DNA of 36,609 bases from Spirochaetaceae bacterium (GTDB taxonomy: Bacteria; Spirochaetota; Spirochaetia; WTKD01): positions 1-36,609 of the forward strand of contig WTKD01000008.1 of assembly GCA_011524535.1 (NCBI GenBank), in the 5' to 3' direction. The notes below the pieces were generated by a model. It was not told where the DNA came from. It made no database searches and saw only the letters and a program-made list of their open reading frames with translations. This document shows, in pieces, positions 1-36,609 of this stretch (the first letter of the stretch is position 1; each line of letters opens with the position of its first letter). The position numbers and the translations under genes were made by a program.

Positions 1-454
1 AGGTCCAAAATATCGTCCGCATCTAGATTTACGTTTCAATAATCCCATAGTTGGGAAATTTATAGCAACCATGATGTTGGATGGCAAAAAGAGCAAATGT
101 GAAAAAATATTTTATGCGGCAATAGATCGTATGGAGAAAGACCAGGAAGAGAATGGTCTTGATTTATTTCTAAAAGCGATTGATCTTGTAAAGCCAATGC
201 TTGAAGTTAAATCGCGCAGAATTGGAGGTTCTACGTATCAGGTTCCGGTGGAAATTCGACAAGTTCGAAGGAACTCGCTGGCCATGCGTTGGATTATTGA
301 TGCCTCAAGGAAAAGGAGAGGTCGTTCCATGGAAGAAAAACTATATTCTGAATTGGTTGACGCTCTTAACTCCACTGGAGGGGCGTTCAAGAAAAAAGAG
401 GATGTGCACCGAATGGCGGAAGCGAACAAAGCATTTGTCCACTATCGCTGGTAG
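1..454 (+). CDS. rpsG: 30S ribosomal protein S7, 5' end cut by the window
   Basis: S7 nucleates assembly of the 3' domain of 16S rRNA and sits at the E site of the 30S subunit. The reading frame is open from base 2, before the first ATG at 71, and the upstream codons encode a typical S7 stretch (GPKY, then KFI) leading into [16 protein letters not shown]. The true start therefore lies outside the window, with only a short N-terminal piece missing. The C-terminal KAFVHYRW is the usual S7 ending. The next gene is tuf rather than fusA, so this is not the classical str operon order. Identification is firm. Confidence 0.95.
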
Positions 455-460
455 TGAAAC

Positions 461-489
461 TTGACATTTTGTGTGCTTATGAAGACAAT
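461..489 (+). promoter_or_regulatory. Candidate sigma-70-type promoter for tuf and the S10 operon
   Basis: A perfect TTGACA (461-466) lies 7 bp after the rpsG stop. After 17 bp comes GACAAT (484-489), which matches TATAAT at 4 of 6 positions. Transcription would start near 496 and give a leader of about 55 nt before tuf. Read-through from rpsG is also possible because no terminator hairpin is visible in the 99-bp gap. Confidence 0.45.
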
Positions 490-553
490 ACGTAAACATT
501 TTTTTATTCTTCTGGAGTGGCGTATATGCCGGTCAATATATTAAGGAGTCGAG

Positions 554-1741
554 ATGGCAAAAGAGAAATTTAACAGAACTAAGCCGCACGTAAATGTAGG
601 AACAATTGGTCACGTAGATCATGGAAAAACTACTCTTACGGCTGCTATTACTATGGTTTCTGGTAAGCTTATGGGGACAAAAGTACTAAGTTACGAAGAC
701 ATAGACAACGCCCCTGAGGAAAAGGCACGTGGTATTACGATCAATACGCGCCACGTTGAGTATGAAACGAATGAGCGTCACTATGCTCACGTTGACTGTC
801 CTGGGCACGCCGACTATATCAAGAACATGATTACTGGTGCTGCGCAAATGGATGGAGCTGTCCTTGTTGTTGCTGCAACGGATGGTGCTATGTCGCAGAC
901 AAGGGAGCACGTTCTCCTTGCTCGCCAGGTTGGAGTTCCAAGAGTCATAGTCTTTATCAATAAGACGGACCAAGCTGATGAAGAAATGGTCGAACTTGTT
1001 GAAGAAGAAATCAGAGATATTCTTAATTACTATGAATTCCCTGGGGATGAAATTCCTGTGATAAAAGGAAGTGCATTCCTAGCAATGGAAAACATCGAAG
1101 ACGATGAGAAAACTGCTTGTATTAAGGAGTTGCTCACAAAGATGGATGAATATTTCCCTGTTCCTGAGCGAGTTGTTGACAAGCCTTTTTTGATGCCAAT
1201 TGAAGACATTTTTTCTATTCAGGGAAGAGGGACGGTTGTTACTGGTCGTATTGAAACTGGTATTGTTCGTGTTAATGAAGAAATTGAAATTGTCGGTATA
1301 CGAGAAACTCGAAAAACGGTATGTACCGGAGTTGAGATGTTCAACAAGCTCCTCGATGAGGGGCAAGCTGGAGACAATGTGGGTGTTTTGCTTCGAGGTG
1401 TTGCAAAAGATGAAGTTGAGCGTGGACAAGTTCTTTCAAAGCCTGGTTCGGTCAGCCCTCACACAAAATTCAAGGGACAAATATACTGTCTGAGTCGTGA
1501 AGAAGGAGGAAGGCATTCTCCGTTCTTTAATGGATATCGTCCTCAGTTTTACTTTAGGACAACCGACGTTACCGGGGAGGTCACCCTCGCTGAAGGTCGT
1601 GAAATGGTTATGCCCGGTGATAACACCGAGGTTGTAGGAACTCTTATTCGACCTATCGCCATGGACAAAGGTTTGCGCTTCGCTATACGTGAAGGGGGGC
1701 GCACCGTTGCGAGCGGTCAGATAACAGAGATTTTGGAGTAA
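554..1741 (+). CDS. tuf: Elongation factor Tu
   Basis: EF-Tu is the GTPase that brings aminoacyl-tRNA to the ribosomal A site. At 395 residues it is full length. Visible G motifs are GHVDHGKT (residues 19-26), DCPGH (81-85), NKTD (136-139) and GSAF; the C-terminal domain ends in the usual [15 protein letters not shown] strong AAGGAG (543-548) sits 5 nt before the ATG. The guanine-specificity motif is NKTD where NKVD or NKCD is more common. The segment after DG reads AMSQTREH where PMPQTREH is usual, so two normally conserved prolines are missing, although the contact residues Gln115, Glu118 and His119 remain. It leads the ribosomal operon with rpsJ 10 bp downstream. Its partner EF-Ts is encoded at 31446-32282. 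Confidence 0.98.
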
Positions 1742-1751
1742 AGAATAAAAG

Positions 1752-2081
1752 ATGGTGGTAAATCGAAACAAAACATTAGCCAACTCGATCAGAGTAAAGT
1801 TGCAAAGCTTTGATGCTCAAATTATTGATCAAAGTTCAAAAACAATAGTGAACGTAGTTCGCAAAGCAGGTGCAACTATTTCTGGTCCTATTCCTTTGCC
1901 TACATCTATAAAAAAATACACGGTGCTGAGATCTCCACACGTTAACAAGAAGTCTCGAGAGCAGTTCGAAACACGAACTCATAGGCGGTTGATTGGTATA
2001 ACCAATCTCTCTCCTTCGGTTATGGATTCTCTCATGAAACTTGAGCTTCCTTCTGGGGTGGATGTGGAGATTCAGCAATAG
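1752..2081 (+). CDS. rpsJ: 30S ribosomal protein S10
   Basis: S10 is a 30S head protein and, in other bacteria, also NusE, which links transcription to translation. The 109-residue product carries [14 protein letters not shown] near the start, the GPIPLPT motif and [13 protein letters not shown], followed by the usual THRRLI. It is a few residues longer than most S10 proteins at the N-terminus ([12 protein letters not shown]). The ribosome-binding site is weak (AAAAG just before the ATG), so translation may depend on coupling to tuf, which ends 10 bp upstream. Confidence 0.96.
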
Positions 2082-2093
2082 GATTATATGCAA

Positions 2094-2732
2094 ATGAGTA
2101 TCGGATTGTATGCAATAAAAAAAGGTATGACTCAGTTATTTACCGATGAGGGATTACTGGTTCCAGTAACGGTTTTAGAGTGTACCGAAACCAAATTACT
2201 TGAAGTGAAGGAAGAAAAAAGTCACGGTTACGATTCGATTGTATTTGGAGCTTTGCCCGTTTCCGAAAATAAGCTTTCTAAGCCTATAGCTGGTCAATTC
2301 AAGAAATTAGAGAAAAAGACATTTAACCGCATTTACGAGGTTAGAACAAAGGTTCCTAAAGAAGGAGCACCAGAGACATTGAGTGCTTCTCACTTTGAAA
2401 ATGTGGCCTTTGTTGATGTGAGTGGTAAAGGAAAAGGTAAGGGTTTTCAGGGAGTCATGAAAAGACATAATTTTTCTGGCGGTAGAAAAACTCACGGTTC
2501 AAAATTCCATCGCGAGCCAGGTGGTACCGGTATGGCGACCTTTCCTGGGCGAACTCTGAAGGGAACAAAACTTCCAGGAAGAATGGGTGGAAAAGAGGTC
2601 ACGGTGCAGAGCTTGCGCATATACGAAGTTGATACAGACGCCAATCTCTTGTACTTACAAGGTTCGGTTCCTGGTTTCACTGGTTCTGTGGTATATGTAA
2701 CTCCAGCGAAGAAGAAGACTTATGCAGATTGA
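2094..2732 (+). CDS. rplC: 50S ribosomal protein L3
   Basis: L3 binds 23S rRNA early in assembly and reaches toward the peptidyl-transferase centre. I prefer the ATG at 2094 (MSIGLYAIKKGMTQ) to the one at 2088. It gives the family's usual N-terminus and sets AGGA (2080-2083) at a normal distance. The product has 212 residues. The conserved GSKFHREPGGTG and GRMGG region is near residues 140-165. The 3' end overlaps rplD by 11 bp, which suggests translational coupling. Confidence 0.95.
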   Translation: MSIGLYAIKKGMTQLFTDEGLLVPVTVLECTETKLLEVKEEKSHGYDSIVFGALPVSENKLSKPIAGQFKKLEKKTFNRIYEVRTKVPKEGAPETLSASHFENVAFVDVSGKGKGKGFQGVMKRHNFSGGRKTHGSKFHREPGGTGMATFPGRTLKGTKLPGRMGGKEVTVQSLRIYEVDTDANLLYLQGSVPGFTGSVVYVTPAKKKTYAD

Positions 2733-3348
2733 ATATCATATAGACGGTGGGAAAGGGAAAAAAATCGATTTTTTCCAGGGCTTGACCGCGGATTCTGTTT
2801 CTCAAGGTAGTGTTTATTATGCAATAAATGCGACCCTAGCAAATAGACGGGCGGGACTCGCTTCGACTAAATCACGTGGGATGATCCGCGGAGGTGGTAA
2901 GAAACCTTGGCGTCAAAAGGGATTAGGACGTGCTCGTGCTGGAACTCGCACTTCCCCGCTTTGGCGTGGTGGAGGCACTGTATTTGGTCCTATTCCTCAT
3001 GACTTTTCGATTCGCTTACCAAAAAAACAAAAAAAAGCAGCCTTGCGCTCTGCTCTTTATGAAAAGGCTTTTGAGAATAAAATAACCGTTCTTGACGATT
3101 TTGTTATTTCTGACGGAAAAACCAAGAGTTTACTTTCCAGGATTTCCTCTTTTGCGGGTGCCAAGCGTGTTTTGCTTGTCTTGTCAGAGGATAATGAATT
3201 GACCAAGCGAGCGGCAAGAAATATTTCATGGCTTTCTTATAACCATGTTTCTAGATTATCTATACACGATGTGTATTATGCTAAACATATCCTTGTGCAG
3301 GTTTCTGCTCTAGGCGAGCTTGAAAAAAAATACGGGGTTGCGCAATGA
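2722..3348 (+). CDS. rplD: 50S ribosomal protein L4
   Basis: L4 is an early-assembly protein whose extended loop lines the nascent-peptide exit tunnel; in some bacteria it also represses its own operon. The 208-residue product shows the family core of KPWRQKGLGRARAGTRTSP followed by WRGGGTVFGP. It begins inside the end of rplC (11-bp overlap), and its last codons overlap rplW by 4 bp. The S10-leader regulation by L4 known from enterobacteria cannot be seen in this sequence. Confidence 0.96.
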   Translation: MQIEYHIDGGKGKKIDFFQGLTADSVSQGSVYYAINATLANRRAGLASTKSRGMIRGGGKKPWRQKGLGRARAGTRTSPLWRGGGTVFGPIPHDFSIRLPKKQKKAALRSALYEKAFENKITVLDDFVISDGKTKSLLSRISSFAGAKRVLLVLSEDNELTKRAARNISWLSYNHVSRLSIHDVYYAKHILVQVSALGELEKKYGVAQ

Positions 3349-3629
3349 ACGCCTATGAAACCATAATAACCCCCATACTTAGCGAGAAGTCAACAAACCT
3401 AAGGACTTTGAGGACCTACGTGTTTCAAGTTAGCCTTCGGGCCAATAAACATCAAATTTTGGACGCTATCAAAGAGTTATATAATGTAACTCCTGTTACA
3501 TGCAGAACAATACGTATGAAAGGAAAGCCAAAGCGACTTAGACGAGAGTCTGGCTATACTTCTTCATGGAAGAAAGCCTATGTAACCTTGGAAAAAGGTG
3601 CCTCTATTTCGCAATTGGATGGTGCATAA
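3345..3629 (+). CDS. rplW: 50S ribosomal protein L23
   Basis: L23 lies at the tunnel exit and is the docking site for trigger factor and the signal recognition particle. The 94-residue product matches the family in the N-terminal [11 protein letters not shown], the central [14 protein letters not shown] and the KGKPKR loop. The start codon overlaps the rplD stop as ATGA, a classic coupling arrangement, and rplB follows after 2 bp. Confidence 0.95.
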
Positions 3630-3631
3630 AC

Positions 3632-4456
3632 ATGGGAACTCGATTAGTAAAACCGATAACACCAGGTCTTCGTTTTCGTGTCGAAAAAAAATATACAGAG
3701 ATAACAAAGACTAAACCTGAGAAGTCTCTTACATTTGGGCTGAAAAACCGTGCGGGTCGATCTTCTTCTGGGAGGATATCTGTTCGCCGTCGAGGTGGAG
3801 GTCATAAACGGCTTTACCGTATTATTGATTTCAAGAGAGATAAGCAGACGATTCCTGCTAAAGTACATTCTATTGAATATGACCCAAATAGGTCTGCTCT
3901 TATTGCTTTGCTTTATTATGTAGATGGTGAAAAAAGATACATTTTATGCCCAAAGGGCTTAGTTGTCGGGCAAGAAGTTATCAGTGGAGCGGGTGCTCCT
4001 ATTTCTGTTGGGAATGCTATGCCTCTCTCAGAAATACCGCTGGGAACTGAAGTTCACAACGTTGAATTAACTCATGGAAAGGGTGGGCAATTACTTAGAG
4101 CTGCTGGTTCTGGGGCTAATTTAATAGCAAAAGAAGGTGCCTATGCAACTATTCGCTTGCCTTCCGGGGAATCACGCATGATACACCAATCCTGTTATGC
4201 AACGATTGGATCTGTCGGAAACGAAGATATCATGAATGTGAAGTACGGGAAAGCGGGCAGAATGCGGTGGTTGAGGAAGCGACCAAAAGTTCGTGGTGTT
4301 GCAATGAACCCGCATGACCATCCTCATGGCGGTGGTGAAGGTAAGACTTCTGGTGGAAGACATCCTGTCAGTCCCTGGGGTGTTGCCACAAAAGGCTATA
4401 GAACGAGAAAAAAGAAGAAGCAATCTTCAAAGTTTATAATAAGGAAGAAGAGCTAG
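3632..4456 (+). CDS. rplB: 50S ribosomal protein L2
   Basis: L2 is one of the most conserved 50S proteins. It is needed for subunit joining and for peptidyl-transferase activity. The ATG at 3632 ([15 protein letters not shown]) gives 274 residues, the normal length. The open frame reaches back to 3566 inside rplW, but that extension is not L2-like. The catalytic-region motif DHPHGGGEG is present near residue 228. The residue after NP is His ([10 protein letters not shown]), where Val is usual. Confidence 0.96.
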
Positions 4457-4460
4457 GATC

Positions 4461-4742
4461 ATGTCGAGATCGATAAAGAAGGGCCCTTATATAGCCCCCA
4501 GTCTTTTCAAAAAAATTACCAGAAATTCTGAGGGCGAACGTAAGAAGGTGATAAAAACATATTCGCGTTGTTCTACAATTATCCCAGCTATGGTTGGAAA
4601 CACTATCTCGGTTTACAATGGAAAAACATGGATACCAGTGTACATTACTGAATCGTTGGTTGGGCATAAATTGGGAGAATTTTCGCCTACGCGTCTGTTT
4701 CGTGGACACGCTGGTTCAGACAAAAAAGCGAGGAAACGCTAA
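4461..4742 (+). CDS. rpsS: 30S ribosomal protein S19
   Basis: S19 sits in the 30S head with S13 and contacts the A-site side of the intersubunit bridge. The 93-residue product has the standard start [10 protein letters not shown], the central [17 protein letters not shown] and the signature [19 protein letters not shown]. It is separated from rplB by 4 bp, and its stop overlaps the rplV start by one base (TAATG). Confidence 0.97.
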
Positions 4743-5086
4743 TGGCAAATGGCTATTCAGGACGACTTCGATACGTATCCCTTGCTGGGTATAAAGCCCG
4801 TCGCATTGCGAATGTTCTTAGGAATAAACGATATCCAGAAGTTGTGGGGATTCTAAGAAATTTACCCCATAAAGGTGCAAAGATCATACGAAAACTTGTA
4901 GAATCGGTTGCCAGCAATGCGCTTTACTTAGATAGAAATCTCGATGAGGAAAGTCTTAGACTAACGGATATCCAGATTAGTGATGGACCGCATATTAAAA
5001 GAATTTGGCGCCGTGGCCGTGGCCGTGCCGATGTCTTATTGAAAAAACAAAGTCATATATATGTGACGCTCAAAGGGGGTAGATGA
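4742..5086 (+). CDS. rplV: 50S ribosomal protein L22
   Basis: L22 spans the 50S subunit, and its hairpin lines the peptide exit tunnel where macrolide resistance and SecM-type arrest map. The 114-residue product carries KARRIANVLRNK near the start, SNALYLDRNL in the middle, and a basic hairpin (WRRGRGRADVLLKK) before the C-terminal strand. rpsC starts 1 bp after its stop. Confidence 0.96.
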   Translation: MANGYSGRLRYVSLAGYKARRIANVLRNKRYPEVVGILRNLPHKGAKIIRKLVESVASNALYLDRNLDEESLRLTDIQISDGPHIKRIWRRGRGRADVLLKKQSHIYVTLKGGR

Positions 5087-5087
5087 T

Positions 5088-5807
5088 ATGGGTCAGAAAG
5101 TTAATCCCTATGGAATGCGGCTGGGTGTAAATAATACATGGAAGTCAAAATGGTTTGCTGGGAAGCAAAAATATGCAGAACTCTTGCATGCAGATTTAAA
5201 GATTCGACGATTGCTTAAGACGCTTCCAGAGACAAAGGATGTTGATATTGCCGATGTAATTCTTGTTCGTCAACCACAATTCGTTTCTCTTGTGATATAT
5301 ACAGCGAGTCCAGGTGTGTTGATTGGAGCAAAAGGGGCAAACATAGAACGTCTTAGTGCTCGTTTGCAAAAAGCTGTTCAGCAGAAAATTCAAATCAAAA
5401 TACGGGAAGTGAAGCGTACAGAAGCTAATGCCCAGTTAGTGGCTTTTAATATTGCTCATCAATTGCGGATGCGCTTTGCATTCAAGCGAGCTCTAAAAAT
5501 GGCTGCTACAAACGCTATGCGTGCTGGAGTGCAGGGCATCAAAATCCGCGTTGCTGGAAGACTTGGTGGTGCAGAAATGTCACGTGTCGAAACATACAGA
5601 CAAGGTAGAGTCCCATTACACACGCTTAGAGCAGAAATTGATTATGGATTTGCGGAAGCTCAGACTACTTTTGGCACGATAGGTGTGAAAGTTTGGATAT
5701 GTACCGGAGAAAATTTTGCGAAATCCAATAAAGCTGCGGCAAAGCCAGGAGCTGGAAAAATTCTTGCGAAAAGGAGAGACTCAGTCGGAGTAAAATCTGA
5801 TGTCTAG
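5088..5807 (+). CDS. rpsC: 30S ribosomal protein S3
   Basis: S3 forms part of the mRNA entry tunnel and the ribosomal helicase. The 239-residue product shows [13 protein letters not shown] at the start, the KH-domain segment [15 protein letters not shown], and the C-terminal [25 protein letters not shown] block. A lysine/alanine-rich tail follows. The start is fixed by the canonical N-terminus. Confidence 0.97.
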
Positions 5808-5812
5808 CAACT

Positions 5813-6235
5813 ATGCTTAGTCCTAAAAAAGTATTGCACAGAAAGCAGCAGCGAAGAATAAAGCGCCATTTGGGTGGTGTTGCAAGTCGTATGAATAAAA
5901 TTTCTTTTGGTGAGTATGGGTTAAAGGCCTTGACTCCAAACTTTGTTACTAACAGACAAATTGAAGCAGCTCGTATTGCAATAAACAGAAGAATAAAGAG
6001 GGGAGGGAAAATATGGATAAGAATTTTCCCTGATGTTCCTCAAACAAAGAAACCCGCAGAAACTCGTATGGGAAAAGGAAAAGGTTCCCCCGAACAGTGG
6101 GTTGCCGCTGTCAAAGCTGGCACTGTTATGTTTGAGCTTGCGGGCGTAAATACAGAGCTAGCAAAAGAGGCGATGGTTCGAGCTTCTGCAAAATTGCCTT
6201 TGAAAGCGGTGTTTATCGAACGGAGAACGTATTAA
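5813..6235 (+). CDS. rplP: 50S ribosomal protein L16
   Basis: L16 helps shape the A-tRNA site of the 50S subunit. The 140-residue product has [14 protein letters not shown] at the start, then [25 protein letters not shown] and WVAAVKAG, all diagnostic. Its stop overlaps the rpmC start by one base. Confidence 0.97.
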
Positions 6236-6429
6236 TGAAAAACTCGTACAAAAATATGGATATTCGGGAGCTTGTAGCTACTCGTGAAGCACAGAGAAAA
6301 CAGTTACTCGCGCTTAAAACAGACAAGGTTCTTGGTCATTTGGCTAATCCTTTGGAGATACGCGTCACCAGACGGAATATAGCGCGTTTAAATTCTCGTA
6401 TATATGAAAAAACATTGGAAGTGGAGTAG
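6235..6429 (+). CDS. rpmC: 50S ribosomal protein L29
   Basis: L29 is a small helical-hairpin protein beside L23 at the tunnel exit. The 64-residue product has the expected two-helix pattern and the family's VTRRNIARLNSRI-like second helix. It sits between rplP (1-bp overlap) and rpsQ (3-bp gap), the normal location. Confidence 0.93.
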   Translation: MKNSYKNMDIRELVATREAQRKQLLALKTDKVLGHLANPLEIRVTRRNIARLNSRIYEKTLEVE

Positions 6430-6432
6430 CAG

Positions 6433-6717
6433 ATGTTTCTTGAAATAATTCCACAGAAGAAATTAGAAGCAAGCAAAAACAAGTTGTTGCAAGGCATAGT
6501 AGTGAGCGACAAAATGGAAAAGTCTATAGTTGTTGAGATATATAGAAGAAAGCTGCATCCTTTGTATCAGAAATATATAACCATTAAGAAAAAAATTATG
6601 GCCCACGATGAAAAAAACCAGGCTCAAATAGGTGATAGTGTGCAGGTCTTGGAATCACGTCCGCTTAGCAAAAGAAAAAGATGGACTCTGGCTTCCGTTG
6701 TTGAGAGGGTTCAATAA
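6433..6717 (+). CDS. rpsQ: 30S ribosomal protein S17
   Basis: S17 is a primary 16S rRNA-binding protein with an OB fold. The 94-residue product includes [16 protein letters not shown] and the C-terminal [11 protein letters not shown], which define the family. The roughly 18-residue leader [18 protein letters not shown] is somewhat longer than the leader of most S17 proteins. No internal start is better placed. Confidence 0.95.
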
Positions 6718-6718
6718 T

Positions 6719-7084
6719 ATGATACAGATGCAAACTCAGTTGAATGTTGCTGACAATAGTGGGGCTAAAAAAGTACAATGTATAAAAGTACTCGGAGGTT
6801 CTCGCAAGCGATATGCGTACGTAGGGGACACTATTGTTGTTGCTGTTAAAGACGCTTTGCCAAATTCCCCTGTTAAATCGGGATCTGTTGAGAAAGCGGT
6901 TGTTGTGCGTACAAAGCATGCTCTACGCCGGGCAGATGGCACATACATTCGTTTTAGCGATAACGCCTGTGTCTTGGTTGATGCTTCTGGTGTTCCTAAG
7001 GGAAAACGTGTATTTGGCCCTGTGGCCAGGGAGCTTAGAGAGAATATGATGAAGGTTATTTCCTTGGCTCCTGAGGTGCTATAG
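6719..7084 (+). CDS. rplN: 50S ribosomal protein L14
   Basis: L14 forms part of the intersubunit bridge with 16S helix 14 and is the docking site of the silencing factor RsfS. The start at 6719 ([17 protein letters not shown]) is canonical and has AGGG about 9 nt upstream. The open frame extends back to 6632, but only as an overlap with rpsQ. The product has 121 residues and ends in LAPEVL. Confidence 0.97.
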
Positions 7085-7086
7085 CT

Positions 7087-7425
7087 ATGGTAAAGAAGAA
7101 TTTGAAGGCTGTTCCAAAGAAAATAAAAATTCAGAAAGAGGACAGAGTTATTGTTATTTCTGGAAAAGATAAAGGTAAAATTGGTTCGGTGTTACAAGTT
7201 GACAGGAAAAGCGGCACGGTTATTGTTGAAGGGGTCAACAAAATCAAGAAGGCTGTAAAAAAGAAAAAGCAAGATGATCAGGGGGGCATTATTGAGTTAG
7301 AAGCTCCGCTTAATGTCTCGAATGTTATGATTGTAACAAAAAATGGAACTCCTACTCGTGTAGGCTATGTCTTTCGTGACGGAAAAAAACTTAGAATTGC
7401 GAAAAAAACTGGAGAAGAACTATAA
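7087..7425 (+). CDS. rplX: 50S ribosomal protein L24
   Basis: L24 is an assembly-initiator protein with a KOW motif. In the 112-residue product the KOW region is visible as [20 protein letters not shown], followed by VEGVNKIKK. The N-terminal leader is lysine-rich. The stop overlaps the rplE start by one base (TAATG). Confidence 0.95.
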
Positions 7426-8018
7426 TGCCTACTAAAAAGAAGGCCTCTTCAACCAAAGAAAAAATGGTTGATATGTATCCACATTACAAAAAGCAATTTA
7501 ACGAGGTGTTTAGAAAAGAGCTAAAAGACGAGCTCCGCTATGACTCCATTATGCAAGTTCCTCGTATGGAAAAGATTTCCCTCAATATGGGGGTTGGCGA
7601 TGCTACTCAGAACAAAAACTATCTTACCCAGGCATTGGAGCAACTTGGCGCTATTGCGGGGCAAAAAGCCGTAAAAACAAAAGCTCGAAAATCTGAATCT
7701 GTCTTTAAAATCAGGGCGGGCATGGAAATAGGGGTTCGTGTTACTCTTCGTGGAAACAGGATGTATGATTTTCTATATCGTCTGATCAATATAGTGCTTC
7801 CTCGAACTAAAGACTTTCGTGGGGTAAATCCAAATGGTTTTGATGGGCATGGCAATTATTCTTTGGGAATTCGTGAGCACATCGTTTTTCCTGAAATTGA
7901 TTATGATAAGATAGACAGAATTGTGGGACTAACTGCAACATTGGTTACGACCGCTTCCAATGACGAGGAAGGGCGCGCATTGTTGGAGAAATTTTCATTC
8001 CCTTTTAGGAAAACGTAA
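7425..8018 (+). CDS. rplE: 50S ribosomal protein L5
   Basis: L5 is part of the 5S rRNA complex and contacts P-site tRNA. The core shows [12 protein letters not shown], the [20 protein letters not shown] segment, [21 protein letters not shown]-type loops and the EIDYDKID end. At 197 residues it is longer than the usual 179-180. The excess is a lysine-rich N-terminal leader ([17 protein letters not shown]). The Met at residue 14 or 17 could instead be the start. The 1-bp overlap with rplX favours the first ATG. Confidence 0.95.
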
Positions 8019-8022
8019 AGAT

Positions 8023-8208
8023 ATGGCTAGAAAAGCTCTAATAGAAAAAGCAAATAAAACACCGAAATTTTCGACAAGGCATGTGAATCGTTGTAGAGTC
8101 TGTGGGAGACCGAGAGGATATATGCGAGCGTTTCAGATGTGTCGAATATGTTTTAGAAACCTTGCCAGCGAAGGTAAAATTCCTGGAGTAAGGAAATCAA
8201 GTTGGTAA
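8023..8208 (+). CDS. rpsZ: 30S ribosomal protein S14, zinc-binding type
   Basis: S14 belongs to the late-assembling head of the 30S subunit. This is the short 61-residue zinc form, with four cysteines as CxxC (24, 27) and CxxC (40, 43). The long cysteine-free paralog is used by other bacteria and by zinc-starved cells. The ATG at 8023 gives the standard [10 protein letters not shown] start; the longer open frame from 7960 overlaps rplE and is not used. Confidence 0.95.
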
Positions 8209-8209
8209 T

Positions 8210-8614
8210 ATGTCTGTTTCAGATCAAATAGCAAATGCAATTATAAAAATACAAAACGCTGTCCGTGCGAACTTGGAAACTGCAACCGTTCCAAAAATAA
8301 AGATCCTTGGCGAAATCCTGCGTGTCTTGAAAAAAGATGGGTTTATCGAGGATTATGTACTCGAGATGGAAGAGGACGTTGCGAAGGCTCGATATCTCGT
8401 AACCCTTAGATACACTGCAGACGGAGAGTCGGTTATTCATGGAGTTAAGCGTATTTCCAAACCTAGTCGAAGGGTCTACGCTGGGTACGATTCCATTCCC
8501 TCAATTTTCAATAACTATGGTCGTTTGATCATTTCTAGTTCAGAGGGTGTGCTCACAGACGCAGAGGCAAGGCGTAGAAAAATAGGAGGAGAACTTTTGT
8601 TCTCTGTGTGGTAG
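8210..8614 (+). CDS. rpsH: 30S ribosomal protein S8
   Basis: S8 is a primary binder of 16S helix 21 and, in E. coli, the repressor of the spc operon. The 134-residue product has the N-terminal DQIANAIIKIQNA, GFIEDY, and the C-terminal block EGVLTDAEARRRKIGGELLFSVW. All are diagnostic. rpsZ ends 1 bp upstream and rplF starts 5 bp downstream. Confidence 0.96.
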   Translation: MSVSDQIANAIIKIQNAVRANLETATVPKIKILGEILRVLKKDGFIEDYVLEMEEDVAKARYLVTLRYTADGESVIHGVKRISKPSRRVYAGYDSIPSIFNNYGRLIISSSEGVLTDAEARRRKIGGELLFSVW

Positions 8615-8619
8615 ATACT

Positions 8620-9165
8620 ATGTCGAGAGTCGGTAAATTTCCAGTAACAGTGCCATCTTCCGTTAATGTTCGTGTAGAGGATGGAACGATGTTTGTTAAG
8701 GGTCCAAAAGGCGAATTATCTCAGGATTATCACTCTTCCATAGTGGTTGGTGACCTTAAGGATTCAAAAATATATTTGGAGACTTCTGCAGAAGATAAAA
8801 AAACAAGGGCTCTGCATGGGCTATACAGACAACTTTTACACAATATGGTAACTGGGGTTTCTCAAGGTTTCAAAAAGGTTCTTTTATTGCAGGGAGTTGG
8901 ATACAGAGCTGAGTTAAAAGGAGATACTCTTTTGTTATCATTGGGTTATTCTCTTCCTATTGAGTATTTTGTGCCCAAATCAATTTCGATTTCGGTTGAA
9001 AAACAAACCCGTATAACGATAGAAGGGATCGATAAGCAAGAAGTTGGACAAATTGCTGCGGAAATTAGAAGCATTCGTCCCCCAGATGCCTATAAAGGCA
9101 AGGGTGTGAGATACGAAAATGAGTACGTTCGGCTGAAAGCTGGTAAATCCGGAGTGAAAAAATGA
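8620..9165 (+). CDS. rplF: 50S ribosomal protein L6
   Basis: L6 sits near the sarcin-ricin loop at the factor-binding site. I use the ATG at 8620 (MSRVGKFPV), which gives 181 residues; an upstream in-frame GTG at 8608 lies inside rpsH. Both repeats of the L6 fold are present, with GVGYRAELKG in the middle and RPPDAYKGKGVRYENE near the end. It overlaps rplR by 4 bp. Confidence 0.96.
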   Translation: MSRVGKFPVTVPSSVNVRVEDGTMFVKGPKGELSQDYHSSIVVGDLKDSKIYLETSAEDKKTRALHGLYRQLLHNMVTGVSQGFKKVLLLQGVGYRAELKGDTLLLSLGYSLPIEYFVPKSISISVEKQTRITIEGIDKQEVGQIAAEIRSIRPPDAYKGKGVRYENEYVRLKAGKSGVKK

Positions 9166-9521
9166 AAAAACTTATTGAGAGAGCAAAACGACGTTCAAAA
9201 GTAAAAAGAAGGATACGATCGCAGATAAGCGGAACAGCGGAAAGGCCGAGAGTCTCAGTTTTTCGTTCCAATAAGCATTTTTATGCTCAAGTAATCGATG
9301 ATGTCCAAGCTATAACCCTTGCTTCAGTCGCATCGGGTCAGAACGATTTTAAAGGCGAAGTAGGAAACCGCAGTTGCGCAAAAAAATGTGGAGAGAAGAT
9401 GGGCTTGCTTTTGAAAGATAAAAAGGTGAAAACTGTGGTTTTCGATAGAAATGGATTTATCTATCACGGTATAGTTAAAGAATTTGCAGACGCACTACGC
9501 GATCAAGGGATAATATTATAA
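9162..9521 (+). CDS. rplR: 50S ribosomal protein L18
   Basis: L18 binds 5S rRNA and delivers it with L5 to the 50S subunit. The 119-residue product has RRIRSQISGTAERPRVSVFRSNKH and the C-terminal VVFDRNGFIYHGIVKEFADALRDQGI, which match the family well. Its start overlaps the rplF stop as ATGA; rpsE follows after 1 bp. Confidence 0.96.
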   Translation: MKKLIERAKRRSKVKRRIRSQISGTAERPRVSVFRSNKHFYAQVIDDVQAITLASVASGQNDFKGEVGNRSCAKKCGEKMGLLLKDKKVKTVVFDRNGFIYHGIVKEFADALRDQGIIL

Positions 9522-9522
9522 T

Positions 9523-10056
9523 ATGGCTGATCGAAATGACAAAACTGGATTTTCTTCCAGGAAAAATCAGAATGGGCAACCAGAGTTTATTGAAAAGCTC
9601 ATAAATCTCAATCGTGTGGCAAAAGTTCAGAAGGGCGGACGTCGATTTGCTTTTTCTGCGTTGGTGGTCGTTGGTGACGGTGCTGGCAAGATTGGTTTTG
9701 AAATTTGCAAGGCATTGGATGTGTCAGAAGCTATACGAAAAGCTATGCAGAAAGCAAAACGGAACCTTGTTAACGTCGAGTTAAACAAAAATACGATTCC
9801 TCATCCAATTAGTGGGGTTTTCAAATGCACCAAGGTTAGATTACTTCCCGCTGCTCCTGGAACTGGTGTTATTGCAGGGGGTGCTGTTCGAGCAGTTATG
9901 GAGGCGGCAGGTATTCAAGACATACTTGCAAAAACGTATGGTTCTCGAAACGATTCAACAGTTATTCAAGCGGTCATAAATGGTCTTCAGAATCTTTGGA
10001 GTCCTAGGAAAATTGCTCGTGACCGAAAGATTAGTTTACCGGAGCTTTGGGGATAA
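9523..10056 (+). CDS. rpsE: 30S ribosomal protein S5
   Basis: S5 shapes the mRNA entry channel and affects decoding accuracy. The 177-residue product shows VAKVQKGGRRFAFSALVVVGD, the PHPISGVF loop, and the LLPAAPGTGVIAGGAVRAVMEAAGI block of the C-terminal domain. It lies in the standard place between rplR and rpmD. Confidence 0.97.
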   Translation: MADRNDKTGFSSRKNQNGQPEFIEKLINLNRVAKVQKGGRRFAFSALVVVGDGAGKIGFEICKALDVSEAIRKAMQKAKRNLVNVELNKNTIPHPISGVFKCTKVRLLPAAPGTGVIAGGAVRAVMEAAGIQDILAKTYGSRNDSTVIQAVINGLQNLWSPRKIARDRKISLPELWG

Positions 10057-10059
10057 CAT

Positions 10060-10254
10060 ATGTCTGACACAGGAAAGCAGGTAAAGATAACACAAATTAG
10101 GAGCTTGATTGGAGTAAAACCCAAGCACAGAAAAACAATGAAGGCTCTTGGCTTTAAGAGGATGCATCACACCATTGTTCATGACTCCAATCCAGTTATT
10201 TGGGGAATGATTCGTTTGGTAAGGCATCTAGTTCGTATTGAGGAGAAAGCTTAA
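10060..10254 (+). CDS. rpmD: 50S ribosomal protein L30
   Basis: L30 is a small late-assembly protein, absent from several bacterial lineages but kept here. The 64-residue product has VKITQIRSLIGVKPKHRKTMKALGF and ends in LVRIEE, both family hallmarks. Gaps of 3 bp upstream and 2 bp downstream place it firmly in the operon. Confidence 0.95.
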   Translation: MSDTGKQVKITQIRSLIGVKPKHRKTMKALGFKRMHHTIVHDSNPVIWGMIRLVRHLVRIEEKA

Positions 10255-10256
10255 TT

Positions 10257-10736
10257 ATGCTTGTTAAACCAGAAGGAGCCACTACTCGTTCAAAAAGAAA
10301 AGGTCGAGGAAGAGGTTCGGGTCTCGGAAAGACTGGTGGCAGAGGCCAAAAAGGTCAAAGAGCTAGAAATAGAGTAAGACCCGGTTTTGAGGGTGGTCAG
10401 ATGCCTCTGTACAGAAGAGTGGCAATTAGGGGGTTTTCTAATGCTCCTTTTAAGAAGAAAGTTTTGACGGTTTCTTACAGTGATCTAAACAAGGTTGCAG
10501 CAGATGGTCAGACTATTACTTTTGCAGAATTGCTTGATTTACTGAAAATAAAGAAAAAATATGACAGTATCAAAATTTTGAATAACGGAACCTTGGAACG
10601 AAAAAACATCCGGTTTGTGGGTATTTATTCCTCCAAATCGGCAGCTGAGGTGCTGAAAAAGCATGGTTGCGAGATCGAGGAAGATCCAACAAAAAAGGAA
10701 GATACTGTTTCTAGCACCACGGAGGAAGAAAACTAG
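10257..10736 (+). CDS. rplO: 50S ribosomal protein L15
   Basis: L15 is a late-assembly protein with a long basic N-terminal extension into the 50S core. The 159-residue product shows the glycine- and arginine-rich GRGRGSGLGKTGGRGQKGQ, then PGFEGGQMPLYRR. After the last strand comes an acidic, threonine-rich tail of about 18 residues (EEDPTKKEDTVSSTTEEEN) beyond the usual end. The stop TAG shares its last base with the secY GTG start. Confidence 0.95.
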   Translation: MLVKPEGATTRSKRKGRGRGSGLGKTGGRGQKGQRARNRVRPGFEGGQMPLYRRVAIRGFSNAPFKKKVLTVSYSDLNKVAADGQTITFAELLDLLKIKKKYDSIKILNNGTLERKNIRFVGIYSSKSAAEVLKKHGCEIEEDPTKKEDTVSSTTEEEN

Positions 10737-12058
10737 TGGCTAACTCATTAATAGACATCTTTCGTATCGCAGAACTTAGAAAGAGAATTCTTTTTACTCT
10801 AAGCATGCTCTTTGTTTTTAGACTAGGGGCGGTTATCCCAATACCAGGAATAAACCCCAGCGCCTTAGAAGCATATTTCCTGGCGCAGCAGACAGCGAGC
10901 AGCGGGGTTTCCTTAACCAGTTATCTCGATTTCTTTGCTGGGGGCGCGTTCAGTAGGTTTTCCATTTTTATGTTGGGAATTATGCCCTACATTTCTATGT
11001 CTATCCTCATGCAATTGATGCTTTTGCTAGTCCCTTCTCTCAAAAAAATCTCTGAAGAAGAAGGCGGACGCAAAAAAATTCAGCAGTACACTCGCTATGG
11101 GACGGTTCTTGTTTGTTTGGTGCAATCCTTTGTTGTGACCATCTATGCCGATAGCATCCCCAATGCTATTGCTATCTCTAGAGCTTTCTATATCCCAGTG
11201 TCTATGTTGACGGTAACAACTGGCACAATGTTTTTGATGTGGATAGGAGAGCAGATAAATCAGCGGGGCATCGGAAATGGTATTTCGTTATTGATTTTTT
11301 CGGGAATCGTTGCAAGAATCCCCGAGGCCTTGTGGACTCTTATTCGTAGCATACAACAGGGTCAGTTAAACCCAGTATTTGCTATTGTTACCTTTGGTAT
11401 CTTTATTGGTGTAATTGTGTTAGTCATTTATGAACAACGCGGGCAACGAAAAATACCAATTAGTTATTCAAAGCGGGTAGTGGGACGTCGCATGTATGGT
11501 GCACAAAGCACTTATTTGCCGTTCAAGGTCAATCCTTCTGGAGTTATTCCGGTTATATTTGCTTCTGCTGTTTTGACATTTCCTTTGCAGTTGTTGCAGG
11601 GTCTTTCAAGCGGGGCTCGTTGGATTCAGCGATTATCAGCCTTACTAAGACCAGATGGGTTCACCTATGTGATATTCTATACATTGCTTATTGTGTTTTT
11701 TGCTTATTTTTATACACAGGTCAGTATGAATCCGGTTGAGATAGCGAAAAATATTCGAGAAAACGGTGGTTCAATCCCTGGTGTGCGCACCGATAATGTT
11801 GAATCTCATCTAATGAAAGTCATGAACCGTATAATTTTGCCTGGAGCATTGTTTTTGTCTTTCATTGCGATCATTCCCAGTATTATCCAGGCCTTGTTCG
11901 GGTTTCCCCCCTCTCTTGCATATTTGATGGGTGGCACCTCGCTGTTAATTCTTGTTGGTGTAGATCTCGATCTCATGTCTCAAATTGAGGCGCATCTAAG
12001 GATGCATCACCACGGAGGATTAACAAAAAGTGGTAGAGTAAAAGGAAGAAATCTCTAG
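10736..12058 (+). CDS. secY: Preprotein translocase subunit SecY
   Basis: SecY is the channel of the Sec translocon in the inner membrane. The 440-residue product contains the expected hydrophobic segments (about ten), the plug-region sequence after the first helix, and the conserved cytoplasmic loops [14 protein letters not shown] and [20 protein letters not shown]. It starts with GTG at 10736, overlapping the rplO stop by one base. In many bacteria adk, map and infA follow secY. Here rpmJ follows directly after 8 bp. Confidence 0.97.
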
Positions 12059-12066
12059 GAGAAAAT

Positions 12067-12180
12067 ATGAAAGTACGAGTAAGTGTTAAGCCAATGTGCG
12101 ATAGCTGCAAAGTAATAAGAAGACGAGGGCAAGTTCGAATTATTTGTTCTAATCCAAAGCACAAGCAGAGACAGCGATAA
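12067..12180 (+). CDS. rpmJ: 50S ribosomal protein L36, zinc-binding type
   Basis: L36 is the smallest ribosomal protein and stabilises 23S rRNA near the L6 and L16 sites. The 37-codon frame starts [11 protein letters not shown] and ends KHKQRQR. The zinc ligands are Cys11, Cys14, Cys27 and His32. Its stop overlaps the rpsM start by one base (TAATG). This is a complete gene despite its length. Confidence 0.95.
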
Positions 12181-12548
12181 TGGCAAGAATTTCTGGTGTA
12201 GATTTACCTAATAAGAGGCTTGAGATTGCCCTTACCTATTTGTATGGCATTGGACGATCGACAGCTTCAAAAATATGTTCTGCGGCAAAAATTGATCCCA
12301 GTGTTAGAATAGATACGTTGAGCACAGAACAACTTGCCTTATTACGCAAGATTATAGAAGAAACTTATGTTATAGAGGGAAGACTAAGAACTCTTGTATC
12401 TTTGAATATCAAGAGGTTGATGGACATAGGATGCCATCGTGGAATACGTCATAGAAAGGGGCTACCTGTTCGAGGTCAACGCACAAGGACCAACGCCCGT
12501 ACAAGAAAAGGTAAGAGAAAAACAGTAGCCGGTAAGAGAAAGGCATAG
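12180..12548 (+). CDS. rpsM: 30S ribosomal protein S13
   Basis: S13 is in the 30S head and touches P-site tRNA and the 50S bridges. The 122-residue product has [13 protein letters not shown] at the start, the helix-turn [11 protein letters not shown], and the C-terminal [19 protein letters not shown] followed by a basic tail. All are diagnostic. Confidence 0.97.
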
Positions 12549-12556
12549 GTCGTAGA

Positions 12557-12943
12557 ATGGCAACAGCAAAAAAAACAAAAAAGAAAACAAAAAGATCAGT
12601 AGTTGAGGGACGCCTTTACATACAGGTAACCTTTAACAACACATTAATCACCGTGACAGATATGGTAGGAAACTGTATTGCCTCTTCAAGTTCAGGTGCA
12701 CTGGGGTTTAGAGGGGCAAAAAAGGCGACTCCTTTTGCTTCACAGGTAACATCTAGCACCGCTTTAAAAAAGGCAATAGACCATGGACTTCAATATGTCC
12801 ACGTTTTTGTAAAAGGGCCGGGATTAGGACGAGAATCAGCGATTAGAGCAGCCATCACAGTTGGTTTGACCATTCGCTCGATAACCGATGTTACACCACT
12901 GCCACACAATGGCTGTAGACCAAAGAAAAAGAGACACGGATAG
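12557..12943 (+). CDS. rpsK: 30S ribosomal protein S11
   Basis: S11 lies on the 30S platform near the mRNA exit and the Shine-Dalgarno duplex. The 128-residue product shows [43 protein letters not shown] and [13 protein letters not shown]. rpoA starts 2 bp after its stop. Confidence 0.97.
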
Positions 12944-12945
12944 AA

Positions 12946-13947
12946 ATGAACATGAAAACTAATTTTGCTGCACCGATTGAAGAAACTATCGGTCTTCTAT
13001 TCTTTCAGAAAATTGAGGCTGATGAGACTTTTGGCAAATTTGCAATTAAGCCGCTAAAGCAAGGTCTTGGAACTACGATCGCAAATTCCCTTAGGCGCAC
13101 CCTGCTTTCTTGTGTTGAAGGCTGGGCCTTGTATAAAATTCGCTTTGATGTTTTTGGCGAATCAGACGATACGACTATCTTGAGCAGCGAGTTTGAATCG
13201 ATTCCCGGTGTAAAAGAAGATACAATCGATATCATTGCACGTTTAAAACATCTAGCCTGGAAAGTTGATTCTGAAGAGCGTGTATGTGAAAAACGCTACG
13301 AATTCTCAGGAGAAAAAACCGTCTATTCAAATGATTTTACTGATAATGAGGTGACGGTTGTTGATGAGGAAGCGCCCCTATTTTCTTGCGGGAAAGACAC
13401 TTCTTTTGCTATTACAATTGTATTACAAAAAGGTATGGGTTACGTTTCTTCTGACCAAATGCCACGTGAGGATGAATACGGACAAATAATGGTAGATCCT
13501 TTATTTTCTCCTGTTAAAAATGTAAAATTCACAGTTTCACAAACTCGTGTGGAAAATAGAAGCGATTATGAACAGTTGCTTTTCGAAGTGACCACCAATG
13601 GGACTGTTACTCCGGAGGACGCGATTATGGCTGCGGTAAAAGTACTCATTTTGCATTTTGAGGCAATAAGTGGAATACCACTCGGCAATCAAGATACATC
13701 TAGTACTTCTCTTGAGGACATAAATAGACAAAATATATTAAAGAATTCTGTTGAATCTCTTGAGTTATCAGCACGGGCCCTGAAATGTATAAAATCTATA
13801 GAAGTTAATACCATTGGGGACTTGATAGAAAAAACAGAAGCAGAACTTGCAAAAACCAAGAATTTTGGCAAAAAATCTCTCGATGAGATCATTGCCTCTT
13901 TAACGGAACTTGAGTTGTCATTGAAGAAGGAACAAAATGAATCATAG
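12946..13947 (+). CDS. rpoA: RNA polymerase subunit alpha
   Basis: Alpha dimerises to nucleate RNA polymerase assembly and binds UP elements and activators through its C-terminal domain. The 333-residue product has the N-terminal signature KPLKQGLGTTIANSLRRTLLS near residues 36-56 and a C-terminal domain with SVESLELSARALKCIKS and TKNFGKKSLDEI. An ATG two codons downstream (12952) is a possible alternative start. The 3' end overlaps rplQ by 11 bp. Confidence 0.96.
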   Translation: MNMKTNFAAPIEETIGLLFFQKIEADETFGKFAIKPLKQGLGTTIANSLRRTLLSCVEGWALYKIRFDVFGESDDTTILSSEFESIPGVKEDTIDIIARLKHLAWKVDSEERVCEKRYEFSGEKTVYSNDFTDNEVTVVDEEAPLFSCGKDTSFAITIVLQKGMGYVSSDQMPREDEYGQIMVDPLFSPVKNVKFTVSQTRVENRSDYEQLLFEVTTNGTVTPEDAIMAAVKVLILHFEAISGIPLGNQDTSSTSLEDINRQNILKNSVESLELSARALKCIKSIEVNTIGDLIEKTEAELAKTKNFGKKSLDEIIASLTELELSLKKEQNES

Positions 13948-14374
13948 AAAAAAGCAAAATGCTCTCAATCTTAAATCTTCTCACCGTCGAGCTCTTATAA
14001 AGAATATGGTAACTTCTTTGTTTCAACATGAACGAATAACTACTACGCTTGCACGAGCTAAGGCGGTTCGCCCCTATGCTGAGAAACTTATTACCAAAAG
14101 TAAGACGGACAGCGTTCATAATCGTCGAATAGTTCGGCGAATGATTGAAAATAAGTCTATTCTTGGAAAATTATTTTCTGTTCTTGGCCCTCGATTTAAT
14201 CAAAGGCCAGGAGGATACACGCGTATATTGAAACTGGGTCCCAGGGCTGGTGATGCTGCTGAAAGAGTATTATTCGAGTTGGTAGAGCGTACAGAAACCG
14301 ATTCTAGCAAGCAATCGAAGACAGCAAAGAAAGAAGAGAAAGCTGAGAAAAAGGCAGAAACAAAAAGCCCTTAG
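13937..14374 (+). CDS. rplQ: 50S ribosomal protein L17
   Basis: L17 lies near the tunnel exit and closes the alpha operon. The 145-residue product starts MNHRKKQNALN, where most L17 proteins have a RKLGR-type start. It then shows the family features SSHRRALIKNMVTSLFQHERI, TTLARAKAVRPYAEKLIT and the GGYTRILKLGPRAGDAAE block. A lysine/glutamate-rich tail of about 27 residues follows. AAGGA sits 5 nt before the ATG, inside the end of rpoA. No clear intrinsic terminator follows the stop. Confidence 0.95.
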   Translation: MNHRKKQNALNLKSSHRRALIKNMVTSLFQHERITTTLARAKAVRPYAEKLITKSKTDSVHNRRIVRRMIENKSILGKLFSVLGPRFNQRPGGYTRILKLGPRAGDAAERVLFELVERTETDSSKQSKTAKKEEKAEKKAETKSP

Positions 14375-14726
14375 CGTGTCCCTAGTCAATGCATGTTTTT
14401 GCTAGAAATTAGAAGACAGTGAAGAAAAGGCTATATTTCTTTTTCATCATTTCTAACAAAAAATCGATTCCAACTCTCTTTAGATGAAGAACCAATGTGC
14501 TAGATTCTCCACCTGTCTGTAAATTGTATGTTTCTGCTGTCTATTCCTGCTGTCTAACTCCTCTTCATTTTTAGTACAATGTATTTTCGAAAAGATCGGT
14601 GTTTTTTCTAATATAGTGTATTGCCTAAAAAACACGAGCACCCTCTTTGAATAGCTGCTACCAAGCGTATTATTTGATAGCATAAAGCTTAGAATCTGGG
14701 CTTTTAATCAGCAAGGAAGTACAGTT
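14375..14726 (+). other. Non-coding stretch between the ribosomal operon and rnhA
   Basis: I see no gene and no tRNA here. Three small structures are visible. A direct repeat CTGCTGTCTA occurs at 14534-14543 and 14547-14556. A 9-bp inverted repeat of GTGTTTTTT (14599-14607) and AAAAAACAC (14627-14635) has a 19-nt loop; it is AT-rich and not a convincing terminator. A weak promoter-like pair is TTTGAA (14646-14651), a 16-bp spacer, and TATTAT (14668-14673), which could drive rnhA. Confidence 0.4.
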
Positions 14727-14804
14727 ATGTGGTATATATTTTCTTCTGCGCTTATTGTGAATGTTTTGTTGGAAGAAAACTGTTTTTTAATTTCTTTAAA
14801 AGAA

Positions 14805-15269
14805 ATGAATATGAAGGAACCAAATATTTCTATTTATACAGATGGCGGATGCCTTGGAAATCCTGGCGTGGGAGCCTGGGCCTATGTCCTTGTAGATAAG
14901 GACATTTTTGCTTCTGATTCCGGGTATGAAGAGCGGACGACAAACAATCGAATGGAGTTATCAGCCGTAATCGAAGCATTACGTCATTGCGAAAAACATT
15001 ATGCTACAGCGCATTTACTCTTGTTTTCGGATTCTCAATATGTTGTTCGAGGGGCTGTAGAATGGTTGCCAGCGTGGAAAAAGAAGCAGTGGAAGGGTTC
15101 TAACCGAAAAATAATTCAGAACGTGGAATTCTGGAAATCTTTGGATGCTCTCGCACAATTGCTTACCATTGAGTGGAAATGGGTTCCTGGCCATGCGGAT
15201 GTCAGATACAATGAATTCTGCCATGAGATGGTGCATTCTACAATAAAAAGAGCTCAATCACTTCGCTAA
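14805..15269 (+). CDS. rnhA: Ribonuclease HI with an altered fourth active-site residue
   Basis: RNase HI cuts the RNA strand of RNA-DNA hybrids, for example at primers and R-loops. From the ATG at 14805 the product has 154 residues, the normal length. Active-site residues by comparison with E. coli are Asp13 (YTDGG), Glu51 (MELSA), Asp76 (FSDSQYV) and His130 (PGHAD). The position of E. coli Asp134 (NERCDE) is His140 (NEFCHE) here. The start is uncertain: an in-frame ATG at 14727 has AAGGA (14713-14717) at good spacing and would add a 26-residue hydrophobic leader, while ATG 14811 is also possible. comM follows after 19 bp. Confidence 0.9.
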   Translation: MNMKEPNISIYTDGGCLGNPGVGAWAYVLVDKDIFASDSGYEERTTNNRMELSAVIEALRHCEKHYATAHLLLFSDSQYVVRGAVEWLPAWKKKQWKGSNRKIIQNVEFWKSLDALAQLLTIEWKWVPGHADVRYNEFCHEMVHSTIKRAQSLR

Positions 15270-15288
15270 TTTGTGACATATATGTGTA

Positions 15289-16809
15289 GTGGTCTATTCA
15301 TATACACAGTTTGGGTACAAGGGTCACGTTGTAAAGGTTGAGATCGATATATCCCGGGGATTGCCGGGAATGGAGATCATTGGGCTCGCCAGCTCAGAAA
15401 TTCAAGAGGCTAAGGAACGGGTTAAGATTTCACTGAGAAGTACCGGTTTTCAACTTCCAAAAAGCAAAATAGTAGTCAGTTTATCTCCTTCCGGAATAAA
15501 AAAAAGCGGGGTGGCATTTGATTTGGCACTTGCTGTCGCTATACTTGTTCGCGATGGGCAGGTTTCTTTGCCAGAAGAATGTACAGATCTTTTGGTTCTT
15601 GGCGAATTGGAACTTTCTGGAAAAATCAATGCTGTCTCTGGCGTTATTGCAGCGGTAGACGAAGCAAGAAAACTAGGAATTTCGCATATTTTGCTTTCTC
15701 CAGAAAATAAATGGGAGGCGCATTCCATTGATAATACAAAAATTGGAGTTGTGAGTAGCCTTTCAGATATTAGAGAACTTAAAAATTTGTTCGATAGCAC
15801 ATGTCCCTCCACAGAAGAAAACAGTCCTAGTAAAGAGACAAGCGTTTACAAACCCGATTTCAGTGATTACAGGGGAAATGTGAAGCTTGTTCGTGCAAGT
15901 CTCATCGCCGCTGTAGGCAGACACAATATTTTGTACTATGGACCACCGGGATACGGGAAAAGCATGGCTGCACAGAGATTGCCATCCTTGTTGCCCCCTC
16001 TTTCCATTGATGAATCTATCGAAGTAACGCGTGTCTTTTCTTTGGCACAGCGTATCAGAGACAACCTAGAAAGGGTGACTCTGGCGCCTATTCGTTCTCC
16101 GCACCACAGCTCCACGCTTGAAGGCATCATAGGCGGCGGAAAAACTCTTGTTCCAGGAGATGTTTCTCTGGCGCATCGAGGTATATTATTTTTGGATGAA
16201 GTAACAGAGTTTCGTGCACGAGTTTTGCAAGCATTGCGAGAACCAATAGAACAACATGAACTATATCTTTCTCGTGCCGGAAGGATGTATTGGTTTCCCG
16301 CCGATTTTCAACTAGTTATGTGTTCTAATTTATGCCCTTGTGGAAATTTTGGTCATCAAAAACGGGAGTGTCTGTGCTCAAAAACAGAAATATTTCGATA
16401 CTGGCGAAAATTTGGCTCAGCTCTATTAGATAGAATCGATATTAGATTTTTTACCAATGAAGTTCTTTCAGATGAAGATAGAGCATGTGATATGCAAGAA
16501 CTCAGGAATTGTGCAGATCGGGCATTGCATATCCAAAAGAAAAGAGCCAGAGATGTAAACCTTGTATGGAATTCGCGTATGTCGGAAGAAAAAATACGTG
16601 TTGCTTGTAATATGAATAAGCAAGTGGAGAGACTTTTTCTCGAATTGATGAAAAAAAATGAGATATCGCGAAGGGGACAGGTTAGTATTCTAAAAATTGC
16701 CCGTAGTATTGCTGACGTTGATGGTATAGATTGTGTAATTGATGAACATATTATCGAAGCCGTAGAGTACAGACAAGCACCTGAATTGCGTGGCATACTT
16801 GGGGTGTAG
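15289..16809 (+). CDS. comM: ComM/YifB-family AAA+ ATPase (Mg-chelatase-like)
   Basis: ComM is a hexameric helicase that extends branch migration during natural transformation; many non-competent bacteria keep it with an unclear role. The 506-residue product has the N-terminal Lon-like ChlI domain (residues about 1-170) and Walker A GPPGYGKS (218-225). Next come PIRSPHHSSTLEGIIGGG, Walker B ILFLDE (299-304), the cysteine cluster CPCGNFGHQKRECLC (349-363), and a C-terminal Mg-chelatase domain. It begins with GTG at 15289; a TGA in the same frame at 15274 rules out earlier starts. The FGGY-like gene starts 3 bp after its stop. The competence role is family knowledge only, as no other competence gene is in view. 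Confidence 0.9.
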   Translation: MVYSYTQFGYKGHVVKVEIDISRGLPGMEIIGLASSEIQEAKERVKISLRSTGFQLPKSKIVVSLSPSGIKKSGVAFDLALAVAILVRDGQVSLPEECTDLLVLGELELSGKINAVSGVIAAVDEARKLGISHILLSPENKWEAHSIDNTKIGVVSSLSDIRELKNLFDSTCPSTEENSPSKETSVYKPDFSDYRGNVKLVRASLIAAVGRHNILYYGPPGYGKSMAAQRLPSLLPPLSIDESIEVTRVFSLAQRIRDNLERVTLAPIRSPHHSSTLEGIIGGGKTLVPGDVSLAHRGILFLDEVTEFRARVLQALREPIEQHELYLSRAGRMYWFPADFQLVMCSNLCPCGNFGHQKRECLCSKTEIFRYWRKFGSALLDRIDIRFFTNEVLSDEDRACDMQELRNCADRALHIQKKRARDVNLVWNSRMSEEKIRVACNMNKQVERLFLELMKKNEISRRGQVSILKIARSIADVDGIDCVIDEHIIEAVEYRQAPELRGILGV

Positions 16810-16812
16810 AAT

Positions 16813-18069
16813 ATGGAAACATCACTCTGTTTGGATGTAGGAAGCACATCAATAAAGGGTGCTGTGATAAACCCTTCGCATAATATATATATGACTCATA
16901 AGCACGTTCTTTCGATTGAACCCTCGATAGAGGAGTTATCGAATGCCTTTTTGGAAGTCATAAAACAACTGAGCGATATGTACAGAGGCGGGGATATCAC
17001 GAGCATAATTGTGTGTGGAAATGGGCCAAGTTTGGTCATAAATCCAGAATTAGATTCACGATACTGCGTGTATTGGTACAAGGAGGCGAGAGAAAGACAA
17101 GAGTCTCTATCGTTCTACCTTCCCTTATTGTCACAAATGAATACAGTCGAAAAGAAGGCTCTCCGTGCAGCACTCCCCTTACCGGAATATTTGTGCACAG
17201 TGTTGGGGGGCGCTCAAAAAACGATACTGCCAGTAGATTCCTATGGAGATTTTATATTATCAAAAGAAGACTGTGCGAACCATCAATTACCGCAAGAACA
17301 TTTACTTGATTATCATCCTATACATGACCAGCTTGGACTAAGTAATCAGAAAAGTATGCAAATACTGAAAGTGGCAGAAACAATTCCATTGTTTTGTGGA
17401 GGAACCGATTATCTCATGGACATACTTGGGATAGATGAGCTTAATGTTTTTGATCTGGTCATACGTGTTGGGACAAGGGTTGTGTGCAATTGTATTATTG
17501 ATGCTCCATCGGTGAAATATTTCGATGACTGTGTCGTTCTTCCATATTTAGTCGATAAAACTTACACAGCCGCCATTTTTTATTCGGATGAATCCAAGAA
17601 ATTAAGGAATGCAGTGCAGGATATTATTAACGAAAAAGAAAATGCTTCCCTTTTGACATATTTTGAAGAGTTGGCTAATGCATTTGATTATGACACGGTG
17701 CTTGATTTATGTGCCTTGGGGTTAATGTTTCGGTATCGCTTGAACACTATAGAAACTAGAAGCGCTAGAAAATTTGGAACGGTTCATCTTTCGGGTGAAT
17801 TCAAATTTTTTGATGTATTCGCTGAGTTATTTTCAATGTGTCTGGGACGACAAGTGACATATGCGGGCACTTCAATGACATCCTTGATGGGTTGCTATAG
17901 ACTTTCTGCTCACAAAGAGAGCATACATTCTCGGCTACCATGGAGTCCACTGTTTCCAGGAAAACAGCGAATACGAGTAACACCCGATCAGAACGAGTAT
18001 AACCCATATATAAATGAAATATATACTGATTTTTCTCAGCGGGTGCTCCGGAGCGAACAAATGGATTAA
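16813..18069 (+). CDS. Divergent FGGY/ASKHA-fold carbohydrate-kinase-like protein
   Basis: The 418-residue product opens with LCLDVGSTSIKGAVI (residues 5-19), the phosphate-1 motif of sugar kinases and other actin-like ATPases. Later segments with the feel of this fold are GNGPSLVI, a VGTRVV stretch (near residue 225) and VHLSGEFKFFDVFAELF with VTYAGTSMTSLMGCY at the end, in the place of the adenosine-binding motif. It is shorter than typical FGGY kinases (about 480-520), and I cannot find a convincing catalytic aspartate region, so substrate and activity are unknown. It sits 3 bp after comM and ends 3 bp from the convergent regulator gene, leaving no room for separate terminators. Confidence 0.6.
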   Translation: METSLCLDVGSTSIKGAVINPSHNIYMTHKHVLSIEPSIEELSNAFLEVIKQLSDMYRGGDITSIIVCGNGPSLVINPELDSRYCVYWYKEARERQESLSFYLPLLSQMNTVEKKALRAALPLPEYLCTVLGGAQKTILPVDSYGDFILSKEDCANHQLPQEHLLDYHPIHDQLGLSNQKSMQILKVAETIPLFCGGTDYLMDILGIDELNVFDLVIRVGTRVVCNCIIDAPSVKYFDDCVVLPYLVDKTYTAAIFYSDESKKLRNAVQDIINEKENASLLTYFEELANAFDYDTVLDLCALGLMFRYRLNTIETRSARKFGTVHLSGEFKFFDVFAELFSMCLGRQVTYAGTSMTSLMGCYRLSAHKESIHSRLPWSPLFPGKQRIRVTPDQNEYNPYINEIYTDFSQRVLRSEQMD

Positions 18070-18072
18070 GGA

Positions 18073-19569
18073 TTATTTTGTTTTGAATTGCTTTGTATCA
18101 ATCGAGTGTTTTGCAATTCTTAATCGTAATATTCTATGACTGATTTTCAATAATTTTGCGGTTGTGCTTATCGAACCACGAGATATTTTCAAGGCATCTT
18201 GTATGATACTTGCTTCATAGGTGTCCATAAGTTCCTGTAGAGACCCAGAAAAGGCCGTTTTAGTCGATTCTGCGCTCTGCAGTGTGGGAGGTAGATGATG
18301 GGGGTGTATGACGCCTTCTGTGTTCTTTAGACTTGCCAATTCCAGTGTATCGGATAATTCGCGAACATTTCCTGGCCAGTGATAATTTATCAAGAGGTCG
18401 ATGGCTGAACTGCTTATACGTTTTATTGGAATAAAATGTTTTTCGTACAAATTAGACACAAAGTGGTTTGCAAGCAGAGGTATATCACTTTTTCTGTTTC
18501 GCAATGGGGGTATCGGTATATGTATAGAGGAGAAATAGTCTTGTAGTGAGGGTAAAAGAGTTGAGGGACCCTGGTCTGACTCAGCATATACATCACTCGC
18601 AAAAATTCTTGTATTTATTTGATGGCATTCATTTGTAACGGGATTTACTAGAGTCCCAGATCGAAAAAAGTTAAACAGTTTTTCTTGGATTATCGGGGAC
18701 ATCGAAGATATTTCATCGATATATAGGGTTCCGAGATGGGCATTTTTTAATAAACCGGCAGTGTCTGCGGAGCCAAATAAACGTTCTTCTAGGTTGTTTT
18801 CTAGTGTTTTTTGGGCGGGGACATAGATAAACGCATGATCGGACCTATCACTGTTGTGGTGGATGATATGCGCGAGATAGTTTTTTCCCGTACCCGATTC
18901 CCCAGTTAGATATACTGGTGAGTCGCTCCTGCAGGAAAAAGCTATTTTTTCAAATACAGAACTCATGGAAGCAGCGTTTCCAATAAAATTGGAGATTTTG
19001 TGTTTGTCTGATATTTCGGCTCGGAGTCTCTTGTTTTCTTGAAGCAATTGTTCTCGATCTTCGGTGATGCGTTGTCGCAACCTGATTGCCTGGGTTACGA
19101 GAGAAGAAATGACCGAAAGCAGGCGTAGATGTTGCTCGAGTGTTTCTTTATTGTTTTGATACTCGTCTATGGCAATTGCGCCTATTGGATCGCCTTCTAT
19201 TTTTATGGGAGCACATATAAATGCGAGATTTTCTTCCATTTGCAAGCGTGATTTTGTTTTATTCAAGAATGCTGGTTCATGCGCAACTGAAGGGATGAGG
19301 CGAGAAATACCCGTTGAAATGACAGTGCCGATAATTCCTTCACCCAGATTATAGCGGGTTCTTGTTTTTTCGAGATCGGTCAGTCCGTAGGCTTCTTCTA
19401 TTTGAATATCATTTTTTGATTTATTAAGTATGGTGATCATACCGCGAGGGCTATCGAAATATTCACAGACCGTCTGTAGAACAGGATATATAACGAGTTG
19501 TATGTCCGGATTTCTATCTAGAATTTGACTGATTGAAAATAGAAGTTCTAGTTCGTGGTCGTTTTTCAT
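18073..19569 (-). CDS. GAF-AAA+-Fis regulator of the NtrC/NifA type, lacking the GAFTGA loop
   Basis: The 498-residue product has a GAF-like sensor domain (about 1-165), a short coiled linker, an AAA+ domain (about 190-430) and a Fis-type helix-turn-helix (about 445-491). Walker A is GESGTGKN (223-230) and Walker B is TLYIDE (281-286); WPGNVREL (398-405) is the usual sensor region. Between LFG (264-266) and GTLYIDE only 13 residues remain, about ten fewer than normal, and GAFTGA is gone. The arginine-finger region that normally reads FRxDLYYRL is LQDYFSSI. A normal sigma-54 activator needs both. The protein may act without sigma-54, as TyrR does, or be a degenerate activator. Its ATG lies 2 bp after the pyk stop, so the two are probably co-transcribed and translationally coupled. 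Confidence 0.85.
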   Translation of the reverse strand: MKNDHELELLFSISQILDRNPDIQLVIYPVLQTVCEYFDSPRGMITILNKSKNDIQIEEAYGLTDLEKTRTRYNLGEGIIGTVISTGISRLIPSVAHEPAFLNKTKSRLQMEENLAFICAPIKIEGDPIGAIAIDEYQNNKETLEQHLRLLSVISSLVTQAIRLRQRITEDREQLLQENKRLRAEISDKHKISNFIGNAASMSSVFEKIAFSCRSDSPVYLTGESGTGKNYLAHIIHHNSDRSDHAFIYVPAQKTLENNLEERLFGSADTAGLLKNAHLGTLYIDEISSMSPIIQEKLFNFFRSGTLVNPVTNECHQINTRIFASDVYAESDQGPSTLLPSLQDYFSSIHIPIPPLRNRKSDIPLLANHFVSNLYEKHFIPIKRISSSAIDLLINYHWPGNVRELSDTLELASLKNTEGVIHPHHLPPTLQSAESTKTAFSGSLQELMDTYEASIIQDALKISRGSISTTAKLLKISHRILRLRIAKHSIDTKQFKTK

Positions 19570-19571
19570 GC

Positions 19572-21341
19572 TTATGACTCAATTTCATATATTATCATCT
19601 CTCCCCCCGATAATCCGATTGGCTTTCCTTCTTCCAGATTTGCTACTTTTGTGTGAATACCGGCTACAACTACTAGCTGTGGATTGTGGTACACCAAATC
19701 ATCAAGAACTTGGAGATATGAATTACAAACTATTCCTTTCACGTGCCTCAACAATGAAAAATCTTCTGTGTTGAGGTCCTCACATACAAGGATGAGATTC
19801 TGTTTCAGTTGCATGTCCTGCCGAGCTTTTTGTATGTCTTTCATATGATATACAATACCTTCTGCAAAGGTTCCATACCCTTGGAATCCACGTTGCAGTA
19901 TTTTTCCGACGAAACGTATCATGATGGTGTTGAGCATAGTAGCGCTTGTTAGGGGCAACCCAGCTGCAACGGTGACAAAATCTCTGCTTCTTACTATATT
20001 TTCTTTCATCGCTATTGCGATGGTATTATCGATTATTTCTTCAATGTCGGGAGAGTCTTTCTTAGGGAGAAGGACAGGGTAGACGCCCGAATATATGAGC
20101 AAGCTCTTATAGACTTGTTCATTCGATGTAGGTGCTATGATTGGCTGAGAAGGGCGAAACATGGAAAGAATATGTGGGCTATTGCCACGTAAAGTTGGGG
20201 CAATGATGGCACTGGATTTGGTGTCTGATGCGGTAATACAGGTTGATTTTGTTACTGCCGATCGAACATCTTTCACCTGTTCATGCAATGAAAACAGCTG
20301 TTTGCAATGTTCCCGGTACATTTTCGATGATTCTATTTTAGAAGCAATATTATGCATCGTTTTGACCGCCTGCACGGGATATTTTCCGTTTGCTGTTTCT
20401 GCTGACAGCATAATTGCATCGGTCCCATCAAGGATTGCATTGGCTACATCGGTTGCCTCTGCACGCGTTGGTCTAGGATTTACAATCATAGATTCAAGCA
20501 TCTGTGTTGCTGTTATGACCGCTTTACCGTATTGGTTGCAGATACGAATGATTGTTTTTTGCGCCATCGGAACATCCTCTGGCTTTAGTTGAACTCCCAG
20601 GTCACCTCGTGCGACCATAGCTCCACTGGAAGCAAGTACTATTGAGTGAATATTATCCAAGGCTTCTTTGGTTTCGATCTTGGCTATTATCTTCATAGCA
20701 GCCTTATGCCCTTCAAGCTGGGCTTTGATCGATAAGATGTCCTCCACCGTTTGAACAAATGAAGCTGCGAGGAAATCCATATTCATCGATGCCCCAAAGG
20801 CTATATCTTCTATGTCTGCTTCCGTTAATATCGGTAGAGAAACCTTTGTGCCAATGACGTTTACATTCTTGTTTGAGCCAAAAGAACCGCCTGTAATGAC
20901 TTTACAGAAAATTTGAGCGTCTCTTATCTCTTGTACTTCTAGTTCAATTAATCCATCAGCAATGAGTATTTTTACGCCCTTGCTTACGTCCTTTGACAAA
21001 AGAGTATGATTTACAGAAAGAAGGCTGGGGGTACACAGGCTTTCTTTATCACCGGTAACGATGATATCCGAACCTTCTTCCAAGGTTATTTTTTCTCCAT
21101 CGATTGTTTTACCGGTACGTATTTGTGGACCTTTTGTGTCGAGGAGGGTAGCGACTGGTATGCCTGTTTCTTTACTCGCAGTCAATACCGTGTGTATACG
21201 CTCTTTATGTTCTTCATGTGAACCATGGCTAAAATTGAAACGAGCTATTGTCATGCCTGATTCCAATAGTTGTTTAACTAGGTCAAGGCTATCGCAAGTT
21301 GGTCCAATTGTACAAACGATTTTTGTTTTTCTCTTGTTCAT
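19572..21341 (-). CDS. pyk: Pyruvate kinase with a C-terminal extra domain
   Basis: Pyruvate kinase makes pyruvate and ATP from phosphoenolpyruvate and ADP, the last step of glycolysis. The 589-residue product has RFNFSHG (34-40), LDTKGPQIRTG (67-77), the catalytic lysine in IIAKIE (Lys221), VARGDLGV (243-250) and the TATQMLESMI and PTRAEATDVANAILDGTDAIMLSAE blocks. All look functional. After about residue 480 comes an extra domain of about 110 residues, in the place of the PEP-utiliser-like domain of Bacillus-type enzymes. It ends GLSGGEMIIYE but lacks the usual TSHAA motif. The regulator gene follows after 2 bp. A palindrome and a TATAAT box lie just upstream. Confidence 0.95.
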   Translation of the reverse strand: MNKRKTKIVCTIGPTCDSLDLVKQLLESGMTIARFNFSHGSHEEHKERIHTVLTASKETGIPVATLLDTKGPQIRTGKTIDGEKITLEEGSDIIVTGDKESLCTPSLLSVNHTLLSKDVSKGVKILIADGLIELEVQEIRDAQIFCKVITGGSFGSNKNVNVIGTKVSLPILTEADIEDIAFGASMNMDFLAASFVQTVEDILSIKAQLEGHKAAMKIIAKIETKEALDNIHSIVLASSGAMVARGDLGVQLKPEDVPMAQKTIIRICNQYGKAVITATQMLESMIVNPRPTRAEATDVANAILDGTDAIMLSAETANGKYPVQAVKTMHNIASKIESSKMYREHCKQLFSLHEQVKDVRSAVTKSTCITASDTKSSAIIAPTLRGNSPHILSMFRPSQPIIAPTSNEQVYKSLLIYSGVYPVLLPKKDSPDIEEIIDNTIAIAMKENIVRSRDFVTVAAGLPLTSATMLNTIMIRFVGKILQRGFQGYGTFAEGIVYHMKDIQKARQDMQLKQNLILVCEDLNTEDFSLLRHVKGIVCNSYLQVLDDLVYHNPQLVVVAGIHTKVANLEEGKPIGLSGGEMIIYEIES

Positions 21342-21370
21342 ACGAGCTTACTCACAGTTATTTTAGAAAT

Positions 21371-21390
21371 TTTCTTAATAAGAAATTATA
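21371..21390 (-). promoter_or_regulatory. Candidate pyk promoter -10 box with an overlapping palindrome
   Basis: On the minus strand a perfect TATAAT occupies 21390-21385. No good -35 box is seen at the standard distance. Immediately downstream, and overlapping the expected transcription start, is a palindrome TTTCTTAATAAGAAA (21371-21385) with two 7-bp arms around one base. It ends 30 bp before the pyk ATG, a position typical of a repressor operator. The identity of any protein that binds it is unknown; the regulator encoded just after pyk is an obvious candidate, by inference only. Confidence 0.35.
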
Positions 21391-21423
21391 TTTCATAACT
21401 GGGATTATGGGGAAGACAGGAGA

Positions 21424-21879
21424 TTATTCTTCGGTAAAATCTTTAATCAGCATTTCGAGCTCGGATTCACTTGCACCAAATTGGGAATGTTCCTTATTTC
21501 GCCCCTCGCTCTTGAGTTGTTCAAGGTAGTTTTTTGTTTTTATCTGTTGGCTAAGAATTTTCTTTGCTGCCTTTCCAAGGCTAGAATTTGATATACCTTT
21601 ATCAGTGGAAGTTTGTTTTTCGATCAGAATGTGCAGGAGTTGTACGAAGCGGTCTACAACATGATGCAATAGGAGTACATAGGAAGAGCGTTCAACAAAA
21701 AAACTATTTGAGGAAATAAATGTATTCAAGCGTTCTACCACTACATCTATGAAAGTGATGTCTTCAAGGCATTTTTTAGCGATAGCCGAGTCTTCAAGAA
21801 GTTCCAATTTTTGAGCTCCTTGAACGATTTGAACATATTTGTATGCAATATACGCTTTATTTTTAAAGTGTTGTTCCAT
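21424..21879 (-). CDS. Uncharacterised helical protein
   Basis: I do not recognise this protein. From the ATG at 21879 (MEQHFKNKAYIAYKYVQ) it has 151 residues. An upstream in-frame ATG at 21906 would add nine residues (MCELSTKIS), but that start lies inside the TTGACA-17-TATCAT promoter of the divergent rpsF operon, and neither start has a strong ribosome-binding site. The sequence is predicted helical by its pattern, with no signal peptide, no membrane segment, and a charged, flexible end rich in Ser, Glu and Lys (LKSEGRNKEHSQFGASESELEML). It lies upstream of pyk on the same strand with an 82-bp gap, so it may or may not share its transcript. Confidence 0.7.
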   Translation of the reverse strand: MEQHFKNKAYIAYKYVQIVQGAQKLELLEDSAIAKKCLEDITFIDVVVERLNTFISSNSFFVERSSYVLLLHHVVDRFVQLLHILIEKQTSTDKGISNSSLGKAAKKILSQQIKTKNYLEQLKSEGRNKEHSQFGASESELEMLIKDFTEE

Positions 21880-21890
21880 GCTTATCTTTG

Positions 21891-21919
21891 TTGACAGTTC
21901 GCACATTCAATACTATCAT
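21891..21919 (+). promoter_or_regulatory. Sigma-70-type promoter of the rpsF-ssb-rpsR operon
   Basis: A consensus TTGACA (21891-21896) is followed by exactly 17 bp and TATCAT (21914-21919), 5 of 6 matches to TATAAT. Transcription would begin near 21926, about 18 nt before the rpsF ATG. The element is the best promoter match I found in the window. It overlaps the possible extended 5' end of the divergent gene, which argues for that gene's shorter start. Confidence 0.65.
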
Positions 21920-21943
21920 TTTCCATAGGGTATAGTAAATTAT

Positions 21944-22249
21944 ATGAGCCAAAAAGATTCGCAATATGAGATAACTTGCATATTTTATTCTGATACTTCC
22001 AAGTTTCACGCAGGCAGAGACCAGGTGAGGGAAGTTATTAAGAAGTTAGGGATGAAAATTGCCGGAGAAGAATATATGGGACTGAAAGAACTCGCCTATC
22101 CCATAGAAAAAGAAAAACAAGGAAATTACTTTTTGTACAAAGTTATTTCAAGACCAGAAGATGCCCACCGAGTTAGGAGTGAACTTAGGCATAACACAAG
22201 TGTTTTACGGATGATGGTCATAAAGTGCGAGGAGCTATGGCTGACATAA
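21944..22249 (+). CDS. rpsF: 30S ribosomal protein S6
   Basis: S6 binds with S18 on the platform of the 30S subunit. The 101-residue product has YEITCIFYSDTS, MGLKELAYPIEKEKQGNYFLYKV and the RHNTSVLRMMVIK end, matching the family. The leader is short and has only a weak AGGG 13 nt upstream of the ATG. Its 3' end overlaps ssb by 13 bp, so S6, SSB and S18 are probably made together, as in many bacteria. Confidence 0.94.
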   Translation: MSQKDSQYEITCIFYSDTSKFHAGRDQVREVIKKLGMKIAGEEYMGLKELAYPIEKEKQGNYFLYKVISRPEDAHRVRSELRHNTSVLRMMVIKCEELWLT

Positions 22250-22665
22250 ACGCCGTTGTTGTTGGAGGTCGGCTAGTAAGAGATGCTGAGCTAAAATATA
22301 CGGGAGGCGGGTTGGCAATATGTACCTTTTCAATTGCGGTTAATCGTAGAAGAAAAAACGGCGAAGAATGGATTGAGGAAGCGAGCTTCTTCGATTCTGT
22401 TATGTTTGGTCGGTACGGAGAAGCTTTGCAAAAAAGTCTGATAAAAGGGAAATCCGTGGTTGTGCAGGGTGAACTGAGACAAAATCGTTGGGAGCGAGAC
22501 GGAAAAACGAGATCTTCGGTTGAGATTATTGTTGAGCAGGTTCAACTTTCTTCGAGTGGCGATTCATCAGGCAGACCATCAAACGCTAGCGGAGAATCTA
22601 CTAATCGTTCGTTTGATCAAAGTGTAGATTCTGATGACTCGTTTAACGATGACATACCGTTTTAA
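22237..22665 (+). CDS. ssb: Single-stranded DNA-binding protein
   Basis: SSB coats single-stranded DNA in replication, recombination and repair. From the ATG at 22237 (MADINAVVVGGRLVRDAELKYT) it has 142 residues. The OB-fold signatures are present (FSIAVNRR, SFFDSVMFGRYGEAL, VVVQGELRQNRWERDGKTRSSVEI). A Ser/Gly/Asn-rich linker ends in the partner-binding tip DDIPF. An in-frame GTG at 22225 could extend it by four residues. GAGGAG stands only 2 nt before the chosen ATG, so coupling with rpsF is likely. Confidence 0.95.
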   Translation: MADINAVVVGGRLVRDAELKYTGGGLAICTFSIAVNRRRKNGEEWIEEASFFDSVMFGRYGEALQKSLIKGKSVVVQGELRQNRWERDGKTRSSVEIIVEQVQLSSSGDSSGRPSNASGESTNRSFDQSVDSDDSFNDDIPF

Positions 22666-22689
22666 TTTTGTGTGACATAAGGAATACGT

Positions 22690-23007
22690 ATGAGTGAGAT
22701 AAAAAAAGATACTGAACAAAATCAGCAGTCAGAAAACAGAGGTTCTCGTTTCAGAGGAAATCAGTCCGGAGGTCGTGGTGAATATCGTGGGCGAGGTAGA
22801 TTTGCTCCTCGATATCGCGAAAGCATAGATTTCCAAACAATTGAGATAAATTACAAAAAGCCAGATGTGCTGAGAAATTTTGTAACAGAGCAGGGAAAGA
22901 TTCTTCCTCGCCGAATAACACGAGTTTCCGCAAAAATTCAACGAAAAATAGTTCGCGAAATAAAGAAAGCAAGAATACTCGCTTTACTTCCTTTCGAGAA
23001 CAAATAA
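22690..23007 (+). CDS. rpsR: 30S ribosomal protein S18
   Basis: S18 pairs with S6 on the 30S platform. The C-terminal half is typical: [32 protein letters not shown], then [20 protein letters not shown]. At 105 residues it is longer than the usual 75-90. The excess is an N-terminal leader rich in Arg and Gly ([19 protein letters not shown]). The ribosome-binding site AAGGAA precedes the ATG by 5 nt; the same ACATAAGGAA string recurs before the next gene. Confidence 0.95.
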
Positions 23008-23026
23008 TTCACATAAGGAACTCTTT

Positions 23027-23971
23027 ATCTTTAAGGAATTTAGAGAGAAATACAAATTCCCGCTTGCGATTTTGACAAGTACGCTTTTGTTCTTCTTTTT
23101 TTTCTGGTTGTATACTTTGCCTTTGCAGGCACTTGTGTATTCTTCAAAAGATCGCCAGAAAACAGCAAACCAACTTCAACTTTTCTTTCTCGTCTTGCTT
23201 TTATTGAGCTTTTATATGGGCATAAATACGACGAATGGAGATATTTCCGTATCTCGACTTTCACCTTTTTTGACTAGAGGTTCACTTTTTAACATTCTTA
23301 TTCTTATCGCAGGTTCTGTTTCGATATTCTGCTTTAACTCATCCCAGATGAGCAAAGAGATAAAATTCCTAATTTCAGGGGCAAGTTCGGCTGTGATAGG
23401 GAGTCTCGCTGGGGTATATTCTATATCTCACGAACGGTTTTTGCGGGATACGTATGAGTGGTTATCCCAAATAGCGGAAAATCCTGGGTCCTACGAAGAT
23501 TTCTTTTCTGCATTGGTTATTATTTTCTCTTTCCTCGGAGTATTTATATTTTTCATAAACTGGACAGGATTCTTTTTTGCATTTCGGTACCGGGCGAAAA
23601 AGAATGGGGAAAAATTTGCAGTTCTTCGTCGTTTGGAGGGTTTATCTTTTCCAACACATACAGTATGGGTCGGCATACTTTCTTTGATAGCTCTAGCCTT
23701 TTTTGCTCTCATTCCAGGTGATTACACCACATGGATCGTTGGTATAGCTAATGTTTTGATTATATTTGTGTTACTCTATGGATTGCAGGGGCTTGGTCTT
23801 GTCGGTAGCTATCTCAGATATAAAGAATTGCCAGAGCATCGGATTAATGGTACAATAATTTCTCTGGTAGTTGTTTCTGCATTCCCAATTATAGGTAATT
23901 TTTGCTTTGCACTGTTATGTATATTGGGAATTGCAAAGCTCTGGATTAGAATACCTACGCGAGGAATATGA
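23027..23971 (+). CDS. Integral membrane protein between rpsR and rplI, with an unusual start
   Basis: I do not recognise the family with certainty. Bacillus has a membrane protein (YybS, DUF2232) at the same place, so a relative is possible. The product is strongly hydrophobic with about seven or eight membrane segments and a Lys/Arg-rich loop near the middle (FRYRAKKNGEKFAVLRR). No ATG or GTG lies near the N-terminus. A TTG at 23072 has no ribosome-binding site and would start within the first helix. AAGGAA (23015-23020) stands 6 nt before an ATC at 23027, giving a charged leader FKEFREKYKFPLAI. I use that codon as the likely start (314 residues). The gene ends 1 bp before rplI. Confidence 0.6.
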   Translation: MFKEFREKYKFPLAILTSTLLFFFFFWLYTLPLQALVYSSKDRQKTANQLQLFFLVLLLLSFYMGINTTNGDISVSRLSPFLTRGSLFNILILIAGSVSIFCFNSSQMSKEIKFLISGASSAVIGSLAGVYSISHERFLRDTYEWLSQIAENPGSYEDFFSALVIIFSFLGVFIFFINWTGFFFAFRYRAKKNGEKFAVLRRLEGLSFPTHTVWVGILSLIALAFFALIPGDYTTWIVGIANVLIIFVLLYGLQGLGLVGSYLRYKELPEHRINGTIISLVVVSAFPIIGNFCFALLCILGIAKLWIRIPTRGI

Positions 23972-23972
23972 A

Positions 23973-24659
23973 ATGAATGTTCAGGTTGTTTTGATACAAG
24001 ATGTGCCCAATTTGGGTGGAGAGGGGCAGGTTTGCACCGTGAAAGCAGGGTATGCGAGGAATTATTTGTTTCCACAGAAATACGCATTGCCACACAATAA
24101 CACTACTCTATCGGTCATGAAGAGTCGTGCCTCCATTATAGAAAAGAAAAGAGAAGAAAAGTTAAAATCTGTTCTCTCGATGAAAGAAAGTTTGCAAGGT
24201 TCCGTATTTAGAGCTCGATCAAGAGCTGCGGAGAGTGGAAAATTATTTGGCTCGATTACCAATGCAAATATTCTGGAGGCCTTGGAAGCGGAAGGTATTC
24301 AATTAGACAGGCGTAATTTGCACCTTGAGCCTCATTCTGTTCGACAGATTGGTGTCTATCGAGTGCGACTAGATCTATATGCCAGCGAATCTATTGATCT
24401 TCCCTTGGAAGTTGAGGCATTATCTAGTGAACAAGAACGAGAAGTTCTCACACTCTGGAGTGCGGAAAAGATACGTGCAGAGCAAGAAACAAAAGAAGAA
24501 GAAGCTGGTGAACAGGTAGCCAGTACTGAGTCCGAAGCGTCGATTGAAGCAAGCCCAAGCGATGCTGTAGATAGTACTGTTCTTGAAGAGCCGGATTCAC
24601 ATCAGGAAACGCTTTCAGAAACAGCATATCAAGATAGTTCCGACGTAGACAATTCTTAG
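23973..24659 (+). CDS. rplI: 50S ribosomal protein L9 with a long acidic tail
   Basis: L9 bridges the L1 stalk base and suppresses frameshifting. The start at 23973 (MNVQVVLIQDVPNLGGEGQ) has GAGGA 8 nt upstream. The N-domain signature VKAGYARNYLFPQKYA and the C-domain (KLFGSITNANILEAL to about residue 150) are normal. The product has 228 residues instead of about 150. The excess is a C-terminal tail rich in Glu, Ser, Ala and Asp, probably disordered. The longer open frame from 23907 is an overlap with the membrane-protein gene. dnaB starts 9 bp downstream. Confidence 0.95.
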   Translation: MNVQVVLIQDVPNLGGEGQVCTVKAGYARNYLFPQKYALPHNNTTLSVMKSRASIIEKKREEKLKSVLSMKESLQGSVFRARSRAAESGKLFGSITNANILEALEAEGIQLDRRNLHLEPHSVRQIGVYRVRLDLYASESIDLPLEVEALSSEQEREVLTLWSAEKIRAEQETKEEEAGEQVASTESEASIEASPSDAVDSTVLEEPDSHQETLSETAYQDSSDVDNS

Positions 24660-24668
24660 CGGTATTAG

Positions 24669-26072
24669 ATGAGCGAGTCTCGGGTACAACCACATAGTGA
24701 CGAGGCAGAGCTTGCGACCCTAGGTGCGATATTAATAGATCCAGAGTCCTTAGACGATATCCTTCCTATACTGCGTAGCGATGATTTTTACAGAAAAAAA
24801 CATGGCATCGTATATGAAGCCTTAGAATATCTGCATCTTCAGCAAAAAAACATAGATTATCTTACACTTTCTGAACGTTTAAAGGTCATAAAGCAGCTCG
24901 ATGCTGTAGGAGGTGAGGCATTTGTTCTTGAACTAACCAATACAGTGCCTTCGAGTGCAAACCTTAGAGATTATGCCGAGCTTGTTCGCGAAATGAGTAT
25001 GCGGAGGGCACTCATTCGCATATCCTCTGAGGCCATAGAACAGGCATATCGGCTCGACGTAGATTTGGGCGCTATCTTAGATGAAGCAGAGCGGAAGATA
25101 TTCAATGTTGTTGAGAAACAAAACACAGTCACCTATAGGAATATAAAGGAAGATGTTGGTAAAACCTTCAACTACATAGCGGACAGGAGAGAAAGAGAAG
25201 GAAATTCCTTGCTCACTGGTGTTCCATCTGGATTTCAAGAACTCGATGATATGCTGGGAGGATTTCAGAAATCAGAGTTTATAGTCCTCGGCGCACGCCC
25301 ATCAATTGGAAAAACAGCCTTTGCCCTATCGATGGTATTGCACTCTGCGGTGAAGAAAGAAATTCCGACGGCTCTTTTTTCTTTGGAAATGTCGGGAGCA
25401 GCCCTGGCTCAACGTTTGCTTTCAATGGAATCACGAATAGATAATTTTCTTCTTAGAAATGGCAAATTGAGCGCTCGTGATATGAAGACATTACGCGACA
25501 CAGCAGAGTCATTATATGGTGCTCAGCTGTGGATTTCAGACGAATCAACTATTAGTCTTTTGGATTTGCGTTCCTTGGTCAGAAGGTTGAGACGAAAGCA
25601 TAACGTTGAATTGGTCATTATCGATTATATTTCTTTGATTGGAACGGTCCAAAACAGTGCAATGGCTCGCCACGAACAAATTGCAGAAATTTCGCGATCC
25701 TTGAAGGCCTTAGCCCGAGAAATAGATATTCCTATCATCGCTCTTTCACAGCTTACCAGAGATACCGAGGGGAAAAGACCTATGCTATCGAGTATTAGGG
25801 AATCTGGAGCGATAGAACAGGATGCGGATGTAGTATTGTTTTTGCACCGAGAACGTGAAATTGCAAATAAAAGTGCAGAAAAAACAGGATTAAAAACAGA
25901 GGTAATCGTGGCAAAACAAAGGAATGGTCCCATTGGAATCCATAATGTAACATTTCTGCCAAATACGGTTCGTTTTGAGCCCTATGTTGATCCTGTGCAG
26001 TATGCGTTAGATTCTGGAGCTCGCTCTGCTCCCCCGTTGCCTCCAGGGGATTATGATCCCCCACAACGTTAG
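24669..26072 (+). CDS. dnaB: Replicative DNA helicase
   Basis: DnaB is the hexameric 5'-3' helicase of the replication fork. The 467-residue product has the N-terminal domain for primase contact (about 1-150, from PHSDEAELATLGAIL) and a RecA-like domain. That domain shows Walker A GARPSIGKT (208-216; GRPSMGKT is usual), LFSLEMS, Walker B VELVIIDYISLI, ALSQLTR and the DADVVLFLHRE block. A proline-rich tail ends it. It closes the rpsF operon and is convergent with the 26138-28006 gene, 65 bp away, with no clear terminator between them. Confidence 0.96.
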   Translation: MSESRVQPHSDEAELATLGAILIDPESLDDILPILRSDDFYRKKHGIVYEALEYLHLQQKNIDYLTLSERLKVIKQLDAVGGEAFVLELTNTVPSSANLRDYAELVREMSMRRALIRISSEAIEQAYRLDVDLGAILDEAERKIFNVVEKQNTVTYRNIKEDVGKTFNYIADRREREGNSLLTGVPSGFQELDDMLGGFQKSEFIVLGARPSIGKTAFALSMVLHSAVKKEIPTALFSLEMSGAALAQRLLSMESRIDNFLLRNGKLSARDMKTLRDTAESLYGAQLWISDESTISLLDLRSLVRRLRRKHNVELVIIDYISLIGTVQNSAMARHEQIAEISRSLKALAREIDIPIIALSQLTRDTEGKRPMLSSIRESGAIEQDADVVLFLHREREIANKSAEKTGLKTEVIVAKQRNGPIGIHNVTFLPNTVRFEPYVDPVQYALDSGARSAPPLPPGDYDPPQR

Positions 26073-26137
26073 ATACCGATAATCTTTCTAAGCCACAGCA
26101 TGATCAGCATGGAGCTTCCTGGAGATTGTTAAAAACT

Positions 26138-28006
26138 TCAGTTTTCTATGGGGTATGTATTGGTACCCGTCGGCAATACCAGCTCCCAGGCAAACAAAAA
26201 AGAATTGTATTTTACTGTGGCTAGTAAGTCCATGTTTTTTGCATCAAAAATAACAAGGCTTCCTTCCTGATCTAGGGCTGCGATATGGCTGCCGGTACTT
26301 TCTGCGTTTTTGTAATTCCTAAGGGCTTCGCTGCCAACTGTATTGAAATAGCTGACATTGTTCCAGGACACAGAAGAGTCTTGGAGTCCAACGATTGAAA
26401 TTTCTGAGCCATGCTCAAGTAATGTTATATAGAGCATTTCTTTGTTTATTTTCACTCCGGTAGAGAAGGTTTGCGGAGATTTCATGTTCCGGACTTCTAT
26501 GCTCGTAGTAATAGTATTGTTAACATTTTTTACCAGACCTAGATTGTAGAGAAGATTGGTCTTTTCATTATAATGTAAATCAAATGTATAAAATTGTTCG
26601 GTGTTGAGGGGAAATGTTTCTTTGGTAGTCCCATGTATAGCTATAAGTGAACTGCTCAATAGGCCTACTTCGGATTGCGCAATGAGAATGAGATCATGAT
26701 CGTGGGCAAAGGTTGCTTCGTTCATGCCGAGTAGAGAGATTTCGATACTCGGAGTTTGATCGTCTGTTTTTTTCAATGTCAGCATGTTGGTGTCTGAACG
26801 TGTGAGGATATGATCCTCGAATATTTTTCGAGAAACTATGCCAACTTCGGGGACTTCAGCGGTTCTTTGGGCAATATTTTCGGTTTGAGACGAAGAAACA
26901 AGGGGGGATTGTGAGCTTTTAAAAAGGCGCACATTATAAGGGCTAATTGTATTAGCTCTTGTTGAAAATGGAAATTGGAGAATATAATCTTTGTTTTTGA
27001 CGCGTAATGTTCTTTGATCAAGGAATTCATAGTCTGTAATTTTTTCGCGATATTGTTCCAATACGACAGAAAAGGATGTCGAGCGGTCATTGAATAGGTA
27101 AATATTCTCACGACTATCCGTGACAAGGAGCCCCGTCTTATTGGCGTAGAAGACAGATGAAGGGAAAAATCCAGTGTCTAAGGTTTGAATATTCCCAGGC
27201 GCAGAGAGTATCATCGAAAAAAGGCTTGAGGTTTCTTCCTTTCTTTCAACGAAGTATATACGTCTGGCAGAAGGATCAATGGTCCAGGATTCTAGGCTTC
27301 CCTGTGAGGAATATATCTTGATAGCATCTCCAGTGGTTAAATCTATCGTGTAGAGGTCTTTTTTGCTGATGATTCCAATGGAATAACGTGGTGAGTAAGA
27401 AAGAATGTTGTGTAATTCTGGGATTGTTGGAAGGGACTGGATAAGATTTCCAGTAGTAAATGTATGATATTCAAGTATGCCAGATTTTTCTTGGTATGTA
27501 AGAATATTTTTTGATGTATTTCCAATGATAAAATAATCGATAAGGCCAAGCGGCTCGTCGTATTCTGGCAGGAGTTCACCAGTGTCCACTCCAATTCGTA
27601 CGAGTCTAGGACGGGTAGTTGCGGTCACCAAATAATTCCCATCAGGAGAAAATGCAGTATAGGTAATCTTTTCACCTGGCTCTAGATTGACAGAACGAAT
27701 TTCTTTTTGTGTTGCGGTATTATACAGTGCTAGGGTGTTGCGCTGTGCATTTCTTTGCAGCTTGATGGCAACAAGGGATCGAAATGGATGCATTGCAAGT
27801 AAGGAATATGTCCCCGGTGGTAGGTTAATGGTTTTGGAGTTCTGGAATACATCGGTTGTTGTGATTACCTTGTTGTTATTCATCGTTACGATTGTATTTG
27901 TATTAGAGAATATCTTCTGGGTACTGGTATTTTCTTGAGACAGGGTTTGTGCTTGTAATGTGCTTATATACAATAGCAGGTATAGAACTGGGTATATGTA
28001 TTTCAT
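26138..28006 (-). CDS. Exported beta-propeller-like protein downstream of rseP
   Basis: I do not know the function. The 622-residue product begins with a signal peptide (MKYIYPVLYLLLYISTLQA, probable cleavage before Gln20) and so should be periplasmic or surface-exposed. There is no lipobox cysteine. The rest consists of repeated strands with phrases such as YTAFSPDGNYLVTATT, YTIDLTTGDAIKI and SLVIFDAKNMDLLATV, typical of WD40- or YVTN-like propeller blades. Its start overlaps the rseP stop by 4 bp, so the two are translationally coupled. A role in envelope assembly or stress sensing is a guess from that context. I recall an unknown gene after rseP in Treponema as well. Confidence 0.75.
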   Translation of the reverse strand: MKYIYPVLYLLLYISTLQAQTLSQENTSTQKIFSNTNTIVTMNNNKVITTTDVFQNSKTINLPPGTYSLLAMHPFRSLVAIKLQRNAQRNTLALYNTATQKEIRSVNLEPGEKITYTAFSPDGNYLVTATTRPRLVRIGVDTGELLPEYDEPLGLIDYFIIGNTSKNILTYQEKSGILEYHTFTTGNLIQSLPTIPELHNILSYSPRYSIGIISKKDLYTIDLTTGDAIKIYSSQGSLESWTIDPSARRIYFVERKEETSSLFSMILSAPGNIQTLDTGFFPSSVFYANKTGLLVTDSRENIYLFNDRSTSFSVVLEQYREKITDYEFLDQRTLRVKNKDYILQFPFSTRANTISPYNVRLFKSSQSPLVSSSQTENIAQRTAEVPEVGIVSRKIFEDHILTRSDTNMLTLKKTDDQTPSIEISLLGMNEATFAHDHDLILIAQSEVGLLSSSLIAIHGTTKETFPLNTEQFYTFDLHYNEKTNLLYNLGLVKNVNNTITTSIEVRNMKSPQTFSTGVKINKEMLYITLLEHGSEISIVGLQDSSVSWNNVSYFNTVGSEALRNYKNAESTGSHIAALDQEGSLVIFDAKNMDLLATVKYNSFLFAWELVLPTGTNTYPIEN

Positions 28007-29331
28007 AAATTTCTAAAAAAATTGAAATCCTGATACACCGCCAATACGAGGAGCAACAGAATTAAGATGCTACCAATGGTGAGATAATTTCGTTGAAAGC
28101 GTAATGTAAGTCTTCGGGCAAGAATCGCTTCTGCAATAGGAAGCAATAATTGACCACCATCGGTTACAGGGATAGGAAGGAGATTCATGATCGCGATAGC
28201 CACGCTAATCGTTGCAATGAGTTCTAGAAATCTACTGAAGACAAAGGCATTTGAACTTCCCAGCGATAAATTACCGATACTGAACACGAGTTGTCCAGGT
28301 CCAGAAATTACTTGATCGAGCGGGGCTCCAGTGAAAATCATTCCTATACTTTGAAAGACTCCCCCGACCACACTGCCAACAGAGCGAATGCTTTCTAGAA
28401 ATCCTGAAAAGGCGTTTTCTGCGGCATATCGATCGGTTATTGTTGGCGTTTGAAAACCAAGATCTTCTTCCATACCAAGTGCGATGGTGAAGGAAAGCTG
28501 GGTTCCGTCCCGCAAGACCTCGACGGGGAATGTTGATGAAGCAAGTTCCAGTTGTCTGACCAATGAAATACTGTGTTCAATGGGAACCCCATTCGCACTA
28601 ATAATTTGGTCTCCGTTTTGCAATCCAGCTATTTCTGCCGGGCTGCCACTAGTGATATTTGTTACGATTGGTTCTACCCAGGCATAGACTCCTATTCGAC
28701 CCACTCCGTTTACATTTTCTGGAGTGATGGTTCCCGCTAGAATACTTCCTTGCCGTAAGATTTCGTAGGAGATTGTGGAATTTGGGTGCTGAGAGATAAT
28801 CTTTTGGAGGTCTGTAAACGAATCAATAGAAGTCCCATCAAGTTGGGTGATGATATCGGCAGATTGTAGGTTGGCAAGTGAGGCGGGGGTAGAAGTACCT
28901 GCCTGGTCGATGTCATCCGCTAGGATTATTTTGTTTGGGAGTGTTTCTATGGAATACCCAATGGAAAACAGAGAAGTGTACAATATTATTGCCATGAGAA
29001 CGTTGAAAAAGGGTCCCCCGAGAAGGATTAACACGCGTTTCCACCAAGCGGCTGAGTAATATGACCCTTCGATAGGGTCTAGGTATCGTTTTTTCTCGTT
29101 TACGGCTTCTGAAAACTCACGATTTCCTTTCATTCTGCAATATCCACCGAGAGGAATTGCCGAGAGTCTGAATTCAGTACCTGCGATTGTGGTCGATAGA
29201 ATTCTTGGGCCAAGCCCAACAGAAAAAGTTTCTACACCTACCCCACAGAATCGCGCGACAAAATAATGTCCAAACTCATGTATAAGAACTATAATTCCAA
29301 TTCCAAGCAATCCAATGAGCGTGTATATCAT
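28003..29331 (-). CDS. rseP: Site-2 intramembrane metalloprotease RseP
   Basis: RseP-type proteases cut membrane-embedded substrates such as anti-sigma factors and remnant signal peptides. The 442-residue product has the zinc motif HEFGH (His18, Glu19, His22) in the first helix and the second metal motif NLLPIPVTDGG (Asp391) near the C-terminus. Two PDZ-like domains lie between them, at about 135-215 and 220-290, the second with SPAEIAGLQNGDQIISANG. Four membrane segments are expected. cdsA is 12 bp upstream. In Treponema dxr lies between these genes; it is missing here. Confidence 0.93.
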   Translation of the reverse strand: MIYTLIGLLGIGIIVLIHEFGHYFVARFCGVGVETFSVGLGPRILSTTIAGTEFRLSAIPLGGYCRMKGNREFSEAVNEKKRYLDPIEGSYYSAAWWKRVLILLGGPFFNVLMAIILYTSLFSIGYSIETLPNKIILADDIDQAGTSTPASLANLQSADIITQLDGTSIDSFTDLQKIISQHPNSTISYEILRQGSILAGTITPENVNGVGRIGVYAWVEPIVTNITSGSPAEIAGLQNGDQIISANGVPIEHSISLVRQLELASSTFPVEVLRDGTQLSFTIALGMEEDLGFQTPTITDRYAAENAFSGFLESIRSVGSVVGGVFQSIGMIFTGAPLDQVISGPGQLVFSIGNLSLGSSNAFVFSRFLELIATISVAIAIMNLLPIPVTDGGQLLLPIAEAILARRLTLRFQRNYLTIGSILILLLLVLAVYQDFNFFRNL

Positions 29332-29343
29332 ATAGGAAGTGTA

Positions 29344-30189
29344 TCACAAAAGGGATAATATGATATATAAAATTGGTGCGGCGAAACATACAGAATCATA
29401 GGAATCGAGTACACCTCCGCGTCCTGGGATAATGTCTCCCGAGTTTTTTTTGTTTAGCATTCTTTTGAGGTATGATTCTGCGAGGTCGCCGAGAATTCCC
29501 GTCATGCCGATAATAATTCCAATGCCCATCCCAAGAAACGAACCAAACCCTAGACTTTCGCGAAATAGCAAGGGAGCTAGAGAATAGAGTAGAGTGCTGG
29601 CAAAGATCGCAGCGAGAAATCCGGGGAGTGTTTTTTTTGGACTAACCTGAAGCATTAGCTTCATATTGAGAGCCTTCCCCCATACTTTTCCGATGAGGTA
29701 GGCAAAACCATCTGAACAATAAATGGCGGTTAGGAATAAAGTGAGGTGGATGTTTGCTTGTTCAAAGGATACAATTGCTATCAAGAAATATGAGAATAAC
29801 CCCGGGTAGATTAGGAGTAATATTCTACTCATAAGAGAATGGAGAGCTCGTGTCCCATCGCTTTTCCTGTAAAAAATTACCGATCTGACAAAAATATAGA
29901 TTATAGCCAGAACCAATAAGAGTAGGTAGACGGGTTGTTCGATATCTGAATATACACTTATAACCGCGGTTATTGGAAAGAAGGAAGAGAGAAAAATTGT
30001 TTCTAGGTTTTTCAGAAAATAGCTTCGAGCAATTGGATTAAAAAGGGCCTTTACTTCGAAGCCAGCAAAGATGGTGGTTATGACGACAACAAGGATAAAA
30101 AGAGAACGAAGTTGAGGGAACAGCACAAGGCAGAGAACCAAGGGTAATCCAACAACAAAAGTAAATATTCTATTACTGTTTATTTTCAT
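29344..30189 (-). CDS. cdsA: Phosphatidate cytidylyltransferase
   Basis: CdsA makes CDP-diacylglycerol from phosphatidate and CTP, the entry to phospholipid synthesis. The 281-residue product is hydrophobic, with about eight helices, and contains SDGFAYLIGKVWGK and SPKKTLPGF, as expected. The family signature near the end is present but changed: SYLKRMLNKKNSGDIIPGRGGVLDSYD. Compared with the consensus, KD is Lys248-Asn249, PGHGG is PGRGG (Arg257) and the DR before the last Asp is Asp262-Ser263. GRGG may be lineage-typical; the Asn is unexpected at a metal-ligand position. No ribosome-binding site is obvious. The gap to uppS is 22 bp. Confidence 0.88.
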   Translation of the reverse strand: MKINSNRIFTFVVGLPLVLCLVLFPQLRSLFILVVVITTIFAGFEVKALFNPIARSYFLKNLETIFLSSFFPITAVISVYSDIEQPVYLLLLVLAIIYIFVRSVIFYRKSDGTRALHSLMSRILLLIYPGLFSYFLIAIVSFEQANIHLTLFLTAIYCSDGFAYLIGKVWGKALNMKLMLQVSPKKTLPGFLAAIFASTLLYSLAPLLFRESLGFGSFLGMGIGIIIGMTGILGDLAESYLKRMLNKKNSGDIIPGRGGVLDSYDSVCFAAPILYIILSLL

Positions 30190-30211
30190 ACTAATATATT
30201 AATTCGGCTAG

Positions 30212-30898
30212 CTAGGCTCCAAAAGTTCTATTTTGTTTGGTATAGTGGTCCAAAGCCGTTTTGAATTCTACCTCGGTCCATTCGGGCCACATATGTTTTG
30301 AGAAATAGAGTTCAGCATAGGCCGAATGCCATAACAAAAAATTACTTAGGCGATAGCGGTTACCCGTTCGAATGATTAAATCCACGGGAGGAATATGTGC
30401 GGTGTCCAGAGCACTTTCTAGTAATTCGTTTGTAAAAGTTTTATGCCCCTGACTCAATAAGAGATTTGCTGCACGTATTATGTCATCTTGCCCACCGTAA
30501 TTTATTGCGAAGGTGAGGTGTAACTTTTTGTTATTTTTGCTTTTGTCGATGACCTTTTTTATTTCTGTTTGTACTTTCTTTGGGGTTTCGCTTAGCGAAC
30601 CGATATGAGCGACCGATATGTCGTTCTGTTCAAAAAAGGGATACTCTTTTCTAAGCCGACCAGAAAATAATTCCATAAGGTATCCGACTTCCTCTTTGGA
30701 ACGTTTCCAGTTCTCTGTTGAGAAGCTGTATAAGGTGAGATAGTGAACATTGTGTTGAATCGCAGCAAGACAGATTCTTTTGGCTGTCTCAACCCCCGCA
30801 GCATGACCCTTAATGCGAGGAAGCCCCTTGCTTTTTGCCCACCTCCCATTCCCATCCATCACAATACCGACATGAGAGGGGGGGATGCTTTGATTCAT
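30212..30898 (-). CDS. uppS: Undecaprenyl diphosphate synthase
   Basis: UppS condenses isopentenyl diphosphate onto farnesyl diphosphate to build the C55 carrier lipid for peptidoglycan. The 228-residue product has VGIVMDGNGRWA (catalytic Asp15), GHAAG, LTLYSFSTENWKR, INYGGQDDI and the metal-binding Glu196 in AYAELYF. The usual RTGGE(H/Q)R motif reads RTGNRYR (177-183), and the following LLWQ is LLWH. The ATG at 30898 overlaps the frr stop (TGATG); a TTG just before it could be read as a start but is less likely. Confidence 0.92.
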   Translation of the reverse strand: MNQSIPPSHVGIVMDGNGRWAKSKGLPRIKGHAAGVETAKRICLAAIQHNVHYLTLYSFSTENWKRSKEEVGYLMELFSGRLRKEYPFFEQNDISVAHIGSLSETPKKVQTEIKKVIDKSKNNKKLHLTFAINYGGQDDIIRAANLLLSQGHKTFTNELLESALDTAHIPPVDLIIRTGNRYRLSNFLLWHSAYAELYFSKHMWPEWTEVEFKTALDHYTKQNRTFGA

Positions 30899-31449
30899 CA
30901 AATTTCTAGTATTTCTTTCTCTTTTTTTTCAAAAAGTTTAGATACTTCCTGTATGTATTTATCGGTTTGTTCTTGAACGTTTGTCTGCAGGTTTTTTTGA
31001 TCGTCTTCGCTGATTTCGCTATTGGTTTTTTGTGTGTCTATAGCATCGTTGGCTGATCGGCGTATATTTCTGATCGATACTCGAGTATCTTCAGCATAGT
31101 TTTTTGCCTCTTTGACGAGCTCCTGTCTTCGTTGATCGCTCAATGGAGGAACAAAAATACGGAGTACCTTTCCATCATTGCTTGGGTTGAGTGACAAAGA
31201 TGATTGTTGAATTGCTTTTTCAATGGGGCTAAGAGTCTCCTTGTCCCAAGGTTGAATAAGAATTGTGTTTGCTTCGGGGGTGCTCAGTTTCGCGAGTTGC
31301 TTTAATGGCATCATCGAACCATAACAAGAGACTTTGATGTCTTCGAGCATGGCGGGGGATGAGCCACTCCCCCGCAATTTTTTATAGAGGTCGTCCAATT
31401 TAGACACCGATTTTTGCATTTTTGTTTTTGCTTCATCAAGAACGGTCAT
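30898..31449 (-). CDS. frr: Ribosome recycling factor
   Basis: RRF works with EF-G to split the post-termination ribosome. The 183-residue product has the two-domain pattern: PLKQLA, SPIEKAIQQSSLSLNP, RIFVPPLSDQRRQELV, and RVSIRNIRRSAND with the key Arg pair kept. The loop that normally reads RTGRASP is RGSGSSP (26-32). The Asp after IRR is Ser. It overlaps tsf by 4 bp and touches uppS by one base. Length and position are normal. Confidence 0.93.
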   Translation of the reverse strand: MTVLDEAKTKMQKSVSKLDDLYKKLRGSGSSPAMLEDIKVSCYGSMMPLKQLAKLSTPEANTILIQPWDKETLSPIEKAIQQSSLSLNPSNDGKVLRIFVPPLSDQRRQELVKEAKNYAEDTRVSIRNIRRSANDAIDTQKTNSEISEDDQKNLQTNVQEQTDKYIQEVSKLFEKKEKEILEI

Positions 31450-32282
31450 TCTGTGCCTACCTTGTAGACAATGACATTGGTCAGGGCAATGTCAGCACCG
31501 ATCACTTTTGCAACAGAGGCAATGTGCTTTGCTACGCTGACTTTGTCATTCTTTACGAAAGGCTGTTCGGTAAGACATACCTCTTGCAGATGTTTTTTTA
31601 GTTTTCCATCTGCTATTTTTTGTGCAATTTCTTCTGGTTTTCCCAGGTTTTTTATTTGGGCGTCAATGATTTCTTTTTGTTCTGAAATATACGAGTCTGG
31701 AACAGAGTCCGGCGACACAAACATTGGGTAGAAAGCAGAAGCATGTAGGGCAATGTCATGGGCAAGTTCGGCAACGTCAGAATGGTCCTTTTTTTGTGCG
31801 TCGCTGACGCTTACTTTTACCAAACTGCCAACACCTGCAACTTCTCCGTGAAGGTAGAGCGATACATGTTCATTTTCGGCGATCGGCACGGTTGTTTTTC
31901 GCTGAACGCGCATATTTTCTTTTATTGTGCTTGAAACCTCGAGAATCATTTTTTCCAACATCTCATCGGTGTGGGTGTTATCCAAAATCGTTTTTGCCAA
32001 GGTTTTTGCAAGTGAGACGAATTGTTCATTTCTTGCAACGAAGTCTGTTTCGCATCCAAGCTCTAGAATAGAGGCAGCCTTTTCGTTCTTTGCGCAGGCT
32101 ATCCTTCCCTCGCTGGTTGATCGACCACTTCGCTTCGAGGCTGCCACGATACCACGTTCTTTGAGTAGTTTTTGGGCTTCTTGTATGTCTCCCTTCGCGT
32201 CAACCAATGCTTTTTTGCAATCCATCATGCCAGCGTTGGTAAGCTCTCGCAAGGTTTTTATATCAGTGCTCGTTATAGGCAT
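31446..32282 (-). CDS. tsf: Elongation factor Ts
   Basis: EF-Ts exchanges GDP for GTP on EF-Tu. The 278-residue product has the N-terminal UBA-like module (IKTLRELTNAGMMDCKKAL, then KERGI and SKRSGRSTSEG) and the core motif ELGCETDFVARNEQFVSLA with the TDFV that inserts into EF-Tu. The later HGEVAGVGSLVKV and LAHDIALHASAFYP blocks are also typical. The stop/start overlap with rpsB is TAATG. Its partner tuf is at 554-1741. Confidence 0.96.
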   Translation of the reverse strand: MPITSTDIKTLRELTNAGMMDCKKALVDAKGDIQEAQKLLKERGIVAASKRSGRSTSEGRIACAKNEKAASILELGCETDFVARNEQFVSLAKTLAKTILDNTHTDEMLEKMILEVSSTIKENMRVQRKTTVPIAENEHVSLYLHGEVAGVGSLVKVSVSDAQKKDHSDVAELAHDIALHASAFYPMFVSPDSVPDSYISEQKEIIDAQIKNLGKPEEIAQKIADGKLKKHLQEVCLTEQPFVKNDKVSVAKHIASVAKVIGADIALTNVIVYKVGTE

Positions 32283-33199
32283 TACTCGGTTTCTTCCTCT
32301 GTTTCGTCAAGATATTGTCTTTCTTCGTTTCCAAGTTCAGACTTTTCGGTATCTGTTGGGGTTTCTTCTACTTGAACGCTCGTAGAAGGAGCGGGAGCTT
32401 CCTCGAAAGGAGCTTCTTCTTCTGCATATTCGTCCATATACCGTTCGGTTTGGTCGTAATTTATAGAATCATAATCCATTGTCGAATCTTGTAGGGTTTC
32501 TATCACTTCTAATCCCATCTCATTATCAGTGTCGATGACAGCCTGCGAGATGATTTGTGTGAAAAGAGCAATAGAACGAATTGCATCATCATTCCCGGGT
32601 AGAGGATAATCTATGAGTCTTGGGTCACAATCGGTGTCGGTTATTGCAACGATCGGAATACCGAGCTTCCGAGCTTCTGCGACAGCAATTGATTCTCGCT
32701 CGGGGTCTACAAGGTAGATTATGCCAGGTAATTCCGACATATCCTTTATACCACCCAAGTTTCTTTCGAGTATTTGTCGCTTTTTTGAAATACGCGAACG
32801 CTCTTTGCTACTCAATGTGTCGAGAGTACCATCGCTTTCGAGTTTTTCGTAGCGCTTTAATTGATGAATAGATTGTTTGATGGTTGAAAAATTTGTAAGC
32901 ATACCGCCAAGCCATCGATGGTTTACGTATAATGCACCACATTTTGTGGCTTCACGTTCTATCGCGGTCTGAGCTTGCTTTTTTGTACCAACAAACAGTA
33001 CTTGTTTTCGCTCCAATACCACGGAACGAACCGCTGCAAAAGCGTCCCGTATCAACGGAATCGTTTTTTGCAAATTTATGATATGAATACCATTTCTCTC
33101 GGTAAAGATGTAGGGCTTCATAGCAGGATGCCATCGCCTTGATTGATGACCAAAATGTGCACCGGCTTCTAATAAGCTACGCATTGAAACAACAGCCAA
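32282..33199 (-). CDS. rpsB: 30S ribosomal protein S2 with an acidic C-terminal tail
   Basis: S2 joins late to the back of the 30S head and is needed for S1 binding. It starts with TTG at 33199 ([13 protein letters not shown]), supported by GGAGG 5 nt upstream and by the canonical N-terminus. The core has [49 protein letters not shown] and [14 protein letters not shown]. At 305 residues it is longer than usual. The last 70 or so residues are rich in Glu, Asp, Thr and Pro. maf ends 18 bp upstream. Confidence 0.96.
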
Positions 33200-33217
33200 T
33201 ATTTCCTCCAGTTATAA

Positions 33218-33820
33218 TCACAAATGTGAAATTTTGTTTGTACATAAATATCTTCCAAGTATATCGTCAATTAGGTGAACAGGCAAACCAGCCACGGTGG
33301 AGGGGGCGCCAGCGACGCTTCGTATCAATGAAATTCCATCCGACTGTATTTTATAGGCCCCGGCGGCATTTTTCCAATCGTTTAGAGCGATATAGGAGGT
33401 GATTTCTTCGGCAGAGAGAGATCTGAATTCTACCGTTGCCGAATCGATACCCTCGAGCCAAGTATTGGTTTTGGCACAATAAATAGTGACCGCTGTGTAT
33501 ATTCTTTGTGTCGATCCATTCAGCAGGTCTAGCATATCGACCGCCTCGGAAATATTTTTTGGCTTTCCAAGTATGCGAGGGCCAACGCAAACAATTGTAT
33601 CGGCGCTCAGTGCATAGGGGGTTGTGATTTCGTCGGCAACAGAACGAAGTTTTTTTGTTGCAATTTCCTGCACATAGTCACGAATATTTTCTTTTTCTGA
33701 CCGCTCGGGTATTTTACTCACTAAAAACGTAGCGGAGATACCCATTCGTTCGAGTATGGTTCTGCGTGTCTCAGATTGTGAGACCAATGTGAGCTTATTG
33801 TTTAGTTGATGGAGATGCAT
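33218..33820 (-). CDS. maf: Maf-family nucleotide pyrophosphatase
   Basis: Maf proteins hydrolyse dTTP, UTP or modified nucleotides and affect septum formation in Bacillus. From the ATG at 33820 (MHLHQLNNKLTLVS) the product has 200 residues. It shows SQSETRRTIL (14-23, for the usual SxSPRR), the catalytic SADTIV (Asp74), ILGKP (83-87), DMLDLLNGSTQRIYTAV, and AAGAYKIQ. The late EGSxSNVVGLP motif reads AGAPSTVAGLPV. An open frame up to 33892 exists but overlaps the upstream gene; the chosen start overlaps it by 26 bp. Confidence 0.85.
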   Translation of the reverse strand: MHLHQLNNKLTLVSQSETRRTILERMGISATFLVSKIPERSEKENIRDYVQEIATKKLRSVADEITTPYALSADTIVCVGPRILGKPKNISEAVDMLDLLNGSTQRIYTAVTIYCAKTNTWLEGIDSATVEFRSLSAEEITSYIALNDWKNAAGAYKIQSDGISLIRSVAGAPSTVAGLPVHLIDDILGRYLCTNKISHL

Positions 33821-34088
33821 TAGTGGCTTGTCGGGTTGTACTTGGACGTCGCGATCTACTCGTCTTTTTTTTCTTAAACAAAATATAGGCAATGCAGGCT
33901 CCGATGAGGGTTCCTGGATTACAGTACATTGTAATGCTCAAAACCCGCACATCGATGGTGATGGGCCCAATCGCCAGGGAGAAGGGAAAACCAAAGATGT
34001 CTGCTATGCGCTCGATGGATTCCCATACCAATGTAGATAGAATAATTATCCCCGCGGTGGTTAGTATATTCGATGTCTTTTTTGGCAT
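33795..34088 (-). CDS. Small membrane protein, DUF4321-like
   Basis: The 97-residue product (ATG at 34088, MPKKTSNILTTAGIIIL) has an N-terminal membrane helix, a middle part FGFPFSLAIGPITIDVRVLSIT, a second helix PGTLIGACIAYILF, and a basic tail. The two-helix pattern around an Ile/Leu-Asp-hydrophobic core resembles DUF4321, a small family I recall lying just before maf in clostridia. The name rests on that resemblance and position. A TTG at 34103 could extend it by five residues. It overlaps maf by 26 bp and is the first gene of the long minus-strand run to rseP. Confidence 0.6.
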   Translation of the reverse strand: MPKKTSNILTTAGIIILSTLVWESIERIADIFGFPFSLAIGPITIDVRVLSITMYCNPGTLIGACIAYILFKKKKTSRSRRPSTTRQATNASPSTKQ

Positions 34089-34104
34089 GGTGTAGCGTAT
34101 CAAT

Positions 34105-34110
34105 ATTATA
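34105..34110 (-). promoter_or_regulatory. Candidate -10 box for the maf-rpsB run
   Basis: A perfect TATAAT on the minus strand stands 17 bp before the ATG at 34088. No recognisable -35 box lies at the standard distance, so this is only a weak candidate. A separate rpsB promoter inside maf was looked for and not found; a short TCACA-TT-TGTGA dyad lies over the maf stop (33218-33230). Confidence 0.25.
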
Positions 34111-34182
34111 GAGCCGTATGCAATCTAGCGCTGTGCGTGCAGCGGCAGTTTTATATGATGATGGAAAAAGCATCACAGACGT

Positions 34183-34210
34183 TTGAAGGACAGCTCTCTA
34201 CTACTATAGA
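34183..34210 (+). promoter_or_regulatory. Candidate sigma-70-type promoter of the flagellar rod genes
   Basis: TTGAAG (34183-34188), a 16-bp spacer and TATAGA (34205-34210) lie upstream of the first rod gene and would give a leader of about 60 nt. It competes with the sigma-28-like element closer to the gene. Confidence 0.25.
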
Positions 34211-34242
34211 TGCAGTTAAGCTAACCGGTATTCACTGGGACT

Positions 34243-34268
34243 TAAGAATTTTTTTGTAAAGCCGATTG
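34243..34268 (+). promoter_or_regulatory. Sigma-28-like element just before the flagellar rod genes
   Basis: TAAGAATT (34243-34250), 10 bp, then GCCGATTG (34261-34268) resembles the flagellar sigma-28 consensus TAAAGTTT-N11-GCCGATAA. The spacer is one base short. The expected transcript start, near 34274, is only about 3 nt before the ATG, so transcripts from here would be leaderless, and indeed no ribosome-binding site precedes the ATG. Confidence 0.35.
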
Positions 34269-34276
34269 TATACCGT

Positions 34277-35140
34277 ATGATACGAGGATTGTATACCGCT
34301 GGAAGTGGAATGGTTGCATTGCAACACCGAATGGATGCATTGTCAAATAATCTTGCAAATGTAGATACTACTGCATACAAAAGAGATGTATCGGTGTTCA
34401 AGGCCTTCCCAGAATTATTGATGCGAAGAATGGATGACGATGGAGTTCGTACTTTCTTTTTACGTCAGAGACATGTAGGTTCTTTCGATACCTCACCGGT
34501 TGTTGGAACACTCGGAACCGGAGTTGAACAAAACGAGGTTCGCACCATTTTTGAACAGGGTTCCTTAAAAAATACCGAGAACGTATTCGATGTCGCATTG
34601 TTTGGCGAAGGTTTTTTTGCCATTGAGACTCCCTATGGAGAAAGATACACAAGAAATGGTAGTTTCTTGCTCGATCCCGATGGATATCTTGTGACGAAGG
34701 AAGGATTTCCTGTATTAGGTGAAAACGGCCCTTTGTATTTGAAAAAACACAATTTTATGGTGGATGAAGACGGAAAAATCTTTATCAACAGGGCTTTGCA
34801 AGGAGACTCAAACAGGCTGGTGGATATGAACGAAAACCAGTGGGAAGAACAGGAATTCCTGGATCGGCTAAAAATAGTCGAATTTGTTGATGAACGATAT
34901 TTAGAAAAGCAGGGGTCAAGTTTTTGGCTGGATACAGAAGAATCTGGTCCAGCGGTGGTGGTGGCACCCTCGAGACGAGCAAAGGTAATGCAGGGGTTTT
35001 TGGAAACCGCGAACGTGCAGCCCGTTGTTGAAATGGTGCGATTGATAGAAGTCAACAGAAATTACGAAGCCAACCAAAAGGTAATACAAACCGAGGACGA
35101 GAGCACAAGCCAATTATTGCGTGATGTTCTACGGGTATAG
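34277..35140 (+). CDS. flgF: Flagellar rod protein, FlgF/FlgG family (first copy)
   Basis: Rod proteins form the drive shaft of the periplasmic flagellum. The 287-residue product has the family N-terminus MIRGLYTAGSGMVALQHRMDALSNNLANVDTTAYK, the middle VALFGEGFFAIETPYGERYTRNGSFLLD, and the C-terminal LETANVQPVVEMVRLIEVNRNYEANQKVIQ. FlgF and FlgG are close relatives; I call this one FlgF because a clearer FlgG follows after 10 bp, but a second FlgG is possible. An insert near residues 50-75 (MDDDGVRTFFLRQRHVG) is not shared with the next gene. The start is set by the conserved N-terminus; no ribosome-binding site is visible. Confidence 0.85.
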   Translation: MIRGLYTAGSGMVALQHRMDALSNNLANVDTTAYKRDVSVFKAFPELLMRRMDDDGVRTFFLRQRHVGSFDTSPVVGTLGTGVEQNEVRTIFEQGSLKNTENVFDVALFGEGFFAIETPYGERYTRNGSFLLDPDGYLVTKEGFPVLGENGPLYLKKHNFMVDEDGKIFINRALQGDSNRLVDMNENQWEEQEFLDRLKIVEFVDERYLEKQGSSFWLDTEESGPAVVVAPSRRAKVMQGFLETANVQPVVEMVRLIEVNRNYEANQKVIQTEDESTSQLLRDVLRV

Positions 35141-35150
35141 GAGATAATAT

Positions 35151-35945
35151 ATGGTGCGATCGTTGTGGACCGCGGCGACCGGCATGGTCGGACAACAGTT
35201 TAACATAGATACAATTTCGAATAACCTTTCAAATGTAAATACGACAGGGTTCAAAAAGAACAGGGCAGATTTTGAGGATTTGCTCTATCAAACCATTCGA
35301 ACCGCAGGAACCCCAGCAACCGAGCGAACATTGGTACCGGTTGGAGAACAGGTTGGGCACGGTGTTCGAGTAGCAGCGACCCAGAAATTGTTTTTTCAGG
35401 GGTCCTTACAATCAACGGGGAATGTTGCGGATATAGCAATAGAAGGCGAGGGTTTTTTCCGTGTTCTTCGCTACGATGGAACCTATGGGTATACCCGCGA
35501 CGGAGCCTTCAAAATTGATTCGGAAGGCCAATTTGTTACTTCGGATGGATACAGAGTATTGCCAGAACTCATTATGCCGGAAGATTTCTTACGCGAAACC
35601 ATATCGATATCGCAAGATGGGCTGGTGACGGTAAAGGTCCCGGGGGCAGACGATCCGCTTGAAGTAGGACAGTTTGAATTGTATCGTTTTGTGAATCCAG
35701 CGGGATTGACCGCATTGGGCCAGAACCTTTTTCTTGAAACCCCAGGATCGGGCGAAGCCATACCAGGATTGCCGGGTCGACAGGGGCACGGCGAACTTAT
35801 TCATCGATTTATTGAAATGTCCAATGTTCAACCCGTCGAAGAAATGGTAAATATGATTGTTGCACAGCGTGCCTATGAGATGAATTCGAAGGCAATACAG
35901 ACCTCCGACACGATGCTGGGCATTGCAAATAATCTAAAGAGGTAA
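35151..35945 (+). CDS. flgG: Flagellar distal rod protein FlgG
   Basis: FlgG builds the distal rod through which the hook is driven. The 264-residue product matches the normal length (about 260). Features are MVRSLWTAATGMVGQQFNIDTISNNLSNVNTTGFKK at the start, FFQGSLQSTGNVADIAIEGEGFFRV, YTRDGAFKID, and the C-terminal MSNVQPVEEMVNMIVAQRAYEMNSKAIQTSD. A good AGGAG stands 6-8 nt before the ATG. It is 3 bp from the rod-binding protein gene downstream. Confidence 0.95.
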   Translation: MVRSLWTAATGMVGQQFNIDTISNNLSNVNTTGFKKNRADFEDLLYQTIRTAGTPATERTLVPVGEQVGHGVRVAATQKLFFQGSLQSTGNVADIAIEGEGFFRVLRYDGTYGYTRDGAFKIDSEGQFVTSDGYRVLPELIMPEDFLRETISISQDGLVTVKVPGADDPLEVGQFELYRFVNPAGLTALGQNLFLETPGSGEAIPGLPGRQGHGELIHRFIEMSNVQPVEEMVNMIVAQRAYEMNSKAIQTSDTMLGIANNLKR

Positions 35946-35948
35946 TCT

Positions 35949-36272
35949 ATGACTATTGAAGAACTGGGACTCTCGGCGATTGAACAGCACAGAACAGAAA
36001 ATATGCGCAATACCCTTGACTCTGGAACACGAGACTTGCATAGCGTTGCTGAAGAATTTGAATCATTATTCGTCAAAAACATGGTAAAAAGCATGAGAAA
36101 CACCCTGCAGCCAGAGAACAACTTTTTGTACGGTGGCTTCGCGGAGGAAGTATTCCAGGACATGATGGACACGGAATATTCGCGTTTGCTTGCGGAGACG
36201 CAGTCGTTTGGATTTGCTGAAATGATCATCCAGCAATACGAACAACATTCGACCACGATTCCCACACTATAA
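35949..36272 (+). CDS. flgJ: FlgJ-type rod-binding protein without a muramidase domain
   Basis: FlgJ caps the growing flagellar rod. Proteobacterial FlgJ adds a C-terminal peptidoglycan hydrolase; this 107-residue product has only the N-terminal capping domain. The match is in VAEEFESLFVKNMVKSMRNTL, the GGFAEEVFQDMMDTEY block and SFGFAEMIIQQYE. Spirochaete FlgJ proteins are known to be short in this way. It ends the plus-strand rod operon. Confidence 0.85.
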   Translation: MTIEELGLSAIEQHRTENMRNTLDSGTRDLHSVAEEFESLFVKNMVKSMRNTLQPENNFLYGGFAEEVFQDMMDTEYSRLLAETQSFGFAEMIIQQYEQHSTTIPTL

Positions 36273-36276
36273 AACC

Positions 36277-36308
36277 AGCTTGCAGCCAAAAAACTAGCTT
36301 GCAGCCAA
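36277..36308 (+). repeat. Tandem 13-bp direct repeat after the rod operon
   Basis: AGCTTGCAGCCAA occurs at 36277-36289 and again at 36296-36308, a 19-bp period, beginning 4 bp after the flgJ stop. I see no further copies in the window and no function. Confidence 0.7.
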
Positions 36309-36322
36309 GGGCGGAATCATCA

Positions 36323-36355
36323 GAAATCAAAATTGATTTCGTTGTACACTTTTTT
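36323..36355 (+). terminator. Palindrome followed by a T-run, possible terminator
   Basis: A perfect palindrome GAAATCAAAATTGATTTC (36323-36340) is followed after 9 nt by six T residues (36350-36355). The stem is AT-rich and the T-run is too far away for a standard intrinsic terminator, so this is a weak call. Position between two convergent genes is suitable. Confidence 0.25.
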
Positions 36356-36361
36356 GCATTT

Positions 36362-36609
36362 TTAGTCGCTTCTCCGAAGCCACAAAATTCTATTCTCAGT
36401 CTTCCGTGTAAAACTGAAAACCTCGAGCGTTAAGAAGAAAGCATATAAAACCATCTCGTAGACTTCTACGTTCTGACCACCTTTCCAAACAAGAATTCTT
36501 TTCCTTGATCCACATTCGAAATGAAACATAAAAACGATCAAAAAGACTACACAAATAACCATTAAAATAATACCATAGAAGACACGTAAGAGTATTAATA
36601 AGAGTATGT
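36362..36609 (-). CDS. 3' end of a small membrane-protein gene running off the window
   Basis: On the minus strand the frame is open from the right end of the window to a TAA at 36362, about 81 codons. The visible part has a strong hydrophobic helix (LLLILLRVFYGIILMVICVVFLIVFMF), then a polar segment with a CGSRKRILVWKGG loop, then a second hydrophobic stretch (YEMVLYAFFLTLEVFSF) and a basic end. The arrangement is a little like LapA-type two-helix proteins, but I do not recognise it. An internal ATG at 36562 is inside the first helix and so is unlikely to be the start. Confidence 0.5.
   Translation of the reverse strand, partial: ILLLILLRVFYGIILMVICVVFLIVFMFHFECGSRKRILVWKGGQNVEVYEMVLYAFFLTLEVFSFTRKTENRILWLRRSD

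Follow-up and report, generated by a model that had tools for sequence, protein, structure and literature searches.

A regulator that carries all the domains of an NtrC/NifA-type activator and has lost the loop with which such proteins contact sigma-54 raises the question of what it still does, and whether it is a working protein, a sequencing error or a gene in decay. Such a regulator is encoded in the stretch of DNA analysed here, hereafter the window, which comprises the 36,609 nucleotides of contig WTKD01000008.1 of the Spirochaetaceae bacterium assembly GCA_011524535.1. Its gene is an ORF of 498 amino acids on the minus strand (19569-18073) with an ATG start. An earlier note, made from the letters of this DNA alone, had proposed a sigma-54-independent regulator, perhaps of glycolysis, since its start codon closely follows the stop of the pyruvate kinase gene, pyk. 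The first half of this proposal is strengthened by the evidence collected below, whereas the second half is not.

The ORF, its Pfam matches, its orthologs and the tree all identify the product as a GAF-AAA+-Fis regulator (18073..19569, minus strand, as are all the features of the protein given here). The GAF domain occupies residues 5-165 (19075..19557), with a Pfam match of 45 bits over residues 22-162; the central part matches Sigma54_activat with 81 bits over profile positions 2-140 of 168; the lid matches AAA_lid_14 with 85 bits; and the Fis-type helix-turn-helix (HTH; 18109..18216) matches HTH_8 with 22.4 bits, just above the cut-off of 22. Within the AAA+ core (residues 194-355; 18505..18990) the alignment shows Walker A (GESGTGK, residues 223-229; 18883..18903) and Walker B (GTLYIDE, residues 280-286; 18712..18732) intact, as expected of a sigma-54-dependent bEBP, and in this respect Pfam and the alignment agree with the earlier note, which had listed the three domains and both Walker motifs. 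Two other hallmarks of a sigma-54-dependent bEBP are absent. GAFTGA was not found in the window protein when it was aligned with its orthologs: exactly 13 residues (267-279), as the note had counted, separate LFG (264-266) from GTLYIDE, compared with 22 in the consensus of the relatives, and nine alignment columns occupied in nearly all orthologs are deleted at a single point (18756..18757), with the loss of FTGA and the remainder of loop L1. The arginine-finger segment (18535..18558), which had also been described as missing, reads LLPSLQDY in place of the consensus FREDLYYR (LLPSLQDYFSS over the longer FREDLYYRLNV), both arginines being replaced (R->L339 and R->Y345). Three further changes had escaped the note: the Sensor I region (18592..18600) has turned from ATN to ASD (T->S325, N->D326), one more residue is deleted beside it, and the usual E of GTGKE, after Walker A, is N. 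For these segments we use the customary names of L1, Sensor I and arginine finger.

The family to which this protein belongs is common in Spirochaetia. Matches at E <=1e-60 were found in 154 of 394 genomes of the class, the window genome included, and 120 proteins were fetched for motif counts. G-x-FT-x-A is present in 118 of them, as GAFTGA (94), GAFTSA (12), GSFTGA (10) or GAFTNA (2); of the remaining two, one meets a contig end (L142) and the other reads GAVPGA (L163). The latter keeps its arginine fingers and may be an evolutionary intermediate or reflect an assembly error. The finger segment is kept in 119 of the 120, once as the variant FREDIYYR (L212), the exception being L142, cut at its contig edge. 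No fetched relative has the form of the regulator found in the window. On the NCBIfam model for NifA, TIGR01817 (cut-off 528.85), relatives L113 and L105 score 555.4 and 563.3 bits, and the window protein, with 250.9 bits, falls below. These NifA or NifA-like relatives share with it the GAF-AAA+-Fis order, orthology, the HTH and the neighbouring genes; the window protein differs from them in having no GAFTGA, no fingers and no Sensor I residues, and in that amtB-glnK do not follow it downstream. Its place in the Spirochaetia NifA-like ortholog group is given by the non-core tree and by a gene order like that of L113, and, judged from these comparisons, it is a derived ortholog of the NifA-like sigma-54 activator common in the class.

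The divergence of the window protein is concentrated in the AAA core. Mean identities, calculated for the window protein against 116 orthologs and, among orthologs, from a sample of 2500 pairs, are 34.1% versus 78.3% in the core, compared with 42.5% versus 54.9% in the GAF domain, 58.1% versus 74.2% in the lid and 39.6% versus 61.0% in the HTH. Near-invariant positions have been changed at 42 of 74 sites in the core, while 26 of 31 are kept in the lid, 15 of 17 in the GAF domain and 10 of 13 in the HTH region (residues 441-496), where the altered ones are N->S466, E->H478 and G->R482. Trees of 117 class orthologs and six outgroup sequences were built separately for the core and for the rest of the protein. 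The non-core tree joins the window protein to the 117 orthologs as their sister, none of the six outgroups falling inside (support 0.84), and there its root-to-tip distance of 0.88 is ordinary (others: mean 0.78, maximum 1.14); for the core this distance is 3.26 (others: mean 0.43, maximum 0.61). The core-only tree sets it beside an outgroup sequence (L124par, support 0.59), a misplacement expected from so long a branch.

A sequencing error or a recent frameshift was considered as the source of this state and rejected: a slip is unlikely because the deletions are in frame and because the changes crowd into the core while the lid and the GAF domain are largely kept. According to the earlier note, close relatives with an intact loop would have told against its reading; the loop is indeed intact in relatives, at the level of the class, and the evidence of alignment and tree points to a derived, lineage-specific state of the protein rather than to an error. 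This state is known from one genome, and the relatives compared belong to the same class.

A different objection is that the gene is no longer functional, in a genome as small as 1.42 Mb, so that the eroded AAA core would be a symptom of decay and the protein would do little. Against this, all 498 codons read through without a stop and every deletion is in frame, and in a simulation of neutral drift to 37.7% identity the core stayed free of stops in just 10 of 3000 runs (0.33%). Moreover, the GAF domain, lid and HTH, taken together, show a normal rate of evolution, and this is not what decay would produce. A normal rate outside the core together with a stop-free core means that the core has changed greatly under constraint on the frame and on the sensor, lid and DNA-binding parts. 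We consider decay unlikely, and two further points that bear on it come from the DNA sites and the gene neighbourhood discussed below. An AlphaFold2 model (mean pLDDT 87) predicts an AAA+ fold similar to those of FleQ (5exp, rmsd 2.0 over 246 columns) and NtrC1, also matching VpsR (7v2b); its input alignment comprised 30 relatives, of which nearly all have the loop, and this may pull the predicted fold towards theirs.

The genome itself (14 contigs, 96% complete) retains the sigma-54 system. The note had suggested looking for rpoN in the same genome; it is there, encoding 476 amino acids, and its loss is rejected as the cause of the loop loss. Two other bEBPs, one of them with a receiver domain, carry GAFTGA or GAFTNA and intact fingers. 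Their presence, together with the AAA+ fold predicted for the window protein, would be compatible with a modulator that joins their rings, or competes with them, and thereby damps sigma-54 transcription; in neither of the two does Pfam recognise a GAF domain, and we attach very little probability to this alternative. Genome-wide there are five near-consensus matches to a sigma-54 promoter, three of them inside genes, and the control yields two. Sigma-54 matches are seen 37 bp before an ORF that we read as Hsp20-type (L241:1501-1516, contig C11) and just before one that we read as of the sigma-70 family (L240:1501-1516, contig C9); the two together are reminiscent of the RpoN-RpoS cascade of Borrelia.

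What the canonical members of the family control can be read from their neighbours. We compared 40 neighbourhoods, three of which have no regulator gene call and several of which lie on short contigs. Clusters found near the regulator, identified by the Pfam names of their representatives, include an ammonium transporter (16 neighbourhoods), a P-II protein (15) and a type III glutamine synthetase (13). All but one of the 16 transporter genes lie downstream of the regulator, either next to it or one gene call further on. Upstream of amtB, 23 of 27 relatives carry the dyad TAC-N6-GTA, compared with 2.3 in shuffles, and this dyad resolves to CTACA-N4-TGTAG, often in two or three copies at steps of about 29-30 bp. 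A PWM was trained on 55 such sites from 26 of the 27 relatives with the motif (median score 12.8), so that its independent tests are the held-out relatives and the window genome only; among the 27, L169 has no good site upstream of amtB. At the same promoters, a sigma-54 promoter score of at least 9 of 11 is attained in 25 of 27 relatives, a level reached by about 3% of shuffled 420-bp stretches. In 24 of them the match stands at a consistent place, -182 to -214 from the AmtB protein motif, from which positions were measured so as to avoid start-codon errors; the match of L125, at -94, falls inside the coding region and was left out of the 24. The score is a plain count, and five of the 24 best matches have no exact GG or GC.

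Nine relatives that the AmtB motif had not matched (L110, L127-L130, L132, L134, L135 and L140) served as the held-out set. Seven of them carry sites scoring 14.9 to 18.1, mostly in tandem, no good family site being found in L129 and L132, and seven reach a sigma-54 score of 9, with L127 and L128 at 8. These sequences have the layout of a system in which amtB-glnK is activated through sigma-54 from an enhancer. CTACA-N4-TGTAG is likely the upstream activating sequence at which the NifA-like regulators of Spirochaetia act, and in the relatives it would be bound by the neighbouring regulator, which most likely switches on amtB-glnK from these upstream sites through sigma-54 polymerase.

In the window genome amtB and glnK lie apart from the regulator, on another contig (L170). 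They are ordinary orthologs of the relatives' genes (55-61% and 64-72% identical, respectively), and their loss, which might have been the cause of the change in the regulator, is rejected, both genes being present. At amtB no sigma-54 element was found, the best score being 7 of 11 and falling inside the coding region; if amtB is the target, as we suppose, the target promoter has lost its sigma-54 element, as is the case for other GAFTGA-less bEBPs. One strong family site is kept, GTACAAATACGTAG, at -26 to -13 from the amtB ATG, corresponding to L170:15729-15742. Its PWM score of 14.8 was equalled in one of 2000 Markov sequences. Across the whole genome there are seven distinct matches to STACANNNNYGTAS, among which the amtB-promoter site scores highest, narrowly; the next (14.6) and four more lie inside ORFs, and a weak intergenic one scores 8.2. 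The pattern shows no enrichment across the genome (10 strand hits, compared with 18 for the reversed control), and for this reason we do not claim a wide regulon. PWM matches of at least 11 elsewhere in 110 kb of the genome, namely 13.8 inside another bEBP gene (L172:8398) and, in the window, 12.5 at 586, 11.8 at 21115 and 11.3 at 14719, are treated as chance. The region upstream of glnA has a best PWM score of only 7.7. Divergent from amtB are genes for a family-3 solute-binding protein and for what we read as an amino-acid ABC permease (L170:16135-17789, plus strand), and the 418-bp region that they share with amtB has an operator-like site at the amtB end only.

Read from the sequence, the amtB site overlaps TACAAA, which stands 16 bases after TTGACA, and adjoins the ribosome-binding site, a position that makes repression likelier than activation. 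The putative -35/-10 pair is weak and would imply a leader of about 13 bases; neither a promoter scan nor a sigma-70 pattern at amtB listed TTGACA-N16-TACAAA, the scan giving one site, on the other strand, and the pattern none. Furthermore, the site is single: 29 bp further upstream the PWM gives only -0.3, compared with the two or three copies often seen in relatives. The single site, the weak -35/-10, the three HTH changes and the limitation to one genome are counterpoints to reading amtB as a present target, and a deletion that removed the sigma-54 promoter could have left the site near the gene as a relic. A relic is also what decay of the regulator would leave, and an amtB promoter with no sigma-54 element needing any activator would fit it; on the other side, the best site found in the genome sits at the ancestral target.

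The coupling to pyk proposed in the earlier note fares less well. The distance was given correctly: pyk (19572..21341, minus strand; Pfam PK and PK_C) ends at 19572 and the regulator starts at 19569, with 2 bases between stop and ATG. This closeness, together with the PWM match of 11.8 that lies inside pyk at 21115, is what speaks for a regulator of pyk or glycolysis. The best PWM score upstream of pyk is -3.5, which is no good match to the family site, and STACRNNNNYGTAS has no match within the window. The pair itself, whose conservation the note had wished to see examined, does occur in two relatives, and it is rare: pyk stands beside the regulator in 2 of the 40 neighbourhoods, in tandem upstream in L113 and convergent in L104. 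In L113 the order is a 160-aa ORF, pyk, a canonical activator, amtB, glnK and a convergent FGGY-like ORF, and the window has this order minus amtB-glnK. As pyk (47% identical to that of the window) is paired there with a canonical GAFTGA protein, the adjacency is most likely older than the loss of the loop. We dropped a functional coupling of regulator and pyk, found together in only these two neighbourhoods, and regulation of pyk or glycolysis by the window protein appears to us highly improbable.

Of the inherited neighbours, the window pyk encodes 589 amino acids with about 110 residues past PK_C, similar to the 592 of L113. The 160-aa ORF (21424..21906, minus strand) has no Pfam match and a weakly matching counterpart in L113 (E 1.2e-5). 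The convergent FGGY-kinase-like ORF (16813..18069, plus strand) has no Pfam match either and is 23-25% identical to homologs at five loci, with 24% for that of L113; two homologs near the regulators of relatives are clear FGGY kinases by Pfam, and the window copy looks like an eroded or repurposed kinase. Its eroded look is one more point that decay of the locus would explain.

Loss of GAFTGA has precedents. Excerpts from PMC3162934 and PMC1173090 describe it, along with a move to sigma-70 promoters, for TyrR, HupR and DhaR, argue that VpsR and YplP are not sigma-54 dependent, and present TyrR as usually a repressor at sigma-70 promoters; the earlier note's statement that TyrR lacks GAFTGA and works with sigma-70 agrees with them. 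As far as these excerpts go, TyrR, HupR, DhaR and YplP are, like the window protein, descendants of sigma-54 activators with a damaged GAFTGA; the TyrR group responds to other signals and acts on other targets, and on the TyrR model the window protein scores 124.5 bits against a cut-off of 576. Caulobacter NtrC has an eight-residue deletion in L1, is reported to act at sigma-70 promoters and needs its Walker residues for ammonium use, in a bacterium that retains other bEBPs with GAFTGA, and the GAFTGA-less NtrC of R. capsulatus is likewise reported at sigma-70 promoters (PMC10274813, in part). These two NtrC proteins share with the window protein a deletion in L1 that includes GAFTGA and a role in nitrogen regulation, presumed for the latter; unlike it, they are two-component regulators with an aspartyl phosphorylation site where the window protein has a GAF domain. 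VpsR of Vibrio cholerae, reported in the same excerpts of PMC10274813 to act at sigma-70 promoters independently of ATP, has, like the window protein, a bEBP fold without GAFTGA (the predicted fold matches 7v2b), and differs from it in an aspartyl phosphorylation site and c-di-GMP binding, as opposed to a GAF domain and a kept Walker A. In all, the window protein has lost L1 and, as far as alignment and model tell, kept fold and HTH, as is typical of GAFTGA-less bEBPs, and by analogy its action at amtB would resemble that of TyrR or Caulobacter NtrC at sigma-70 promoters.

We regard it as rather probable that the window protein regulates amtB-glnK independently of sigma-54, probably as a repressor acting on a housekeeping promoter. 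The sigma-54 independence proposed in the earlier note is supported on both sides: the protein retains neither the contact loop nor the two finger arginines, and amtB has no -24/-12 element. With the same position of its site, the window protein could instead activate amtB-glnK with the housekeeping polymerase, as is reported for the GAFTGA-less NtrC of R. capsulatus with sigma-70, by ATP binding and not hydrolysis (PMC10274813, in part), and the kept Walker A and B would suit such a mode of action. The sole strong site, at -26 to -13, near or downstream of any promoter, is an argument against it, and we hold activation to be distinctly improbable.

The course of events can be pictured as follows. 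The ancestor was a NifA-like activator that most likely turned on amtB-glnK through CTACA-N4-TGTAG sites and sigma-54 polymerase. In the window lineage, as the sequences show, the protein has lost L1 with GAFTGA, the finger arginines and the usual Sensor I residues, and has kept the GAF domain, Walker A and B, the lid and the HTH; amtB-glnK is found away from the regulator, and the amtB promoter has no sigma-54 element and retains one strong site. The present regulator would still bind GTACAAATACGTAG, with nucleotide and a signal at the GAF domain perhaps gating the binding, and would control how the housekeeping polymerase transcribes amtB-glnK; it would not remodel that polymerase and would hydrolyse little or no ATP. 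The full form of this proposal, in which a sigma-54 activator became a regulator with a remodelled, probably non-hydrolysing core and its promoter was converted too, the enhancer site becoming a promoter-proximal operator, is tentative, and we would put its chances slightly below even. If true, it would be a matched change in protein and DNA that turned an enhancer-binding activator into a repressor.

GAFTGA-less bEBPs are already known, TyrR, VpsR and Caulobacter NtrC among them, and the window protein is a more eroded variant. New are the NifA-like GAF subfamily and the spirochaete lineage in which this is seen, as well as the loss of fingers and Sensor I residues, a core that has evolved very fast, and a former target promoter that has changed to match. 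For control of amtB or glnK by NifA in spirochaetes, no such case was found among the matches listed for the open-access literature, and a survey of sigma-54 regulons reports, in excerpt, just a weak enrichment of nitrogen fixation in Spirochaetia (PMC12316311). The comparison gives a clear site consensus, CTACA-N4-TGTAG, for the NifA-like nitrogen regulators of this class, with which seven of the nine held-out relatives agree. If the reading of the window protein is true, it would be an enhancer-binding activator that is leaving the sigma-54 system while sigma-54 itself stays in the genome, with both the protein side and the promoter side of the change still readable.
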